Source of the DNA: Halorubrum yunnanense
GTDB lineage: Archaea; Halobacteriota; Halobacteria; Halobacteriales; Haloferacaceae
Assembly (NCBI RefSeq): GCF_026586675.1
Contig: NZ_JAODIX010000028.1
Location: forward strand, 66,876 to 130,875
Length of the DNA: 64,000 nt
Direction: 5' to 3'
Positions 1 to 64,000 of the stretch are shown one piece after another; within the stretch, counting starts at the first letter, position 1; the number at the start of each line of letters is the position of its first letter. A program made the position numbers and the translations under genes. The notes below the pieces were generated by a model. The model worked only from the letters and a program-made list of their open reading frames with translations, was not told where the DNA came from and did no database searches.

Positions 1-72
1 GCGATGCAAGCACCGCAAGGAGTGAGCGAAGCGAACGACTGAGGAGCGCAGCGAGCGTGCGCCGCCCTCGCG

Positions 73-236
73 ACTGGGGCTTTGGCGGTGTTCACCGTCG
101 ATCCGTGATCAGCCATTTATAAGTGCATGACTAGGGCTTTGGCGGTGTTCACCGTCGATCTGTCGGCGACCACTTATACGCGAGTCGGTGTGAACACTGC
201 GGTTGTCGCCGCCGATCACAGGTCAACCACTTATAA
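73..236. repeat. Imperfect tandem repeat, about 57-60 bp period, with TATA-like boxes
   Basis: Three head-to-tail units start near 73, 130 and 191. Units 1 and 2 share GGGCTTTGGCGGTGTTCACC followed by GTCGATC; unit 3 is degenerate. Each ends in a TTATA-type block near 117, 173 and 231. The whole 1-266 stretch lies downstream of the DUF63 gene and contains no gene I can support. Bases 1-60 are a GAGCGAAGCGAACGA-like low-complexity stretch common in intergenic DNA of this lineage. Function unknown; a dispersed repeat or repeated promoter-like elements are both possible. Confidence 0.6.
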
Positions 237-266
237 ATGAGCGACACAAAAACCCGCGTCCGATAC

Positions 267-1421
267 TTAAATACCGAACGTCGCGCGCAGCATGTCGCGC
301 GTCCCCGGTCCGAGCCCAACCGCCAACACGGTGATAAGCAGCATCAGCGTGTACCGCGGCGACTCCTCGAACATCTCGCCGTTGAACACCCAGACCACGA
401 ACGTCGCGGCGGCGAGCTTCACGAGGAGGAACGGCCACGCGTCGCCGGTGACGGCGAGTATCGAGTCCGGGAGGAGCCGGCCGGTCCAGTTCACGATCGC
501 CGCGTTGACGACGTGCTTCGGGACGAGGTTCGCCGTCCCGGTCAACGCCGGCATCCAGTTGAGCCCGATCACGTTGGCGACGCCGTCGATTGCGTGGCCC
601 CAGACGATGACGACCCCCGCGACGCCCGTCCCCTCCCGGACCGTCGGCTCGTACGCGGTCGCGAGCTTCCACGTGATCGCGGCCGCGACGCTCGCGATGG
701 CCACGGTCAACGCGAGCACCTGCGGGTAGAACTCGACGTAGTCGGTCGTGGCCGCGAGATACGAGAGGTAGCCGATCGAGGCCGCGAGCGCGAGCGCGCC
801 CATCGCGAACAGCGGCTTGGCGTAGTCGTCGACCGCGCCGCGGTTCGCCAGGCCGTACGCCGCGAGGACGCACGCGAGCGTGAACCCGAACGCGGTGAAG
901 TAGATGAACGGGCTGATCAGCAGGGCGCTCGCGGGGAAGGGGATCAGCGGCTCCGTGCCGGCGCGGAGCGCGGCGACGCCGGAGTCCTCAACGGTGCGGA
1001 GCGCGCCCCCGAGCAGCATGAACGGGAACAGCGCGTGGAAAAAGCGCAGCTCTTCGCCGATCTCCAGCCGCTGGAGGAGGAACACGACGCCGATCAGCAT
1101 CGCGAGCAGGACGACCACGTAGCTCACGGTCGAGACGGTGGTGTACCCCGGGAACGCGACGACCTCGCCCGCGTCGACGGCGGCCTGACACGCCCCCGAT
1201 CCGCCGAGCAGCTCCGTGCCGCTCGCGTCCCGGACGGCGCACTGCGCGCCCCGGCCGTCGGCGACGACCGGTCCCCAGAAGTACTGCCAAATGAACCGGT
1301 CGTACACGACCCGCGGGAAGACCGCCGATCCGATCGCCAGCAGGAGCGAGAACCCGCCGACGACCGCCGCCCACGTCCGCTCCGGTGATAACCCGACCCG
1401 TCCGGCGACCGGTGTGCTCAT
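267..1421 (-). CDS. DUF63 family polytopic membrane protein
   Basis: A 384-residue protein made mainly of hydrophobic helices separated by short loops, the first at about residues 18-38. It has family-like conserved pieces: a WGHAIDG segment in the middle and a [11 protein letters not shown] segment toward the C-terminus. DUF63 proteins are archaeal integral membrane proteins with no known reaction. It is transcribed leftward, away from the Lrp-type regulator gene 72 bp upstream, which reads the same way. The ATG start precedes the first membrane segment by a plausible 17 residues. The family call is from pattern memory and the function is unknown. Confidence 0.75.
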
Positions 1422-1493
1422 GAGTTCCGTTCGGAGTGTTCCCGAGTTTAGCGTTCCGGTCCCGACTCGCCGATTCGGCGAGTCGGGAGCGAC

Positions 1494-1943
1494 TCAGATC
1501 GGCGGTCCATCGGCGTCAAAGTCCGTGCCGAGGATGATCATCGTCTGCGAGCGCGAGAAGCCGTCCATCTCCGCGACCTCCTCGAACATCAGCTCTCGGA
1601 GGCTGTCGGTGTCGGCAGCGACGACCCGCAGCATGACGTCCCACTCGCCGGTCGTCAGGTGGATCTCGCTGACGCCGTCGATGTCGCGGAGCCGCTCGAG
1701 TGCGTCCTCCTCGCGCCCCTGCTCGACGCGCAGCCCGACGAACGCGCTGACCCCGTAGCCGACCGCCTTGGGGTCGACCTCGGCGTGATACCCCCCGATG
1801 ACCCCGGCCTCCTCCATTCGCCCCACCCGATCGTGGACGGTCGCGCTCGACATATCGATCCGCCGCGCGACCTCCGAGAACGGCGTCCGGGCGTTCTCCT
1901 GAAGGATCCTGAGAATTTCGCGGTCGGTCTCGTCGAGTTCCAT
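1494..1943 (-). CDS. Lrp/AsnC family transcriptional regulator
   Basis: A 149-residue protein of typical full length for Lrp/AsnC regulators. The N-terminal helix-turn-helix (about residues 4-52) contains the family-like ILRILQENARTPFSEVARR pattern. The C-terminal RAM/AsnC ligand-binding sandwich (about 65-140) carries the usual GEWDVMLRV strand. Such proteins form dimers to octamers and respond to amino acids or related metabolites. The effector here is unknown. The gene lies directly upstream of the DUF63 gene on the same strand, so it may control itself or that gene; this is inference from position only. Confidence 0.93.
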   Translation of the reverse strand: MELDETDREILRILQENARTPFSEVARRIDMSSATVHDRVGRMEEAGVIGGYHAEVDPKAVGYGVSAFVGLRVEQGREEDALERLRDIDGVSEIHLTTGEWDVMLRVVAADTDSLRELMFEEVAEMDGFSRSQTMIILGTDFDADGPPI

Positions 1944-2009
1944 GCCCGAAATACGTCGGGGACTGTTTTTGCAGTTCCGGCGTCGAGCTACGAGTCGTCC
2001 GACGTTCGG

Positions 2010-2774
2010 TTATGAGTTGTCCGGCGTCGCAAACGACCCCCCGCGGATGGCGGCCTCCGCCGCCCCCAGCGCCTCGTCGGCGTCGAACGCGTCGACGACC
2101 GCCCGCAGCTCCTCGGGGGACGCGCCCGCGAGGTCGCGAGCGTGCGCCGCGATGTTCGGGACCGCGCGGATCAGGTTGTCGATAATCGGGACGTCCGCCG
2201 TCTGCGGCGACCGGCTCCCGGGGTTGAGGTCGATCACGATCTCCGTCTTCCCCATCGCGTCGAGCGCTGCGGCGCGGTCCCCGTCCTCCAGCGGGACGAC
2301 GACGACGTCCGCCGCCTCGATCCCGTCGGCGTCGACGACGCCGCGGGCGTGCTCCAGCCCGGGGATCTCGCCGTCGCCCGCGAGCCCCTTCACCTCGTCG
2401 GCGCCGTGCTCGCGGAGGTGGTCGGCGATCCGGCGAACACGCTCGTCGGTGTGGTTGAAGAGGTTCACCTCCAGGTCGGCGTCGACCGCGTCCGCGAGGT
2501 TAACCGTCTCTGCGGGGGCGAGCGCCGCGACGTTCCCGTTCACCGAGACGACCGGGCGGTCGGCCGCGAGCAGCGTCGCCGCGGCGGCGCGCGCGGCGCG
2601 GTCCGCGCTCGGGAGCGTGCGCTCGCCGAGGAGGTAGTCGAAGGCCTCGCCACGCCCCTGCGCGATGAGCCCCTGCTTCGAGGTGATCCCCGTCTCGACG
2701 CCCGCCTCAATCCGGTGGCGCGTCACGAGCGAGGCGTACCGCGGGTGATCCTCCGGGACCTCCGTCTCCGTCAT
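2010..2774 (-). CDS. 4-phosphopantoate--beta-alanine ligase (archaeal phosphopantothenate synthetase)
   Basis: A 254-residue cytosolic enzyme of COG1701. In archaea it joins 4-phosphopantoate to beta-alanine using ATP, replacing bacterial PanC/PanK order in coenzyme A synthesis; its partner pantoate kinase is not in this window. Diagnostic features are the N-terminal HPRYASLVTRHRI block, the ITSKQGLIAQGRGEAFDYLL nucleotide-site region, and the VNGNVAAL and NLFNHTDERV blocks in the centre. Length matches the family. It reads leftward, 66 bp upstream of the Lrp-type gene. I see no anomaly. Confidence 0.92.
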   Translation of the reverse strand: MTETEVPEDHPRYASLVTRHRIEAGVETGITSKQGLIAQGRGEAFDYLLGERTLPSADRAARAAAATLLAADRPVVSVNGNVAALAPAETVNLADAVDADLEVNLFNHTDERVRRIADHLREHGADEVKGLAGDGEIPGLEHARGVVDADGIEAADVVVVPLEDGDRAAALDAMGKTEIVIDLNPGSRSPQTADVPIIDNLIRAVPNIAAHARDLAGASPEELRAVVDAFDADEALGAAEAAIRGGSFATPDNS

Positions 2775-2884
2775 ACCCGAGCGAGGCGGCGCGCCGATTA
2801 AAGTGGACCGTTCGCGGTCGGCTCGTCCGGGTCGCCTTCGAGACGCCGCGGTCAGGGTCTCTCGCGCCGGTAGGGAGATGGTAA

Positions 2885-3252
2885 GTGAACTACCCTGACC
2901 TACCGCGCTCGGGGCTACTCGCCCCTCGCTTGTTGAGGACAGGGCTTCCTGTTTCTGCGTCAGAATTTATACCCGACGTGGGCACAGGGATTCCAGACTC
3001 CGCAGGCGACTTCCCTTCACGGGTGGTTCGGAGTGTCCCACTCCTACCGGATGGACACTCAGCCACAACCGAGGGTGCGCGCTTCTTCTCGCGCTTGAAC
3101 ACCACCGGAAGCGTGGTGAGCATCGTACTACCGACATTAATCGCAGGGGTAGTAAGGCTATGCCGTGTAGTGAAAGTAAAACGATGACGGCGCTGTATCC
3201 CCGCCCTACTCGCTCACTTCGTTCGCTCCTTGAGGACGGGGGCTTAGCGCCT
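2885..3252. mobile_element. Small non-autonomous IS200/IS605-type element or remnant (MITE/PATE-like)
   Basis: This AT-richer block sits in a 516-bp gap. Each end holds an imperfect hairpin of related design: CCCTGACCTACC...TTGAGGACAGGG near 2892-2944, and CCCCGCCCTACT...TTGAGGACGGGG near 3199-3242. Subterminal hairpins of this kind mark IS200/IS605 ends in haloarchaea. On the minus strand, 2890-3123 can encode a short Ser/Pro/Arg-rich peptide that may be a leftover TnpB tail, but I do not call it a gene. Exact borders are uncertain. Confidence 0.5.
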
Positions 3253-3290
3253 ATAGTCAGCTAAGACGCCGGAAGGAGTAGCGTCGTCGT

Positions 3291-3530
3291 GTGATGAACC
3301 GAACCGGGAAGTATACCGTCGTGAGAGCGTGCAACGACCACGGAGCGATCACGCTCCGTGAATACCCGCGCAACGGGACGCTGTACGTCGTCGAGTACGA
3401 CGACCCCGATGTGGAAGACGAGCTGTCGTCGCTCGACGCCGGGTCGGTCGTGGAGCTCGACCTCCGGCGGGCGGGCCGCCGGGGCAACGCGTGGTGCGCG
3501 GAGTCCGCCCGCCCGGTCGATCCGGTCTGA
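3291..3530 (+). CDS. Small haloarchaeal hypothetical protein (79 aa)
   Basis: A 79-residue acidic, single-domain protein predicted to be rich in beta strands, with alternating hydrophobic blocks such as TYTVV-like and LYVVEYDD segments. It has no cysteine pair, signal peptide or membrane helix. Codon use is host-like (GC-rich third positions) and the length and style fit small conserved haloarchaeal proteins. GTG at 3291 or ATG at 3294 could start it; the difference is one residue. It sits between the IS-derived element and the convergent mutase gene. Function unknown. Confidence 0.65.
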   Translation: MMNRTGKYTVVRACNDHGAITLREYPRNGTLYVVEYDDPDVEDELSSLDAGSVVELDLRRAGRRGNAWCAESARPVDPV

Positions 3531-3607
3531 TCCCCGGCCCGGTCGGTCCGATCTGATCCCCGGCCCGGTCGGTCCGGCCCGCGCCCGCGGTCCCCGCGAA
3601 CCCCTTT

Positions 3608-5308
<1,701 letters not shown>

Positions 5309-5330
5309 GTCGCCAGCTACCCGCCGAACT

Positions 5331-5339
5331 CGTATAAAT
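5331..5339 (-). promoter_or_regulatory. TATA box of the mutase gene
   Basis: On the minus strand the sequence reads TATTTATAC, centred about 27 bp before the ATG at 5308. That spacing fits a leaderless or near-leaderless haloarchaeal transcript. Confidence 0.6.
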
Positions 5340-5406
5340 ATTCATTATATTTTGCCGCGACGCCGCCGGACCGCTCCCGTCGCCCGGTCGCCGCGAGGCG
5401 GCCGCG

Positions 5407-6255
5407 TCAGCGCCCACCGACCAACCGCTCGCGGAGCGACCGCGCCGAGGGGCGCTCCGCGAGCAGCACCGGCGTGTCGAGGCGCTCGATCGCCCCGTAC
5501 GCCAGCGACCTGCGGACGATCCGCGAGAGGAGCCCGCGCTCCGTCGCGCCGACGATCGCGAGGTCGTACCCCTCGGCGACGCGCTCGATCGTCTCCTCGA
5601 CGTCGCCCGCCTCGACGCGCAGGTCGACGTCGCCGAGGCCGTGGCCGGCGGCCCACGCCGCGAGGAACTCACGGCCGGCCTCCTCGCCGCCCGGGTCGAC
5701 GACGTGCAGCAGCGAGACGGTCGCACCGCGGACGTCCCGAAGCGCCGCCGCGGCCTCCGCGGAGAGGTCCGAGGAGGGGCCGCCGGCGGTTGGCACGAGC
5801 ACGTCTGTCGGGTTCGGCTGCGCCCCGTCGAAGACGAGGAAGTCGCACGGGAGGTCGCGGGCGATCTCGTCGAGCGAGCCCTCGACCCGCCCCCCGGCGA
5901 ACCGGGTTCCGCCGTAGCCCATCACGACGGCGTCGGCGTCGTTCGTGCGCGCGGCGTCGAACACCTCCTCGATCCCGCGGTGCGAGAGGACGGTCTTCGT
6001 CTCGATCGGGACGCCGAAGGCGGCGGCGTCGGCGACGGCGGCGGAGAGCAGCTCGTCGGACGACCCGTCGAGCCTCGCCCTGCTCTCCGCGGCCTTCTCC
6101 AGCGACGTCTGGTCGGGGACGGTGACGACGTGGACCGCGAGTACGCGACCGCCCTCGTGCCGCGCGAGCGCGCCGGCGAGCGCGACGAGCGCGCTCTCGG
6201 TCCGGGGGTTCGAGAGCGCGACCAGCACCGTCGGGCCGTCGTCGGTCTCGGTCAT
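5407..6255 (-). CDS. Universal stress protein, two UspA domains
   Basis: A 282-residue cytosolic protein with two UspA-like alpha/beta domains, about 8-140 and 150-275. The first keeps the start-strand VLVALSNPRTE and a late VVMGYGG block; the second ends with LAIVGATERGLL, resembling the G-2x-G-9x-G nucleotide loop. It is the last gene of a leftward run behind trkA, two trkH genes and a single-domain Usp. UspA proteins beside Trk transporters often act as nucleotide-binding partners of the transporter, a link inferred here from position. It could instead be a general stress protein. Confidence 0.85.
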   Translation of the reverse strand: MTETDDGPTVLVALSNPRTESALVALAGALARHEGGRVLAVHVVTVPDQTSLEKAAESRARLDGSSDELLSAAVADAAAFGVPIETKTVLSHRGIEEVFDAARTNDADAVVMGYGGTRFAGGRVEGSLDEIARDLPCDFLVFDGAQPNPTDVLVPTAGGPSSDLSAEAAAALRDVRGATVSLLHVVDPGGEEAGREFLAAWAAGHGLGDVDLRVEAGDVEETIERVAEGYDLAIVGATERGLLSRIVRRSLAYGAIERLDTPVLLAERPSARSLRERLVGGR

Positions 6256-6327
6256 CGGTCGCGGTCCGTTACCTCCCGGCCGACGGAAGCCGACGGCGAC
6301 CCGTATCGCTCCCGAGCCGTCGGTCGG

Positions 6328-6768
6328 TCATTCGTCCGACCCCGTCCGCGGGAGCGCCACGATCGGAATCGGGGCGTCGGTCACGAGCTTCACCGACAGG
6401 TCGCCCGAGAGGAACTGCGCGAGGCGGTTCCCGCCCCGGGAGCGGTAGGCGATCGCGCTCGCTCCCACCTCGTCGGCGGCGTCGACGATCGCCTCGACCA
6501 CGTTCCGGGAGTAGGCGGTGTGCTCGTCCGCGTCCGGGAACACCGTCCGCACCGCGGCGTACGACTCGGCCGCGAGGTCCTCCGACTGCTCGACGGGCGT
6601 CTTGTCCGGAACGCCGTCGCCCTTCTCGACGACGTGGAGCGCGGTCACGCGCTCGGGGTCGTAGGGGTCGAGCGCCCGCGCCGTCGCGAGCGCGTCGTCC
6701 TCGTTGGCGACGGGGAGGAGCGCGTGCCCGAGCAGGTTCCGTCCGTGCGTCTCGTCGTGACTCGTCAT
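6328..6768 (-). CDS. Universal stress protein, single UspA domain
   Basis: A 146-residue single UspA domain protein. The start chosen is the ATG at 6768; the frame stays open further upstream but that extension does not look like protein. The N-terminal strand LLGHALLPVANEDD replaces the usual first strand. The late SAIAYRSRGGNRLAQFLSG block matches the nucleotide-binding loop and following helix of UspA folds. It lies between trkH (98 bp) and the two-domain Usp gene (72 bp) on the same strand, so co-transcription with the potassium uptake genes is likely. Confidence 0.85.
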   Translation of the reverse strand: MTSHDETHGRNLLGHALLPVANEDDALATARALDPYDPERVTALHVVEKGDGVPDKTPVEQSEDLAAESYAAVRTVFPDADEHTAYSRNVVEAIVDAADEVGASAIAYRSRGGNRLAQFLSGDLSVKLVTDAPIPIVALPRTGSDE

Positions 6769-6866
6769 ACGGCTACCAACTCCCTCGTTCGTTAAGAAGA
6801 TACGTTCCTCGGGCCGGTCCGAACAGCGGGCTGATGACTGTCGCGTCCGCGTGTCGCCCTCGCGCA

Positions 6867-8402
6867 CTACCGCGTATCGATCCCGGAAATGAATATCGCG
6901 AGTACCGGGACGATCTCCAGTCGGCCGATCCACATCAGGAAGATCATCAGCAACTTCGACGTGTTCGGGAAGAAGAGATAGCTCCCGAACGGCCCGAGCC
7001 GGCCGAATCCCGGTCCGATGTTCCCGATCGTCGCGAGCGACGCGCTGATCGACTCCAGTACCGACAGCTGAATTCCCACCCGGGTGGTGTCGAGCGCGAT
7101 GAACACCGCTGAGAGTGCGAACAGCGCGATGTACAGGAGGGTGAACGACATGATACCGCGGATCGCGTCCTCGTCGACGACGTTCCCGCCGAGCCGGACC
7201 GGCTGTACGACGTCGGGGTGCGCCGAGGTGAACAGCTCTCGGCGAATCGCCTTCGCGACGATGATCCATCGGACGATCTTGACTCCGCCACCCGTCGATC
7301 CGGCCGACCCGCCGATGAACATCACGAACAGGAGGAATATCTGCGCGTGTGCGTCCCACTGCGCGAAGTCAGCGGTGGCGAACCCGGTCGAGTTCATCAA
7401 CGATCCGACCTGGAACGCGGCCTGTCGGACCGAGTTCCCGGCGACTCCCTGCGTCGTCCCGCCGAGCTCGATCGGCGGAGCCGCACCGCGGAAGAGCAGG
7501 ATCGCGAGTACCGCGGTGATGACTGCGAGCGCCCCCGCGTACACGCGGAACTCCGCGTTCTCCAGCATCACCTCGGCTTCGCCCCGCAACACGTGCCAGA
7601 ACAGCGCGAAGTTGACCCCGGCGACGACCATGAACGGAATGACGACCCACTGTACCGCGGCCGAGAAGTACCCGATACTGTCGGCCTGCGGCGAGAACCC
7701 GCCGGTCGGGAGAGTGGAGAAGCCGTGCGCCACCGCGTTGTACAGGTCCATGTTCGGGGCCATCCCGAGGAGGTGGAGCGAGTACAGGAGCGCCGCGAGC
7801 AGCACGGTAAACCCGAAGTAGATGAGCCAGAGCGCACGCGCCGTCTCGGCTATCTTCGGCGTGAGCTTCTGGAGTTCCGGTCCCGGCGCCTCCGAATCCA
7901 TCAGCTGCGCGCCGTTGACCGCGACCTCCGGGAGGATGGCGATCATCAGCACGATGATCCCCATCCCCCCGAGCCACTGCGTGAGCTGTCGCCACATCAG
8001 CAGGGCGTGGGAGTGTTGGTCTGTGCTGATATTGCCGAGGACCGTCGCGCCCGTTGTGGTGAACCCGCTCATCGACTCGAACAGCGCGTTCACCGGGTGC
8101 GCAACCGTCGACGCCGTCCCGTACCCGGCGAGCATGTAGGGGATCGTGCCGAGGACCGCCGCCGCGAGCCACGCGAGCGAGACGAAAAGCAGGGCCTCGC
8201 GCGGGCCGAGGTCCGGGTCGGGATCGACCCGCTCGACCGCGAAGCCGAGCGCCGCGACGAGCGCCATCGACACCAGGAACACCCAGATGTCTTCGCCGTA
8301 CGCGAGCGCGACGATCAGCGGAACCAGCAGCGTGACGGCGAGGTACTTGATCCCGACCCCGAGAAGCCCCACGCTCGCCTTCCAGTTGACCCCCCACGAC
8401 AT
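6867..8402 (-). CDS. trkH: TrkH family potassium uptake protein (copy 1)
   Basis: A 511-residue membrane protein forming the K+-conducting subunit of the Trk system. It shows the four pore loops of the SKT superfamily with their filter glycines: SMSGFTTTGATVL near residue 115, STLPTGGFSPQAD near 230, MNSTGFATADF near 345 and NIGPGFGRLGP near 465. The gating-loop region GGSAGSTGGGVKIVRW precedes the third half. TrkH needs a cytosolic TrkA-type RCK subunit, encoded three genes upstream on the same strand. It lies 69 bp downstream of the second trkH gene. Confidence 0.95.
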   Translation of the reverse strand: MSWGVNWKASVGLLGVGIKYLAVTLLVPLIVALAYGEDIWVFLVSMALVAALGFAVERVDPDPDLGPREALLFVSLAWLAAAVLGTIPYMLAGYGTASTVAHPVNALFESMSGFTTTGATVLGNISTDQHSHALLMWRQLTQWLGGMGIIVLMIAILPEVAVNGAQLMDSEAPGPELQKLTPKIAETARALWLIYFGFTVLLAALLYSLHLLGMAPNMDLYNAVAHGFSTLPTGGFSPQADSIGYFSAAVQWVVIPFMVVAGVNFALFWHVLRGEAEVMLENAEFRVYAGALAVITAVLAILLFRGAAPPIELGGTTQGVAGNSVRQAAFQVGSLMNSTGFATADFAQWDAHAQIFLLFVMFIGGSAGSTGGGVKIVRWIIVAKAIRRELFTSAHPDVVQPVRLGGNVVDEDAIRGIMSFTLLYIALFALSAVFIALDTTRVGIQLSVLESISASLATIGNIGPGFGRLGPFGSYLFFPNTSKLLMIFLMWIGRLEIVPVLAIFISGIDTR

Positions 8403-8471
8403 AATTACTCGATCGATATGGGAGTCGCCCGTTCGCTGTATTAAACTGTCGAAGGGGGGATGGCGAGAGCC

Positions 8472-9974
8472 TCACGACGTCCAGAACGTCTTCGTGAGCA
8501 GCACGAGGACGGGGACGATCTCGATCCGGCCGACCCACATCAACACGATCATCACGGCCCGCGTCGTCATCGGGAACGTCGCGAACGTCCCGTAGGGGCC
8601 CGCGTCGCCGAACGCGGGCCCGATGTTGAGGAACGTCGTCGCCGCGGCGCCGAGCGCCTCGAACTCGTCCACCCGGGCGTCCGCCCGCTCGGCGTCGACG
8701 ACGATCACGATGGCCAGCAGGAAGAAGATGACGAGCGACAGGAGGAGGTACGCGTAGATGTCCCGGATCGCGTCCTCGTCGACGGTTTTCCCCGAGATCC
8801 GGACCGGCCGCACCGCCTCCGGGTGGACGGCCGTGAAGAGGTTCCGCTTGAACGACTTCATCGCGACGAGCCACCGGAGCGACTTGATCGAGCAGGTGGT
8901 CGACCCGACCATCCCGCCGATGAACATCCCCATGAACAGCATGTGCTTCGCCGCGGGCGCCCACTGTACGTAGTCGGTGCTCGCGTACCCCGTCGTCGTC
9001 ACGATGGACACGACGTTGAACACGGCGTGGCGGACCGTCCCCTCGGCCCCGAAGGTCGTGTTTGGGTCGAGGAACAGCCCGACCGCGACGATCGTCGCGA
9101 GCGTCGCCATTGCGCCGAGGTAGAAGTGGAACTCCTCGTTTTTTAAGAGGCGCATCGGCTCGCCGTTGATGGCGAAGTAGATGAGGACGAAGCTCGTCGA
9201 GCCGATCACCATGAACGGGACGACCGCCCACTGGATGAGCGGGTGGAACGCGCCGACGGAGAGCGGTTCGGGCGAGAACCCGGCAGTCGCGACCGAGGTG
9301 AACGCGTGCGCGACCGCGTTGTAGAGGCCCATCTGCGGGTCAACGGCGAGCCCCAACAGGAAGTAGACGACGACCGCGAGCCCCGTGAGTCCGAAGTAGA
9401 TCCCCCAGATGAGCTGCGCCGTCTGCGATATCTTCGGTGTGAGCTTGTTGACGTCCTCCGTCTGCGACTCCGTCTCCATGAGCTGTGCCCCCCCGACGCC
9501 GAGCTCGGAGAGCACCGCGGTCGCGAGGATGAGGATGCCGAGTCCGCCGAGCCACTGGATCACCTGCCGCCACATCATGATCGAGCGCGAGTGTAGCGAG
9601 AAGTCGCGCAGCACCGTCGCGCCCGTCGTCGTCAGCCCGCTCATCGCCTCGAACATCGCGTTCACCGGGTGTGCGACCGTGCCGACGCCGGCGACGGTAA
9701 ACGGGATCGCGCCGACCGCGGCGACGAGGAACCAGATCATCGCCACCGCGAGGAACGCCTCGCGGGGCCCGAGGTTCTGCTCCGGGTCCTGCACCGACCG
9801 GAACGCCGCGCCGAGCGCGAGCGAGACCGCAATCGCGGCGAGGAATGGAAGCGGCGACTCGCCGTAGTAAAGCGCGATCAGCAGCGGGAGCGCCAGCGGG
9901 ACCGGGAGCGCGGCGAGGACGTCGCCGGTGAGCCCCACGCTCGCCCGCCAGCCGACTCGGATCGTGGTGCTCAT
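8472..9974 (-). CDS. trkH: TrkH family potassium uptake protein (copy 2)
   Basis: A 500-residue paralogue of the adjacent TrkH with the same architecture. Pore loops are AMSGLTTTGATVL, TSVATAGFSPEPL, VTTTGYASTDYVQW and NIGPAFGDAGPYG. It differs from copy 1 in the intramembrane gate segment, GGMVGSTTCSIKSLRW, where a cysteine replaces the Gly-rich stretch. It begins only 7 bp after trkA, so the two are almost certainly co-translated and probably form the cognate pair. Two different TrkH subunits behind one TrkA suggest channels of different affinity or gating, which is inference. Confidence 0.95.
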   Translation of the reverse strand: MSTTIRVGWRASVGLTGDVLAALPVPLALPLLIALYYGESPLPFLAAIAVSLALGAAFRSVQDPEQNLGPREAFLAVAMIWFLVAAVGAIPFTVAGVGTVAHPVNAMFEAMSGLTTTGATVLRDFSLHSRSIMMWRQVIQWLGGLGILILATAVLSELGVGGAQLMETESQTEDVNKLTPKISQTAQLIWGIYFGLTGLAVVVYFLLGLAVDPQMGLYNAVAHAFTSVATAGFSPEPLSVGAFHPLIQWAVVPFMVIGSTSFVLIYFAINGEPMRLLKNEEFHFYLGAMATLATIVAVGLFLDPNTTFGAEGTVRHAVFNVVSIVTTTGYASTDYVQWAPAAKHMLFMGMFIGGMVGSTTCSIKSLRWLVAMKSFKRNLFTAVHPEAVRPVRISGKTVDEDAIRDIYAYLLLSLVIFFLLAIVIVVDAERADARVDEFEALGAAATTFLNIGPAFGDAGPYGTFATFPMTTRAVMIVLMWVGRIEIVPVLVLLTKTFWTS

Positions 9975-9981
9975 GGGTTTC

Positions 9982-11319
9982 TCACGCCATCGAGGTGATC
10001 GCGCTCACTGAGTCCGTCTCCACGAGCAGGATCACGTGATCGCCCGGTCGGAGGACGGTGTCTCCCCGAGGAGTGACGATCTCGTGGTCGCGCGTGATCG
10101 CGCCGATGACGAACCGCGCGTCGGTCTCGGCGACGATCTCCGAGATCGGCCGCCCGACGAGCCCGCACCCGTCGGTGAGCTCGAGCTCCAAGACCTCCGC
10201 CTGGTCGTTCTCCAGCACAGCGATGTTCTCTGCGACGCTCTCGTAGGTGAACCGCGTGATCTCCTCGGCGGTCACGGTGCGGGGGTTGATCGCGATGTCG
10301 ATCCCGATCTCCTCGAAGACGGTGACGTAGTCGGGGCTGTCGACGACCGCGATCACGCGGTCGACGCCGAGCCGCTTGGCGAGCACGGAGATGAGCAGGT
10401 TCTTTTCGTCGGACCGGAGCGCGGTGACGACGACGTCGGCCTCGTCGACGTGCTCGCGCGCGAGGAACTCGGTGTCCGTCGCGTCGTGTTCCATCACGAC
10501 GGTGTTCGGGAGGTTCTCCGCGAGCCAGCGCGCGCGGTCGGCGTCCCGCTCGATCAGCCGCGGCTCGAAGTCGATCTCCTCCAGCAGCCGCGCGGTCTGG
10601 TAGCCGATCTCGCTGCCGCCGACGACGACGATCTCGTCGGCGCGGCCGGGGGTCGTCTCGGGCGCGACGTCGGTCGCGAACCCCTGGACGCTCTCGGGGC
10701 TCCCGACCACGACCGCCCGGTCGCCGGCCTCGATACCGGTGTCCCCGCGCGGGATCGTCATCTCCCCGTCGCGGAACAGGCCCACGAAGGTGAGCGACTC
10801 GTAGCGGTCGGCCTCCAGGACCGTCTGTCCCGCGACCGGGCTCTCCTCGTCGACCTCGAACTCGGCCATCTGGACCAGCCCGCCGGCGAATGGGTCGACG
10901 TCGATCGCCGCCGGGAGCCCGATGACGCGGACGATGTTCTCCGCCGTCTGGAGGTCCGTACACACCATGAAGTCGACGCCGAAGGCGCCCTCGCTTCGGT
11001 TCCACGTCTGAAGGAAGTCGGTGCTTTTCACCCGGGCGATCGTGAACCCGTCGCCGAGCGTCTTCGCGGTGCCGCAGGCGACGAGGTTCGTCTGGTCGTT
11101 GTCGGTGCAGGCGATGACCATGTCCGCGCGGCCGACCTCTGCCGCCGTCTGGATGTCGGAGGTCGTGCCGTCGCCGGCGATGGTGAGTACGTCGAGCTCG
11201 TACTTTAGCTGTTCCGCGCGCTCGGGGTCGACGTCGACGACGACGACCTCGTGGTCAGACGCGAGGCTCGAAGCGATGCTCGTGCCGACCTCGCCGGCCC
11301 CGATGACGACCACATGCAT
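9982..11319 (-). CDS. trkA: TrkA, NAD-binding RCK regulator of potassium uptake
   Basis: A 445-residue cytosolic protein with two tandem RCK units, each a TrkA-N Rossmann domain plus TrkA-C. The first nucleotide-binding motif is VVIGAGEVGTSIA at the N-terminus, the second VVVGGSEIGYQTA near residue 228. Acidic residues closing the second strands (VDVD and IERD) favour NAD(H). TrkA gates TrkH by binding nucleotides. It is the first gene of the trkA-trkH-trkH-usp-usp run and lies 7 bp before a trkH gene. The gap to the upstream mscS gene is 122 bp and likely holds the promoter. Confidence 0.96.
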   Translation of the reverse strand: MHVVVIGAGEVGTSIASSLASDHEVVVVDVDPERAEQLKYELDVLTIAGDGTTSDIQTAAEVGRADMVIACTDNDQTNLVACGTAKTLGDGFTIARVKSTDFLQTWNRSEGAFGVDFMVCTDLQTAENIVRVIGLPAAIDVDPFAGGLVQMAEFEVDEESPVAGQTVLEADRYESLTFVGLFRDGEMTIPRGDTGIEAGDRAVVVGSPESVQGFATDVAPETTPGRADEIVVVGGSEIGYQTARLLEEIDFEPRLIERDADRARWLAENLPNTVVMEHDATDTEFLAREHVDEADVVVTALRSDEKNLLISVLAKRLGVDRVIAVVDSPDYVTVFEEIGIDIAINPRTVTAEEITRFTYESVAENIAVLENDQAEVLELELTDGCGLVGRPISEIVAETDARFVIGAITRDHEIVTPRGDTVLRPGDHVILLVETDSVSAITSMA

Positions 11320-11441
11320 GGGGACACCCAGTTACCGGACCCTCAAGTCGGTTACTATGCTGTCGCCGGGACCGCGGGGGCAAGGGAAGTGACCGGCGCC
11401 TCCCTGCCGCTCCCGGCTTCCGAGCCGCAGTCGAGCCCGCC

Positions 11442-12359
11442 TTACGACTCCCCGCCGCTCCCGGCCCGCGACGTCCCCCCGAACGACGAGGGCTCAGACC
11501 ACTCGTTCCGGCCCGAGACGGTGCGCTGCGGGAACGGGATCGAGATGTCCTCCTCGTCGAACCGCTTTTTCACGGCCTTCACGTAGTCGGCGCGAGCCTT
11601 GACGAAGTCGGCCCGCGACGGGTCGTCGATCCAGATCCGCGACTGCAGGCCGACGTACGAGTCCGCCAGCTCGATCAGTCGGACCGAGGGGGCGGGGTCG
11701 TCTACGATCGCGTCGCTCCTCTCGGCCTCCTCGACGATGATGTCGGTGGCCGTCTCGACGTCGTCCTCGTAGTCGATCCCGAAAACGAACTTCAGGCGTA
11801 GCGTCCCCTTCGCGACCGGGTTCTTCACCACGTCGCTCGTCAGGGCGTGGTTCGGCACCGTGAGCAGCTCGTTATCGAACGTTCGCACGCGGGTGACCCG
11901 GAGCGAGATGTCCTCGACGACTCCCGAGTTCCCCTGCCACTCGATCCAGTCGCCGATGCGGAACGGCTTGTCCGTGTAGATGAACACGCCCGCGACGAAG
12001 TTCTTGATCACGTCCTGGAGCGCGAAGCCGACGGCGAGCGTCGCCGCGGCCGCGATCGTCGCCAGCGAGCGCAGGAACCCCTGATACCCCGCCGCGCCGA
12101 ACGCGACCGTGACGCCTGCGAACAGCACGAGGAACGTGATGATCTTCTGGAGCGGCCGTCGCGCGTGCTCGTCGAGCCCCTGCCTGTCGAACAGCCGCTC
12201 GGTCAGCGGCTTGACGGCGGCCTTATAAATGACGTACGTTGCGGCGACGACAGCGAGGAAGGCCGCCGCGTCGATGGCCAGGGCGGTCAGCGGGCCGAGG
12301 TACGGCTCCAGCGCCCCCGCGACGGCGACGACCCCGTCCGGGCCGCCCGCGGCGCCCAT
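11442..12359 (-). CDS. mscS: MscS family small-conductance mechanosensitive channel
   Basis: A 305-residue membrane protein. Membrane segments lie at about 20-45, 72-92 and 100-125; the last contains the Ala/Gly-rich pore helix AAAATLAVGFALQDVIKNFV typical of MscS TM3. The cytoplasmic beta domain follows (FRIGDWIEWQGNSGVVEDIS). The C-terminal tail is Ser/Gly-rich. The open frame continues upstream, but the ATG at 12359 overlaps the stop of the YhbY-like gene as TGATG, so this start implies translational coupling. The channel releases solutes on hypo-osmotic shock and fits the neighbouring potassium genes. Confidence 0.92.
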   Translation of the reverse strand: MGAAGGPDGVVAVAGALEPYLGPLTALAIDAAAFLAVVAATYVIYKAAVKPLTERLFDRQGLDEHARRPLQKIITFLVLFAGVTVAFGAAGYQGFLRSLATIAAAATLAVGFALQDVIKNFVAGVFIYTDKPFRIGDWIEWQGNSGVVEDISLRVTRVRTFDNELLTVPNHALTSDVVKNPVAKGTLRLKFVFGIDYEDDVETATDIIVEEAERSDAIVDDPAPSVRLIELADSYVGLQSRIWIDDPSRADFVKARADYVKAVKKRFDEEDISIPFPQRTVSGRNEWSEPSSFGGTSRAGSGGES

Positions 12360-12604
12360 CAGTGGAGCACCGCGGTGTTCCCGCGCGTCTCCACGAGCTC
12401 CGCGTCGACGGCGTCGGCGAGCTCCGCGGCGAGCTCGTCGGTCGTGCTCCCGCCCCGGGCCGCCCGGAGGAACTTCACCTTCACGAGCTTGGCGTCGTCG
12501 AGCTGGTCGGCCGTCTCCTCGACGACGGCGTCGACGCCCTTTTTCCCGACCCAAACGGTGACGTCGAGGTCGTGCGCTTCCTTGCGAAGCTGTTGATCGC
12601 TCAT
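12359..12604 (-). CDS. YhbY/CRM-domain RNA-binding protein
   Basis: An 81-residue protein comprising a single CRM (CRS1-YhbY) KH-like domain. It has the family pattern of an early VTVWVGKKGVD strand-turn, standing for the usual IGKxG loop, then LVKVKFLRAARGG. CRM proteins bind structured RNA and are linked to ribosome assembly and tRNA processing. Its stop overlaps the start of mscS by one base. Upstream lies a gap of 111 bp to the SHOCT gene. Confidence 0.85.
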   Translation of the reverse strand: MSDQQLRKEAHDLDVTVWVGKKGVDAVVEETADQLDDAKLVKVKFLRAARGGSTTDELAAELADAVDAELVETRGNTAVLH

Positions 12605-12715
12605 ACGTCGTTCGAGTCGGCCGCGCGCATTGAAGCTTGAGGTTCGCGGTTGCGGGGGCGGTCGCGGCCCGTGAGCGTCTCCCGCCGGCCCGTCTCCCCG
12701 ATACGCCCCCTTCCG

Positions 12716-13120
12716 TCACCGCTCGCGTTCGACGTCGCGTTCCCGCTCCCGTGGTCGCTCCCGTTGGGCGTACTCGGCGGCGTCTTCCGGCGTTTCCGTC
12801 TCCAGCAGCCGGTCGAGCTTCCGATCGAACTGCTCGTCGGTGAGCTCGCCCTCGGCGTACCGGGCTCGGAGCCGGTCAAGCGCGTCCCGAGCGTGCCCGG
12901 ACCTCTCGTCGCCCGCGTCGTCTTCGACCGGCTCGTCCGCCTCTTCGTCTTCGAACACCATCGCGACCACGGGTACGACGACGATATAGCCGAACAGCAT
13001 TAGCGGAAGCCACCACTCAAAGTCGAGGAACATCGCCGCGAGCCACGTTCCCGTCACGACCGCTCCCGCGACCCCACTCGCGTTTCGACTGAACCGCTCG
13101 CGTATGGAGGACTCCAGCAT
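12716..13120 (-). CDS. SHOCT-domain small membrane protein
   Basis: A 134-residue protein with two adjacent hydrophobic helices at about 15-50, an acidic linker (residues 55-75) and a C-terminal SHOCT motif, ALDRLRARYAEGELTDEQFD, at about 80-100. The tail is a very charged Arg/Glu run. The frame is open far upstream, where it only shadows the transporter gene on the same strand; the ATG at 13120 gives a sensible membrane protein. SHOCT motifs mediate oligomerisation in many short membrane proteins. Specific function unknown. Confidence 0.8.
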   Translation of the reverse strand: MLESSIRERFSRNASGVAGAVVTGTWLAAMFLDFEWWLPLMLFGYIVVVPVVAMVFEDEEADEPVEDDAGDERSGHARDALDRLRARYAEGELTDEQFDRKLDRLLETETPEDAAEYAQRERPRERERDVERER

Positions 13121-13221
13121 CGGCGTGATCCTCCCGGTGGGACCACTAAACCGTACCGGCGGTCCAGTGGGTTGTCCGGCCGCCAGACACGGAAACCGGG
13201 GTGACGAGCCGCCGCGACGGG

Positions 13222-15720
13222 TCAGTCTGCCCGGTCCGCCGACTCGGCGCGGAGCCCGTCGCCCAGCCCGAGGCCGACGCGGTCGCCGTACCGCCCCCAG
13301 ACGACCACCAGCGACGGGACCAGCAGGATCGAACAGAGGTACGCGTACAGCACGCCGAGCGCGAGCAGCACGCCGAAGTCCCGCAGGAGGGGGATCACCG
13401 CGAGCCAGAGGACCCCGAGCCCGCAGACCGTCGTGAGCATGCTCCCCGTGAGCGCGCCGCCCGTGCCCGCGATGGTGACGTCGAGCGCCTCGTCGACCGA
13501 GAGCCCGGCCTTGAACTCGTCGACGAACCGGTGGACGAAGTGGACGGTGTAATCCACCCCCAACCCGATCGACACCGAGAGGATCGGGGCGTTGATCGGC
13601 GTCAGCGGAATCGAGAACAGGCGCATCGACCCCACCAACAGCCCCACGGTGACGAGGACGGGGACGAGGTTGAGCAGGCCGTAGACGGCCTTCCCCTCCA
13701 GGTAGGCGTACGACAGCGCCAGGAAGACCGCGGTGAGGACGAACGCCGCGATCAGGCTCCGGATCGCGGACGCCGTGAGCCGGTCGATCACGGCCTCGTT
13801 GACGACGAGGTCGCCGGTGGGAACCGCTTCGAGGGGCGTGCGCTCGGCGAGCTCGCGGACGTCCGCGACCGCCTCGGAGTTGTCGACGCCGGGGCGGATC
13901 GCGTAGTCGATCCGCGCGCTCCCGCGGTCGGCCGCGAGGTACCCGCGCGCCTGGCCCCGCGCGGGCGAGTCGAGCAACGCGTCGTACACCTCGTCGACGT
14001 TGCGGTCGGGAACGCCCGTGCCGAGCCGGTCGTTGCGGTCCACGAGCGCGGCGAACTCGGGATCCCGCTCCGCCCGGTCCTCGATGACGGTCACGACGCT
14101 CGTCGCGTCCGCCCGGCGCTCGTCGGTCGTCTCGAAGGTGTCCGGCGGGTTGCGGGTGGTCCGGTCGATCAGTTCCAGGGCGTCGTCGTCGCGCACGGAC
14201 TGGTCGACGTACAGCGTCACGCTCCCGACGAAGCTCCGCTCGAACTCCTCCTCGAACAGCGTGAGCACCCGGAGGAAGGTGTAGTCGGTCGGCGCGAGCG
14301 GCTCCGGGAGGTTCGAGTACGTCTCCAGCCGGTCCTCGTCGGGGAAGAAGGCCTCCTCGGAGAACTCGGTGTTTACGCCGGTCCCGTAGGCGCCGCCGGC
14401 CGCGCCAGCGACGAGCAGCAGAGCGACGACCGCCACGGGGGCGACCCGCGACAGGTCGACGCCGACGTGCAGCACGCGCCCGAGCCGCGACCCCCCGGAC
14501 CCGAGCGCGGTCGTCCCGAACTCGGGGATCGGGAGCCGCTCGCGCCGGCGGTCGACGAGCACCTTCGCTGCCGGCAGGAACACGCCGAACACCGCGAGCG
14601 TGAAGACGATCCCCGCCGCGGCGACGAGCCCGAAGTCGCGGTTCGGCTCGAAGGGGCTGACCACGTTCGAGGCGAGCCCAAACACAGTGGTGATCGTGAC
14701 GAGCAGGAACGCGATCAGCAGCTGGTCGGTCGTCGTCCGCATCGCGGCCGCGATCCCCAGTCCCTCCCCGCGCTCCTCCCGGTAGCGGTTGACGATGTGG
14801 ATCCCGAAGTCGATCCCGACGGCGAGCAGCAGCGGGAAGACGGTGATGAGCGAGTCGGAGAACGGGATCCGTGCGTACCCCATGAACCCGAACGTCCACA
14901 GCAGCGACATGAGGAGCGCGACGAGCCCGATCGCCATGTCGATCGGGTCGCGGTAGGCGAACACGAGGAAGCCCAGGATGAGCAGCAGCGCGGCCGGGAA
15001 CACGATGATCGCGGTGTCGGTCAACAGCGCCGTGATCTCCGACTGGAGGATCCCGTCGCCGAAGAGGATCGCGTTCTCGCCGGCCTCGTTGCCCGGCACG
15101 GAGTCGACGACGCCGACGCTCTGGGTCTGCAGCTCGGTCACCCGAGCCGTCGTCGCCGCGTCGGGCAAGTCGTAGGTGATCCCGACGATCGTGGCGCCGG
15201 CCTGCTGGGCGGTCGGGTTGTAGTCGACCGACACCTGCGGCGCCACGGCGCCCGCCGCGTCGGCGTCGGCGATGGCCGCCCGCAGCTCGCTCGGCGTCGC
15301 CGCCGCGACCGCGTCGCGGCGCTCACCCGGCGTCTCCGCGCTCGGGTCGAGCCGCTGGGCGATCGCGTCGGCGTGGCTCGACGTGGATCGCACCCTGAGG
15401 GTCGACCGCGACTCCAGCCGATCTTGGGTCTCTAACACCCGGATCAGCGTCGACCGGGAGAGCACGTTGCCGTCGGTGACGATCAGCTGCGCCGACGTGG
15501 CCGACCCGCCTATCGACGTTTCGAACTCCTCGTCGATGTCGTCGAGCGCGCGCTGCGCGGGGATGTCCTGCGTGAACTGGTCGGCGCCGGCCGAGGTGGT
15601 GATCCCCGCCAGCCCGCCGACGGCGACGACGCTGACGAGCAGGAAGACGGCGATCACCGCCGCCGGCCGCTCCGTGACGAGCGCGTCGACCCGCTCGACG
15701 AACCGGTCGGCCGCGGTCAC
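13222..15720 (-). CDS. RND/MMPL superfamily transporter
   Basis: An 832-residue exporter-type membrane protein with two repeated halves, each one N-terminal helix, a large external domain, then five membrane helices. The conserved intramembrane motifs GIDFGIHIVNRYREE and GLGVDYTVHFVHRF sit at equivalent places in the halves, as in MMPL and RND lipid exporters. The start is GTG at 15720; it overlaps the stop of a 16-codon reading frame (ATG at 15767) as GTGA. The gene upstream encodes a secreted CARDB-like protein, so the pair probably forms one envelope system. Substrate unknown. Confidence 0.9.
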   Translation of the reverse strand: MTAADRFVERVDALVTERPAAVIAVFLLVSVVAVGGLAGITTSAGADQFTQDIPAQRALDDIDEEFETSIGGSATSAQLIVTDGNVLSRSTLIRVLETQDRLESRSTLRVRSTSSHADAIAQRLDPSAETPGERRDAVAAATPSELRAAIADADAAGAVAPQVSVDYNPTAQQAGATIVGITYDLPDAATTARVTELQTQSVGVVDSVPGNEAGENAILFGDGILQSEITALLTDTAIIVFPAALLLILGFLVFAYRDPIDMAIGLVALLMSLLWTFGFMGYARIPFSDSLITVFPLLLAVGIDFGIHIVNRYREERGEGLGIAAAMRTTTDQLLIAFLLVTITTVFGLASNVVSPFEPNRDFGLVAAAGIVFTLAVFGVFLPAAKVLVDRRRERLPIPEFGTTALGSGGSRLGRVLHVGVDLSRVAPVAVVALLLVAGAAGGAYGTGVNTEFSEEAFFPDEDRLETYSNLPEPLAPTDYTFLRVLTLFEEEFERSFVGSVTLYVDQSVRDDDALELIDRTTRNPPDTFETTDERRADATSVVTVIEDRAERDPEFAALVDRNDRLGTGVPDRNVDEVYDALLDSPARGQARGYLAADRGSARIDYAIRPGVDNSEAVADVRELAERTPLEAVPTGDLVVNEAVIDRLTASAIRSLIAAFVLTAVFLALSYAYLEGKAVYGLLNLVPVLVTVGLLVGSMRLFSIPLTPINAPILSVSIGLGVDYTVHFVHRFVDEFKAGLSVDEALDVTIAGTGGALTGSMLTTVCGLGVLWLAVIPLLRDFGVLLALGVLYAYLCSILLVPSLVVVWGRYGDRVGLGLGDGLRAESADRAD

Positions 15721-15771
15721 GGGCTCTCCCCTCCGCTCCGGGCCGCGGGGGCGATGTGGTCGCTCATCCGG

Positions 15772-17466
15772 TCACCGCCGCCGGTAGAGCACGATCGTCC
15801 CCGCGCCGGCGACGACGACGAGGAGAGCGACCGCGATCGGGACGAGCGGGAGCCCGCCGTCGTCGGTCGATTCCGTCACCTCGATCGGGTACTGGGTGAC
15901 GTCCGAGATCCGGTCGTTGCCGCGCTCGTCGTCGTAGCGGAAGTCCAGCTCGACCGGGTGGGTCTCGACGCTCGCGCCGGACGCGGCCGACACCTCGAAG
16001 GTGATCTCTCTCGACTCGCCCGGCGCCAGCTCGTCGACGAACGCCTCGTCGTTGGGCGCCGAGAGCGGGCTGTCGGCGTACAGCCCGGCGTTGATCGACG
16101 ACAGCGTCTCCGGCCGCTGGTTGGTGATCTCGAAGGTGATCTCCTGCGTCTCGCCGGCCGGGACGGTCGTGTTGTCGGCGACGAGGTCGAACTCCGGCCG
16201 TCGCGGCGCGACCTCGATCCGTCGGGTCTCGTCGACCGCGATCGTCGCGTCGCCGTTCGTGTACTCGGTGGTGAACCGGAACTGCCGGGGGCCGGGGTCG
16301 GCGCTCCCGCTCACGTCGGCGTCGAACGAGAACTCGACCGACTCGCCGGCCGGGACCTCCGGGAGCGCGTACCGCCGCTCGTCGATCGTCACCCGATCGC
16401 TCTGCGGGTCGGCGACGAGTACCGCGTCGTCGACGTCGAGCGGCCCCTCGTTCGTGAGCGTCCCGCTGACGGTGCCGGAGTAGCCGACCTCGAGCGTCCC
16501 CTCCGCGCCGTCGATCGAGAACGACTGTTCGGGGATCGGCACCACCCCCGCCCGCGAGGAGGGAGACGACCGGTCGATCCCGTCCGGGTCGCGGTAGTCG
16601 ACCGACGCCACGAGCGCGTACGCCCCCTCGCCGAAGTCGGGCGACACCGTCGAGTCCAACGTCACGGTCCGGTTCTCGTCGGGGGCCCAGTCGCCGACGA
16701 ACCGCTCCGCGCTCCCGTCGCCGATCACGGCCGCGGTGCCCGTCGAACTCCCGGTGACGACCGCGTCGCGGGCGGTCTCGTCGCCGACGTTCCGCAGCGT
16801 CGCCGTCACGTCGCCGCCCCCGCCGACCTGCGCGTCGGTGTCGGTCTCGACGATCGCGAACCGGGCGCCGTCGTCGACAACGATCGTGACGTCGAAGCGG
16901 TCGGTGCCCGGCCGGTCCTTGTGGTCGTTGAACTCGGGAATGATCTCGAAGGTGTACCGGTACCGGGCGGTCACCTCGACCTCGTACCGGCCGTCCGGCA
17001 CGTCGCCGGGCACCGTGACGTCGATCGGGACGGAAACGGGGCTCGCGTCGGTCCGCACGTCGCCGACGACCGTCCGGCCGTCGCCGACCTCGATCGGCAC
17101 GTCGCCGTCGTCGATCGAGAGCGTGAGCCCCCGCGCCGTCGTCACTCGCGGGTCGAGCTGGTTCCCGAACTCCATCTGCCCGGTGTTGAGAATGTCGAGC
17201 GTCACCGTCGACTCGGCGCCGCTCGGAACCGTGCGCTGCGAGGCGAACAGGTCGAGCACGGGCGACCCGCGGATCTGTCGGTCCGTCGTCTGCCCGCGGA
17301 CGCCGTCGGCCGCGGTCGGGCCGACCGCCGCGGCCCGTGCGTCGTCGCCCGCGAGCGAGCCCTGTCCGACGGACGTCGCGGCCCCGGCGAACGCGGCGCC
17401 GCCGACGAGGGCCGCGACGGCGACCGCGGCGAGAGCGAGCGCCCCGGCCCGCGCGAGCCGGCCCAT
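15772..17466 (-). CDS. Secreted COG1361-type (CARDB/NEW3-like) S-layer domain protein with C-terminal anchor
   Basis: A 564-residue extracellular protein. It has an N-terminal Sec signal of about 30 residues, rich in Ala and Val, then several Ig-like beta domains of the CARDB/NPCBM-associated kind (about 70-200, 200-300, 310-410 and 415-515), a TDDGG spacer, and a C-terminal membrane helix ending in YRRR. COG1361 proteins commonly sit beside RND transporters in archaea and may act as periplasmic adaptor-like partners. It is divergent from a TetR regulator; the 169-bp gap holds that regulator's palindromic operator. Confidence 0.85.
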   Translation of the reverse strand: MGRLARAGALALAAVAVAALVGGAAFAGAATSVGQGSLAGDDARAAAVGPTAADGVRGQTTDRQIRGSPVLDLFASQRTVPSGAESTVTLDILNTGQMEFGNQLDPRVTTARGLTLSIDDGDVPIEVGDGRTVVGDVRTDASPVSVPIDVTVPGDVPDGRYEVEVTARYRYTFEIIPEFNDHKDRPGTDRFDVTIVVDDGARFAIVETDTDAQVGGGGDVTATLRNVGDETARDAVVTGSSTGTAAVIGDGSAERFVGDWAPDENRTVTLDSTVSPDFGEGAYALVASVDYRDPDGIDRSSPSSRAGVVPIPEQSFSIDGAEGTLEVGYSGTVSGTLTNEGPLDVDDAVLVADPQSDRVTIDERRYALPEVPAGESVEFSFDADVSGSADPGPRQFRFTTEYTNGDATIAVDETRRIEVAPRRPEFDLVADNTTVPAGETQEITFEITNQRPETLSSINAGLYADSPLSAPNDEAFVDELAPGESREITFEVSAASGASVETHPVELDFRYDDERGNDRISDVTQYPIEVTESTDDGGLPLVPIAVALLVVVAGAGTIVLYRRR

Positions 17467-17582
17467 CTCTTTCCCCCGTCGCCGTCGTCATCGGCCGCGG
17501 GGGGGCACCGAACCGGGGATCGACCGCCGACCGCGTCGCGTCGAGTCATACGATCGTGTGGGTCGCTCGCGTGTTAAGCGTG

Positions 17583-17602
17583 TTGAATGAACGTTCAATC
17601 AA
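17583..17602. promoter_or_regulatory. Palindromic TetR-type operator
   Basis: TTGAATGAACGTTCAATCAA is a 20-bp inverted repeat that differs from its reverse complement only at positions 5 and 16. It lies 6 bp before a TATA-like box (17609-17616) of the tetR gene and in the shared divergent promoter region. This is the classical placement for autorepression, with joint control of the RND operon inferred. Confidence 0.8.
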
Positions 17603-17608
17603 GAGCCA

Positions 17609-17616
17609 TTTATATG
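17609..17616 (+). promoter_or_regulatory. TATA box of the tetR gene
   Basis: TTTATATG centred about 24 bp upstream of the ATG at 17636. A repressor on the adjacent palindrome would overlap the TFB recognition zone. Confidence 0.65.
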
Positions 17617-17635
17617 TGACCGGAGTAGGTCGCCC

Positions 17636-18316
17636 ATGCACGACCCGTTCGCGGAGCCGACCGACACCCGGCAGGCCATCCTCGGGGCCGCGTTCCGCGC
17701 GCTCTGCGAGCACGGGTACGCCGACCTCACGATCAGCCGGATCGGCGAGGAGTTCGATAAGAGCCCGTCGCTCGTCTACCACCATTACGACGGGAAAGAC
17801 GAGCTGCTCGTCGACCTGCTCGAGTTCCTCCTCGACGGGTTCGAGGCGTCGACGTCGGCCGGCGGGTTCGACCTGACCGCGCGCGAGCGCCTCGACGCCT
17901 ACCTCGCGGCGACGACCGAGCCCGGGTCCGTCGACGACGAGCACGCGCCGGACGCCCGGTTCCTGTCCGTCATCGTCGAGCTCCGGGCGCAGGCCGCCAG
18001 CGACGACGCCTACCGCGAGCACTTCGACCGCAGCGACCGCGTGTTCGAGTCGTTCCTCGAACGCTCCGTCCGCGAGGCCGCGGCCGACCTCGACGCGGAG
18101 GGGTCGGCCGGCGTTTCGAACGGCGACGAAGGAGGCCGCCGTGACGAGCCGTCATCCATCGCGCCCGTCGAGGTCGCCTCCACCCTGCAGACGCTCGCGA
18201 CCGGGGGGATGCTCCGCTGGGCGACGACCGCCGACCGCGACTGGGCCGACGACACCCGACGCGGCGCCCGCCGATACCTGGAGACGATGCTTCCACGGGT
18301 CGATACGGAGGCGTGA
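17636..18316 (+). CDS. TetR/AcrR family transcriptional regulator
   Basis: A 226-residue regulator. The N-terminal TetR helix-turn-helix spans about residues 9-56, with ILGAAFRALCEHGYADLTIS and the closing SLVYHHYDGKDELL pattern. The C-terminal ligand domain is acidic and has a low-complexity insert around 150-170 (GNDEGG-like residues). It is divergent from the COG1361-RND operon, and its promoter carries a near-perfect palindrome, so it is the likely repressor of that exporter and of itself. Ligand unknown. Confidence 0.93.
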   Translation: MHDPFAEPTDTRQAILGAAFRALCEHGYADLTISRIGEEFDKSPSLVYHHYDGKDELLVDLLEFLLDGFEASTSAGGFDLTARERLDAYLAATTEPGSVDDEHAPDARFLSVIVELRAQAASDDAYREHFDRSDRVFESFLERSVREAAADLDAEGSAGVSNGDEGGRRDEPSSIAPVEVASTLQTLATGGMLRWATTADRDWADDTRRGARRYLETMLPRVDTEA

Positions 18317-18377
18317 GCGCGGCCGGCGAGAGCGATGGCTCTGCGGCCGTCGATGATAAACCGGAAGCGGCTCCGAC

Positions 18378-19079
18378 TCAGCGCTCGGTGACGCCCTCGG
18401 CGTCCATCTCGGAGACCTCCTCTTCGAGCCACTCGCGGAGCCACTTCACGCGCTTGATGCGCCGGTGGGCGATGCTCTCGGCGGTGTCGGAGACGACGCG
18501 TTCGGTGTGGTCGCGTGCGCGCCGGAGGACCCGGTCGACCATCTTCGCGGCGTCCATGTGGGTCCGGGATTCGTACCCCATCCGCAGCAGCATCAGCACG
18601 GCGCCGTTGGCGCCGACCTTGTCCAGCAGGTCGGCCTCCATCAGGCACCGGCTCTCCAGCGGTACGTCCGTCAGCTCCCCCGTGTACGAGTGGTCGACGA
18701 CCGCCCCGCACACCTCCTCGACGAACGACTCGGGGTAGTCGCCGCGGCTCTCGAGGTACTCGCGGGCGACGCGCGCGCCGGCCTCGGCGTGGACGTCCTG
18801 CTCCGCCTCCAGCTTCGCGACGTCGTGGAACACCGCGGCCACCCGGACCACGTCGACGTCGGCGCCCTCGGCCTCGGCGATGTCGGCCGCGAGGTCGACG
18901 ACGTTGCGGATGTGGTTGAACCGGTAGTCCGAGGAGTGCCAGGGGTACCACCGCATCCGCCCGCCGTCCTCCTCGCTCTCGACGCTGGCCGCGAGGTAAT
19001 CCCTCACAAACACCTCCATCGCCTCGAACTCCTCGTCGCTCACCTCCGTCTCCTTAATCTCGACGCCCACGGGGACCAC
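18378..19079 (-). CDS. HD domain phosphohydrolase
   Basis: A 233-residue cytosolic protein of the HD superfamily of metal-dependent phosphohydrolases. The metal ligands are visible: His56 in the FNHIRNV helix, His85-Asp86 in AAVFHDVAKLE, and a later Asp in VVDHSYTG near residue 130. The substrate cannot be told from sequence; such proteins act on nucleotides or cyclic dinucleotides. It is convergent with tetR (61 bp apart). The family is secure, the role is not. Confidence 0.88.
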   Translation of the reverse strand: MVPVGVEIKETEVSDEEFEAMEVFVRDYLAASVESEEDGGRMRWYPWHSSDYRFNHIRNVVDLAADIAEAEGADVDVVRVAAVFHDVAKLEAEQDVHAEAGARVAREYLESRGDYPESFVEEVCGAVVDHSYTGELTDVPLESRCLMEADLLDKVGANGAVLMLLRMGYESRTHMDAAKMVDRVLRRARDHTERVVSDTAESIAHRRIKRVKWLREWLEEEVSEMDAEGVTER

Positions 19080-19179
19080 CTCGGGCGAAAAACTCGTGAT
19101 TCATTACCGTACTTGAGGAGCGTTTCGTTCTTAGTCGTTACGACGGGCGGCGTTCGACCGCCCTCCCCTCCGCGAGCGC

Positions 19180-20616
19180 TCACCGGTCGAAGTCCACTTC
19201 GACGACGTTCTCGCTCACGTGGAGGTAGGTGATGGGGTTCTGACCGGCGCCGCCGGTGATCGTGATATCGCGACCCAGCAGCGACGCGTCGTGTTCGATA
19301 CTGAATGCATTACTCTGAGTGGTCAGGCTGTTGAACGCGAATCCACCGCGGAGATCGACGGCCCCGTTCAGGTTGGTGTCCGAGTTCGGCGCGTACACGA
19401 CCGCGTCGATGGTAATGTTTCCCTGCGCGTCTTCGAGGAAGTGCTCGCGAACGTAGAACTGGTTTCGGAACGATTCCGGCTCTGGACTAACGGTTCCGAC
19501 CGAGGTTCCGCCGCTTGCGTACACGCTGCCGTTGACGTAGTATTTCACCGTTCCGTCGCCGGAGTCGATCACTTCGATCTGCTTTCCGTTGAGATCGAGG
19601 TCACCGTCAATGGCGATAGTGACGTTTCCGTTCGACGTGTTGATCGAAACGTTCTGATCGAGCGTCGTGTCGCCCGCCGCGTAGTACGTCCCCGCCTCGC
19701 ACGGCGACGCGTCGACGCACTGCTGGGTGAAGTTCTTCGATTCGGTGGTATTCTCCACGTTGGAGTCGATCAGCGACTCGATACCGGGGTGACTATCTCC
19801 AACTGAGTACTCTGCTTCGTCGAGACCGCTGTTCCCGCCACCGTTTCCGTTCCCCGACCCGTGAGTGTACCCGCCGCCGCCGAGCGAGATGGCCCGATCG
19901 AACGCCACCTCGTCCGGCACCACCAGCCGGGCCGTCGTCGTCTGGTTCGCGTCGTCCTTCGTCACGTCGCCGTCGGCGCGCTGGCTGAAGAAGTCGTACC
20001 ACCCCTCGTAGTACTCGCTTTGCACCTCAACGACAACCGTCCCGTTCTGCAGCGGGTTCCCGGGAGCGTCGACGGCACCGGGGTCGCCCGTCGCCCGCCG
20101 GACGACGCCGGTCCCGCTCGACGGGGTCGACTCGTCGCCGGTCAGCCGGACCACGGGGAACGTGAGGGTGCTCTCGCGGTAGTGGTACTCCGGCGGCGAT
20201 ATCATCCGCCCGTGGCCGTTCCGGCCGGCCCAGACGCCGCCGCCCTGGAGCGCGACGGTCCGCTCCTCGCCGACGTACTCCAGGGTGCCGATCGACTCGT
20301 TGTACGTCACTTCCGTCTCGTTCGGCCGTTCGACGCGCACCTCCACCCGTCCGGCGTCCTCGTCGAGCCGAAGCCGTCCGCCGTCGACGCGGCCGAGGTC
20401 GAACCGCCGAGCGTCCGTCTCGCCGAGGGCGACGAGGCTCGACTGGGAGCTGAGCTGAGACATCCCGTTCTCCACGCTCGACGAGCGCGCCTCGTCCGTG
20501 ACCAGCCCGAGCGCCGCGCTCCCCGTCGCGACGGTGACCGTCACGGCGGCGATCGTGATCCCCAAGAGGAGCACGGCGCCGATGACCTCGCTTTGGGCGC
20601 GGTCACCGCTGTTCAT
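19180..20616 (-). CDS. Pilin-like envelope protein with class III-type N-terminus (DUF7289-like)
   Basis: A 478-residue surface protein. Its N-terminus has a short polar head followed by RAQSEVIGAVLLLGITIAAV, the archaeal type IV pilin pattern in which a prepilin peptidase cuts before the hydrophobic H-domain. The rest is beta-rich, with N-glycosylation sequons (NET, NES, NQT, NTT), a Gly/Asn-rich hinge near 255-270, and one cysteine pair near residues 307-312. Much longer than a structural pilin, it is more likely a minor or tip subunit, or a pilin-anchored surface protein. The family name is from memory. Confidence 0.75.
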   Translation of the reverse strand: MNSGDRAQSEVIGAVLLLGITIAAVTVTVATGSAALGLVTDEARSSSVENGMSQLSSQSSLVALGETDARRFDLGRVDGGRLRLDEDAGRVEVRVERPNETEVTYNESIGTLEYVGEERTVALQGGGVWAGRNGHGRMISPPEYHYRESTLTFPVVRLTGDESTPSSGTGVVRRATGDPGAVDAPGNPLQNGTVVVEVQSEYYEGWYDFFSQRADGDVTKDDANQTTTARLVVPDEVAFDRAISLGGGGYTHGSGNGNGGGNSGLDEAEYSVGDSHPGIESLIDSNVENTTESKNFTQQCVDASPCEAGTYYAAGDTTLDQNVSINTSNGNVTIAIDGDLDLNGKQIEVIDSGDGTVKYYVNGSVYASGGTSVGTVSPEPESFRNQFYVREHFLEDAQGNITIDAVVYAPNSDTNLNGAVDLRGGFAFNSLTTQSNAFSIEHDASLLGRDITITGGAGQNPITYLHVSENVVEVDFDR

Positions 20617-20769
20617 ACGCGAGATTCACCAGCGAACTATTTAAATACCCACCGCCGGGAATCAGTTCTGATACGTCGGGACGACTCGCCTCCGGGGCAG
20701 TTCCGGCGAGATCCCGTCTTCGTCCGGAACGGCGGGGCTATTAAGTCCGGGCGACGACGACCGAGACGT

Positions 20770-21723
20770 ATGTGGCGCCCCTGGGGTGACGGCGAGAAGG
20801 CTCGCTTCCAGCGGGCCGCAGGGGTGAACGTCCTCGGCAACGCGGTGAAGATCGCCGTCGAGGGCGCGGCCGGACTCCAGTTCGGGAGCGTCGCGCTCGT
20901 CGCCGACGCCGCCCACTCCGTCGCGGACCTCGTCGCCAGCGGGGTCGTGTTCGTCTGGGGAGGCTCCCGGTACGACGACGCCGACGAGACCCATCCGCAC
21001 GGCCACCAGCGGATCGAGCCGCTGACGGCGCTGTTCGTGGGCGCGACCATCGTTCTCCTCGGGGTCCTTCTCCTCCGGGAGTCGGTCGTCGGGCTGGTCG
21101 GCCCTCACGACGTCGCCGCGAGCCCGGTCCTCGTCGCCGCGCTGCTGTTCGCGCTGGCCGACATGTACCTCCTCTATCGGTACACGGAGTTCGCGAACGA
21201 GACGCTGGGATCGACGGCGCTCACCGCGCTCGCGGCCGACTGCCTCAACGACATCTACACCACCGTCGCGGCGCTCGCGGGCGTGTTCGGCGTCTTCCTC
21301 GGCTACCCGATACTCGACTCGGTCGCCGGCGCGCTGGTCAGCCTCCTCGTCGTCTACCAGGGCGTCGAGATCGCCCGCGAGAACGTCACCTACCTCGTCG
21401 GCGGGGCGCCACCGGCCGGGGACCGCGAGCGCGTCACCGAAGCGCTCCGCGAGCACCCGGCCGTCGAGGGCGTCCACGACCTGACGGTGTTCTACGACGG
21501 GACCGACCTGGAGGTCGAGGTCCACGTCGAGGTCGACGGCGAGATGACGCTCCGGGAGGCCCACAACCTCGAGACGCGGCTCGTCACCCGGCTCCGCGAG
21601 TTGGAGAACGTCGGCGACGTCCACGTCCACCTCGACCCGTCCGGCCTCGGCGAGTGGAAGGACGCCGAGGACGCGGCCGGCGGTCCCGGTCCGGCCCCCA
21701 AACCGGGGAGCCGAGGCGACTGA
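20770..21723 (+). CDS. Cation diffusion facilitator (CDF) metal transporter
   Basis: A 317-residue membrane protein with about six helices and a C-terminal cytosolic ferredoxin-like domain (about 215-295) typical of CDF zinc/iron/manganese exporters. Metal-site motifs are visible: DAAHSVADLVAS in helix 2 and ADCLNDIYTTVAAL in helix 5, with a His-rich HPHGHQR loop between helices 2 and 3. The metal cannot be settled from sequence. The ATG at 20770 follows a TATA-like CTATTAAGT by about 28 bp. The open frame continues upstream only as a shadow of the pilin-like gene. Confidence 0.93.
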   Translation: MWRPWGDGEKARFQRAAGVNVLGNAVKIAVEGAAGLQFGSVALVADAAHSVADLVASGVVFVWGGSRYDDADETHPHGHQRIEPLTALFVGATIVLLGVLLLRESVVGLVGPHDVAASPVLVAALLFALADMYLLYRYTEFANETLGSTALTALAADCLNDIYTTVAALAGVFGVFLGYPILDSVAGALVSLLVVYQGVEIARENVTYLVGGAPPAGDRERVTEALREHPAVEGVHDLTVFYDGTDLEVEVHVEVDGEMTLREAHNLETRLVTRLRELENVGDVHVHLDPSGLGEWKDAEDAAGGPGPAPKPGSRGD

Positions 21724-21804
21724 ATCGGTCGAGACGGGCGGAGCCAAGCCCGTCGGTCCCTCGCCCGCCGTGCGGGTTTTGCCCCTCGCGGCCCTACCGC
21801 TCGT

Positions 21805-22494
21805 ATGTTCGGACGCCGCTGGCTGGAGATGACGTGGCGCGACGGGCTGTTCTGCCACTGGCCGGTCGACCCCGCGGTCGTCGACGAGACCCTCCCCGAG
21901 GGACTCTCCGTCGCCACGCACGACGGCGACGCGTACCTCGGCGTCGTCGCGTTCGTGATGGACCGGATCCGACCGCGGGGGGTCCCGCTCGGGCTCTCGT
22001 TCCCGGAGCTCAACCTCCGGACCTACGTCGAGGGCCCGAACGGGCCCGGCGTCTACTTCTACAACCTCGACGCCGACGACCGGCTGGGCGTCGCGGTCGC
22101 CCGGCGGCTGTTCGCCCTGCCGTACTACCGCGCCGAGATGAGCGCGACCTCTGCCGGGGAGGACGACACCGTCCGGTTCCGGAGCCGCCGGACGCACCAC
22201 GGCGTCCCGAGCGCGGGATTTGACGCCACCTACGGGCCGGTCGGCGAGGCGTTCGCGGCCGAGCCGGGGTCGCTCGCGGCGTTCCTCGTCGAGAACTACC
22301 GATTTTACGCCGACGGGAACCGCCTCTACCGCGGCGAGATCGCTCACGACCCGTGGACGCTCCGCGAGGGGACCGCTGAGATCCGGGAGAACACGCTGTT
22401 CGAGGCGAACGGCTTCGAGCGCCCCGACGACGACCCGATCGTCCACTACGCGGAGCCGATCGACGTGACCGCGGACCGGCTCCGGCGGGCCTGA
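21805..22494 (+). CDS. YqjF/DUF2071 family protein
   Basis: A 229-residue soluble protein of the DUF2071 (YqjF) family. Family-like features are the opening MTWRDGLFCHWPVD, then SFPELNLRTYVEG, GVYFYNLDAD and PYYRAEM blocks in the expected order, and the full length of the domain. The fold is related to acetoacetate decarboxylase, but no reaction is established. It lies 81 bp after the metal transporter on the same strand and 122 bp before the PH-domain pair. Confidence 0.85.
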   Translation: MFGRRWLEMTWRDGLFCHWPVDPAVVDETLPEGLSVATHDGDAYLGVVAFVMDRIRPRGVPLGLSFPELNLRTYVEGPNGPGVYFYNLDADDRLGVAVARRLFALPYYRAEMSATSAGEDDTVRFRSRRTHHGVPSAGFDATYGPVGEAFAAEPGSLAAFLVENYRFYADGNRLYRGEIAHDPWTLREGTAEIRENTLFEANGFERPDDDPIVHYAEPIDVTADRLRRA

Positions 22495-22616
22495 GGAAGA
22501 CGGCCGAGGCGCCGACGGCGGCGGAACCGCCGGGCGACGCTTGTTTCGCCCGGACTTATACGTCGCCGTCGACAACGGCGGCGTATGACACGCGGACACG
22601 CGACGGGGGAGCCCCG

Positions 22617-23081
22617 ATGACGACACAGTCGCTGCACCCCCGCGTTCAGGTCGTGTGGGTCCTCCGCGCGGTGATCGTCGCCGCGGTGCTCTCCCTCCCG
22701 TTCGCCGGCGCGTTCTACCTCGGTCGCCTCCCGAGGTGGGCGCCGGCCGCCGCCGGCGGCGCCTTCCTCACCCTCGGCGTGGTCCACGCCGTGCTCAAGT
22801 ACCGGCGGTGGAGCTACGAGATCCGCGAGGACGCGCTGTACCTCGACCGCGGCGTGATTACGCAGGTCCGGACGACGGTACCGCTGGTGCGGATCCAGCA
22901 CGTCGACTCCCGGCGCGGGCCGGTCGAGCGGGGGGTCGGGCTCGCCTCCTGCGTCGTCTACACGGCCGGCTCGCGGGGGGCCGACGTCCGGATTCCGGGG
23001 CTCACCCCCGGCGGGGCGAGCGACCTCCGCGAGGAGCTGAAGCGACTAGCGATCCGCGCGGACGGGGAGGACGCGGTGTGA
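22617..23081 (+). CDS. Membrane PH-domain protein (YdbS-like)
   Basis: A 154-residue protein with two N-terminal helices (about 15-60) and one bacterial PH (bPH2/DUF304) domain, including the typical WSYEIREDALYLDRGVITQ and VPLVRIQHVD strand-turns. Its stop overlaps the GTG start of the next, larger PH-domain gene as GTGA. Equivalent YdbS-YdbT pairs in bacteria are membrane proteins of unknown function linked to envelope stress. Upstream is an 11-codon reading frame at 22585-22620 whose stop overlaps this ATG, with a TATA-like ACTTATACG before it. Confidence 0.85.
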   Translation: MTTQSLHPRVQVVWVLRAVIVAAVLSLPFAGAFYLGRLPRWAPAAAGGAFLTLGVVHAVLKYRRWSYEIREDALYLDRGVITQVRTTVPLVRIQHVDSRRGPVERGVGLASCVVYTAGSRGADVRIPGLTPGGASDLREELKRLAIRADGEDAV

Positions 23082-25228
23082 AGCTCGCGCCGCAGTCGGT
23101 CCCGTACCGCGCGCTCCAGAAGGTGTCGGGGTTCGTCGTGATCGCCTTCTTCATCGTCAACAGCAACGACTGGGGGCTCCCCGCGGCGGCCGCCGCCGGG
23201 GGCGCGATCCTCCTGGTCGCGCTCGCGTACGAGGTCGCCTACTACCGGCGGTTCGCGTACGAGCTCACGGCGGACACGCTCGACATCTCCTCCGGGGTGA
23301 TCTCGCGCCGCGAGCGGGAGATCCCCTACCGGCGGATCCAGAACGTCGACGTCAGCCAGAGCGTGATCCAGCGGGCGATCACGATCGCCGCGGTCGACCT
23401 CGAGACCGCCGGCGGCTCCTCCACCGAGGGGTCGATCCGGTTCGTCAAGCCGGACGAGGCGACCCGGATCCGACGCGAAGTCCAGCGCCGCAAGTCCGGC
23501 TCCTCGGCCGGCGAGGGCGGCGCGGTCGACGGGACCGCCGATGTGCGCGAGACCGCAGCCGCCGACCGCGACGCGGTCGGTCCGGAGGAGGAGGAGCTGT
23601 TCGCCATCTCGCCGGGCGAGCTCGCTCTCGTCGGCGCGCTGTCGTTCGACGGGCGGCTTATCGGGCTCCTGGCGTTCCTCAGTTCGGGGTCGGTCCCGGT
23701 GCTCTCGGGCTTTATCCCCGAGGCGTCGGCCGTCGCACTCACTGCGACCGCCATCGTCGCCGTCGGGGGACTGTTCCTCGTGTCCTGGGTCCTCGGGGCG
23801 GGGGTCGCGTTCTCGAACTACTACGGGTTCCGTCTCTCCCGGGCCGGTGACGAGCTCCGGTACGAGCGCGGGCTGTTCCGGCGCTACAGCGGCTCGATCC
23901 CGACCGAGAAGGTGCAGACGCTGACGGTCTCGGACAACCCGGCGAAGCGGGCCCTCGGCTACGCCAGCCTCTCGATCGAGACGGCCGGCTACGCGCCCGG
24001 CCAGTCCGGTGACGGCGGGAGTCAGGCGGCCGTTCCCATCGCGACGACCGACCGCGTCTACCGGCTCGCCCACGAGGTGGAGTCGTTCGGGACGCCGACG
24101 TTCTCCCGACCGCCGAAGCGGATCCGGTGGCGCTACGTCGTCCGGTACGCGATGGTCGTCGCGGTCCTCGTCGGGGTCGCCTTCGCGGTCGACTGGTACG
24201 TGACCCCCGACCTCCCGTGGTACGGGCCGGCCGTCCTCCTGCTGGCGGTGCCGCCGGCCGCGCACCTGAAGTGGAAGCACCGCGGCTACTGGCTCGGCGA
24301 CGACCACCTCCTCACGCGGAACGGGTTCTGGAGCCGGACCGTGACCGTCGTCCCGTACTACCGGATCCAGACCGTCATCGACAGCCGGACGATCTTTCAG
24401 CGGCGCTGGGACGTGGCGACGGTCGTCGCCGACACCGCCGGGAGCAGCTCGCTCGCCGGGACGTCCGCCGCCGCCGTCGACTTCGAGCTCGACGAGGCGA
24501 TCGAGCTCCGGGAGACGCTCCAGGAGCGGCTCCAGTCGTCGCTCGCGAGCCACCGCGACCGCCGGGACCGCTTCGAGTGGTTCGAGGGGGGCGTCGACGA
24601 GACGGTCGAGCCGAATCGCGACGCCGACGCCGCCGATGCCGCCGACGCCGCCGACGCCGACGCCGACGCCGACGTCGATAACGTCGACATCGCGGACGCC
24701 GAAGACCCCACCGAGCCCGCGGACACCGGATCCGCCGTCGGGGCCACCGACCCCGCGGAGAGCGCGGACGCCGCCGGAATTCCCGACGCCGACCGCGGTC
24801 GCGAGCGTACCGAGGCCCCTGTTGACGACGGCGCCGCCAGCGAGGACGTCGACGACGCCGATACCGACCACCCCGACGACGCCCACACCGACGACGCTGA
24901 GGACGCCCACACCGACGACGAGACAGGCACAGAGATCCCCGACGACGGCGTCATCCGCCCCGACTTCTCCACGAGCGATCGAGACTACTCCGAGCCCGCG
25001 GAGCGGATCGACACCGGCGACTACGCGGTGGACCGCTTCCCGTCGGACGCGGACGTGGCGCGTCGGGATGACGGACCGGAAGCGGAGACCGACGACTCGG
25101 CCGAGAGCGATGACTCGGCCGAGAGCGATGACTCGGCCGAGAGCGATGACTCGGCCGAGAGCGACGACTCGGCCGAGAGCGACGACTCGGCCGAGAGCGA
25201 TGACGAGACCGACGAGACCGAAAAGTAG
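23078..25228 (+). CDS. Large membrane PH-domain protein (YdbT-like) with acidic repeat tail
   Basis: A 716-residue protein with three helix-pair plus bPH2 modules (about 1-135, 185-340 and 345-490), seen as recurring YRRIQNVD, TEKVQTL and YYRIQTV strand motifs. A disordered acidic tail of about 220 residues follows, rich in Asp/Ala and ending in six DDSAES repeats. The GTG start at 23078 overlaps the stop of the YdbS-like gene by 4 bp. The tail's codons are nearly identical between repeats, so it is a recent expansion. Function of the pair is unknown. Confidence 0.85.
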   Translation: MKLAPQSVPYRALQKVSGFVVIAFFIVNSNDWGLPAAAAAGGAILLVALAYEVAYYRRFAYELTADTLDISSGVISRREREIPYRRIQNVDVSQSVIQRAITIAAVDLETAGGSSTEGSIRFVKPDEATRIRREVQRRKSGSSAGEGGAVDGTADVRETAAADRDAVGPEEEELFAISPGELALVGALSFDGRLIGLLAFLSSGSVPVLSGFIPEASAVALTATAIVAVGGLFLVSWVLGAGVAFSNYYGFRLSRAGDELRYERGLFRRYSGSIPTEKVQTLTVSDNPAKRALGYASLSIETAGYAPGQSGDGGSQAAVPIATTDRVYRLAHEVESFGTPTFSRPPKRIRWRYVVRYAMVVAVLVGVAFAVDWYVTPDLPWYGPAVLLLAVPPAAHLKWKHRGYWLGDDHLLTRNGFWSRTVTVVPYYRIQTVIDSRTIFQRRWDVATVVADTAGSSSLAGTSAAAVDFELDEAIELRETLQERLQSSLASHRDRRDRFEWFEGGVDETVEPNRDADAADAADAADADADADVDNVDIADAEDPTEPADTGSAVGATDPAESADAAGIPDADRGRERTEAPVDDGAASEDVDDADTDHPDDAHTDDAEDAHTDDETGTEIPDDGVIRPDFSTSDRDYSEPAERIDTGDYAVDRFPSDADVARRDDGPEAETDDSAESDDSAESDDSAESDDSAESDDSAESDDSAESDDETDETEK
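25091..25198 (+). repeat. Six 18-bp coding tandem repeats (DDSAES)
   Basis: Six uninterrupted units of GAYGACTCGGCCGAGAGC differ only at the third base of the first codon. They encode Asp-Asp-Ser-Ala-Glu-Ser in the disordered tail of the YdbT-like protein. Copy number is likely variable between strains. Confidence 0.95.
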
Positions 25229-25246
25229 CCCGCTGTCCGCGTCCGT

Positions 25247-26392
25247 CTACTCGTCGAGGAGCTGCTGCGCGATGGTGTTCCGCAGAACCTCGCTGGTGCC
25301 CTCGTAGATCTCCGAGAGCTTCGCGTCGCGGTAGAAGCGCTCGGCGGGGAAGTCCTTCGTGTAGCCGTAGCCGCCGTGGATCTGGATCCCCTCGTTGGCG
25401 ACCTCGCGGGAGATCTCGGAGGCGTACAGCTTCGCCTGCGCGGCCTCCTTGATGTAGTCGCCGCCGCGCATCTTCAGGTCCGCAGCCTCGTGCATCAGCA
25501 GCTCCGCGGCGCGGGCCTTCGTGTCCATGTCGGCGAGCTTGTGCTGGATCGCCTGGAAGTCGCTGATCGGGCGGTCGAACTGCTCGCGCTCCTGCGCGTA
25601 CGACGCCGCCTCGTCGAGCGCGGCCCGCGCGATGCCGACGGAGCGCGCCGCGATCGTGATCCGGCCGCCGTTCAGCGTTTTTAAGGCCTGCACGAACCCC
25701 TCGCCCTCCTCCCCGAGCCGTCGCTCCTCGGGGATCCACATGTCGTCGAAGCGGAGTTCGGCCGTGGGACACCCCTTGTCGCCGAGCTTGTCCTCTGTCC
25801 CCTCCACGATGAACCCGTCGTCCTCCTCGGGGCGGACGACGAACGAGGAGATCCCTTTCCGGCCCGCGTCGGGGTCGGTCTTCGCGAACAGGGTGACCGT
25901 GTCCGCGACGGAGCCGTTCGAGATCCAGAGCTTCCCGCCGTTGACGACGTAGCCGTCGCCGTCGGGTCCCGCGGTCGTCGACATGGCGGGCACGTCCGAG
26001 CCGGCCTCGGCCTCCGAGAGCGCGAACGCCCCGACGTCCTCGGCGGTGTTGAGCGCGGTGAGGTACGTCTCCTTCTGGCGCTCGTCGCCGAACTCGTACA
26101 GCATGTTGCCCGCGAGCGACGTGTGGGCGGCGACGACGGTCCCGAGCCCGCCGGAGCCGCGCGCGATCTCGGCGAGCCCGATCGCGTAGCTGTGATAGTC
26201 GAGCCCGGCGCCCTCGTACTCGACCGGGAACGGCATCCCCATGAGTCCCAACTCGGCCATCTCGTCGATCAGGTCGGCCGGGAACTCGTCCGTTTCGTCG
26301 ATCTCGGCCGCCCGCGGGACGACCTCCTCGTCGACGAACGCCGCGACGGTGTCGCGTATCTGACGCTGCTCCTCAGAGAGCGTGAAGTCCAT
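25247..26392 (-). CDS. Acyl-CoA dehydrogenase
   Basis: A 381-residue FAD enzyme that oxidises acyl-CoA to enoyl-CoA and passes electrons to ETF. The N-terminal helical domain, central beta domain (GAFALSEAEAGSDVPAM FAD block near 120) and C-terminal helical domain are all complete. The active-site glutamate is the Glu of LSEIYEGTSEV near residue 365, the standard position for short/medium-chain enzymes. It is convergent with the PH-domain gene (18 bp). Chain length or branched-chain preference cannot be read from sequence. Confidence 0.95.
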   Translation of the reverse strand: MDFTLSEEQRQIRDTVAAFVDEEVVPRAAEIDETDEFPADLIDEMAELGLMGMPFPVEYEGAGLDYHSYAIGLAEIARGSGGLGTVVAAHTSLAGNMLYEFGDERQKETYLTALNTAEDVGAFALSEAEAGSDVPAMSTTAGPDGDGYVVNGGKLWISNGSVADTVTLFAKTDPDAGRKGISSFVVRPEEDDGFIVEGTEDKLGDKGCPTAELRFDDMWIPEERRLGEEGEGFVQALKTLNGGRITIAARSVGIARAALDEAASYAQEREQFDRPISDFQAIQHKLADMDTKARAAELLMHEAADLKMRGGDYIKEAAQAKLYASEISREVANEGIQIHGGYGYTKDFPAERFYRDAKLSEIYEGTSEVLRNTIAQQLLDE

Positions 26393-26470
26393 GGCTACCC
26401 CTTCCCGCAGGAGAACTTAGCCGTTTCCACACGGTTGTTCACGCCCCCCGCTTCGCGCGTTCCACGAGGC

Positions 26471-26478
26471 TTTTTATG
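26471..26478 (+). promoter_or_regulatory. TATA box of the squalene/phytoene synthase gene
   Basis: TTTTTATG lies about 31 bp before the ATG at 26506. It decides the start: the in-frame ATG at 26476 is inside the TATA box and cannot be the initiator. Confidence 0.65.
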
Positions 26479-26505
26479 CGTTGTGCCGTAAGTGTCGGTA
26501 ACCGA

Positions 26506-27567
26506 ATGAGCGGACGAGCACACGGTCCCGTCGAGCCCGACCTCTCGTGGTGTCACGAGGCGGTCCAGGGCGTTTCCCGGACCTTCGCGCTGACGGTCGA
26601 CGTGTTGGAGGAGCCGATGGCCTCACAGATCTGCGTCGGATACCTCCTCTGTCGAGTCGCCGACACCGTCGAGGACGCCGGCCACATCCCCCCCGAGGCG
26701 CAGAGCGACGTGTTACGCACGTACCGCAACGCGGTCGACCCCGACTCGGACGTCGACATCGCGGAGTTCCGCGAGGCCGTCGACGAGTGGCTCCCGGCCG
26801 ACCGCGACGACGACTGGGACGTCGTCGCCGAGGCCCCGACGATCGTGGCGACGTTCGAGGACTTGGACTCCGAGGCCCGCGAGGCCATCGTCCCGCCCGT
26901 GCTGGAGATGGTCGACGGGATGGCGATGTTCGTCGACCGCCACGCCACCCAGGGGGGGCTCCGCATCGACGACCGCGACGAGCTGGAGCAGTACTGCTAC
27001 TACGCCGCCGGCACCGTCGGTAACCTCATCACGAACCTCCTCACCCGCGGCGACGTCGGGGAAGACCGCGCGCAGCGCCTCCGCGACACCGCCGAGGAGT
27101 TCGGGCTCCTCCTGCAGCTCGTCAACGTCTCGAAGGACGTGTACGACGACTACACGGAGGAGAACAACGTCTACCTCCCCGCCGAGTGGCTGGCCGACGA
27201 GGGGGTCGACCAGGAGCGCGTCGTCCACCCCGACAACCGGGAGCCCTCCGCCCGGGTCGTCGGCCGCACCGCGGAGTACGCCCGGTCGTTCCTCGACGAC
27301 GCGCAGGCGTACCTCGAGACGATGCCGCTCTCGCACGGGAACACGATGGAGGCGTGGACCGTCCCGTTCCTGCTCGCGGTCGGCACCCTCCGCGAGCTCA
27401 ACTCCCGCCCTGAGGACGCGCTCACCGAGACCGGCGTGAAGGTCTCCAGACAGGAGGTGTTCGCGGTGATGTCGGTCGCCGGCGACGCCGGCCGCGACTC
27501 GCTGGCCGACCTCCGGCGCACGATCGCCCGGACGCCGTTCCACCGGGCCGTCGAGCCGGCGGACTGA
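26506..27567 (+). CDS. Squalene/phytoene synthase family protein
   Basis: A 353-residue isoprenoid synthase that condenses two prenyl diphosphates head-to-head. Both Asp-rich motifs are present: CRVADTVEDAG near residue 50 and NVSKDVYDDYTEE near 210. The family block QYCYYAAGTVGNLITNLL lies between them, and VSRTFALTVDVL near the N-terminus is the substrate-binding Ser/Arg region. The pattern is closer to squalene synthase (C30) than to carotenoid CrtB, but I cannot separate the two with certainty. No other carotenoid genes are adjacent. It is convergent with the helicase gene. Confidence 0.85.
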   Translation: MSGRAHGPVEPDLSWCHEAVQGVSRTFALTVDVLEEPMASQICVGYLLCRVADTVEDAGHIPPEAQSDVLRTYRNAVDPDSDVDIAEFREAVDEWLPADRDDDWDVVAEAPTIVATFEDLDSEAREAIVPPVLEMVDGMAMFVDRHATQGGLRIDDRDELEQYCYYAAGTVGNLITNLLTRGDVGEDRAQRLRDTAEEFGLLLQLVNVSKDVYDDYTEENNVYLPAEWLADEGVDQERVVHPDNREPSARVVGRTAEYARSFLDDAQAYLETMPLSHGNTMEAWTVPFLLAVGTLRELNSRPEDALTETGVKVSRQEVFAVMSVAGDAGRDSLADLRRTIARTPFHRAVEPAD

Positions 27568-27598
27568 CGGATCCGGTCGGGTCCTTCGGTTTCTCTTC

Positions 27599-29563
27599 TC
27601 ACAGTCGCGCTCGCGCCCCCGAGACCGCCGGCACGCCGACGCCGATCGTCTCCGCGAGCGCCTCGGCCGCGCTCAGCAGCCACTCGGCGCGCTCGATCCG
27701 CGAGTCGAGGTCGCCCGGCCCGATCCGGTACGCCTCCACGAGCTCCTCGACGGTCGACCCGCCGATCCACTCGTCGAGGATCCGGGCGGTCTTCACCGAC
27801 TCCAACCACTCTTCGAAGTCGTCGGTCTCGTGCATCGCCGTGGTCAGTTCGCCGGCGTTCGCCCGGGCGAAGCGGTAGATATCGGCGCGCTCCTCGTTGC
27901 CGAGGTAGGTGTCCTGCATGTCGGGCGTGTCGCAGATCACCTCGAGGGCGGTGAGCGTCGTGGCGTCGGCCATCCCCGCGGCAGTCCGAAGTCCGGCGAC
28001 GATCCGCTCGCCGGTCTCCGGCCGGACGTACTGCTTCGAGGTCGTCTCGCCGACCGGCGTGGCCACCAGCCGGTACCCCTCGACGTCACCGGTCTCCCGG
28101 CGGACCATCCCGGCGGCGACGAGGTCGTCGACCGCGACCGCGACGGCGTCTGCGAGGCCGCCGGCGCCCGCCTCCCGGGCGTAGAAGGTGCCCTCGAACA
28201 CGCCGAGGATCTCCTCTTCCGTCTCGGCGAATCCCGTGGCGATCGCCGAGAGGACGTGGGTCCGGAGCGACGCGGGGTCCGCGAGGGTCGACTCGACGGC
28301 CTCGGGCTCGCCCGCCACGTAGCGCTCGACGAGCTCGTCCTCGGCCTCGGCGTCGCCGACGAGCACCGCCTCGCCGTGCGGGTCGAGCCCGGGCCGGCCC
28401 GCGCGGCCGCACATCTGGTGGACCTCCAGCGTCGGGAGCCACTCCATCGCGGACCCCGCGTAGCGCTTCTGGTCGCGGACCACCACGCGGCGCGCGGGGA
28501 CGTTGACGCCGGCGGCGAGCGTCGGCGTCGCGCAGATGCAGGCCACGTCGCGCTCGCGGAAGGCCGCCTCGACGACCGAGCGGTGGCCGGACCGGAGCCC
28601 GGCGTGGTGGAACGCCACCCCCGACCGGAGGCAGTCGGCGAGCTGCCGCCCGGTGACGGTGCCGTCGACGTCCTCGACCTCCTCGGCCGCGGTCTCGGCG
28701 GCCGATTCGATCCCCATCTCCTCGGCGAGCCCATCCTCGCCGAGGCGCTCCGCCAGGGCGACCGCCTCGGTCCGCGACCGGACGAACGCCAAGCACTGGC
28801 CGCCGTCAGCGACCGTGTCAGCGACGAGCGCGGCGGCGACGTCGCTGTCGTCGGGACCGTCGTCGTCACCGTCCTCCCCAGGGCTCCCCTCGCCCTCGAC
28901 CGCGGCGTCGATCGCGGTTCCGTCGTCGAACTCCACGTGGCCGCCGACGGCGACGCCGGTCCGGAGGTCTACCGGGCGCCAGTCCGACTCGACGAGCGCC
29001 GCGTCCAGCCACCCGGCGATCGCCTCCGGGTTGTCGACGGTGGCCGAGAGCGCGACGACCTGCACGTCGGGGTTCCGGCGGCGCAGCGTCGCGAGCGTCA
29101 CCTCGAGGGTCGGGCCGCGGCGCTCGGCGCCGAGGAGGTGAACCTCGTCGACGACCACGCAGGCGAGCTCGTCGACCCAGTCGGCGCCGTTGCGGATCGC
29201 CGAGTCCACCTTCTCCGAGGTGGCAACGACGACGTCGTTGCCGGCGAGCGCCTCGCCGGTGGCGTCGAAATCGCCCGTGGAGATCCCCACGTCGACGCCG
29301 GGCAGCGCGGCGAACGCCTCGTACTTCTCCCGGGCGAGCGCCCGGAGCGGGCAGACGTACAGCCCCGGCCCGTCCGCGGTCAACAGCCCCAGCTCGGCGA
29401 CGAACGTCTTCCCCGAGGCGGTGGGGATCGCGGCGACGACGTTCGCGCCCTCGCAGACGCCGGCCTCGACGGCGGCGGCCTGCGGCGGGTACAGCTCGCG
29501 GATGCCCCGCTCGGCGAAGTGATCGACGTACGGTTCGGCGAGCGGGAGGTCGCTGACGCGCAT
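27599..29563 (-). CDS. Hel308-like superfamily 2 DNA helicase
   Basis: A 654-residue ATP-dependent helicase of the Ski2/Hel308 class. Motifs in order: Q-like YPPQAAAVEAG near 25, Walker A PTASGKTF near 47, motif II DEVHLLG near 140, motif III ALSATVDN near 173, motif IV LAFVRSRTEA near 260, motif V CATPTLAAGVN near 345, motif VI MCGRAGRPG near 385. A winged helix and ratchet domain follow. An acidic insert at 220-240 (EDGDDDGPDD) is unusual but fits a halophile. Hel308 unwinds stalled replication forks. It is shorter than many Hel308 proteins, so a related paralogue is possible. Confidence 0.88.
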   Translation of the reverse strand: MRVSDLPLAEPYVDHFAERGIRELYPPQAAAVEAGVCEGANVVAAIPTASGKTFVAELGLLTADGPGLYVCPLRALAREKYEAFAALPGVDVGISTGDFDATGEALAGNDVVVATSEKVDSAIRNGADWVDELACVVVDEVHLLGAERRGPTLEVTLATLRRRNPDVQVVALSATVDNPEAIAGWLDAALVESDWRPVDLRTGVAVGGHVEFDDGTAIDAAVEGEGSPGEDGDDDGPDDSDVAAALVADTVADGGQCLAFVRSRTEAVALAERLGEDGLAEEMGIESAAETAAEEVEDVDGTVTGRQLADCLRSGVAFHHAGLRSGHRSVVEAAFRERDVACICATPTLAAGVNVPARRVVVRDQKRYAGSAMEWLPTLEVHQMCGRAGRPGLDPHGEAVLVGDAEAEDELVERYVAGEPEAVESTLADPASLRTHVLSAIATGFAETEEEILGVFEGTFYAREAGAGGLADAVAVAVDDLVAAGMVRRETGDVEGYRLVATPVGETTSKQYVRPETGERIVAGLRTAAGMADATTLTALEVICDTPDMQDTYLGNEERADIYRFARANAGELTTAMHETDDFEEWLESVKTARILDEWIGGSTVEELVEAYRIGPGDLDSRIERAEWLLSAAEALAETIGVGVPAVSGARARL

Positions 29564-29634
29564 TCGGCCGTCGGTTCGGTCGGACCGTATTTAAATAGTC
29601 GGCGAGACCCGGACCCGGGATTGCGGCCGGTTCG

Positions 29635-30222
29635 TCACTCCCCGCCGTCGAACTCCTGGAACAGCTTCTCGAAGTCGTCGTCGTCCTCGGTCACCGCCTC
29701 CAGCGACTCGTCCGCGCGCGACCGCAGCTCGCTGATCCGGTCGGTGAGCCGCTGATACTCGTCGTTGTCGGCGAGTTCGGTCGCGCTCTTCTCGGTCTCC
29801 AACATCGCCTTCTTGGAGGTCAGCGAGAACAGCTCCTGCATCTCCGTGTCGTACTCGCCGCGCCGCAACAGCCCTGAGGCCGTCTCCTTGAGGGTGTCGC
29901 TGGTGACCGGCTTCACGAGGTAGTCGTCGAACCCCATCTTCAGAATGTCGAAGTCGGGCTCGACGGCGGTGACCATCGCGACCCGACAGTCGATCCCCCG
30001 CTCCCGCACCGCCGACAGCACCTCGTCGCCCGAGAGCCCGGGCATCCGTCTGTCGAGCAGAATCGCGTCGACCTCGTCGTCGGCCCGGTCGAGTTCCTCC
30101 AGCGCCTCCTGGCCGCCGTACGCGGTCCGAACCCGATACTCGTCGCCGAGCCACGCGGCGTACAGGTCAGCCAGATCTGGTTCGTCCTCGACCACGAGGA
30201 CGAGCGGCGGTTGCTCACTCAT
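29635..30222 (-). CDS. HalX-type response regulator
   Basis: A 195-residue protein: N-terminal receiver (about 8-120) plus a C-terminal HalX helix region (about 130-180). The receiver is intact, with the acidic pocket VVEDEPDLADLY, phosphoacceptor Asp in AILLDRRMPG near 57 and the conserved Lys in DDYLVKPV near 107. HalX output domains are haloarchaeal and of unknown mechanism; there is no DNA-binding domain. No kinase is adjacent, so it is an orphan. The tail is acidic. Confidence 0.92.
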   Translation of the reverse strand: MSEQPPLVLVVEDEPDLADLYAAWLGDEYRVRTAYGGQEALEELDRADDEVDAILLDRRMPGLSGDEVLSAVRERGIDCRVAMVTAVEPDFDILKMGFDDYLVKPVTSDTLKETASGLLRRGEYDTEMQELFSLTSKKAMLETEKSATELADNDEYQRLTDRISELRSRADESLEAVTEDDDDFEKLFQEFDGGE

Positions 30223-30357
30223 GGATTCTCGGAGCGACGACGTGTTCGCTCACACGTTCCCTCTCTTCGCTGACTATATTAAAATACCTCTTCGCATCCG
30301 CACCGCCGCCACCGAACCCGGTCGATCGGCCCGCCGATCGCCCGGGAGACGGGTCGG

Positions 30358-31845
30358 TTACTCGTCCGGGCTGTAGTTGGGCGCCTCGTCGGTGATCATC
30401 ACGTCGTGCGGGTGCCCCTCGGTCTGTCCGGCGCTCGAGACGCGGACGAACTCGGCGCGCTCGTGGAGCTGGGGGACGGTCTCGGCGCCGACGTATCCCA
30501 TCCCGGAGCATATGCCGCCGATGAGCTGGTGGAGCTCCGAGGCGAGGCTTCCCTTATAAGGCGTCGCGGCCTCGACGCCTTCGGGGACGAACTCCTCGTC
30601 TTCCTCCTCCTCCTTGAGGTAGCGGTCACCGCCGCCGGACTTCATCGCGCCGACCGAGCCCATCCCGCGGTACTGCTTGTACTTTTTCCCCTGCATCGTG
30701 ATGACGCGGCCCGGCGCCTCGTCGGTGCCGGCGAAGTACGACCCGAGCATGACCGCGTTCGCGCCGGCGGCGAGCGCCTTGATCGCGTCGCCGGAGTAGC
30801 GGATCCCGCCGTCGGCGATCACCGGGACGCCGTGTTCGGTCGCGACGTCGGCGACCTCCGAGACCGCGGTCATCTGGGGCATCCCCGCGCCGCTCACGAC
30901 GCGCGTGGTGCAGATCGACCCCGGCCCGATGCCGACTTTCAGCCCGTCGGCGAAGTCGACGGCGGCCTCGGCGGCCTCTCGGGTCCCGACGTTGCCGACG
31001 ACGACGTCGGCGTCGACGGTCTCTTTGATCGCCCGCGCCGAGTCCAGCACGTTGAGGTTGTGAGCGTGCGCGCAGTCGATGAAGATCACGTCGACGTCGG
31101 CCTCGTCGGCCGCGATCGCGCGCTCCTCCTCAAAGGGGCCGACGGCGACCCCCGCGAGCAGTCGGCCCCGCTCGTCGCGGGCGGCCTCCTCGTGCTCGCG
31201 GCGCTGGAGGATCCCCTGCATCGTGACGAGCCCGACCAGCCGGCTGTCGTCGTCCACGATCGGGACGCGCTCGATCTTGTGCTCGTACATCAGTTCGAGC
31301 GCCTCCCGCGCGTCGACGTCCTCGGGCGCGGTGATGACCTCGTCGGTCATCGCCTCCCTGACGGCGTCGTCCTCGCCGACCTCGAGATACGGGCGGATGT
31401 CCGTGCCGGAGATGATCCCGAGGACGGCGTCCTCCCCGTCGACGACCGGGGCGCCGGAGACGCCCTGCCGTTCCATCACGGCGTCGGCCTCGCGGACGGT
31501 GTCCTCGGGCGCGATCGTCACGACGTTCTCGCGGCGGATGACGAGCTCGTGGGCGCGCTTGACGCGCTCGACCTCGGCCGCCGTCTCCTCGACGGTCATG
31601 TTGCGGTGGAGGACGCCGAGCCCGCCCTCGCGGGCCATCGCGATCGCGAGGTCGCTCTCGGTGACGGTGTCCATCGCCGCCGAGAGGATCGGCACGGTGA
31701 GTTCGACGTTCTTCGAGACGCGCGCGGAGAGGTCGGCGTCGTCGGGCTCCACCCGGCTCTCCATGGGACGGAGGAGGACGTCGTCGAACGTCAGCGCTTC
31801 CGGCACGTCGAGCTTCGCAGAGAATCGACCGGAGTTTGTCTCCAT
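30358..31845 (-). CDS. guaB: IMP dehydrogenase
   Basis: A 495-residue enzyme that oxidises IMP to XMP with NAD+, the committed step of GTP synthesis. It starts with the standard [10 protein letters not shown] block and carries two CBS domains (about 95-215) inside the TIM barrel. The catalytic Cys loop is [15 protein letters not shown] near 305, followed by [10 protein letters not shown], and the flap region near 400-420 includes an acidic insert (KEEEEDEEF). The ATG at 31845 aligns best with the family N-terminus. TTTATA sits directly before this ATG, too close to be its own TATA box, so the promoter must lie further upstream. Confidence 0.96.
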
Positions 31846-32196
31846 ATAAATCGTCGTGAGTGCCGGCTGAAAAACGTTGCGAGTCAGCACGGACGTGTAC
31901 GTCGTTCTCATCCAGATCCGGTATGTATGCAATATCTCGGATCAAACTATCACAGTGAGGTCGGCACCGGCTTCGATCGATACCGACGCCCGCCCCGCCG
32001 GCTCGACCGGGTGACGTTCGCGGCTCGTTTCCCACGAATCGGCGCTCGAACGACGGAGGCATCGACGGATCGTCGGCGGAATCGGATATCCCTCGTCGGG
32101 TCTCACCCGCATATATAAATGATGGACGGCGATCGCTCGTGTCGTGCGGACAGGTCTCACACAACCTTTAACGCGACCGAAACACGTATATGCAGT
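31846..32196. other. Divergent intergenic region between guaB and the DUF5794 pair
   Basis: A 351-bp gap with no gene I can support. It holds a strong AT block CATATATAAATG at 32108-32119, usable as a TATA box in either direction, and weaker TATA-like sites CATACATACC (minus strand, 31924-31933) and CCTTTAACG (plus strand, about 32165-32173). The last is about 28 bp before the ATG at 32197. Confidence 0.5.
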
Positions 32197-32403
32197 ATGG
32201 ACTCCGACAGTCCCGTGAACGCGCGCACCGCCGGCCAGCCGATCCGCGTCCTCGGCGCCCCCTTTACAGCCGGCAATCCGCGCAAACTCTTCACACGGGC
32301 TCGTCGGGCCGCTTTCGGCTTCGACTCCGCACGCCGGGCCCTCGGCTATCGCGGGTCGTCCGCTTCCCACCGTGTACCCGTTGGTCAGGGACACCGCCCC
32401 TGA
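32197..32403 (+). CDS. Possible small protein encoded immediately before DUF5794
   Basis: A 68-residue Arg/Ala-rich frame, basic unlike most proteins here, with no motif I recognise. Support comes from arrangement: its TGA stop (32401-32403) is directly followed by the ATG of the DUF5794 gene, and a TATA-like CTTTAAC lies about 28 bp upstream of its ATG. Against it, the basic composition is odd for a haloarchaeon and high-GC DNA yields chance frames. It could be a leader region. Confidence 0.35.
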   Translation: MDSDSPVNARTAGQPIRVLGAPFTAGNPRKLFTRARRAAFGFDSARRALGYRGSSASHRVPVGQGHRP

Positions 32404-33432
32404 ATGAGCGTCTCACGCCACCCGATAGCGCTCCGCTTAGAGCGACAGGTGGGCAGCGCGACGAAGCTGCTCGCCACCGTGATGGTGCTGCCGCTGATCG
32501 ACGGCATCTTCCCCGCCCTCATCATCGCCGGCGTCATGTCGACGGCGACCGGCGTCGTCGAGACCGGGATCCTCATCTTCGGCGGGTCGGCCACCGCGGC
32601 CGTGATCCTCGCGGAAATGGACGGGAACCGCCGGCAGATGGCCACCTCCGTGCTGCTGATCGGCGCGGTGGTCGTCCCGCTGGCGGCGCTCGAAGCCGCG
32701 TTCGCTCCCACGTTCAAGGGGTTCCTCAATCTCTCCATCTTCGAGCGGTTCGCCGGGCTGGTGATCCTCACGATCGCCGCCAAGACCGCGAGTTCCGAGA
32801 TCGGCGAGTTCCTCCCCAGTCCCGGCGTCATCATCTCGCTCGGCCTCGTCGCGAGCTTCGACCCCAGCGGCTTCGCGTTGCGCCCGAGCGAGATGACGTC
32901 GCCGGAGTACGTGCTCAACGGCGCCGCCGCGGCGGGCGTCGGCGTCGCGTTCGCGCTGTCGATCGCGCTGCTGTCGCCGCACCTCCGCGGTCGGGTCGAC
33001 ATCGACCGCTTCCGGTTCGGTTCCGCGGTCGCGCTCGGCGTGCTCGCGCTCCCGATCCTGCTCGGACCGTTCAACTTGATGCAGACCGAGGCGCCCATCG
33101 CGCTGGCGGTCCTCGCCGTCACCACGCTGTTCGCGTACGATCCGAACGCCGACCCCGTCGCGGGCGCCGGCGGCGACTCGTCGGGCGACGGCCCCGTTGA
33201 TGGCGACGACGCGGCCGATGGCGACGAAGCGGTCGACGGCGGCGTGGACGACGCGTCGGACGGGGACGAGGGGCTCGCTCCGACCGACCCGCCGCTCGAC
33301 GCTCCGCCGGACGCCCCCCGTCCGATCGTCGACGACGACGTCGCGGTGTTGGCCAACGACGGCGACCGCGACGCGAGCGACGACGACACGGACCCGTTCA
33401 CCGACGACGACTCCCGGGCGCCCTGGCTGTAG
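32404..33432 (+). CDS. DUF5794 family membrane protein
   Basis: A 342-residue protein. Its first 245 residues form about seven to eight hydrophobic helices, beginning with TKLLATVMVLPLIDGIFPAL near residues 20-40; the last 95 residues are a highly acidic, Asp-rich, likely cytosolic tail. The arrangement DUF5794 followed by DUF5795 is a known haloarchaeal pairing, seen here with 67 bp between them. No transport or enzymatic motif is visible and the function is unknown. Confidence 0.82.
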   Translation: MSVSRHPIALRLERQVGSATKLLATVMVLPLIDGIFPALIIAGVMSTATGVVETGILIFGGSATAAVILAEMDGNRRQMATSVLLIGAVVVPLAALEAAFAPTFKGFLNLSIFERFAGLVILTIAAKTASSEIGEFLPSPGVIISLGLVASFDPSGFALRPSEMTSPEYVLNGAAAAGVGVAFALSIALLSPHLRGRVDIDRFRFGSAVALGVLALPILLGPFNLMQTEAPIALAVLAVTTLFAYDPNADPVAGAGGDSSGDGPVDGDDAADGDEAVDGGVDDASDGDEGLAPTDPPLDAPPDAPRPIVDDDVAVLANDGDRDASDDDTDPFTDDDSRAPWL

Positions 33433-33499
33433 GGGTCTCGTCGGGAGCGCCCGCTCGGCGTGTCGCCGGGGTTTAGGTGCTCCGACGTCTACGCAAAGT

Positions 33500-33721
33500 A
33501 TGTCCAATCGCGTCGTGCAGGGGCGAATGGTGACGCCCGAGAAGCTCGCTGAGCTGGTCGAGGGCGAGTCGGTGCTCGAGGCCGAGTCGATCGCCGACGC
33601 CGACCGTGACTGTCCGGACTGCGGCGGCGACGTCATCACCGTCGGCTACATGCCGAGCGTCACCGAGTTCGTCACCGGATTCAAATGCCAGGAGTGCGAC
33701 TGGAGCGACGACGACCGCTGA
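33500..33721 (+). CDS. DUF5795 family zinc-ribbon protein
   Basis: A 73-residue protein with a C-terminal zinc ribbon: CPDCGGDV and, 22 residues on, CQECDWSDD. The N-terminal half has the family-like QGRMVTPEKLAELVEG helix. It is probably co-transcribed with the DUF5794 membrane protein just upstream. The CxxC pairs should bind one zinc; its partner, nucleic acid or protein, is unknown. Confidence 0.85.
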   Translation: MSNRVVQGRMVTPEKLAELVEGESVLEAESIADADRDCPDCGGDVITVGYMPSVTEFVTGFKCQECDWSDDDR

Positions 33722-33855
33722 AGCGAGGCGTCGGGCGTGAGGCCGGCGCGTCGCCCGGTTAGAGGTGCCGCCCGCGACGTCGCTCCGTCCCTCGATCGCT
33801 CGCGATCGAAACCCCTTTACCCGCGTTTCGGCAACCACCTAACGCGATACCGCAC

Positions 33856-34030
33856 GGGGCTGTGGCCAAGCCAGGCATGGCGACTGACTCCAGAGGTTCG
33901 CGCCCGGGACGACACTCCAGACTGATATACCGAGCGGGCGACTGATCATCGCTCGCGTTGACGACCCTCTGGAGTTCCGAGGCGCACCGGAGATATCAGT
34001 CGATCGGGGGTTCAAATCCCTCCGGCCCCA
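33856..34030 (+). tRNA. tRNA-Trp (CCA) with a 101-nt intron
   Basis: Exon 1 is 33856-33893 and exon 2 is 33995-34030. All arms fold: acceptor GGGGCTG/CGGCCCC, D stem GCCA/TGGC, anticodon stem ACTGA/TCAGT with loop CTCCAGA (anticodon 33890-33892), T arm GGGGG-TTCAAAT-CCCTC, discriminator A. The intron sits at position 37/38 in a textbook bulge-helix-bulge: CTCC pairs GGAG, flanked by the 3-nt bulges AGA and ATA. CCA is not encoded. Confidence 0.97.
33894..33994 (+). ncRNA. tRNA-Trp intron, probable box C/D 2'-O-methylation guide
   Basis: In haloarchaea the tRNA-Trp intron doubles as a box C/D guide for methylation of tRNA-Trp positions 34 and 39 (established knowledge). Here the intron piece CCTCTGGAGT (33966-33975) is perfectly complementary over 10 nt to ACTCCAGAGG (33887-33896), which spans the anticodon and the splice site. 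CTGA-like D boxes occur at 33921-33924 and 33942-33945. The guide assignment is inference from that knowledge and the pairing. Confidence 0.65.
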
Positions 34031-34076
34031 TTCTCTACCGCCGCGGGCAACGTCGCGAGCGGCGGTACCGTACCGA

Positions 34077-34125
34077 GGGAGGATTTGGATCGGGGAGCGG
34101 TAGCGACCGTAGTTCAAATCCTCCC
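34077..34125. repeat. 11-bp perfect inverted repeat with tRNA-like 3' arm
   Basis: GGGAGGATTTG (34077-34087) pairs perfectly with CAAATCCTCCC (34115-34125) across a 27-nt loop that contains its own CGGT-AGCG-ACCG hairpin. The right arm GTTCAAATCCTCCCGTCCCG resembles a tRNA T-loop and acceptor end, but no full tRNA folds. The gap 34031-34434 (404 bp) holds this, a GC-rich hairpin CCGCCGC...GCGGCGG just after tRNA-Trp (likely terminator), and a TATA-like GTTTTATCC near 34405. Confidence 0.55.
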
Positions 34126-34434
34126 GTCCCGTTCCGAATTTCTCCCTTCGGCAACCGCCTCCGGGCCGAGACGACCGACGGCGGGACGTATTTCAAACCG
34201 AAGTGCACCCCCGACGACGTCGCCCTCTCGCCGAAGGAGGTGGGCGCGCCAATTGTCCAGCTTCAGGACTCGATGGGGGATCTCCGAACCAAGACGTGGT
34301 CGTAACCGGGCGGTTCCGTGGCGCATCGCTCCGGCGCAGCGGGTCGTTCCTCACCGCTATCCGCCCCTCCGTCGGCTCCCAAGGGTGTGTGAGTTCACCG
34401 CACTGTTTTATCCGAGCAGCCCCTGAGCGATCAC

Positions 34435-34653
34435 GTGAAACGAAACGTCGGACGAGTCGACGCGCTCGCACGAGTCGCCGGCGGCATTGCGATCGCGGTG
34501 TTCGCGCTGCTCGTTGCGACCGGTACCCTGACCGTCCCGGTCGTTTCCGCGGTCGGGCTCGGGATCGCCGGAGCGGTACTGATAGTCGAGGGCGCCACGC
34601 GACGGTGTCTGTTGTACCGCGCGCTCGGAATCGATCGCTGTCCGGTCGAGTGA
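34435..34653 (+). CDS. Small DUF2892/YgaP-like membrane protein
   Basis: A 72-residue protein with two hydrophobic helices (about 12-32 and 36-54) preceded by a basic NVGRVDALARVAGG entry and followed by a TRRCLLYRALGIDRCPVE tail. This matches the DUF2892 (YgaP membrane) pattern of two helices and a Cys-containing C-terminus. The start is GTG at 34435, about 28 bp after a TTTTAT box. Function unknown; related domains are fused to rhodanese in some bacteria. Confidence 0.75.
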   Translation: MKRNVGRVDALARVAGGIAIAVFALLVATGTLTVPVVSAVGLGIAGAVLIVEGATRRCLLYRALGIDRCPVE

Positions 34654-34812
34654 GCCCCTGCCCGCAGACCGACTCGACCGACGTCGGACGCAGCTCCTCC
34701 GCCTCGCCTCCGTCTTCAGATCGACGCTGTCCGTTCTGCTCTACGGATTCGATAAGGGGCCGCTGAGCCCGGAGTCGGTCGGACGACGCCGGCGAGGTAG
34801 TGACCGTCGGAG

Positions 34813-35190
34813 TCACCCGTGAAACCGGTACAGCGACGTGACGTACGGCAGCCGGTTGAGCATCCAGATCGCGACCGGCAACCCGATGACCGTGATCGCG
34901 AGGGCCGACGCCACGTTCGCCCACAGCAGGCTCAGCCACCAGCCGACGAGGGCGAAGTAGATCCCTCGCACGGCGAGCGAGCGTTGCCCCCGTGCCGACT
35001 CGGGCTCCGAGAGCGACCGCGGCTCCGCGAGCGTGAGCACCGTCGGAACGAGGTTGATCAGCTTGATGCCGATCGGGAGCAGGACGACCGTGACGTTGAG
35101 CAGCCACGCGACGTTGACGACGATCGGCGTCACCCACCAGCCGACGACCACGAACCACAGCGCGCGAACGAGAGGAGATCGTCGCGTCAT
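34813..35190 (-). CDS. YccF (DUF307) domain membrane protein
   Basis: A 125-residue protein with two repeated YccF halves, each LWFVVVGWW/IYFALVGWW-like followed by a LPIGIKLIN/LPVAIWMLN motif, giving about four helices. The ATG at 35190 is taken as start. The frame also opens upstream at 35220 and 35256, but those codons lie wholly or partly inside the neighbouring IS-derived element, whose end reads GGGGAGGATGTCAA and so supplies an artificial ATG. The element lies 23 bp upstream and probably separates the gene from its native promoter. Confidence 0.82.
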   Translation of the reverse strand: MTRRSPLVRALWFVVVGWWVTPIVVNVAWLLNVTVVLLPIGIKLINLVPTVLTLAEPRSLSEPESARGQRSLAVRGIYFALVGWWLSLLWANVASALAITVIGLPVAIWMLNRLPYVTSLYRFHG

Positions 35191-35213
35191 CGGCTCCGCT
35201 AACCCCTCAAGCG

Positions 35214-35589
35214 TTGACATCCTCCCCGCGCTGAAGCGCGAGGATTCCCACGGCACTGCACCGCTGGGTTGGGATGTTTACGGTTTGTAGCGACCTTAGA
35301 AGGCGGCTACTGGCTGTGCCAACCAGCCGTTACTCCTATCCCGGCATGGGATTCAGAGATACTTTTGCTGACTACACTCCGAGTTCCACAACAAAAAGGG
35401 GTGCTTTCTGTGTGGAATCGGGGAATCCCGATATTGTCCGATTAAACGGGCGGGCAGGCCGCCTCGGCTAACTGGTGGTACAACAATAGATTAGTTAAAA
35501 CATCCGACCGGGGCGGTGGTCGTGGTTGATGTAGAATACTGTCGGATCCATCCCCGCGCTAAAGCACGGGGCTTTCTCCTTGATTCTCC
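35214..35589 (-). mobile_element. Non-autonomous IS200/IS605 element (376 bp, PATE-like)
   Basis: Its ends match those of the complete tnpA-tnpB element at 48105-49939. Left: TTGACATCCTCCCCGCGCT then a hairpin GCGCTGAAGCGC. Right: CATCCCCGCGCTAAAGC, CACGGGGCTTTCTCC, then CTCC next to GTAA (TTAC on the minus strand), the same target tetranucleotide as the full copy. No transposase is inside. It would be mobilised in trans by TnpA of the full element. Similar palindrome-ended elements have been described in haloarchaea. Confidence 0.85.
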
Positions 35590-35824
35590 GTAAACCCGTA
35601 TCGTCGGTTCCGGCGATCCGCGGAGCATGGCGGGACAGATCGACGCCTCAGCCGCCACGGCGTTGACCTCGATCGAAGATGGGCTCGGAGATGTATCTGG
35701 ACGCGGCTCCGATCAGCAGGAACGAATCCCGAGTTCGGTGGTGTTTCCAGTCTCTTTCGTGCTGCGGAACCGAGTCCACCGTCCACCGGCACGACGGTGG
35801 CGTTCCCTCAGACGGCCGATGCTG

Positions 35825-37180
35825 TCAGTCGACTCGCAGCGGTTCGCCGCAGTTCGAACAGTACCTGCCCTCCGGAAGCTCCTGCAGGTCGGCTCCGCAG
35901 TGCGGACAGAAGTTGACGCCGTCAGCAGCGGCGTGGGAGGACCACCCTGTCGGGTTCGTTTCCCGGTTCGATGTCGGGCCCGATTGCCCGCGTTCGTCCG
36001 GTCGGTCGAATACGTTGGTGTCCGGGGAGTCGGGCGAGGCTCGCTCGCGACCCTCGGACACGCGTTCGTCGACCTCCCTGCCGTCTGTCGTTCGCCCGTC
36101 GTGATGTCCGAGGGTGCCAAGGAGCACTCTCGACCCCCGGCTGTCGGCGTCGGACAAATCCGCGGTGACGGCGTACACCGTGCCGTCTTCTCCCCCCACA
36201 TAGGCGGTCCCGTCTTTCACCGTCGGAGCGGATCGAATTTGATCACCCGTCCCGAACGACCAGTTCTCCGTTCCCGTCGCCGCGTCGACCGCGTACAAGC
36301 GGTCGTCCCGGCTTCCCACGTACGCGGTCGATCCTGCCACCGTCGGCGACGAAGTCACGGGACCTCCCGTTTCGAACTGCCAGTCTCGCTCACCGGTCTC
36401 CGCGTCGATCGCCTCGAGGCACGCTCCGACGCCGACGTAGACCGTTCCGTCGGCGACCGTCGGGGAGCTCCGTATCGGGCCCCCTTCTTGATCGACACGC
36501 CACTGCCGATCCCCGGTTCGAGCGTCGATCGCGTACAGCCGCCCCGAGTCGCTGCCGACGTACACCGTTCCGTCGACGACCGTCGGTGAGGACCGGACTT
36601 GGTCGTCCGTACCGAACGCCCACCGTCGCTCCCCCGTCTCCGTCTCGAAAGCGTACACGTGTCCGTCGTCACAGCCGACGTAAACGGTGTCGTCGACGAC
36701 CGTGGGAGACGAGTTGAATCCGTCTTCGAACACCCGTTCCCACCGCTTCGTGCCGGTCGCCCGATCCACCGCGTAGAACCGACTGTCCCCGTCGTACAGC
36801 TCGACGTCGCCGAAAAACACCGTCTCCTCAGAGAGCGTAGCGGACGTCCAGTTCGTGCTCCCGTTCTCGAACGTCCACTTCAGGTTCCCCGTACGCGCAT
36901 CGACGGCGACCAGACGCCCTCGCGTTCCGAGTTGCAGTTCGAAGTAGACCACGCCGTCGGCCACAGCCGGTGAGGAGTAAACGAATCTGCCGCTATACTC
37001 TCCGTCCAGGTCCGTGACGTCGAACAGCCACTCGCGCTGCCCTGTACTTGCCTGCAGCGCGTGGAGGTGTCCGGCGTCGTCGCCGACGTACACCGTCTCA
37101 TTGATGATTGTCGGTGAAGAACTGACGGCATCATCGGCGGTGAAGCGCCACCGTTCACTACCGGGTGAGCCGGAATCCAT
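35825..37180 (-). CDS. PQQ-like beta-propeller repeat protein with C-terminal zinc ribbon
   Basis: A 451-residue protein of about eight propeller blades over residues 5-345, each with the SSPTV..TVYVG...G..YA.D..TG...W core of the PQQ/BamB-like repeat. A disordered, charged linker (about 350-410) follows, and a zinc ribbon closes the protein: CPHCGADL and CSNCGEPL. There is no signal peptide, so unlike BamB or quinoprotein dehydrogenases it appears cytosolic, and no PQQ-enzyme catalytic residues are evident. A TTTTTAAG box lies about 25 bp upstream. Likely a protein-interaction scaffold. Confidence 0.8.
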   Translation of the reverse strand: MDSGSPGSERWRFTADDAVSSSPTIINETVYVGDDAGHLHALQASTGQREWLFDVTDLDGEYSGRFVYSSPAVADGVVYFELQLGTRGRLVAVDARTGNLKWTFENGSTNWTSATLSEETVFFGDVELYDGDSRFYAVDRATGTKRWERVFEDGFNSSPTVVDDTVYVGCDDGHVYAFETETGERRWAFGTDDQVRSSPTVVDGTVYVGSDSGRLYAIDARTGDRQWRVDQEGGPIRSSPTVADGTVYVGVGACLEAIDAETGERDWQFETGGPVTSSPTVAGSTAYVGSRDDRLYAVDAATGTENWSFGTGDQIRSAPTVKDGTAYVGGEDGTVYAVTADLSDADSRGSRVLLGTLGHHDGRTTDGREVDERVSEGRERASPDSPDTNVFDRPDERGQSGPTSNRETNPTGWSSHAAADGVNFCPHCGADLQELPEGRYCSNCGEPLRVD

Positions 37181-37284
37181 ACCATAGCGTCTCTATCTGG
37201 AGCTTAAAAACTCCCGCTCGGCCGAAGGTGGCTTCTTTATACCTGGCCCAACACCGCCTGCTAACTGTCACCCATCACGCGGAA

Positions 37285-37300
37285 TGATGGGCGCTGCAGG
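37285..37300. other. attL, left attachment repeat
   Basis: TGATGGGCGCTGCAGG, identical to 42235-42250. It is a detached copy of the tRNA-Arg 3' end (13 nt of tRNA plus 3 nt beyond) and marks the left border of the element. Confidence 0.9.
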
Positions 37301-37386
37301 GTAGCGCTCACGGCTTAAGAAAATTGGTGATTCGCTGAACGGGTGTCGAAGGCCCCGCCTTGGTGTGGTTCGAGATCGATCGACCC

Positions 37387-38397
37387 ATGGAACTCGAACC
37401 AATCGACCCCGACACGGCGCTCGAGTTGTACATCGCGGAGAAAGAGACCTCGGTTGCGGACTCGACGGTGGCTTCACACAAGTCACGTCTGAGTTTTCTG
37501 CTCAGGTGGTGTGAGGAACGCGACATCGAGAACCTGAACGAGCTGACCGGCCGGCGGCTCCAAGAGTTCCGGCTTTGGCGGCGCAACGTCGGCGACCTCA
37601 CGAAGGTGAGCGAGAAGACGCAGATGGACACGCTACGCGTGTTCGTTAGATGGCTGGAGTCCATCGACGCCGTCGAGTAGGACCTCCACAAGAAGGTCCG
37701 CTCACCCGATATCACGCCCAGAGAGAACAGTCGTGACGTGATGCTCGAGACCGACGACGCCGAAGCGATGCTGGCATACCTGGAGCGCTACGAGTACGCT
37801 TCGCTCCGCCACGTGACCGCGACACTCCTGTGGCACACGATGCTCCGGATGGGCTCGCTACGAGCCCTTGACCTCAAGGACTACGACCCGGAAGAGCAGT
37901 CACTCCGGGTTCAGCATCGACCTGACACCGACAGGCCACTCAAGAACAAGCGGGAAGGCGAACGGATCATCGCCGTCTCGAACGAAGTCTGTCTCGTCCT
38001 CGACGACTGGATCCGCGAGCAGCGGCTCGACGTCACGGACGACTACGGCCGAAACCCGCTCCTCTCGACGACTCGCGGACGGGCTGGTAAGTCGACGATC
38101 CGAAGCTACTGCTATCAGATAACGCGTCCCTGTGAGTACGGGCAAGAGTGTCCGCACGGCCGCGACGAGAGCGAGTCTGAGGCGAGAGAGCGGGACCACG
38201 CTTCGAAATGTCCCTCGAGTGTGAGCCCACGTCCCTTCCGCCGTGGAGCGATCACACACTACCTACAGAGTGACGTGCCGGAGACGGTGGTCGGCGACCG
38301 AGCGAACGTGACACCCGACGTCATCGACCAACACTACGACCAGCGGTCACAGAAGGAGAAGATGGAACAACGGAGGGGGTATCTCGACGATATCTGA
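37387..38397 (+). pseudogene. Tyrosine recombinase/integrase, interrupted by an in-frame TAG
   Basis: One frame encodes a haloarchaeal XerC/D-like integrase of about 336 residues, broken by TAG at 37678-37680 (codon 98), after the SAM-like N-terminal arm (residues 1-97). The catalytic domain follows in the same frame: box I Arg in HTMLRMGSLRALDL, the RRG of box II in SPRPFRRGAITHYL, and a Tyr in DQHYDQRS. The box II His of the usual HxxR is Arg here, a second lesion. ATG at 37738 could restart the catalytic part alone. It lies just inside attL, so it is the element's own integrase, probably dead. Confidence 0.85.
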
Positions 38398-38580
38398 ACT
38401 CTCCTCAAAACAGGGACTGAGGGAGCCCATTTTCCGACTCAAATAGCAGTAGTTGAGATTGGTGGCCTCAATGCATACGCTTCTCGAACTCCTTCGCGAT
38501 GGACAGTGATTCACCTTCAGCAATTTCGGAGCTTTCGTTTCTAACACTCTTCACAGCGGATGACGTTCCTCCTTTCAACG

Positions 38581-38952
38581 ATGTCCATCGACCGAGACAC
38601 ATTCGAGAACACGGACGAGGACGAGCTCGCGGATCTTTCGGTCCCTGATCAGGTCCTCGGGTTTCTCGCCGCCAACGAGCATCGGGCGTTCAAGGCTCGC
38701 GAAATCGCTTCTCAGATCGGCGCTGACGAGGGGGCAGTGAGCACTGCGCTCTCACGGTTAAAGGACCGTAACTTGGTCGAACACAAGGCAACGTACTGGG
38801 CCGTGACTGACGACGCCGAGCGACTCGACGGGTATAGCGGCTACGAACGGGCGACCGATCTGTTCAACGAGCAACTCGGTGACGAAGACACGGAGTCGTG
38901 GCGCGAACATGCACCCAGTGAGCCACACCCGAGCGTGGAGAACGAGCAGTGA
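38581..38952 (+). CDS. MarR-like winged-helix regulator of the element
   Basis: A 123-residue protein with a winged helix at about 18-75 (VPDQVLGFLAANEHRAFKAR then a GAVSTALSRLKDRNLVEHK recognition helix and wing). The acidic tail contains a YSGYERATDLFNEQLG helix. Its stop overlaps the GTG start of the PemK-like frame as GTGA, so the two were co-translated, and it may act as the antitoxin or autorepressor of that pair. ATG at 38581 is preferred to the 38560 ATG because it begins the conserved domain more closely. Confidence 0.78.
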   Translation: MSIDRDTFENTDEDELADLSVPDQVLGFLAANEHRAFKAREIASQIGADEGAVSTALSRLKDRNLVEHKATYWAVTDDAERLDGYSGYERATDLFNEQLGDEDTESWREHAPSEPHPSVENEQ

Positions 38953-39302
38953 CTGACGAGAAAGCGACCCCGATTTTTGAGCGGGGCGACGTCGTCTACG
39001 GTGATGACCCGTTCAAAGGCGAGGAAGATGCCCGACCGTGGCTCACTCTCTCGAATCACGACGACCGATCATTCCACGGCGAGCAGTATATCGCGCTGAC
39101 GTTGACGACGAAATCCTAGATGGACGGCCTCATCGATATTCCAGAAGAGAAATGGCTGCGTGGTGGGACGCCCGACGAGAGTCGAATCGTCCCATGGGGC
39201 GTCCAATCGATCGACCACGAGGATATCGACTTCTGGCAGGGACAGGTAAAAAGCGAGATTGTCGACGAAGCGGTCGCTGCCCTCGCCGAAGAGTTGCAGT
39301 AG
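38949..39302 (+). pseudogene. PemK/MazF-like toxin frame, interrupted by TAG
   Basis: A GTG-started frame of 118 codons broken by TAG at 39117-39119 (codon 57). The first half has FERGDVVYGDDPFKGE and RPWLTLSNHDD, as in the PemK/MazF beta-barrel; the second half, MDGLIDIPEEKW through DIDFWQGQVKSEI, continues the same protein. The interrupted codon lies between TTKS and MDGL, where a Trp (TGG) is plausible, so a single G-to-A change could explain it. ATG at 39120 directly follows the stop and could restart the second half. The toxin assignment is tentative. Confidence 0.6.
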
Positions 39303-39659
39303 CTGATCTGTACGAGAACAACCGGAATCTACAGGCGAAACAGGCCGAGTGCCTCGGGGCTTGACCCCGAGATATTCTACGCTCTGAACGGCCTCCAGTT
39401 CGACTACGACCGGACAATAAAAGAGACTCTGAAGGCACTCGCAACCGACGAGGCGAATGTCGATGACGAGGACGTGATTACGCATCTAAGAGCGAATGCG
39501 GAGCCGCTTGCGCCAGAATACGAAGTGACGATCCATCTCTGGCTGTCGCGTATCGACGGCACAGCCCAGTTCTCTGGGCCACGAGAGTACGAAGAGACAC
39601 ATGAAAACCCATCTAACGAACCGAACGGTTCTGACCATGACCCCCATGGGGAGAGCTAA
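39299..39659 (+). pseudogene. Hypothetical protein of the cassette, frameshifted
   Basis: The first 19 codons read ADLYENNRNLQAKQAECLG and hit TGA at 39362. One frame over, GLDPEIFYALNGLQFDYDRT continues to the stop at 39657-39659. Removing one G from the GGGG run at 39356-39359 joins both into one frame of about 120 codons. No clean start codon remains; GTG at 39474 could make a 61-residue fragment. It has no recognised domain, with a helical, acidic middle and a disordered tail. Likely an accessory gene of the winged-helix/PemK cassette. Confidence 0.55.
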
Positions 39660-39661
39660 GA

Positions 39662-39799
39662 ATGACTGCCGAAGGTGACCATCCCGAGATCCCCGATGAG
39701 ATGTCTCCCGAGGAGGCGCGGCAGTATCTCATTCGGTTCCTCGGACGGCAGGACCTCGACGAACACGAGGAGATCCACGACGAACTCGCGACCGAATAG
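39662..39799 (+). CDS. 45-residue acidic hypothetical protein
   Basis: A short, very acidic protein starting ATG two bases after the preceding stop and ending TAG at 39797-39799. It reads as two helices: SPEEARQYLIRFLGRQ and DEHEEIHDELATE. The tight spacing and haloarchaeal composition support it as the last gene of the four-gene cassette. Function unknown. Confidence 0.6.
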   Translation: MTAEGDHPEIPDEMSPEEARQYLIRFLGRQDLDEHEEIHDELATE

Positions 39800-40113
39800 G
39801 ACGCAATCCGACGCTGACTGCTTGTAGCGTTCACCGAACCATCACAGATCAGATACGGTACGGGGGCGTCTATGCCTGTGAGATTAAAATCAGAACACGA
39901 CGATTAGTGCCCCCTTCGGTTGACTCAGATCGATATCGGGTGCGACACTCCCAACAGTGGAATGATATCCAAAAACCGCGCTTAACAGCGTCCATGCCGG
40001 ATCGAAGGTTATTATGAAAGTTGCGCTGTTTCACTGCCTGAACGAAGAGCATTATCTGCAGGTGCAAATTTGAGCGGAACATATAATATCAATCTGATTT
40101 TAATTATGAATAT
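39800..40113. other. AT-rich gap before the pseudokinase gene
   Basis: This 314-bp stretch is markedly AT-rich for the window. It holds TATA-like boxes near 40080-40090 (ACATATAATATC) and 40098-40108 (TTTTAATTATG) that suit the gene starting at 40114. A 19-codon frame at 40014-40073 looks accidental. No gene is supported. Confidence 0.5.
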
Positions 40114-41589
40114 ATGGATTCGAATGGCACCCGCTGTGCGGTCGCCAATCTAGTCCCCCGTCGACCCCCTCTGGAACTCATCAAGCGAGACGGTGTCTGG
40201 GCTGTTCGCGAGTATTATGACTTGGGCGAGCAACCGGAACAAGGTGTCACTCGGTTCAGCACACACGCAAAACGGACCGACGCCATGCGAGTTGGGCAAG
40301 AACGAATGGAGGAACGACAGCACCCCTTTCTACTCCGGTGGGAAAGTCAGAACAACGTTGGTGGGATGTACTGGAATCAAGAGTTTGAGACGTTGTCCGT
40401 GCGGTTCAGTGAGCTGCTCAGTAGCTGGACGGTGAAAGCGGAGCCGGACGGCATTGTGCTCTCGGTGAACAGTTCTGATTCAGAGGCGCTCTCAACGAGC
40501 AAACAGATGCTGGAGGAGTACAATTTCAAGCGAGTGGTGTGCTACTCAACATCCGGTGATAAGCGAGTCGCGCACAAACACCGATTCGTGCGGAACGAGA
40601 TTGCCGACTACGGCGTACGGTTCAACAGAGAACAGATACCGAAGTCCGCCGAGACGCCGGCTGAGTCCTCCGACACCGACACCAACCAGCCAGCAACGTC
40701 CGGAGACGTGGCGATCACCGAGGATGACGGAGGAGACGATGACGAACAGACACGGGATGTAACAGGAGTCCACAGCTCGTTCGTGGCAACCGTTCCGGAC
40801 CTGACGGAGCTTCGAGAGATTGATACTGACGGCGTCGCTCACGTGTATGCGGTGCCGTGGGACGACACGACGGCCCGTGCCTTGATTTTGAGCCCGGAGT
40901 ACGCGGACGAACAGCAAGCAGTGAACACGTTCGCCACAGTAGTGTCTGATTGGCTCGCGCTGGCCACACACGACAACGTCGTGAAGGTGTTTGAGAGCGA
41001 CGCGGATCCGGGAACGTGGATAATCTACGACGCTGACTACCCGCGCTTGTCGACAGTCGTGGATGATCTCTCCGTTGTAGAGCAGATGAGCGTTCTCTTG
41101 CAGTTGGGTGATATCGCTACTGTCGCACAGCGAGAAGGAATCCATAGTACGGGACTAACCCCGCGTCGTGTCTGCGTCACTAAAGACAGTTCATCCGGAG
41201 CAAAGATGAGTTCGAACGACACGGCTCTTGAGGTGAAACTGACCGGATTAGGGCTGCGTGACCGTGTTTCCAGAGCGGTTGGGGATAGCGATCCGACGCG
41301 GTTTACTCCGCCAGAACTGCTCAACGGCGGAACGGTGCAGCCGACGACTCCCGTCTACCGGCTCGGCGCAATCGCGTACTATTTTCTCACGGGCAGCCCC
41401 CCCTACTACGCCTGCTCCCCAACTGCGGGCTCACTCTCAGAAGCTTCTATTACTCCTCCCAATGCGATCACGGATATCCCGATTCGTGTGAGTCAGTGTA
41501 TAATGCAGGCATTACACGAGAACCCACGCCAACGATACCAGACCGGCAAGACGTTCGTCAGAGAACTCATAAATCTTGTAGAACAATAG
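40114..41589 (+). CDS. Novel N-terminal domain fused to a protein-kinase-like (pseudokinase) domain
   Basis: A 491-residue protein. Residues 1-165 form an unrecognised domain (RWESQNNVGGMYWNQEFETL); 170-215 is an acidic linker; about 220-491 has the protein kinase fold. C-lobe landmarks align but every catalytic residue is gone. The HxDLKPxN loop reads IHSTGLTPRRV (from H344), so Asp, Lys and Asn are lost. DFG reads GLG in KLTGLGLRD. The P+1 region is RFTPPELL, and helix F is VYRLGAIAYYFLTGSPPYY. No Gly-rich loop or VAIK Lys is clear. Codon use is less GC-rich than the host's. Likely a pseudokinase acting by binding. Confidence 0.75.
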   Translation: MDSNGTRCAVANLVPRRPPLELIKRDGVWAVREYYDLGEQPEQGVTRFSTHAKRTDAMRVGQERMEERQHPFLLRWESQNNVGGMYWNQEFETLSVRFSELLSSWTVKAEPDGIVLSVNSSDSEALSTSKQMLEEYNFKRVVCYSTSGDKRVAHKHRFVRNEIADYGVRFNREQIPKSAETPAESSDTDTNQPATSGDVAITEDDGGDDDEQTRDVTGVHSSFVATVPDLTELREIDTDGVAHVYAVPWDDTTARALILSPEYADEQQAVNTFATVVSDWLALATHDNVVKVFESDADPGTWIIYDADYPRLSTVVDDLSVVEQMSVLLQLGDIATVAQREGIHSTGLTPRRVCVTKDSSSGAKMSSNDTALEVKLTGLGLRDRVSRAVGDSDPTRFTPPELLNGGTVQPTTPVYRLGAIAYYFLTGSPPYYACSPTAGSLSEASITPPNAITDIPIRVSQCIMQALHENPRQRYQTGKTFVRELINLVEQ

Positions 41590-41704
41590 CCTATCCTACC
41601 CAGAGAGAACCCGTTACAATTGAATCAGTGGTATTGTTCCTGAGACAACAGCACGTCATCGAACACGTCTCACGCCTTCTATACCGTGGTTTTGATCATG
41701 TCGT

Positions 41705-42031
41705 TTAGACATTATAGTAGATTGGCCTTCTCGAAATGGAGGAATGATACTGCTGCTCTGAGAGTACATCTTTAAATCCGCGGAGGGTGCGGGCGCCGAC
41801 GGTGTTTCCAGTAGCATATTGTTTCGCTTGTACGCCGAGCCGTGCGTGAAACAATTCTCTATCGATGACGGCGTGAATATCGATTCCACCGTCGCCACGG
41901 AACGGCGTTAATTCGAGTTCACGAGTCGGCTTTGCACGCTCTATCACCATTTTACAGAGTTGCTTGAACTGCTCGTGGTCGATCTGTAGCCCCTTACCGA
42001 GCAGTTCCTCTTTCGCCGTCGATGCTTTCAT
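41705..42031 (-). pseudogene. Truncated Mrr-type restriction endonuclease
   Basis: A 108-residue frame with the Mrr/PD-(D/E)xK core: FKQLCKMVIERAKPTRELEL helix, then FRGDGGIDIHAV with the catalytic Asp, and GVQAKQYATG with the Q-x-K pair, followed by the TLRGFKDVLSEQQYH helix. The protein stops where the GTFITTS-type strand and distal helix of Mrr domains should follow, so the C-terminal third is lost. It is convergent with the pseudokinase gene (115 bp) and the last gene of the element. Active-site residues remain but the fold is probably incomplete. Confidence 0.72.
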
Positions 42032-42234
42032 TCAAGATCGACGTTTGCACCGCTGGACAAAAACCCTCCTGCCAGAGCAACCGGTACGTTACCCCGACTC
42101 GGTCACGTGTATTTCATGAACCGCACGAAGGCGGCGACCCCCGTCACGCTACATGACGAACTCAAACTCGTCACTGGGGGGTTGGATTATATACACCCGG
42201 CTGCCGTCATGCCAATTTGCCCCGTCAGAAATCC

Positions 42235-42250
42235 TGATGGGCGCTGCAGG
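42235..42250. other. attR, right attachment repeat inside tRNA-Arg
   Basis: TGATGGGCGCTGCAGG, identical to 37285-37300. Bases 42238-42250 are the 3' 13 nt of the tRNA-Arg gene (acceptor strand and part of the T stem). Confidence 0.9.
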
Positions 42251-42312
42251 ATTTGAACCCGCGACAGCTTGGTCCGAAGCCAAGCACTCTATCCAGACTG
42301 AGCTAAGCGCCC
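42238..42312 (-). tRNA. tRNA-Arg (TCG)
   Basis: A 75-nt tRNA. Acceptor GGGCGCT pairs AGCGCCC, anticodon stem CTTGG/CCAAG encloses loop CTTCGGA (anticodon TCG at 42275-42277), and the T arm is GCGGG-TTCAAAT-CCTGC; discriminator A. No intron. Its 3' end is the integration site of the adjacent element, and the gene remains complete. Confidence 0.96.
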
Positions 42313-42524
42313 GTACCGCATGATACCCCGCTATACGTTTTAAGTCCCGCGGTTCGGAAGCGCTCGCCGGACACCGTCGACGGTCGTCGAATCGGTGCCA
42401 GCCAGCGATCAAAAAGAATATTATCGGGAGCGAGCATGTGTTTCGTAGTAGATGTGTCTTGGTCGTACGGCCTGGCGGCCGAACGAGCGGCCCGAGTTCT
42501 CCCTGTCGTCTCTGAGGTACGCCT

Positions 42525-43127
42525 ATGTATGACCTGAGGCCACACTTCGACGAGGAGATCGACCCTGGAACGAACATCCTCCTCACCGGTCCGCCGCTGA
42601 CGGGCAAGCGATCCATGATGATGGACGTGTTGGCCGAAGGGACCGACCGCGGCAACGGCGCGATCGTCGTCACCACGAAGGACGGCGCCGACCGCGTGCT
42701 AAAGGACTACGAGAAGCGGACCCCGTACGACGGGAAACCGGTCGCCGTCGTCGACTGCGTCACGCGCCAGCAGGGCGTCAGCGACGCCCGCGAGTCTGAC
42801 CGGATCAAGTACGCCTCCTCGCCGGTGGACATGACGGGGATCGGGATCAAGCTCTCGGAGTTCCTGCAGGCGTTCGGGGACCGCGGCATCGAGGAGAACC
42901 GCGTGATGGTCCACTCGCTGTCGACGCTGCTGATGTACTCGGACCTCCAGACGGTGTTCCGGTTCCTCCACGTGTTCACCGGGCGCATCCAGAGCGTGAA
43001 CGGGCTGGGGCTGTTCAGCATCGACTCGACCTCCCACGACGACCAGGCGATGAACACGATCAAACAGCTCTTCGACGGCGTCATCACGCTCTCCGAGGAC
43101 GACGAGCCCGAGATCCGGCTGGCGTGA
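42525..43127 (+). CDS. RecA/KaiC-superfamily ATPase, HTR-like
   Basis: A 200-residue P-loop protein resembling haloarchaeal HTR-like/KaiC-type proteins. Walker A is LLTGPPLTGKRSM near residue 20; a late strand GLGLFSIDSTSHDD near 165 stands in the Walker B/sensor area. The end, FDGVITLSEDDEPEIRL, is typical of single-domain KaiC relatives. The catalytic glutamates of true KaiC are not obvious, so it may bind rather than hydrolyse ATP; such proteins are thought to act in signalling. It is the first host gene beyond tRNA-Arg. Confidence 0.8.
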   Translation: MYDLRPHFDEEIDPGTNILLTGPPLTGKRSMMMDVLAEGTDRGNGAIVVTTKDGADRVLKDYEKRTPYDGKPVAVVDCVTRQQGVSDARESDRIKYASSPVDMTGIGIKLSEFLQAFGDRGIEENRVMVHSLSTLLMYSDLQTVFRFLHVFTGRIQSVNGLGLFSIDSTSHDDQAMNTIKQLFDGVITLSEDDEPEIRLA

Positions 43128-43170
43128 GGCCGGCGGGCGTTTTAATCCACGCGACGGCGTACACACGAGC

Positions 43171-43593
43171 ATGCCCGTTACCGACGACCAGGGACTCGAC
43201 CGACTGCTCGGCGCCGAGACGATCGCCGTCGTCGGCTGCTCGACGACGGCCGGAAAGGCTGCCCACGACGTGCCGGCGTATCTCCAGCGACACGGCTACC
43301 GGATCGTCCCGGTGAACCCGTTCGCCGACGAGGTCCTCGGCGAACCCGCGTTCGACGCCCTCGCGGACGTCGACGCTGAAATCGACCTGGTGAACGTGTT
43401 CCGTCCGAGCGAGGAGGTCCCGGAGATCCTTGAGGAGGTTCGCGAGCGGCACGCGGAGCGCAGCGACGCCGGCGCGGCGTGGCTCCAGCTCGGGATCAGC
43501 CACGACGAGGCGGCCGCGGCCGCGGAGGCCGACGGGATCGAGGTGGTCCAGAACAAATGCATGAAGGTCGAACACGGTCGCCTCCGCGATTAG
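43171..43593 (+). CDS. CoA-binding protein (YccU family)
   Basis: A 140-residue single CoA_binding_2 Rossmann domain. It starts with the nucleotide-fold strand IAVVGCSTTAGKAAHDVPAY, then GYRIVPVNPFADEVLGEPAF and IDLVNVFRPSEEVPEI, in family order, and ends with QNKCMKVEH, the conserved Cys-Met-Lys segment. Binding of coenzyme A is inferred from the family, and no catalytic partner domain is present. It lies 43 bp after the RecA-like gene on the same strand. Confidence 0.88.
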   Translation: MPVTDDQGLDRLLGAETIAVVGCSTTAGKAAHDVPAYLQRHGYRIVPVNPFADEVLGEPAFDALADVDAEIDLVNVFRPSEEVPEILEEVRERHAERSDAGAAWLQLGISHDEAAAAAEADGIEVVQNKCMKVEHGRLRD

Positions 43594-43621
43594 GTGGGCG
43601 TCGTCACCGCGGGCGTTCCGC

Positions 43622-44602
43622 TTAGCCCTCCCACTCCTCGAACGAGCGGTACACGCCCTTCGAGAGATAGCGTTCGGCGGAGTCGCAGAAGATGGTGGCG
43701 ACGGTGTCGTGGGGGGCGTCCGCGTCGCCGTCGCGGATCTCGCGGGCGACCCGCTTGGCGGCGATCGCGTTCGCGGCCGCGGAAGAGGCGACGAGATGGC
43801 CCTCCTCGCTCGCGAGCCGACCCATCTCCTCGTGGACCTCGCGGTCGGGGACGGCGAGAATGTCGTCGACGAGGTCGGGGTCGAACAGCTCGTTGCGCTC
43901 GATGTCGTGGGTCCCGATTCCCTCCGTCTTGTACGCCTCGTGCTCGACCTCCTCGCCGAGGAACTCGCGGTACGCGGAGCCGGCGGGCTCGACCGCGACG
44001 ACGCGGGTGTCGGGGTCGCGCTCGCGGAAGTAGCGGGCCACGCCCATCAGCGTCCCGCCGGTGCCGCAGCCGGCGACCACGGCGCCGACCTCCCCGTCCA
44101 GCGCCCCGTCGATCTCGGGGGCGGTGGTTTCGTAGTGCGCCTCGGCGTTGAGCGGGTTCGAGAACTGCTGGGGGACGACCGCGTCGTCGAGCTCGTCGGC
44201 GATCTCGCGCGCGCGGTCGATGGCGAACCCCATCCCGTCCTCGCTGGGGGTGTTGACCACCTCCGCGCCGAGCGCGCGCATGAGCTGTTGTTTCTCCACC
44301 GAGAACCGCTCAGGGACGACGAAGACGGCGTCCAGCCCGAGCTGCTTGGCCGCGACCGCCAGCCCGATCCCGGTGTTGCCGGCGGTCGGCTCCACGACGG
44401 TGCCGCCCTCGCCGACGTCGCCGCGCTCGAGCATGCGTTCGAGCATGTGCTTCCCGATGCGGTCCTTGACGCTCGCGCCGGGGTTGAACGACTCCAGTTT
44501 CGCGTACACCGGCACCGCGTCCGGCGAGTCGTGGACTCGGACGAGCGGCGTTTCCCCGATCGTCTCCAACACTGACGACAGGGGCTCCCGATGACTCGTC
44601 AT
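43622..44602 (-). CDS. cysK: Cysteine synthase (O-acetylserine sulfhydrylase-like, PLP enzyme)
   Basis: A 326-residue fold-type II PLP enzyme. The Schiff-base Lys is in [11 protein letters not shown] near residue 45, the substrate loop is [11 protein letters not shown] near 70, the phosphate-binding loop is [10 protein letters not shown] near 180, and the PLP-ring Ser is in [12 protein letters not shown] near 310. Cysteine synthase A is the best match, but cystathionine beta-synthase-like or threonine synthase-like activities share this fold. The ATG at 44602 is chosen; the frame stays open upstream without protein-like content. It diverges from thrS. Confidence 0.9.
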
Positions 44603-44795
44603 GTTCCCGCAATCGTTGCCGCCCCTTTTGCGTGTTTCCATGGCCGCATCCGCGTCCTCCTGTCGTCGGCGACGGCGGACGTTGCCGCGACCCGGGAGGG
44701 AACCGCCCGGATCGGGACCGACCGCGTCGGCGGGCAGGCGCGGTCCGGACCGGGGATCGAACAAACTTATGCCCCTCGTCCGGTTCCGAAGAGGT

Positions 44796-46745
44796 ATGAG
44801 CGAGACCGATGCGCAGGCCGACGTGACGGTCGTCCTTCCGGACGGATCAGAGCTGGACGTTCCGCCGGGGGCGACAGTCGAGGACGTCGCCTTCGAGATC
44901 GGCCCCGGGCTCGGTCGCGACACCGTGGCAGGGAAGATCGACGGCGAACTCGTCGAGAAGCACGCTGCGGTCCACGACGGCGCGCGGATCGAGATCGTCA
45001 CCGACCAGTCCGACGAGTACCTGACGGTGTTGCGCCACTCCGCGGCCCACGTGTTCGCGCAGGCCCTCCAGCGGCTTCATCCGGCGGCCACCCTCACCAT
45101 CGGCCCCCCGACCGACGACGGCTTCTACTACGACGTGACCGACGTCGACCTCGACGAGGACGACCTCGACGCCATCGAAGACGAGATGGAGGCGATCATC
45201 GAGGCGGACTACGACATCGAGCGCGAGGTCCGTTCCAGCGAGGAGGCCAAAGAGATCTACGCCGACAACGAGTACAAGCGGCAGATCCTCGACGAGGAGG
45301 CCGACGACGAGGAGGTCACCTTCTACGCCCAAGACGACTGGCGGGACCTCTGTCGAGGCCCCCACGTCGAGTCGACCGGCGAGGTCGGCGCGGCGGCCCT
45401 CCTCGAGGTCTCCGCGGCCTACTGGCGCGGCGACGAGGACAACGACACGCTCACCCGCGTCTACGGCACGGCGTTCGCCTCCGAGTCCGACCTCGAGGAA
45501 CACCTCGAACTGCGCGAGGAGGCGCTGGAGCGCGACCACCGGAAGATCGGCCAGGAGATGAACCTCTTTTCGATCCCGACGGTGACTGGGCCGGGCCTCC
45601 CGCTGTACCATCCGCCGGGCAAGACCGTGCTCCGCGAGCTCTCGGACTTCGCGAACGAGCTCAACCGCGAGAACGGCTACGAGGAGGTCGAGACGCCGCA
45701 CGTGTTCCGGACCGAGCTGTGGAAGAAGTCCGGCCACTACGAGAACTACAAGGACGACATGTTCCTCCTCGACGTCAACGACGAGGAGTACGGGCTCAAG
45801 CCGATGAACTGCCCGGGCCACGCGACCATCTTCGACCAGCAGTCGTGGTCGTACCGCGACCTCCCGCAGCGCTACTTCGAGAACGGGAAGGTGTATCGGA
45901 AGGAGCAGCGCGGCGAGCTCTCCGGGCTCTCGCGCGTCTGGTCGTTCACCATCGACGACGGGCACCTGTTCGTCCGGCCCGACCAGATCCGACAGGAGAT
46001 CGAGTCGGTCATCGAGATGATCTTCGAGGTCGTCGAGACGCTCGATTTGGACGTCGAAGTCGCCCTAGCGACTCGTCCCGACAAGTCCGTGGGCGGCGAC
46101 GAGATCTGGGAATCCGCCGAGGAGCAGCTCCGCGACGTGCTCGAGTCGGGCGGCTACGACTACGACGTCGAGCCCGGCGACGGCGCCTTCTACGGCCCGA
46201 AGATCGACTTCGGCTTCGAAGACGCCCTCGGCCGGGTCTGGGACGGCCCCACCGTCCAGCTCGACTTCAACATGCCCGAGCGGTTCGATCTCACTTACAC
46301 GGGCGAAGACAACGAGGACCACGAGCCGGTGATGATCCACCGCGCGCTGTACGGGAGCTACGAGCGCTTCTTCATGGTGCTCATCGAGCACTTCGACGGG
46401 GACTTCCCGCTGTGGCTCGCGCCCGAGCAGGTCCGCATCCTCCCGGTCTCCGACGAGACGCTCGGCTACGCCCACCGCGTGAAAAACGCGCTTGAGGACG
46501 TCGGCCTCCGCGTCGAGGTTGAGGACCGCGACTGGACGGTCGGCCGCAAGATCCGGGCCGGCCACGACGACCGGCTCCCGTACATGGTGATCGTCGGCGA
46601 CGACGAGCAGGAGGCGGGCACCGTCTCTGTGCGCGACCGCTTCGAGAACCAGCGCGGCGACGTCGACCTCGACGCCTTCGTCGACCACCTCGTCGCCGAG
46701 CGCGACGAGAAGCGGACGGAGCCGGACTTCGTCGACGCCGATTAA
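44796..46745 (+). CDS. thrS: Threonyl-tRNA synthetase
   Basis: A 649-residue class II synthetase of the full bacterial-type layout: N-terminal TGS domain (about 8-70), N2 editing domain with the HxxxH motif [11 protein letters not shown] near 85 and its distal Cys/His pair around 185, the catalytic core (about 250-540), and the anticodon-binding domain (about 545-640, starting [13 protein letters not shown]). The zinc-binding Cys is in [11 protein letters not shown] near 335. It charges tRNA-Thr and edits Ser-tRNA-Thr. A TATA-like ACTTATGCC lies about 27 bp upstream of the ATG. Confidence 0.97.
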
Positions 46746-46832
46746 CCTGAGCCGCGGAACGCCTGACGACGGGGCGACCAGACCCGTCCCGTCGGGTCAT
46801 CGCCTCCTTCGTCGCCCCGTTAGATCGGCCTT

Positions 46833-49807
<2,975 letters not shown>

Positions 49808-49886
49808 CTATGCATACTATCACGGTCGGACGGATTAAAGATTGCGTTGGAACCCCGTCTATACCATCGACGGCGGTTGAATACTA

Positions 49887-49938
<52 letters not shown>

Positions 49939-49939
49939 C

Positions 49940-50227
49940 GTAAGAGTCGAACGAGACCGGCTCCTGGCTCTCCATCGCCTCGTGGTACCTGTCGTAGAAC
50001 TCCGTGCCGACGGCATCCGGGACCGCCTCCCACAGGTGGACTCCCTTGACCGGCTCACCGTCGTCGAGCGCGTCGTCGGCCACCGCGGACCGGACGACCT
50101 CGGTGGCCCGCTCGTTCGCGTACGTGATCCGCCAGTCGGTGTCGAACGCGAGGAACCCGTCGGCCATCCGGTCGAGGATGGTCCGGAAGTCCTCGCCCGA
50201 CCCCGGGCCGGGGGACAGGTCAGACAT
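49940..50227 (-). pseudogene. Histidine kinase, N-terminal PAS part (split by IS insertion)
   Basis: Ninety-six codons from ATG at 50227 encode a PAS domain start (FRTILDRMADGFLAFDTDWR and ITYANERATEV). They end at the codon TAC just before the IS element. Joining to 48104 gives ...SFDSY-YEPLETW..., continuous PAS sequence. The promoter (TATA at 50249-50257) is intact, so a short PAS fragment running into the element, about 120 residues, is probably made. Confidence 0.9.
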
Positions 50228-50248
50228 GGTTGTCCGTACGGTGACTGC

Positions 50249-50257
50249 GCTTATAGG
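50249..50257 (-). promoter_or_regulatory. TATA box of the split histidine kinase
   Basis: On the minus strand CCTATAAGC lies about 26 bp upstream of the ATG at 50227, fitting a leaderless transcript. Confidence 0.55.
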
Positions 50258-50358
50258 TAACGTGGATCCTGATTTGGCCGACCCGAGCGCGAAGCGACTC
50301 GGAGGCGTCAGTTGCGCGTTCCGTCGCGTTTTTATTATACCCGAGTTATTTGTCGCGT

Positions 50359-51525
50359 ATGTCGAACCATCCACCGACACTCGACGAACGTCCGCCCGAT
50401 GTCGGGGAGTTGACACCGCCCGACCGCACGCTGATGGGGCCCGGGCCGAGCGACGTCCACCCGCGAGTGCTCAGGGCGATGAGCACGCCGCTCGTCGGCC
50501 ACCTCGACGCGTCGTTCGTCCAGATCATGGACGAGGTCCAGGAGCTGCTCCGGTACACGTTTCGGACGGACAACAAGTGGACCATCCCGGTGTCCGGCAC
50601 CGGCTCGGCGTCGATGGAGGCCGCGATCGGCAACCTCGTGGAGCCGGGCGACACGATGCTCGTCCCGACGAACGGCTACTTCGGCGGGCGGATGCGGTCG
50701 ATGGCCGAGCGCGCCGGCGGCGACGTCGTCGAGGTCGACGCGCCGTGGGGCGAGCCCCTCGACCCGGTCGAGGTCGAGCGCGCGTTCGACGAACACCAGC
50801 CGGACGTGTTCGGTTTCGTCCACGCCGAGACGTCGACGGGCGTCCGCCAGCCCGACGTGCCCGCCCTGACCGACATCGCCCACGAGCACGACGCGTACGT
50901 GATCGCCGACTGCGTCACCTCGCTGGGCGGTGTCGAGATGCGCGTCGACGAGTGGGACGTCGACGCCGCCTACTCCGCCCCGCAGAAGTGCCTCTCGTGC
51001 CCGCCCGGCGCGAGCCCCCTGACGCTCAACGACCGCGCGATGGACAAGGTGCTCTCCCGCGAGGAGCCCGCCCGCTCGTGGTACCTCGACCTCTCGCTCC
51101 TCGAGGGGTACTGGGGAGACGACCGCGCGTACCACCACACCGCCCCGATCACGAACGTGTACGCGCTCCGCGAGGCCCTCCGGCTCGTCGCCGAGGAGGG
51201 GATCGAGGAGCGGTGGGACCGCCACCGCGCGGTCGCCGGCGAGCTGAAGGCCGGCCTCCGGGACTTGGACCTCGAAATGAACGCCGCCGAGGAGTGCTGG
51301 CTCCCGAGCCTGAACGCCGTGCGCGTCCCTGACGGCGTCGACGACGGCGCCGTCATCGACCGCCTCCTCGAGGCGTACGACCTGGAGGTCGCCTCCGGCC
51401 TGGGCGACCTCGAAGGCGACATCTGGCGGATCGGCTGCATGGGTCGCTCCGCCAGCCGGAAGAACGTCGAGTACCTGCTGGCCGCGCTGGAGAACGCACT
51501 GGCTGAGCAAGGATACGAGGCCTGA
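50359..51525 (+). CDS. Class V aminotransferase (serine/alanine--glyoxylate or serine--pyruvate type)
   Basis: A 388-residue PLP enzyme of the AGXT-like class V group. It has the opening LMGPGPSDVHPRVLRAM, substrate-loop GHLDASF, cofactor block SGTGSASMEAAI near 80, the Asp-containing IADCVTSLGGVEM near 180 and the Schiff-base Lys in SAPQKCLSCPPG near 207. It moves an amino group from Ser or Ala to glyoxylate or pyruvate; the exact pair cannot be read off. The ATG at 50359 lies about 24 bp after a TTTATTATA box. Confidence 0.93.
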   Translation: MSNHPPTLDERPPDVGELTPPDRTLMGPGPSDVHPRVLRAMSTPLVGHLDASFVQIMDEVQELLRYTFRTDNKWTIPVSGTGSASMEAAIGNLVEPGDTMLVPTNGYFGGRMRSMAERAGGDVVEVDAPWGEPLDPVEVERAFDEHQPDVFGFVHAETSTGVRQPDVPALTDIAHEHDAYVIADCVTSLGGVEMRVDEWDVDAAYSAPQKCLSCPPGASPLTLNDRAMDKVLSREEPARSWYLDLSLLEGYWGDDRAYHHTAPITNVYALREALRLVAEEGIEERWDRHRAVAGELKAGLRDLDLEMNAAEECWLPSLNAVRVPDGVDDGAVIDRLLEAYDLEVASGLGDLEGDIWRIGCMGRSASRKNVEYLLAALENALAEQGYEA

Positions 51526-51529
51526 GTCG

Positions 51530-51598
51530 CTTCTGAGCGGTCGGTCACCGGGCTTCTGAGCGGTCGGTCACCGGGCTTCTGAGCGGTCGGTCACCGAC
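51530..51598. repeat. Three 23-bp tandem repeats after the aminotransferase gene
   Basis: CTTCTGAGCGGTCGGTCACC+GGG occurs three times head to tail at 51530, 51553 and 51576; the last ends in GAC. Each unit holds CGGTCACCG-like partial symmetry. They start 4 bp after the stop codon, so they may form part of the transcript end or a protein site. Confidence 0.9.
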
Positions 51599-51686
51599 CG
51601 GACGGTCCCGCGCCCGATCCCCCGGGTCCGGAACGCGGTACCGCCCCTCACGCGGATTTTTCACGGTCGGCGACGGGCCTTTCGGT

Positions 51687-52409
51687 ATGTCCGACGCTTT
51701 CGGCCGTGCGATCCGCGATCACTTCCGCGGCGAGCGGGACGAGCCCCTCCTGCACCGGGACGGCGGCGAGACGGTCGAACACCCGATCGAGGCGTTCTAC
51801 TTCGCCGACTTCGACCCGAGCGAGGACGCGGCCCACGAGTGGCTGGCGTCGTGGCTGCGGGGGCCGCTCGTCGACCTCGGCGCCGGCACCGGGCGACACG
51901 CCCTGTACTTCCAGGAGCGGTTCGAGACGGTGGCGATCGAGCCGAGCCCCGCCCTGGTCGAGACGATGCGGGACCGCGGCGTCGACGACGCCCGCGAGGG
52001 CGACATGTTCGGGTTGCGGGAGACGTTCCCGCGCGACCGGTTCGGCTCGGCACTCGCGAACGGCACCCAGGTCGGGCTCGCGGGGTCGATGCGAGGGCTC
52101 ACCGAGTTCCTCGGCGACCTCGCGCACGTGACGACGCCGGACGCGACCGCCGTCGTCGACTGTTACGACCCGACGCACCCGGCGACGGCCGAGCTCGTCG
52201 GCTACCGGGACGACCCGACGCCGGGGCTCGCGCACCGCGTCATGTTCTTCGAGTACGAGGGGGAGACGAACCCGGTCCTCCAGCTCCGACTGTTCAGCCC
52301 CGGCCGACTCCGCGAGGCCGCCGTCGGGACCGACTGGGAGGTCGCGGACGTCGTCCGCGGCGACGAGGGGAACGAGTACCACTACCGCGCCGCGCTGCGG
52401 AAGCGGTAG
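51687..52409 (+). CDS. SAM-dependent methyltransferase (class I)
   Basis: A 240-residue Rossmann-fold methyltransferase. Motif I is LVDLGAGTGRHALYF near 62, the acidic end of strand 2 is VAIEPSP near 85, and a motif-II-like GDMFGLRETF follows near 108. The later region has VVDCYDPTHPATAEL near 155. The C-terminal half is beta-rich and binds the substrate, which is unknown. The ATG follows GGATTTTTCAC by about 27 bp. It stands between the repeat cluster and a tiny zinc-finger gene. Confidence 0.88.
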   Translation: MSDAFGRAIRDHFRGERDEPLLHRDGGETVEHPIEAFYFADFDPSEDAAHEWLASWLRGPLVDLGAGTGRHALYFQERFETVAIEPSPALVETMRDRGVDDAREGDMFGLRETFPRDRFGSALANGTQVGLAGSMRGLTEFLGDLAHVTTPDATAVVDCYDPTHPATAELVGYRDDPTPGLAHRVMFFEYEGETNPVLQLRLFSPGRLREAAVGTDWEVADVVRGDEGNEYHYRAALRKR

Positions 52410-52457
52410 GCCGCGGAGGGGGCTGCGAGTCGGCGACGTCGCGGAACCGTCGCCGCA

Positions 52458-52465
52458 TTTATAAA
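52458..52465 (+). promoter_or_regulatory. TATA box of the 37-residue zinc-finger gene
   Basis: TTTATAAA centred about 26 bp before the ATG at 52488, a near-consensus haloarchaeal box and good support for the tiny gene. Confidence 0.7.
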
Positions 52466-52487
52466 CTCGCCCGAGCGTCCACCCGGT

Positions 52488-52601
52488 ATGGGCGACCCCG
52501 CCTGCGACCGCCGGTTCTGCCCCGAGTGCGACCTCGCCGTCACGCGGACGGACGACGTCTGTCCCGACTGCGGCGCCCCGGTCGACGGGGGCGAGGAGTG
52601 A
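52488..52601 (+). CDS. 37-residue zinc-finger microprotein
   Basis: A very short protein with two CPxC knuckles, RFCPECDLAV and DVCPDCGAPV, spaced 15 residues apart, which should bind one zinc. It starts at ATG 52488 and ends TGA 52599-52601, with a strong TATA box at leaderless spacing. Haloarchaea encode many such one-domain zinc-finger proteins, some affecting growth and biofilm traits. The role here is unknown. It is convergent with the SDR gene. Confidence 0.75.
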   Translation: MGDPACDRRFCPECDLAVTRTDDVCPDCGAPVDGGEE

Positions 52602-52637
52602 GTTCCGAGGCGTCGCCGCCGGCCCTCGCTGGCTCCC

Positions 52638-53378
52638 TCACGACAGCGTGTCGCCGAACTTGTCCCGGCGGAAGAGGTCGATCTCCTGCGCCGACGACCC
52701 CCGGCGCGTGGCCGCGAACGCGATCGCCTCGGCGACCTCCTCGGGCTCGGTCGCCGTCCCGGGCTCGAACCGCTCCTCGAACGGCTCGCCGTCCTCGCTG
52801 CCGAACTCCGTGCGCACCTCGGAGGGGTTCACCACCGAGACGGCGACGCCCTCGTCGCCAACCTGGGCCGCGACGCTGTGCGCGAAGCCGCGCACCCACC
52901 ACTTCGTCGCGGCGTACACCGGATTGAACGAGCGCGGGTACTCCCCCGCGAAGCTCCCGACCACGACGAGCGTCCCCTCGCTCTCTTTTAAATATGGGAG
53001 CGCCTCCCGCGTGAGGAAGAAGGTCCCGTCGACGTTCGTCTCCTGCATCGCGAAGTACTCCTCGTCAGTCATCGTCGCCACGTCGCTGCCGCGGCCGATC
53101 CCCGCGTTGGAGACGACGACGTCGAGCCCGCCGAACCGGTTGACGACCGCCTCGACCGCCGCCTCGCTCGTCGCCCGGTCGCGGACGTCGCCGTCGACGA
53201 CCAGCGCGCTCGCGTCGTACTCGGCCTCCAGGTCGTCCGCCAGCGACTCCAGCGCTTCGCGTCGCCGGGCCAGCAGCGCGACGTTCGCGCCGCGGGACGC
53301 CAGCGCGTGCGCGGTCGCCTCGCCGATTCCGGAGCTCGCGCCCGTCACCAGTGCCGTCGCGTCGTCGAGAGGTGGCAT
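52638..53378 (-). CDS. Short-chain dehydrogenase/reductase (SDR)
   Basis: A 246-residue classical SDR. The cofactor motif is TALVTGASSGIGEATAHALA near the N-terminus; NAG is in VVVSNAGIGRG near 83; the catalytic Ser is in VVVGSFAGEYP near 135 and the Tyr-Lys pair in PVYAATKWW near 150. Arg residues after strand 2 (LARRREAL) favour NADP(H). The ATG at 53378 is chosen because a TTTTATG box lies about 28 bp upstream; the frame also opens nine codons earlier at 53405, inside that box. Substrate unknown. Confidence 0.93.
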   Translation of the reverse strand: MPPLDDATALVTGASSGIGEATAHALASRGANVALLARRREALESLADDLEAEYDASALVVDGDVRDRATSEAAVEAVVNRFGGLDVVVSNAGIGRGSDVATMTDEEYFAMQETNVDGTFFLTREALPYLKESEGTLVVVGSFAGEYPRSFNPVYAATKWWVRGFAHSVAAQVGDEGVAVSVVNPSEVRTEFGSEDGEPFEERFEPGTATEPEEVAEAIAFAATRRGSSAQEIDLFRRDKFGDTLS

Positions 53379-53486
53379 ACGTGGCTCGTCGGCGAGGCCA
53401 CTCATAAAAGGTGGCGTCGGGGAAGCCGCGAGCGCGGTCGCCGGCCTCCGATCCGACCCGGTAGGTCGGCGTCGGGTACTGACCCA

Positions 53487-54257
53487 TTATTTGTACGAGG
53501 TGATCGACTGGTGGCTCGGATCCGCCCGCATGTCGACGTGACCGCAGTTGACGCACCGCCACACGTACGCCCCAAGCTGTGCCACCGGATCCCGGCCGTC
53601 TATCGGCTCGTTCCAGTCCAGGCCGCACCGCGAGCACTCGTCGGGTCGGTACTTGGCTTCGATCGACGCGTCGCTCTCGCCGTCGGGGACGTCTTCGACC
53701 GTGAACCCGCGGAGAACGGCGTGGACGTCCTCGTCGGTCATCCGCTCTCGGAGCCGGTTCAACGGGTCCTGTAACCGCTCCGCTCGGTCCCGGAGCCGAC
53801 CGTATCGCTCGTCGTTCTCGGGGTCGCCGTCGGTGCGCCACTCGCGCGTCGCGATCGCGACCGTGGTCCGGTAGTACAGGTCGAGCAGCAGGTGGTAGTT
53901 CGCGCGGTGGAACAGCGTCTCGACGCACTCGGCGAGGTCCGGCTCGAACACCGGCCGTTCGAGTTCGCGGTCGCACGACGGGTCAGGCTCCGCGCGTGAC
54001 CGTCCTCGGATCCCGAGCACCCGACAGTGAGGGGCCGTCGATTCGACCCGTTCGGAGACCGGTTCGGCACCGCCCTCACCGAACGAGAGGTCGAGCACGA
54101 GGACCGCGACGCCGGCGTCGAACGCGTCGGCGAACTGCGACCTCGTCAGCGTCTGCCGGACCTCGCGGTCGTCCAGCCAGAGCTCGTAGAGATCCGCCCT
54201 CGTCCTGTTCGATTCGCAGACCACGACCGCCGACGCGGGGAACTCCACGGGACTCAC
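53487..54257 (-). CDS. Degenerate receiver + HalX + zinc-ribbon protein
   Basis: A 256-residue signalling protein with three parts. The receiver (about 8-115) keeps the Asp in VAVLVLDLSFGE near 57, but the acidic pocket reads VVCESNRTR instead of DDE, and the conserved Lys site reads ELERPVFEP (Lys to Arg), so phosphorylation is doubtful. A HalX-like helix region follows (about 125-185, LLLDLYYRTTVAIATREWR). The C-terminal zinc ribbon is CSRCGLDW and WRCVNCGHVD. It lies 48 bp downstream of the multi-PAS sensor on the same strand, so the two probably work together. Confidence 0.85.
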   Translation of the reverse strand: MSPVEFPASAVVVCESNRTRADLYELWLDDREVRQTLTRSQFADAFDAGVAVLVLDLSFGEGGAEPVSERVESTAPHCRVLGIRGRSRAEPDPSCDRELERPVFEPDLAECVETLFHRANYHLLLDLYYRTTVAIATREWRTDGDPENDERYGRLRDRAERLQDPLNRLRERMTDEDVHAVLRGFTVEDVPDGESDASIEAKYRPDECSRCGLDWNEPIDGRDPVAQLGAYVWRCVNCGHVDMRADPSHQSITSYK

Positions 54258-54305
54258 CCACCGGTCCGGAGTCGAGCGCTGACGCCGACTCCCCGTCCGG
54301 TCATC

Positions 54306-56417
54306 TCACTCATTCTGTTCGGTGGGCAGCGACGTCGATTTGCGCATCGACTCCGAGAGGCGTCTCGGCTCGACCGAAAACGAGTGGACGGTCGCGAGGT
54401 CGTCGACGAGCGAGACGACGGTCTCGATCGACCGCTCCGCCCGCCGGAGTTCCGCCTCCGACCCCGTCTCGGCCGCGGCGTCCAAGCGCTCGCTCGCCTC
54501 CTGTAGCGGGACCTTGAGGTCCTCGGCGAACACCTCGCCGAACTCGGCCAGGTGGCGCTCGATCTCCTGCTCGTGTTCTTTCGACTCCGTGACATCTTGA
54601 ACGAAACCGACGGCGTGTGTCGCGTCGCCGTTCGCATCGACCACTGGCCCGACGTCGATTCGGCCCCAGTAGGGCGTGCCGTCCGCCCGGTGAAGCACCG
54701 CGGTCCGCGAGCGATCCTCGCCCGCCCCGAGCGCCGACTCCAGCTCTCGCATGCGATCCCCGTCCGTGTCGGGCCCGCCGAGCACCGAGACCCCCTCGCC
54801 GGCGACCGAATCGCGGTCGTAGCCCGTGATCGCTTCGAACCTGTCGTTCACATACGTTATGGGGGCGTCCTCGCCCGTCGTCTCGTGTATCGCGATCCCG
54901 ACCGGCGCGGCCTCGATGGCTCTGTTCCTCAGCCGGAGCTCCCGCTCGCGCCGCTTCCGAACCGTGATATCGGTCGCGATGCCGACGATACGCGTCAGCT
55001 CGCCGTCCTCGTAGACGCCGGACGACTGGTCGTGGACCCACCGGACCTCGCCGTCCGGGTGGACCACGCGGTACGTCTCCTCGTACGCGTCCGGATCCTC
55101 GCGCTGCTCGGCCAGCGCCGCCTCGACCCTGTCGCGGTCGTCGGGGTGAATCGCCTCGACGAACGACATGGCGTCCTCGTCCAAGCTCTCCGGCGGGACC
55201 CCCCACACGTCCTCGTAGGAGTCGCTGATGAAGTCCATCGACTCCTTGCCGGGGGTCGACATCCAGATGACCTCGCCGGCGTTCGCCTGGATCTGATCGA
55301 GCATGCTCGCCCGCTCTTCCCGCTCCGTCACGTCGAGGGCCAGGCCGATCACGCGACCGACCGTACCCGTTTCGTCTAACAGCGGCTGGAGCCACGTTTC
55401 GAGCGTCGAGTCGGGGAGTTCGACGATCCCGTGGCTCGACTCGCCCTCGAGGGCGGCCTCGACGTTCCGTCGCATCCGCGGCCGGTCGGCGAAGGCCTCC
55501 GCGACGGAGTCCCCCCGTGAGATCCCTCTTCGGAGCCGCTGTGACAGGGTCCCGCCGCGAACCGTCGACACCGTCCCGTCGGGCTCGACCTCGAACAGCG
55601 TCAGCGGCGCGCTGTCGACGATCGTCTCGACGGCCTGACGGAGCCGCAACAGCCGGTCCTCGCGTTCGCGCCGCTCGGTCACGTCCCGCCCGATACCGAC
55701 GATTCCCCGGGGCGTCCCGTCCGAGCCGGTCACGACGGCCCCCGTGAACTCTATCGGCGTCCTCGCGCCGCCCTTCGAGACCAGCTCCGCCTCGACGGCC
55801 GCGCTCCCGGTCTCGATCACGGTCTCGATCGCGTCCGCGATCCGGTCCCTGTCGGGGCCGGCGAAGAGGTCCAGCGCGTGCATCCCCTCCAGCTCGTCGT
55901 CGTCGTAGCCGCTGAGCTCGCAGAACTGGTCGTTCCACCGCCTGAGCGTGCCGTCGGTGCCGAGCGTGTAAAACGAGTCGTCGATGGCGTCGAGCAGCCT
56001 CTCCGTCGACTCGGACGCGAGCGACGAGTCGACCGGCGTGGTCGCGACCGTGTCCATCCGGCGGGCGAGCAGCGCCGTCTCGTCGACGCCCTCTCGAGGG
56101 ACCAGTACGTCGGTCGCCCCGGCCGCGAGCAGGTCGTCGACCGCGTCGTCGTCGGGGACGATCACGAGCGACGGGACGTCGGGGAACGCCTCGCGGACCT
56201 CGACGAAGGGGCCGACCCCGGGCCCCGCTCCCGCCTCACAGACGACCAGCCGAACGTCGGGCAGGTCCCGCGAGGAGAGGTCGGTCGCCCCGTCACCGAC
56301 GGACAGGACGCCGTCGGGGCCGGAGACGACCGTCGACTCCGCGGCCGCTTCGCGGACCCGCTCCGCGTCGGAGCCAACGTGAACTACCGCGTGACCTGAC
56401 TCCCTCCGAGGCTCCAT
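54306..56417 (-). CDS. Multi-PAS sensor with N-terminal receiver-like domain and no kinase ATPase domain
   Basis: A 703-residue cytosolic sensor. Residues 10-125 resemble a receiver (VVHVGSDAERV; VRLVVCEAGAG at the phosphoacceptor strand lacks the Asp). Four PAS domains follow (about 140-255, 260-365, 370-485, 490-610), ending with GIGRDVTERRERE-type linkers. The final 85 residues look like a HisKA helix pair, FGEVFAEDLKVPLQEASERL, in which the phospho-His is absent; the HATPase domain is missing. A TATA box (TTTTATAAT) lies about 25 bp upstream. It probably signals by protein contact, perhaps through the adjacent HalX protein. Confidence 0.85.
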   Translation of the reverse strand: MEPRRESGHAVVHVGSDAERVREAAAESTVVSGPDGVLSVGDGATDLSSRDLPDVRLVVCEAGAGPGVGPFVEVREAFPDVPSLVIVPDDDAVDDLLAAGATDVLVPREGVDETALLARRMDTVATTPVDSSLASESTERLLDAIDDSFYTLGTDGTLRRWNDQFCELSGYDDDELEGMHALDLFAGPDRDRIADAIETVIETGSAAVEAELVSKGGARTPIEFTGAVVTGSDGTPRGIVGIGRDVTERREREDRLLRLRQAVETIVDSAPLTLFEVEPDGTVSTVRGGTLSQRLRRGISRGDSVAEAFADRPRMRRNVEAALEGESSHGIVELPDSTLETWLQPLLDETGTVGRVIGLALDVTEREERASMLDQIQANAGEVIWMSTPGKESMDFISDSYEDVWGVPPESLDEDAMSFVEAIHPDDRDRVEAALAEQREDPDAYEETYRVVHPDGEVRWVHDQSSGVYEDGELTRIVGIATDITVRKRRERELRLRNRAIEAAPVGIAIHETTGEDAPITYVNDRFEAITGYDRDSVAGEGVSVLGGPDTDGDRMRELESALGAGEDRSRTAVLHRADGTPYWGRIDVGPVVDANGDATHAVGFVQDVTESKEHEQEIERHLAEFGEVFAEDLKVPLQEASERLDAAAETGSEAELRRAERSIETVVSLVDDLATVHSFSVEPRRLSESMRKSTSLPTEQNE

Positions 56418-56873
56418 ACGGACTCGTCCGAGAAGAATTATAAAACAGTATAGCGCAAATTATCAGCGTTGAATACTGACACGGGGGACGGTCCCGCGCC
56501 GACCCCGGGTCCCCGGAACTGCCGACGGTCGGACGGAGCGGTCGATATCCGCGGCGCCGGCGGCACCGTCCCGTCAAGTGTGGGATCGGGGATGTCGCTC
56601 TCGGACGCGGTCACGGCGGAGAAGGGGGTCGGACGCGACCGTGACCTACGAGAAGTCGACCACTCGCGTCGCTCGCGCTGCGACTTCTCTACTTCAGATC
56701 GCTTGCGTTCGGTTCCCTCACCGCATCGCTGTCGCTCCGCGGTTCAGTGTACGGGCCGGGCGCGATTTGAACACACGGTCGGACGTGCTCACTGCGTTGC
56801 GCGCGACCTCCCTGCGTTCAAATCGTGCCTGCCGGTTCGCTCGACGGTTCGCGCCGCTCACCGTCTCGCAGTA
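56418..56873. other. Intergenic region with a duplicated tRNA-Lys 3' fragment
   Basis: This 456-bp gap holds the PAS-sensor promoter, low-complexity CGCTTGCGTTCGG-like stretches, and at 56749-56774 a 26-nt copy, GTACGGGCCGGGCGCGATTT plus GAACAC, of the 3' end of the neighbouring tRNA-Lys (56871-56896). A second partial T-loop-like CGTTCAAATCGTGCC occurs near 56815-56829. No protein gene is supported. Confidence 0.6.
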
Positions 56874-56947
56874 CGGGCCGGGCGCGATTTGAACACGCGA
56901 CCGACGGATTAAGAGTCCGTCGCTCTCCCTAACTGAGCTACCGGCCC
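56874..56947 (-). tRNA. tRNA-Lys (CTT)
   Basis: A 74-nt tRNA. Acceptor GGGCCGG pairs CCGGCCC, D stem GCTC/GAGC, anticodon stem ACGGA/TCCGT with loop CTCTTAA (anticodon CTT at 56911-56913), T arm GCGTG-TTCAAAT-CGCGC, discriminator G. No intron and no encoded CCA. Confidence 0.95.
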
Positions 56948-57085
56948 TCATTCATTTCTACCCGTGTCGAGGTAAAAGACCTTTTCATTCGACGACGGCG
57001 TCTCGTTTGCCCCTCGGCCCGCTCCCTCGCCGGCCTTCTGCGGAGAGCGCACTCGTTAAGTGTCGTCCGGGAAAAATTGCGGCCA

Positions 57086-58549
57086 ATGAGTAGTGGCGCA
57101 TCCGGTTCGGCGCGGACGCGATACGCGATCCTCGGCTGCGGCAGCGTCGGCCACGCGGTCGCGGAGGAGCTGACGGGTCGCGGCAAGGACGTTCTCATCC
57201 TCGACCGCGACGAGAGCCGCGTCGAGGCACTCCGCGACCAGGACCTCAACGCCCGCGTCCAGGACATCGTCGAGCCCGACGTCGTCGACGCGATCAACGC
57301 CCGCGACATCGTGTTGATCCTCTCGAGCGACGTCGAGGCCAACAAGGCGGCCGTCTCGGCAATCCGCGACACCGGTGGCGACCACTACCTCGTCGCCCGC
57401 GCCTCCGACCCCGTCAGCGAGGACGAGCTGCGCGAGCGCGGCGCCGACGTGGTGATCAACCCCTCGACGGTGATCGCCGACAGCGCGCTCCAGTCGCTCG
57501 AGACGGGCGAGCTGGAGTACATGGCGCGCCAGCTCGCCGAGATAATCGAGGATGGCGACGGCCGGATGGCCATCCTGACCCACGACAACCCCGAGCCGGA
57601 CTCGATCGCGTCGGCGACCGCCCTCCAGGCGATCGCGGACGCGTTCGGCGTCGAGGCCGACATCCTCTACTCCGGCGACGTGGGCCACCAAGAGAACCGG
57701 GCGTTCGTCAACCTCCTCGGCATCGACCTCGTGGCGCGGTCGGAGGCCCCGGACCTCTCCGAGTACGAGACGATCGCCGCGGTCGACCTCGCGAAGTCGG
57801 CGGAAGACGGGTTGGACTTCGACGTCGATATCGACATCTACGTCGACCACCTGGAGGCGGACGTCCCGTTCGACGCCCGGTTCGTCGACGTGCGGACCAA
57901 CGTCTCCTCGACGTCGACGATCCTCACGAAGTACCTCCAGGAGTTCGACCAGTCACCGACCGAGGCGGTCGCGACCGCCCTCCTCTACGGCATCCGCGCC
58001 GAGACGCTCGACTTCAAGCGGGACACGACGCCCGCGGACCTGACGGCGGCCGCCTACCTCCACCCGTTCGCGAACCACGACACGCTCGAACAGGTGGAGT
58101 CCCCGTCGATGAGCCCCGAGACGCTGGACGTGCTCGCGGAGGCGATCCAGAACCGCGAGGTCCAGGGGAGCCACCTCTTCTCGACCGCCGGCTTCATCCG
58201 GGACCGCGAGGCGCTCGCGCAGGCCGCCCAACACCTCCTGAACTTGGAGGGGATCACGACGACCGCCGTCCTCGGGATCGCCGACGACAACATCTACCTC
58301 GCCGCGCGCTCGAAGGACATCCGGCTCAACATCGGAAACGTCCTCGACGAGGCGTTCTCGGAGATGGGCGACGCGGCCGGCCACTCCACGCAGGGCTCGC
58401 TGTCCATCCCGCTCGGCATCTTCACCGGCATCGAGTCGAGCGGCGAGAACCGCGACACCCTCCTCCACCTCACCGAGGAGGCGGTCCGGCGGAAGCTGTT
58501 CGACGCCCTCGGCGTCGAGGGCGGCGGCGACGGCGGGAACGGGTCGTAG
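57086..58549 (+). CDS. TrkA-N / DHH / DHHA1 protein, candidate cyclic-di-AMP phosphodiesterase
   Basis: A 487-residue cytosolic protein. The TrkA-N Rossmann domain (about 12-130) starts ILGCGSVGHAVAEEL. The DHH phosphoesterase domain (about 140-330) has MAILTHDNPEPDSIASA and IDIYVDHLEADVPF, where DHL stands for the usual DHH. The DHHA1 part (about 340-470) includes HSTQGS. DHH-DHHA1 proteins hydrolyse c-di-AMP or nanoRNA, and joining to a K+-channel-type RCK domain points to c-di-AMP, which controls potassium uptake in many prokaryotes. Activity is inferred. A TATA-like CGTTAAGTG lies about 30 bp upstream. Confidence 0.85.
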   Translation: MSSGASGSARTRYAILGCGSVGHAVAEELTGRGKDVLILDRDESRVEALRDQDLNARVQDIVEPDVVDAINARDIVLILSSDVEANKAAVSAIRDTGGDHYLVARASDPVSEDELRERGADVVINPSTVIADSALQSLETGELEYMARQLAEIIEDGDGRMAILTHDNPEPDSIASATALQAIADAFGVEADILYSGDVGHQENRAFVNLLGIDLVARSEAPDLSEYETIAAVDLAKSAEDGLDFDVDIDIYVDHLEADVPFDARFVDVRTNVSSTSTILTKYLQEFDQSPTEAVATALLYGIRAETLDFKRDTTPADLTAAAYLHPFANHDTLEQVESPSMSPETLDVLAEAIQNREVQGSHLFSTAGFIRDREALAQAAQHLLNLEGITTTAVLGIADDNIYLAARSKDIRLNIGNVLDEAFSEMGDAAGHSTQGSLSIPLGIFTGIESSGENRDTLLHLTEEAVRRKLFDALGVEGGGDGGNGS

Positions 58550-58651
58550 CGCGACCGAGTGACCGCGAACGGCGACGGGGCACCGCCCCCGACTCCCGAT
58601 CCGTTTTACTCGTCCGAACCGTGATAGCCACACGCGCACGGCGCGACCACC

Positions 58652-58864
58652 ATGCACGTCCCGGAGGACCAGCCCGCGACCTGTCCCGCCTGCGGCGACC
58701 CCTACGAGTCGGTGTCCCGACACGCCGACGGGTTTGTCGTCAATCTCCTCGACAACGAGCGGTATCAGCGGGTGTGTTTCGACCCCGCGAGCGACGGCGA
58801 CGGCCCCGCGCTGGACTGTTATCACCACACCCACGGGCAGGCCGGGAGCCAGCCGGGCGAGTAG
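58652..58864 (+). CDS. Small haloarchaeal zinc-ribbon protein (70 aa)
   Basis: A 70-residue protein with an N-terminal knuckle ATCPACGDPYESV, a central strand GFVVNLLDNERYQRVCF and a C-terminal CYHHTHGQ, giving a Cys/His set for one zinc. Composition and length fit small conserved haloarchaeal proteins. It lies 102 bp after the DHH gene on the same strand and is convergent with the nucleotidyltransferase. Function unknown. Confidence 0.75.
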   Translation: MHVPEDQPATCPACGDPYESVSRHADGFVVNLLDNERYQRVCFDPASDGDGPALDCYHHTHGQAGSQPGE

Positions 58865-58987
58865 CTACCGGCGGACGAATGGGTGATCGGGTAGCGCGAA
58901 ACTTCGCGGCTCGGCGCCGCGAGCGACGTGTGACGGGTCCCCGCCGTCTCCGCTTATAAACCGGGGCCCGCTGAAAGTCGACGTGGA

Positions 58988-59962
58988 TTAGAAGTCGTCG
59001 CCCTCGGTGATCGAGGTGTACGATCCGATCAGCGCGCCGGAGAGGTCGACCCCTTCGAGGGTGGCGCCCGTGTCGATCACGGAGTTACCGATCTCGGAGT
59101 CGGTGATCGTCGCGTCGGGGAAGACGACGGAGCGGTCGAGCGTCGAGTCGGTGACGGTCGCGCCCGACATGACGTGGACCACGTCGCCGAGCTCGGCGCC
59201 CTCAACGGTCGCGTCGTCGGCGACGAGCGCGCCGCCCTCCAAGGCGTACTCGACCGCGTCGAGGTAGCTGTCGGCGGTGCCGATGTCGAACCACGCGCCG
59301 TCGAACGTGAACGCGTAGACGGGCCCGCGCTCCTGGAGCCACTGCAGGAACCAGCCCGGCTCGTCCGGGTTGTTGTCGTCTTCGAGGTAGGTCGTGAGCT
59401 TCGGGAGCGTCTCCGCGGGGAACGCGTAACAGGCGATGGAGACGAGCGTGCTCTTCGGATCGTCCGGCTTCTCCTGGAAGTTCACCACCTCGTCGCCGTC
59501 GAGCTCGACGAGCCCGTACGACTCGGCGCGCTCGCGGTCCTCGACGTCGTAGGCCGCCAGCGTCGGCGTCCCCTTCGCCTCGAAGAAGTCGGTGAAGTCG
59601 CCGAGGTCGAAGCTGATCATGTTGTCGCCGGCGACGACGACGAGGTCGTCGTCGACGTCCTCGCGGTCGACGAGCTGCTCGAGCGCCCCCACGACGCCGA
59701 ACTTCTCGTCTTCCTCGACGGTCTCCTCGACCGAGAGCGTCGGCTTCTCGAACTGGCTGTCGGCGATGTACTCGTCGAACGTCTCGGCGAAGCGTTCGTT
59801 GGTGGAGACGAACACCTCGTCGACGCGGTCGTCCGCCTCCAAGTCCTCGAATATCTCGTCGATGACGGTGTTGTCGCCGACCGGCAGGAACATCTTCGGT
59901 CGGTCCTCGGTGATCGGCCAGAGTCTGGTCGCGTAACCTCCCGCGAGTACGACGGCTTTCAT
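58988..59962 (-). CDS. Sugar-1-phosphate nucleotidyltransferase
   Basis: A 324-residue enzyme that activates a sugar-1-phosphate with UTP or dTTP. The nucleotide signature is AVVLAGGYATRLWPITEDRP at the N-terminus, the metal-binding Asp is in VVVAGDNMISFDLGDF near 115, and FQEKPDDPKS is near 165. A short left-handed beta-helix of hexapeptide repeats (about 240-320) ends the protein. Haloarchaeal relatives feed S-layer glycosylation (AglF-like UTP--glucose-1-phosphate uridylyltransferase), but no other glycosylation genes are nearby. Confidence 0.9.
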   Translation of the reverse strand: MKAVVLAGGYATRLWPITEDRPKMFLPVGDNTVIDEIFEDLEADDRVDEVFVSTNERFAETFDEYIADSQFEKPTLSVEETVEEDEKFGVVGALEQLVDREDVDDDLVVVAGDNMISFDLGDFTDFFEAKGTPTLAAYDVEDRERAESYGLVELDGDEVVNFQEKPDDPKSTLVSIACYAFPAETLPKLTTYLEDDNNPDEPGWFLQWLQERGPVYAFTFDGAWFDIGTADSYLDAVEYALEGGALVADDATVEGAELGDVVHVMSGATVTDSTLDRSVVFPDATITDSEIGNSVIDTGATLEGVDLSGALIGSYTSITEGDDF

Positions 59963-60067
59963 ACCTGCCCCGTCTCACTCCCGTGGGATACTTCTTTTGC
60001 TCGTGTCAAACTTCAAAAACGCGGGCGGGATCGCGCGGTTTCAGGGGCTCTGCGCGGCGGACTCGCC

Positions 60068-60364
60068 TCACTCGCTGAGCCGATCCGTGTCGATGCTCGC
60101 GCTCGGCGGACTGATCACGAGGAACCCGCGGAAGTGCATCAGCTCGCCGCCCATGTCCTTCACCTCGCGGGCGAAGCCCGCCGCGAGCTCGTTGAGGTCG
60201 CCGTCGATCGATAACACGAGCGTGTTGCCGTAGTCGACGCTGCGGACCCACTCCTCCGGGTCGGTCGTCCCGTCGAGGACGCCGAGGACGACGTCGCCGG
60301 AGGCCGCGAACGCCTCGTCCATCTGCTCTTCGGCGTCGCGCAGGTCGAGGTCCCAGTCGCTCAT
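60068..60364 (-). CDS. DUF5779 family protein
   Basis: A 98-residue haloarchaeal protein with a compact alpha/beta pattern: LRDAEEQMDEAFAASGDVVL, TLVLSIDGDLNELA and MGGELMHFRGFLVISPPS. The family has no known function. It is complete, host-like in codon use, and lies 105 bp upstream of the nucleotidyltransferase start on the same strand. The name is from memory. Confidence 0.75.
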   Translation of the reverse strand: MSDWDLDLRDAEEQMDEAFAASGDVVLGVLDGTTDPEEWVRSVDYGNTLVLSIDGDLNELAAGFAREVKDMGGELMHFRGFLVISPPSASIDTDRLSE

Positions 60365-60498
60365 ACCTCAGGGTCGCGAGGCGACGGCAAAAACGTTCGG
60401 ACGCCCAGGGTCCGCGCCCGGACGCGGGAGGCCGCCGCAGCGACCGGTGTCACGGCCCGTCGCGGAGCGGTTAAGTGCGGCCCGACCCCAGCGAGCGT

Positions 60499-61179
60499 AT
60501 GGAACGCACGCGGCGGTCACTGCTCGCGGGCGCGGCGTCGGTCGGCGTCGTCGGCGCGGCGGGGTGCCTCGGCGGCGGAGGAGACGGCGGCGACGGCGCC
60601 GACGGCGGCAACGCCCTCGACACCGGAGAGTACGACTGCGACCTCTCGGAGCCCTCGGACCCGGACCTCGACTTCCGACCCGTCATCGGCGACCCCGAAG
60701 CCGACGTCGTCGTCCGGGCGTTCGAGGACTTCACCTGCGGTCACTGCGCCACCTACAAGCTCGAGCACTTCCCGACGATCCGCGAGGAGTACGTCGCTCC
60801 CGGCGAGGTCCGGTACGAGCACTGGGACTTCCCGATCCCCGTCAGCGAGACGTGGGCGGTGCCCGTCGCCAGCGCGGCCCGCGGCGTCGGCGCCCGCGAG
60901 GGCTCCGAGGCGTTCTTCGACTTCGCCACGGCCGCCTACGAGTCGCAGGGGAGCTACAGCGGGGAAGCGGTCGGCGCCGCCGCGGAGGCCGCCGGCGCGG
61001 ACCCCTGCGCGGCCATCGCCGACGCCCAGTTCGCGGCGTACGAGGAGGCGTCGATGAGCGACCGGAGCGAGGGCGTGTCGAGGGGCGTCGAGGTGACGCC
61101 GACGATCTTCGTGGACGGCGAGGCCGCCGACACCTACGAGGCCGAGACGATCGCGGCGGCGATAGACGAGGCGCTGTAG
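60499..61179 (+). CDS. DsbA-like thioredoxin-fold lipoprotein
   Basis: A 226-residue exported protein. The N-terminus has a Tat signal (RTRRSLLAG) and a lipobox (AAGC) followed by Gly/Asp-rich spacer, so it is a membrane-anchored lipoprotein outside the cell. The thioredoxin fold starts with VVRAFEDFTCGHCATYKLEH, active site CGHC near residue 80, and ends with the cis-Pro loop GVEVTPTIFVDG near 200. It likely makes or shuffles disulfides of secreted proteins. A TATA-like GGTTAAGTG lies about 29 bp upstream of the ATG. Confidence 0.92.
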   Translation: MERTRRSLLAGAASVGVVGAAGCLGGGGDGGDGADGGNALDTGEYDCDLSEPSDPDLDFRPVIGDPEADVVVRAFEDFTCGHCATYKLEHFPTIREEYVAPGEVRYEHWDFPIPVSETWAVPVASAARGVGAREGSEAFFDFATAAYESQGSYSGEAVGAAAEAAGADPCAAIADAQFAAYEEASMSDRSEGVSRGVEVTPTIFVDGEAADTYEAETIAAAIDEAL

Positions 61180-61254
61180 CCGAGACGCCCCCGGCCTCGC
61201 CCCGGTTTCCCCCGAGCGTCGGCCTTTTGCCCGTCCGACCCGTCTTATAAACCA

Positions 61255-62523
61255 ATGAGCGACGACGACCGCGGGGAGCGGCGGCTGCTCGGCGCCGTCG
61301 TGCTCGCGGTGCTGATCTCGCAGGTGCTCTTATACCCGGGCGTGCCGGACCTCGTGGTCGCGCTCGGCGCGCCCGCCGGCATCGACGCCGGGATGTGGTT
61401 CCTCGTCGCGGAGTTCGGCGCGTTCGTCTCCTTCGCCGTCGTCTGGGGCGCCGCCAGCGACGCGCTCGGGCGGCGGGTCCCGCTGATCGTCGCCGGCGCG
61501 CTCGGCGGGGCGGCCTCCTACGTGGCCCTGGCGGCGATCCCGGGTCTCGGTCTCGGCTTCCGGGCGGCGCTCGTCGTCCGCGTCGTCGGCGGGGCGCTCA
61601 CCATCGGCGCGTTCTCGCTCGCGATCACGTCGTTAATGGACCTCGGCGGCGGCAACGGGCGCAACATGGGCGCCGCCGGGACGGCGATCGGGCTCGGCGC
61701 GGCGGTCGGCTCCGTGGTCGGCGGGGCGCTCGCCGACCTCGACCCGTTCTATCCCGTGTACGCCGGCGCGGCGGTGCTCGCGGGCACGGGCCTGCTCGCG
61801 GCGACCGTCGACGACGGAGCTGTGGGTCGCGCGCAGGGACTCGGGAGCGGCGCCGAAGAGGGGAGCGGGACCGGAGCGGCCGGCTTCCGCGACGTGCTCG
61901 CGCGGGCCCGAACGACCCGTGGCCTCCTCGTCCCGCTGGCGTTCGGGTTCGTCGACCGGCTCACCGCCGGCTTCTTCGCGTTGGTCGGGGTGTACTACTT
62001 CCAGGACCCCGCCGCCTTCGGCCTCTCGGCCGCCGGCGCGGGGGCGACGCTCGCGCTCTTCTTCGTCCCCTTCGCGCTGCTCCAGTCGCCGTTCGGGTCG
62101 CTCTCGGACCGGGTCGGTCGGTTTCTCCCCATCGTGGTCGGCTCGATCGCGTACGGCGTGGTCACGATCGCCGTCGGCGTCGCGCCCGTCTACCCCCTCG
62201 CGGCCGCGCTCATGGCCCTCGTCGGGGTCTGCGGCGCGCTGATGGCGCCGGCGACGATGGCGCTCGTCACCGACCTCGTCGAGCCCGAGGCCCGCGGCGC
62301 GGCGATGGGGCTGTTCAACGTGTTCGGCTCGCTCGGCTTCCTCGCCGGCTTCCTCGTCGGGGGCGGCGCGACCGAGGCGTTCGGCTACGCGCCGGCGTTC
62401 CTCGCGGTCGGCGGGCTGGAGCTCGCGATCGCGCTGGCCCTGTTCCCGGCGGTGCGGGCGATCGCGCCGGGCGAGGGGGCTCTCGGGCGCCGCGGCGACG
62501 TCGATCGGTCGCCCTCGGAGTAG
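61255..62523 (+). CDS. Major facilitator superfamily (MFS) transporter
   Basis: A 422-residue membrane protein with twelve helices in two halves. The loop 2-3 signature appears as WGAASDALGRRVPLIVAG near 65-82 and, in the second half, as GSLSDRVGRFLPIVVGS near 285. Half-joining residues 190-215 are a polar loop. It is an MFS drug- or sugar-type exporter; substrate unknown. A TATAAA block sits only about 8 bp before the ATG, so either translation starts slightly later or this block is not the promoter. Confidence 0.92.
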   Translation: MSDDDRGERRLLGAVVLAVLISQVLLYPGVPDLVVALGAPAGIDAGMWFLVAEFGAFVSFAVVWGAASDALGRRVPLIVAGALGGAASYVALAAIPGLGLGFRAALVVRVVGGALTIGAFSLAITSLMDLGGGNGRNMGAAGTAIGLGAAVGSVVGGALADLDPFYPVYAGAAVLAGTGLLAATVDDGAVGRAQGLGSGAEEGSGTGAAGFRDVLARARTTRGLLVPLAFGFVDRLTAGFFALVGVYYFQDPAAFGLSAAGAGATLALFFVPFALLQSPFGSLSDRVGRFLPIVVGSIAYGVVTIAVGVAPVYPLAAALMALVGVCGALMAPATMALVTDLVEPEARGAAMGLFNVFGSLGFLAGFLVGGGATEAFGYAPAFLAVGGLELAIALALFPAVRAIAPGEGALGRRGDVDRSPSE

Positions 62524-62604
62524 CCACCGCCGACGGGGACGGACGCGAGTCGGCGCCCGAGTCGAGCCTTTTTAAGCCTCGCGCGCCCTCCGTCCGAGCA
62601 ACCG

Positions 62605-63378
62605 ATGGACGTACTCGTCGTGGGCGCGGGCGAGATCGGCCGGTGGATCGCCGACACGGTGTCGGCCGACGAGTCGCCGGTGGACGCGGCGGTCGCGTTC
62701 GCCGACCGCGACCCGGACGTCGCCCGCGACGCCGCGGCCTCGCGCGACGCACGGGCGGTCCCCGCCGACGGGGACACGGTCCACGACGCGGTGTGTCTCG
62801 CGGTGCCGATGTCGGCGGTCCCCGCGGCGGTCGAGGCGTACGCGCCCCGCGCGGAGCGGGCGATCGTGGACGTCTCCGGCGAGATGACGGGCGCGGTCGC
62901 GGCGATGCGCGAGCACGCGCCGGACCTGGAGCGCGCGAGCTACCACCCCCTGTTCGCGCCGCCGCGCGTCCCGGGCAACGTCGCCTGCGTCGCCGACGAG
63001 GGCGGCCCGGTCGTCGGGGGGATCTCGGCCGCGATCGAGGCCGGCGGCAACGACGTGTTCGAGACGACCCCGACCGAGCACGACGAGGCCATGGAGACGG
63101 TGCAGGCCGGCGCGCACGCGGCGGTCCTCGCGTGGCGGCTCGCGGGCGACGACGTGCGCGAGGAGTTCCACACCCCGGTCTCGGCCGCGCTCGACGAGGT
63201 CGCCGACACCGTCACCGAGGGCGCGCCTGGGGTGTACGCCGAGATCCAGCGCGCCTTCCACGGCGCCGACGACGTCGCCGACGCCGCCCGCGAGGTCGCC
63301 GACGCGGACTCGGAGGCGTTCGCCGAGTTATACGAGGCGGCGCGCGGCGACCGCGAGGGACGGGAGCGACACGAGTGA
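62605..63378 (+). CDS. tyrA: Prephenate dehydrogenase
   Basis: A 257-residue enzyme for tyrosine synthesis, oxidising and decarboxylating prephenate with NAD(P)+. The N-terminal dinucleotide motif is VLVVGAGEIGRWIADTV, and VCLAVPMSAVPAAVEAY near 70 and YHPLFAPP near 112 match the TyrA catalytic region with its conserved His. The helical C-terminal dimerisation domain (about 150-250) completes it. It lies 81 bp after the MFS gene on the same strand. Confidence 0.88.
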   Translation: MDVLVVGAGEIGRWIADTVSADESPVDAAVAFADRDPDVARDAAASRDARAVPADGDTVHDAVCLAVPMSAVPAAVEAYAPRAERAIVDVSGEMTGAVAAMREHAPDLERASYHPLFAPPRVPGNVACVADEGGPVVGGISAAIEAGGNDVFETTPTEHDEAMETVQAGAHAAVLAWRLAGDDVREEFHTPVSAALDEVADTVTEGAPGVYAEIQRAFHGADDVADAAREVADADSEAFAELYEAARGDREGRERHE

Positions 63379-63442
63379 GACGAGCGAGGCGACGCGGAGG
63401 AGGCGGCCGACGCGGACGACGCGGACGACGAGTGACCCACCC

Positions 63443-64000
63443 ATGATAGACAGAGACGCGGTTCGAAACAACGCCAACTACCTGCGCAACGTCAGGCCGA
63501 TCGACCCCGAGGAGATCGCGGAGTACGTCGAGGGGGCGCCGCACCCGGCGGTCGTCCGCGAGACGCTCCGCGAGGAGGCGTTCGACCTCCGGCTGCGCGA
63601 GCGCGACGACGGGAGCTTCGAGCCCGTCCCTGAGGGGCCGATCCCCGATCCGGGGTGGGCGCCGACCACGCTCCCCGAGGACTACGCGTTCGCCCTCGAA
63701 GACCTCCTCGTCGCCGAGTTCGGCGCGAACTGGCACCGCGGCGAGTCGGGCGCGGAGCTGCGCGAGGCGGTCCGGCGGCTGAAGACCGACTACCTCTACG
63801 AGAACGACGTCGAGTACGACCGGATCGCGGCGCTCGGGTACGCGGTCTACCACCTCCCCGCCTACTACGCGACGATCGGGTACGTCCTCGACGACCTCGT
63901 CGAGAACGGGCTCCTCGACCGGACCCTCCGCGTCCTCGACGTGGGGGCGGGCGTCGGCGGCCCCGCGCTCGGACTCGACGACTACCTCCCCGACGACGCC
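63443..64000 (+). CDS. Rsm22-like SAM-dependent methyltransferase (5' part, runs off the window)
   Basis: The first 186 codons of a longer gene. Residues 1-145 are helical and contain FALEDLLVAEFGANWHRGES; a class I methyltransferase domain begins near 165 with motif I LRVLDVGAGVGGPALGL. The combination resembles small-ribosomal-subunit Rsm22-type methyltransferases, but the cysteine motifs that would confirm it lie beyond the window. The ATG at 63443 is 64 bp after tyrA. Confidence 0.65.
   Translation, partial: MIDRDAVRNNANYLRNVRPIDPEEIAEYVEGAPHPAVVRETLREEAFDLRLRERDDGSFEPVPEGPIPDPGWAPTTLPEDYAFALEDLLVAEFGANWHRGESGAELREAVRRLKTDYLYENDVEYDRIAALGYAVYHLPAYYATIGYVLDDLVENGLLDRTLRVLDVGAGVGGPALGLDDYLPDDA

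Follow-up and report, generated by a model that had tools for sequence, protein, structure and literature searches.

The window, meaning the whole analysed stretch of 64,000 nucleotides, belongs to contig C38 of a haloarchaeal genome of 3.17 Mb. Among its genes is one for a kinase-like protein, the frame of which runs uninterrupted from the ATG at 40114 to the stop codon at 41587-41589. The gene and its parts are as follows:

40114-41589, forward strand: pseudokinase gene, 491 amino acids, an open frame aligned with 13 full-length relatives
40156-40632, forward strand: N-terminal domain, about residues 15-173, without a Pfam or PDB match
40633-40785, forward strand: acidic low-complexity linker, residues 174-224, evident from the sequence, gapped and unconserved in the family alignment
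40786-41586, forward strand: pseudokinase domain, residues 225-491, from the family profile against PknB (E 1e-25)
40882-40884, forward strand: Leu257 at the position of the beta3 (VAIK) Lys of PknB, from profile alignment and motif survey
41152-41169, forward strand: catalytic loop, with Gly347 for the HRD Asp, Thr349 for the Lys, and Arg352 for the Asn, from profile alignment and motif survey
41245-41247, forward strand: Gly378 at the position of the DFG Asp, from profile alignment and motif survey

Searched alone, the window sequence gave only C-lobe matches in Pfam, below the cut-off (PF07714, E 0.009; PF00069, E 0.018), and its whole-protein matches in NCBIfam and PADLOC were confined to the kinase part. 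A profile built from 13 family members, compared with solved kinases, matched PknB of M. tuberculosis at E 1e-25 over profile positions 45-272 of 275, that is, over the whole kinase domain save the first strands. Because the alignment covers almost the entire domain at this E value, the kinase assignment of the C-terminal domain, as judged by profile comparison, is far beyond chance. The AlphaFold model of the domain, built from two sequences, had a pLDDT of 38, too low a confidence to be of use. PknB-type bacterial Ser/Thr kinases (Hanks type; PDB 3ori and 1mru) share with the window protein the APE Glu (Glu401), helix F, and the C-lobe Arg (Arg474), but the window protein lacks the catalytic Lys, Asp, and Asn and the DFG Asp and has no PASTA or membrane region. 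An earlier note, made from the letters of the DNA, had described a pseudokinase that keeps its C-lobe landmarks, lacks the catalytic Asp, Lys, and Asn, the DFG Asp, and an obvious nucleotide Lys, and is fused to an unrecognised N-terminal domain. This description is borne out by the Pfam C-lobe matches and the retained Glu and Arg, by the replacements listed above, which leave none of the residues of an active Ser/Thr kinase (beta3 Lys, HRD Asp, loop Asn, and DFG Asp), and by the unmatched N-terminal domain.

Relatives were sought in 392 genomes of the order. The 13 full-length ones are from several genera of other haloarchaea and are 28-41% identical to the window protein. The full catalytic set is missing in all 14 family members according to the alignment and motif survey: the HRD Asp is retained by L035 and L037 only, the DFG Asp by L041 and L047 only, the catalytic-loop Asn by L041-L046, and the beta3 Lys by none. 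The earlier note had named near relatives with an unbroken HRD/DFG set as the sign of a copy that is simply decayed; such homologues were sought and not found. Pairs of relatives were used for dN/dS, the window copy having no close relative, and the close pairs gave 0.17-0.24 over the whole gene and 0.18-0.29 when only the pseudokinase part was compared; purifying selection in these pairs acts on both domains. A more distant pair (L042/L044) gave 0.42. Since the full set is missing from all 14 members and dN/dS in close pairs is this low, a kinase fold predicted to be non-catalytic is kept by selection in the family; a catalytic set missing from relatives that are still under selection is what marks a pseudokinase. 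The window protein is a member of a conserved haloarchaeal pseudokinase family. Two copies are broken: L048 (in G321) is frameshifted, and L054 (in G387) has its middle deleted so that the N-terminal domain runs into the last residues. The family is also rare (18/392 genomes), and for both reasons the gene is dispensable in places.

The N-terminal domain had been said to match nothing over its 165 residues, and this holds for the libraries searched: Pfam gave no match for the N-terminal ~165 residues, and the PDB gave none at E < 0.1, the best being E 0.17. A single-sequence AlphaFold model had a pLDDT of 39.8, also too low to be of use. The residues conserved in the family alignment are W76, W87, N88, E92, K139, and H156-R157-F158. 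The idea that the domain consists of two DUF2188-like repeats was rejected, as the relatives have no DUF2188 and repeat 1 matches repeat 2 with only 12% probability. The domain profile matches 18/392 haloarchaeal genomes of the order and no additional genome among 295 sampled from the phylum. It occurs in three architectures: N-terminal domain with pseudokinase, N-terminal domain alone, and intact kinase with N-terminal domain. Stand-alone genes are found in G168 and G364, and in both genomes the domain also lies at the C-terminal end of a kinase with intact motifs (VAVK, HLDLKPEN, and DWG; PF00069, E 7e-27). Because it is also found alone and at the end of an intact kinase, the domain is part of a Ser/Thr phospho-signalling setting, and both dead and intact kinases can bear it. 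The gene for this intact kinase shares an operon with genes for a coiled-coil protein, an IetA-like AAA ATPase, and a third protein, and G051 has a related cluster that encodes both a PP2C phosphatase and a kinase. As a separate observation, a cluster of a coiled-coil protein, an IetA-like AAA ATPase, an unknown protein, and a Hanks kinase recurs at L136:4268-11772 and L051:4471-8623, with PP2C in L136 only. The coiled-coil/AAA operon of the g10 kinase was considered as a partner of the pseudokinase and set aside, as the coiled-coil gene is missing from every genome tested that has a full-length pseudokinase.

The kinase-domain tree comprised 69 rows, is unrooted, and included 55 non-family kinase-like domains, nearly all chosen by similarity to the window protein and therefore a biased sample; 15 of these possess the full set of Asp, Lys, Asn, and DFG Asp, and the remaining 40 lack it. 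In this tree, the window family forms one clade (100/99) nested in a 28-row haloarchaeal clade (100/99), all 28 domains of which are predicted to be dead, and all 15 intact domains fall outside. The larger clade includes the kinase group of the FtsZl1 operons: the sisters L090-L092, L093, L023, and L096 are from clusters that encode a tubulin-like protein of ~1050 amino acids (PF13809). Such clusters are of the same type as the FtsZl1 locus with three kinase genes described in Halorhabdus utahensis by Makarova and Koonin in 2010, and in the portion of that paper considered here, these kinases are not called inactive (PMC2875224). The FtsZl1-operon kinase-like genes are among the nearest tree sisters of the window family and are predicted to be dead by the same motifs, but FtsZl1 shares their operon and their attached regions are different ones, whereas the window family is solitary and carries the N-terminal domain. 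No FtsZl1 gene was seen beside family members in the neighbourhoods of the relatives, and none was found in the window genome; full-length FtsZl1 is missing from most carriers of the family, and co-occurrence of the two was rejected, FtsZl1 being present in some carriers only.

Two side observations belong here. The kinase-like genes of the FtsZl1 operons (loci L130, G075:C1:2066000-2085999; L132-L133, G215:C42; L134, G068:C7) are published as kinases, and the catalytic residues are missing in the members examined (L023, L090-L093, and L096). Haloarchaea also have another, distinct group of pseudokinases, with HGGLDP-like loops, DN or VN replacing the start of DFG, and, in some members, HEAT repeats; none of them retains the catalytic Asp (L027, L028, L030, L032-L034, L098, L099, L101, L104, L105, L107, L110, L112, L113, L115, L119, L120, L125, and L127).

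The window copy of the gene sits on a decayed element of 4.97 kb (37285-42250), bracketed by a 16-bp direct repeat and composed of the following features besides the pseudokinase gene:

37285-37300, unstranded: left attachment repeat TGATGGGCGCTGCAGG, 16 bp, direct repeat
37363-38397, forward strand: tyrosine integrase with an in-frame TAG at 37678-37680; uninterrupted 344-amino-acid copies in sister elements
38560-38952, forward strand: winged-helix (MarR_2-like) protein, 130 amino acids (PF12802, E 5e-6)
38949-39302, forward strand: pair of small ORFs split by an in-frame TAG at 39117-39119, MazF/PemK-like by eye only
41705-42031, reverse strand: truncated Mrr-type restriction endonuclease (Mrr_cat), 108 amino acids against 345 in sister elements (PF04471, E 9.6e-11)
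42235-42250, unstranded: right attachment repeat TGATGGGCGCTGCAGG, direct repeat, overlapping the 3' end of the tRNA-Arg gene
42238-42312, reverse strand: tRNA-Arg (TCG), the integration site

The first fragment of the small ORF pair had no Pfam match. The plain reading of the two TAG codons is decay. A 44-bp stretch at 39328-39371, of which many genomes of the genus have copies at 88-96%, nearly always with the same end base, looks like an IS200/IS605-type end. The G+C content of the element is 0.56 against 0.65-0.67 in the flanks, and this, together with the repeats, the overlap with tRNA-Arg, and the integrase, upholds the proposal of an integrated element; the nuclease fragment noticed beside the pseudokinase proved to be the truncated Mrr_cat protein. 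Copies of the integrase (up to 84% identity) and of the Mrr region (85-91%) are found elsewhere in the genus, whereas the pseudokinase stretch has no DNA match in 53 genomes of the genus and the N-terminal domain was not found in the sampled members of the genus. Sister elements (L169-L172), including a second, larger copy in the window's own genome (L169), have the same integrase (84% identical) and the same end sequences at tRNA-Arg. Between them, they carry an intact integrase, a full Mrr-type nuclease, a D12 adenine methyltransferase, a Cdc6-like ATPase, a DUF4268 protein that matches the candidate defence family PDC-S11 (E 2e-103), and a McrB-like AAA_5 protein. As the integrase and Mrr region recur, the pseudokinase does not, and the cargo of the sisters varies, the window element belongs, in reduced form, to a family of elements whose cargo is exchangeable and mainly of the defence type. 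The pseudokinase gene arrived on this mobile element and is a foreign addition to the genome.

Elsewhere, the relatives are solitary chromosomal genes. Their neighbours, compared by clustering rather than by full annotation, vary between genera, and no recurring nuclease or defence gene was found beside family members across genera; the search for homologues always next to nucleases, which the earlier note had proposed, therefore came out negative. The window copy is the only member on a defence-type element, and L043 lies near IS200/IS605-type genes. An NYN nuclease that lies close to family members in one genus and to a stand-alone N-terminal-domain gene was rejected as a partner: it is single-copy in 26/27 haloarchaeal genomes and, in most carriers, distant from the pseudokinase. 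Viral contigs and phages contained no homologue, and plasmids contained distant kinases only.

On balance, the window protein is probably a non-catalytic protein of the Hanks fold with a regulatory or adaptor role in the Ser/Thr phospho-signalling of haloarchaea. Its N-terminal domain would recognise a partner or ligand; the pseudokinase domain, itself transferring no phosphate, would relay this through contact with a second protein, which is most likely either a phosphorylated target or an active kinase. The lack of activity, the partners bound by the two domains, and the direction of regulation are what we infer. Because its haloarchaeal relatives are dead likewise and are kept by selection, the gene is most likely not a broken one but encodes a functional signalling component without enzymatic activity. 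The adaptor model is weakened by the rarity of the family and its broken copies (L048 and L054), and no partner gene travels with it between genera. In eukaryotes and a few bacteria, pseudokinases are known to act as scaffolds and switches. A precedent is MviN of M. tuberculosis, a dead kinase that serves as a recruiting scaffold and belongs to ActPs3, one of the bacterial pseudokinase families (ActPs1-3, GLW, CP1, DYD, and DLHK) treated in a review restricted to bacteria (PMC12599244). Compared by the text of that review, these families resemble the window protein in their degraded VAIK, HRD, and DFG motifs and attached domains, but the window protein is archaeal and its N-terminal domain has no Pfam name.

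The setting of the window copy gives some force to a role in defence or addiction, in which the N-terminal domain would sense infection and the pseudokinase domain would recruit an anti-virus effector. Since the sister elements carry a Mrr-type nuclease, a D12 methyltransferase, the DUF4268/PDC-S11 protein, and the McrB-like protein there, the tRNA-Arg slot is used for defence cargo, and the best single-sequence matches of the window protein are defence kinases with a common kinase fold, namely BREX PglW (1e-11), MADS MAD6 (2e-7), and PD-T4-6 (3e-12). However, the scores are small fractions of the curated family cut-offs (43 bits against 990 over ~1390 positions for PglW and 30 against 460 over 612 positions for MAD6) and reflect the common fold. 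The kinase domain of PD-T4-6 has intact catalytic residues, which the window protein lacks, as it does the partner genes of these systems. The solitary chromosomal relatives and the viral, phage, and plasmid searches also speak against defence, and on the element itself, the nuclease is truncated and the methyltransferase is absent. The sensor or adaptor in defence proposed earlier thus fails for the family, whereas for the window copy it is possible and, owing to the element, a real rival, even if clearly unlikely.

Somewhat unlikely, yet compatible with the adaptor reading for the family, is that the gene functions in its chromosomal home lineages and merely hitch-hikes here on a decaying element, idle in this host. 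The TAG codons in the integrase and the small ORF, the truncated Mrr gene, and the lack of a DNA match to the pseudokinase stretch in 53 genomes of the genus and of the N-terminal domain in its sampled members agree with this. Against it stands the pseudokinase gene itself, which alone among the long ORFs of the element has kept its full length (491 amino acids, like its relatives, with invariant positions kept). Some pseudokinases elsewhere keep unusual catalytic activity, and a rearranged active site might carry out phosphotransfer or another nucleotide-dependent reaction in the window protein, as two members keep the loop Asp and two the DFG Asp. However, no catalytic residue is conserved family-wide at the loop or DFG and the beta3 Lys is lost in 14/14, which makes an enzyme, as judged by sequence, very improbable. 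That a former kinase is being lost is suggested by the decay of the element itself but is hardly credible and already largely refuted: a decayed single copy was rejected on the grounds of the family-wide loss, the all-dead clade, and the purifying selection in close relatives.

The literature search found no paper on archaeal pseudokinases, which appear to be hardly described, and the family is new as far as libraries and papers were searched, although its general kind is already known. As a tentative proposal, to which we give somewhat less than an even chance, haloarchaea may run a large undescribed layer of pseudokinase signalling: a whole clade of predicted non-phosphorylating proteins with varied attached domains, the FtsZl1-operon "kinases" included, of which the window protein would be one branch, its new N-terminal domain being able to join dead and intact kinases alike and to pass from species to species with mobile elements. 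The kinase-like genes of the haloarchaeal FtsZl1 operons may accordingly not be kinases. A defined family, with its conserved N-terminal domain, its intact-kinase counterpart, and its dead sister clade, provides concrete proteins for asking whether archaea signal with dead kinases.

What the first reader, a model, noticed from the sequence alone, without database searches (positions are those of the whole stretch)
57086..58549. RCK-linked DHH/DHHA1 enzyme as candidate archaeal c-di-AMP phosphodiesterase
Haloarchaea make c-di-AMP but the degrading enzyme is not well defined. This protein joins a potassium-channel-type nucleotide sensor to a DHH phosphoesterase, and the DHH motif itself reads DHL. 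A Trk locus lies 46 kb away in the same window.
Basis: partly seen in the sequence, partly recalled or inferred. Interest (0 to 1): 0.55.

Follow-up and report, generated by a model that had tools for sequence, protein, structure and literature searches.

The report
Haloarchaeal pseudo-phosphodiesterase with nucleotide sensor
This salt-loving archaeon's gene belongs to a family that is probably the archaeal counterpart of the bacterial enzyme GdpP, which breaks down the messenger c-di-AMP, but the copies in this group have worn-out catalytic residues and an intact nucleotide sensor, so it is more likely a regulator than the enzyme itself.

Summary
Window 57086-58549 (+) encodes a 487-residue TrkA_N(RCK_N)-DHH-DHHA1 protein whose DHH motif reads DHL, in a Halorubrum-type genome that also encodes DacZ.

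Interpretation: partly supported.

(1) At family level the c-di-AMP link gains support. Across 245 Halobacteriota genomes, RCK-DHH and the diadenylate-cyclase domain are both present in 220 and both absent in 16, with 9 discordant. The co-absences fall in two lineages: a whole family (11 of 11 sampled) and part of one genus (10 of 10 genomes concordant). Those genomes keep other DHH genes. The nearest solved relative of the DHH-DHHA1 part is GdpP.

(2) For this protein the enzyme claim weakens. Of 116 distinct haloarchaeal orthologues none keeps the full catalytic set and only 6 keep the second DHH histidine; non-haloarchaeal orthologues are intact (22 of 23). The gene is under purifying selection.

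(3) A second haloarchaeal RCK-DHH paralogue, also in this genome, shows the reverse: catalytic site intact (20 of 20), RCK nucleotide site mostly lost (2 of 20 intact).

Best reading: a nucleotide-sensing pseudo-phosphodiesterase, perhaps paired with its catalytic paralogue. No activity is shown. The general candidate idea was already in print; this is a new variant of a known kind.

The parts
57086..58549 (+). RCK_N-DHH-DHHA1 gene, 487 aa (haloarchaeal orthologue, called A here)
   Evidence: whole-gene dN/dS about 0.07-0.23 against seven Halorubrum-type and near orthologues
57122..57463 (+). TrkA_N / RCK_N domain, residues 13-126
   Evidence: E 3.2e-21; model matches KtrA rings with ATP/ADP, Z about 18
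57134..57151 (+). GxGxxG nucleotide-binding loop (G17, G19, G22); with D40 at 57203-57205 intact in 116 of 116 distinct haloarchaeal orthologues
57566..57994 (+). DHH domain, residues 161-303
   Evidence: E 2.1e-8
57581..57601 (+). motif I, H166 D N P E170 P D172: first Asp ligand replaced by Glu
57785..57787 (+). motif II Asp ligand D234, kept
57845..57853 (+). DHH triad reading D254 H255 L256: the substrate-phosphate His is lost
   Evidence: role of the His from PMC11229311 (passage seen)
58001..58003 (+). motif IV E306 in place of Asp (also Glu in 6 of 23 non-haloarchaeal orthologues, so not diagnostic by itself)
58187..58399 (+). DHHA1 domain, residues 368-438
   Evidence: 24.4 bits
58373..58384 (+). 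A430-A431-G432-H433 in place of the A-GGH substrate motif

Best explanation
The gene is the haloarchaeal orthologue of an RCK_N-DHH-DHHA1 family of Halobacteriota that is probably the archaeal counterpart of GdpP and works in c-di-AMP turnover. In non-haloarchaeal members one chain carries both an intact RCK_N nucleotide sensor and an intact two-metal DHH site, so ATP/ADP or NAD(H) binding could set the rate of c-di-AMP hydrolysis. In haloarchaea these roles have come apart. This protein (A) keeps the sensor, the fold and part of the pocket but has lost catalytic residues, so it most likely binds nucleotide, and perhaps c-di-AMP or pApA, without cutting it efficiently. A paralogue (B), or in some lineages a stand-alone DHH protein, keeps the active site. 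A may regulate B by forming mixed dimers or rings. Shown: architecture, orthology, residue loss, reciprocal pattern, purifying selection, co-loss with the cyclase domain. Inferred: substrate, inactivity, ligand binding, the A-B partnership.
For: Architecture. Co-occurrence over 245 genomes: 220 both, 16 neither, 3 cyclase only, 6 RCK-DHH only (Fisher 1.4e-17, genomes not independent); one genus 10 of 10 concordant. Losers keep 3-5 other DHH genes. Nearest solved relative GdpP: non-haloarchaeal DHH-DHHA1 profile E 3.9e-17, the window's own part 1.4e-5, predicted model Z 23.7. Full catalytic set: 0 of 116 distinct haloarchaeal A, 22 of 23 other A, 20 of 20 B, 6 of 6 stand-alone; RCK nucleotide site 116 of 116, 23 of 23, and 2 of 20 (B). 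Of 37 columns conserved in 49 intact sequences, haloarchaeal A departs strongly at 8, most of them at or beside the active site. Haloarchaeal A is one clade, SH-aLRT 99. dN/dS low in all domains. Precedent: H. volcanii RecJ3 with RecJ4, which lacks active-site residues (PMC10470531, passages).
Against: No biochemistry. D172, D234, H255 and usually H166 remain, and Asp-to-Glu may be tolerated, so residual activity is possible; 6 of 116 keep the second His. Nine genomes break the co-occurrence, one of them (G078, cyclase domain absent) a single-contig genome at 99% completeness. Co-absence amounts to only two lineages. No conserved gene neighbourhood. B is absent in 4 of 56 genomes that carry A. 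B is not clearly a recent duplicate of A, so the reciprocal pattern may be two independent histories. The AlphaFold model is middling (pLDDT 74.7, pTM 0.63).
Confidence: 0.5

Rival explanations
1. A is itself an active c-di-AMP phosphodiesterase in haloarchaea, with an active site adapted (Glu for Asp, hydrophobic residue for the second His) rather than lost.
For: Metal-2 ligands D172, D234 and H255 are almost always kept; Glu at motif IV occurs in otherwise intact orthologues (6 of 23) and in all 6 stand-alone proteins; strong purifying selection; co-occurrence with the cyclase domain.
Against: The second DHH His is lost in 110 of 116 distinct sequences and replaced by 13 different residues, as expected of a site no longer constrained; alanine there or at the metal ligands nearly abolished activity in DrRecJ-like (PMC11229311). 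Metal-1 positions also erode: H166 lost in 15 of 116, D170 changed in 52 of 116.
Confidence: 0.2
2. The family acts on pApA, nanoRNA or pAp rather than on c-di-AMP; the tie to the cyclase reflects clearing the linear product.
For: NrnA/Pde2, TmPDE and DhhP structures also match the model (Z 19-21), and DHH-DHHA1 proteins often prefer pApA or nanoRNA (PMC5575661 passage; PMC11229311).
Against: The sequence profile prefers GdpP over its whole length (3.9e-17) to NrnA-type proteins (1e-7 for Rv2837c). Lineages that lack RCK-DHH lack the cyclase domain too, and all cells need nanoRNA clearance, so co-loss argues for a signalling substrate.
Confidence: 0.17
3. A is a scaffold or regulator unrelated to c-di-AMP, for example of K+ transport or of another DHH nuclease, as RecJ4 is for RecJ3.
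For: RecJ4 precedent in H. volcanii (PMC10470531); an RCK_N domain of the K+-transport type; a Trk locus in the window.
Against: No conserved linkage to Trk or other genes; orthologues outside haloarchaea have an intact active site and co-occur with the cyclase domain.
Confidence: 0.13

Closest known systems
GdpP (bacterial c-di-AMP phosphodiesterase; PDB 5xsi/5xsp/5xt3, 9n0l)
   Same: DHH-DHHA1 part is the nearest solved relative by sequence profile and by predicted fold; sensor domain fused in front of the catalytic module; shares the 'LL-LEGI' stretch before the DHHA1 core in the printed alignment
   Different: RCK_N in place of the sensor part of GdpP (PAS and degenerate GGDEF, recalled); the window copy lacks the intact catalytic set
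TrkA/KtrA RCK regulators
   Same: RCK_N domain with GxGxxG and acidic residue; model matches KtrA with ATP/ADP
   Different: No TrkA_C (RCK_C) domain, the known c-di-AMP binding part of such proteins (PMC5575661 passage); fused to DHH-DHHA1
Archaeoglobus fulgidus 'exopolyphosphatase-related protein' (PDB 3llv)
   Same: NAD(P)-binding domain, best PDB sequence match of the N-terminal part (1.1e-12)
   Different: Only the N-terminal domain was solved; no function known from it
NrnA/Pde2/DhhP/TmPDE stand-alone DHH-DHHA1 phosphodiesterases
   Same: Same two-domain fold and metal-ligand pattern
   Different: No sensor domain; weaker sequence match
H. volcanii RecJ3/RecJ4
   Same: A haloarchaeal DHH pair, one member lacking active-site residues, acting together (PMC10470531)
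   Different: RecJ/HAN-type nucleases; no RCK_N domain is mentioned in the passages seen

Membership tests
GdpP-type c-di-AMP phosphodiesterases | DHH-DHHA1 module closest to GdpP | tested here: met
   Best PDB match of the window's DHH-DHHA1 part (1.4e-5), of the non-haloarchaeal profile (3.9e-17) and of the model (Z 23.7)
GdpP-type c-di-AMP phosphodiesterases | Intact H-x3-D-x-D / D / DHH / D and GGH catalytic set | tested here: not met
   Window copy: E170, L256, E306, A431. Non-haloarchaeal orthologues 22 of 23 intact, Glu allowed at 306
GdpP-type c-di-AMP phosphodiesterases | N-terminal membrane-PAS-GGDEF sensor part (recalled) | tested here: not met
   Pfam scan at E up to 1 shows TrkA_N there, no PAS or GGDEF; membrane helices not tested
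GdpP-type c-di-AMP phosphodiesterases | Hydrolysis of c-di-AMP | not testable with these tools
   Needs purified protein
RCK (TrkA/KtrA) regulators of K+ transport | RCK_N domain with nucleotide-binding loop | tested here: met
   TrkA_N 3.2e-21; G17, G19, G22, D40
RCK (TrkA/KtrA) regulators of K+ transport | RCK_C / TrkA_C domain | tested here: not met
   No PF02080 among the 21 families listed up to E 1
RCK (TrkA/KtrA) regulators of K+ transport | Gene linkage to a K+ channel or transporter | tested here: not met
   Trk locus is 46 kb away; no recurring neighbour with K+ function recognised by eye among the clusters of 47 loci
PgpH-type HD phosphodiesterases (as alternative c-di-AMP degrader in these genomes) | 7TM-7TMR_HD domain in the genome | tested here: not met
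   0 of 20 archaeal genomes incl. the window's own; control rings in 4 of 14 named genomes
NrnA/nanoRNase family | Stand-alone DHH-DHHA1 with nanoRNase activity | tested here: inconclusive
   Fold shared but fused to RCK_N and weaker in profile; activity untested

The most novel reading that the evidence does not exclude
In haloarchaea the archaeal GdpP counterpart has been split between two paralogues by reciprocal degeneration: A (this gene) is the sensor subunit, with RCK_N nucleotide site intact and catalytic site worn out, and B is the catalytic subunit, with active site intact and RCK nucleotide site lost. They work as a mixed complex in which A reads ATP/ADP or NAD(H), and perhaps c-di-AMP itself, to gate hydrolysis by B, in cells that keep molar K+.
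Probability: 0.28. Interest if true: 0.75.

Novelty: new variant of a known kind. Interest (0 to 1): 0.55.

Why it matters
H. volcanii DacZ is essential and its overexpression lethal (PMC6741144, abstract and passages), yet the enzymes that degrade c-di-AMP there were reported as unknown in 2021 (PMC8646023 passage). The sequence evidence points to a family that comes and goes with the cyclase and ranks the candidates in haloarchaea: paralogue B as catalyst, this gene as probable regulator. That turns an open question into a small set of gene removals and assays. If the sensor/catalyst split holds, it would be an unusual case of one signalling enzyme divided by complementary decay.

Tried and rejected
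Gene neighbourhood as a clue: none recurs outside close relatives (neighbours of the window gene recur in at most 26 of 90 loci, and among the 50 loci with under 80% identity only a PAS gene recurs, once; in 47 loci the most frequent other gene cluster is in 10). Trk linkage: distance only, no evidence of function. Motif-IV Asp-to-Glu as a sign of inactivity: rejected as a sole criterion, since 6 of 23 non-haloarchaeal orthologues and all 6 stand-alone proteins have Glu. Pseudogene: rejected, low dN/dS in all domains for the 7 pairs with finite dS of 8 tried. Co-occurrence inside haloarchaea: uninformative, the cyclase domain is in 292 of 292 class genomes (one, G043, weakly at 3.6e-6). Other archaeal phyla could not be reached with the handles at hand. 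Rfam search of 56300-59100 gave only the tRNA. NCBIfam gave no family above its cut-off among the 25 of 86 rows shown.

Rows dropped before counts: L001 (same gene as L071), L002 (third DHH type, about 31% identity) and L003 (duplicate of the window gene) were left out of the motif census, and the extra DHH hit of L183 was kept apart as 'other'. The census has 140 haloarchaeal A rows, which include 30 rows of the window's genus from one source, the window gene itself and repeats of the same species from two sources; 116 are distinct, and I quote those. The tree used 82 rows: 33 of the 140 haloarchaeal A, all 23 non-haloarchaeal A, 20 B, 6 stand-alone. The structure alignment used the window protein and 48 of the 78 usable named loci. 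'RCK-DHH absent' means best E worse than 1e-20 (19 of 245, 5 of them without any match); a nearer query gave the same answer for the 19. Two of the 22 cyclase-lacking genomes are not printed by name; I took them as G271 and G285 because these two are missing from its list of matches. The 52-of-56 count for B is my reading of the listing. Fisher's p treats related genomes as independent and overstates the case; the honest count is two lineages of co-absence.

Full report
Observation. The frame at 57086-58549 (+) encodes 487 residues with TrkA_N (residues 13-126, E 3.2e-21), DHH (161-303, 2.1e-8) and a sub-threshold DHHA1 (368-438, 24.4 bits against a cut-off of 25.9). There is no TrkA_C, PAS or GGDEF among the 21 families listed. 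The DHH triad reads D254-H255-L256. The Trk locus is real: TrkA 9982-11319 and two TrkH genes 6867-9974, all on the minus strand, next to an MscS-type gene at 11442-12719. The window lies in a 3.17-Mb genome, 99.36% complete, whose nearest named relatives are Halorubrum. That genome has five DHH hits and one clear diadenylate-cyclase domain, whose frame lies beside an MscS-like frame, as described for dacZ of H. volcanii (PMC6741144 passages).

What the family is. Orthologues of this protein (A) are found at full length in 56 of 59 related genomes (the three without are 70-84% complete) and, at 42-51% identity, through most other Halobacteriota. By sequence profile the DHH-DHHA1 part of 17 non-haloarchaeal orthologues matches GdpP best over nearly its whole length (5xsi, 3.9e-17; GdpP 9n0l, 1.3e-15). 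Pyrophosphatases match nearly as strongly (8.3e-17) but only over the DHH half, and NrnA-type Rv2837c far less (1e-7). The window's own part has GdpP first too, at lower strength (1.4e-5). The AlphaFold2 model (49 sequences, pLDDT 74.7, pTM 0.63) is matched best by GdpP (Foldseek 2.9e-15; Z 23.7 over 309 residues, 21% identity). The large rmsd (13.8 A) suggests that the two domains are set differently; matches of the DHH domain alone lie at 2.6-3.1 A. The RCK part matches KtrA with ATP or ADP at 1.4-1.5 A over about 118 residues.

Link to c-di-AMP. I scored the same 245 genomes of the phylum (completeness 90% or more) for A with the window protein and for the diadenylate-cyclase domain PF02457. 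Both are present in 220 and both absent in 16. Three have the cyclase only (G064, G096, G251) and six have A only (G073, G078, G129, G143, G206, G255). Fisher's exact test gives 1.4e-17, but genomes are related. The 16 co-absences fall in two lineages: all 11 sampled genomes of family f32, and five of seven genomes of genus g55, whose other two keep both. Enlarging g55 to 10 genomes gave 10 of 10 concordant: 2 with both and 8 with neither (three of the eight are only 73-84% complete). In G160 the two genes lie on different contigs, so one deletion is an unlikely cause. The losing genomes keep three to five other DHH genes, so the loss is specific. Discordant genomes are mostly 91-97% complete, but G078 (99%, one contig) has A and no cyclase domain. 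No PgpH-type domain was found in 20 archaeal genomes. Within the class Halobacteria the cyclase domain is in 292 of 292 genomes, so co-occurrence cannot be tested there.

Catalytic residues. PMC11229311 (passages) gives H34, D38, D40, D95, H121 and D171 as metal ligands in DrRecJ-like, and the second DHH histidine H122 as the residue that probably holds the substrate phosphate; alanine at these positions almost abolished activity. By alignment the equivalents here are 166, 170, 172, 234, 255, 306 and 256 (equivalence by motif, not by superposing coordinates). Scoring eleven positions, including D254 and the GGH triplet and allowing Glu at 306: 22 of 23 non-haloarchaeal A, 20 of 20 B and 6 of 6 stand-alone proteins are intact; of 116 distinct haloarchaeal A sequences none is. 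The second His is kept in 6 of 116, H166 in 101, D170 in 64 (48 have Glu). Outside the window's genus, counting one sequence per species, 5 of 30 keep the second His. The window copy reads H, E, D, D, D, H, L, E, A, G, H. The change is focused: of 37 columns conserved at 97% or more in 49 intact sequences, haloarchaeal A keeps 29 at 96% or more and departs at eight (274, 241, 256, 431, 239, 375, 170, 166), most of them at or beside the active site. Glu at 306 is not diagnostic, since intact relatives have it too.

History and constraint. In a tree of the DHH-DHHA1 part with active-site columns removed, haloarchaeal A is one group (SH-aLRT 99), next to non-haloarchaeal A; B and the stand-alone proteins are separate groups (99 each) (unrooted, quick method). 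Pairwise dN/dS of the window gene against Halorubrum-type and near orthologues is low in RCK, DHH and DHHA1 alike (whole-gene dN 0.022-0.136 against dS 0.24-0.82 in the seven pairs with finite dS). So A is not a decaying gene.

Reciprocal pattern. The RCK nucleotide site (G17, G19, G22 and an acidic residue at 40) is intact in 116 of 116 distinct haloarchaeal A and 23 of 23 non-haloarchaeal A, but in only 2 of 20 B proteins; a separate realignment of the RCK parts shows the same by eye. B has the intact catalytic site. B is found in 52 of 56 haloarchaeal genomes that carry A; three of the other four (G042, G044, G057) have a stand-alone DHH protein, and the fourth, G033, shows neither in the listing. 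In this genome B is at G000:C61:16926-18305 (L071), and its best solved match is also GdpP (9.3e-11). I read this as division of labour: A senses, B cuts. A haloarchaeal precedent for an active/inactive DHH pair is RecJ3/RecJ4 (PMC10470531, passages).

Mechanism proposed. In intact family members, RCK_N binding of ATP/ADP or NAD(H) would change the oligomer and so the rate at which the two-metal DHH site opens c-di-AMP to pApA. In haloarchaea A would supply the sensing and B the chemistry. Shown by sequence: domain order, orthology, residue states, selection, co-loss. Inferred: substrate, inactivity of A, ligands, physical pairing.

What is known. PMC8305020 (passages) lists three H. volcanii genes as predicted c-di-AMP phosphodiesterase candidates citing He et al. 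2020, and says the degrading enzyme had not been identified; PMC8646023 (passage) says the same. He et al. 2020 and Yin et al. 2020 were not held. From memory, reviews have mentioned RCK_N-DHH-DHHA1 proteins in archaea; that is recall, not a test. In ten full-text searches (listings only, save the papers named here) I saw no experimental test of an archaeal RCK-DHH protein and no report of the active-site erosion or reciprocal pattern; most subscription papers are outside that library.

Verdict. The family is a good candidate for the archaeal c-di-AMP phosphodiesterase. This haloarchaeal copy is more likely a nucleotide-sensing pseudo-phosphodiesterase, and its intact paralogue the enzyme.

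Noticed in passing
56749-56774 and 56871-56896: A stretch of 26 bases that overlaps the 3' end of the tRNA-Lys gene (56874-56947, minus strand) recurs identically 122 bases further upstream, as if a tRNA end had been duplicated, for example by an integration. Seen by eye.
   Followed up: no
L007 (G000:C56:4975-5214): A second, weak diadenylate-cyclase-domain match (24.2 bits, under the cut-off) in this genome; nearly all window-genus genomes also show two matches. Its frame holds an RHMS stretch.
   Followed up: no
family f32 (11 genomes) and genus g55 (8 of 10 genomes): Halobacteriota lineages that appear to lack both the diadenylate-cyclase domain and RCK-DHH, so perhaps live without c-di-AMP.
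   Followed up: partly
G078: Single-contig genome, 99% complete, with RCK-DHH but no diadenylate-cyclase match: a natural exception worth a look.
   Followed up: no
G043: Cyclase domain only at E 3.6e-6 in a single-contig haloarchaeal genome, while its A protein (L160) is one of the few that keep the second DHH His.
   Followed up: no
6867-12719: Trk locus (TrkA and two TrkH) next to an MscS-type channel gene, all on the minus strand.
   Followed up: partly
L048, L049, L058, L059, L061, L062, L069: In seven non-haloarchaeal loci the A gene has nearby a frame (249 aa in L049) that looks like tRNA-His guanylyltransferase (by eye, not scanned), and in eight loci a membrane zinc-protease-like frame.
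   Followed up: no
54306-56417 (-): 703-aa multi-PAS sensor protein upstream of the tRNA, facing away from the finding; its neighbourhood with A is not kept outside close relatives.
   Followed up: partly
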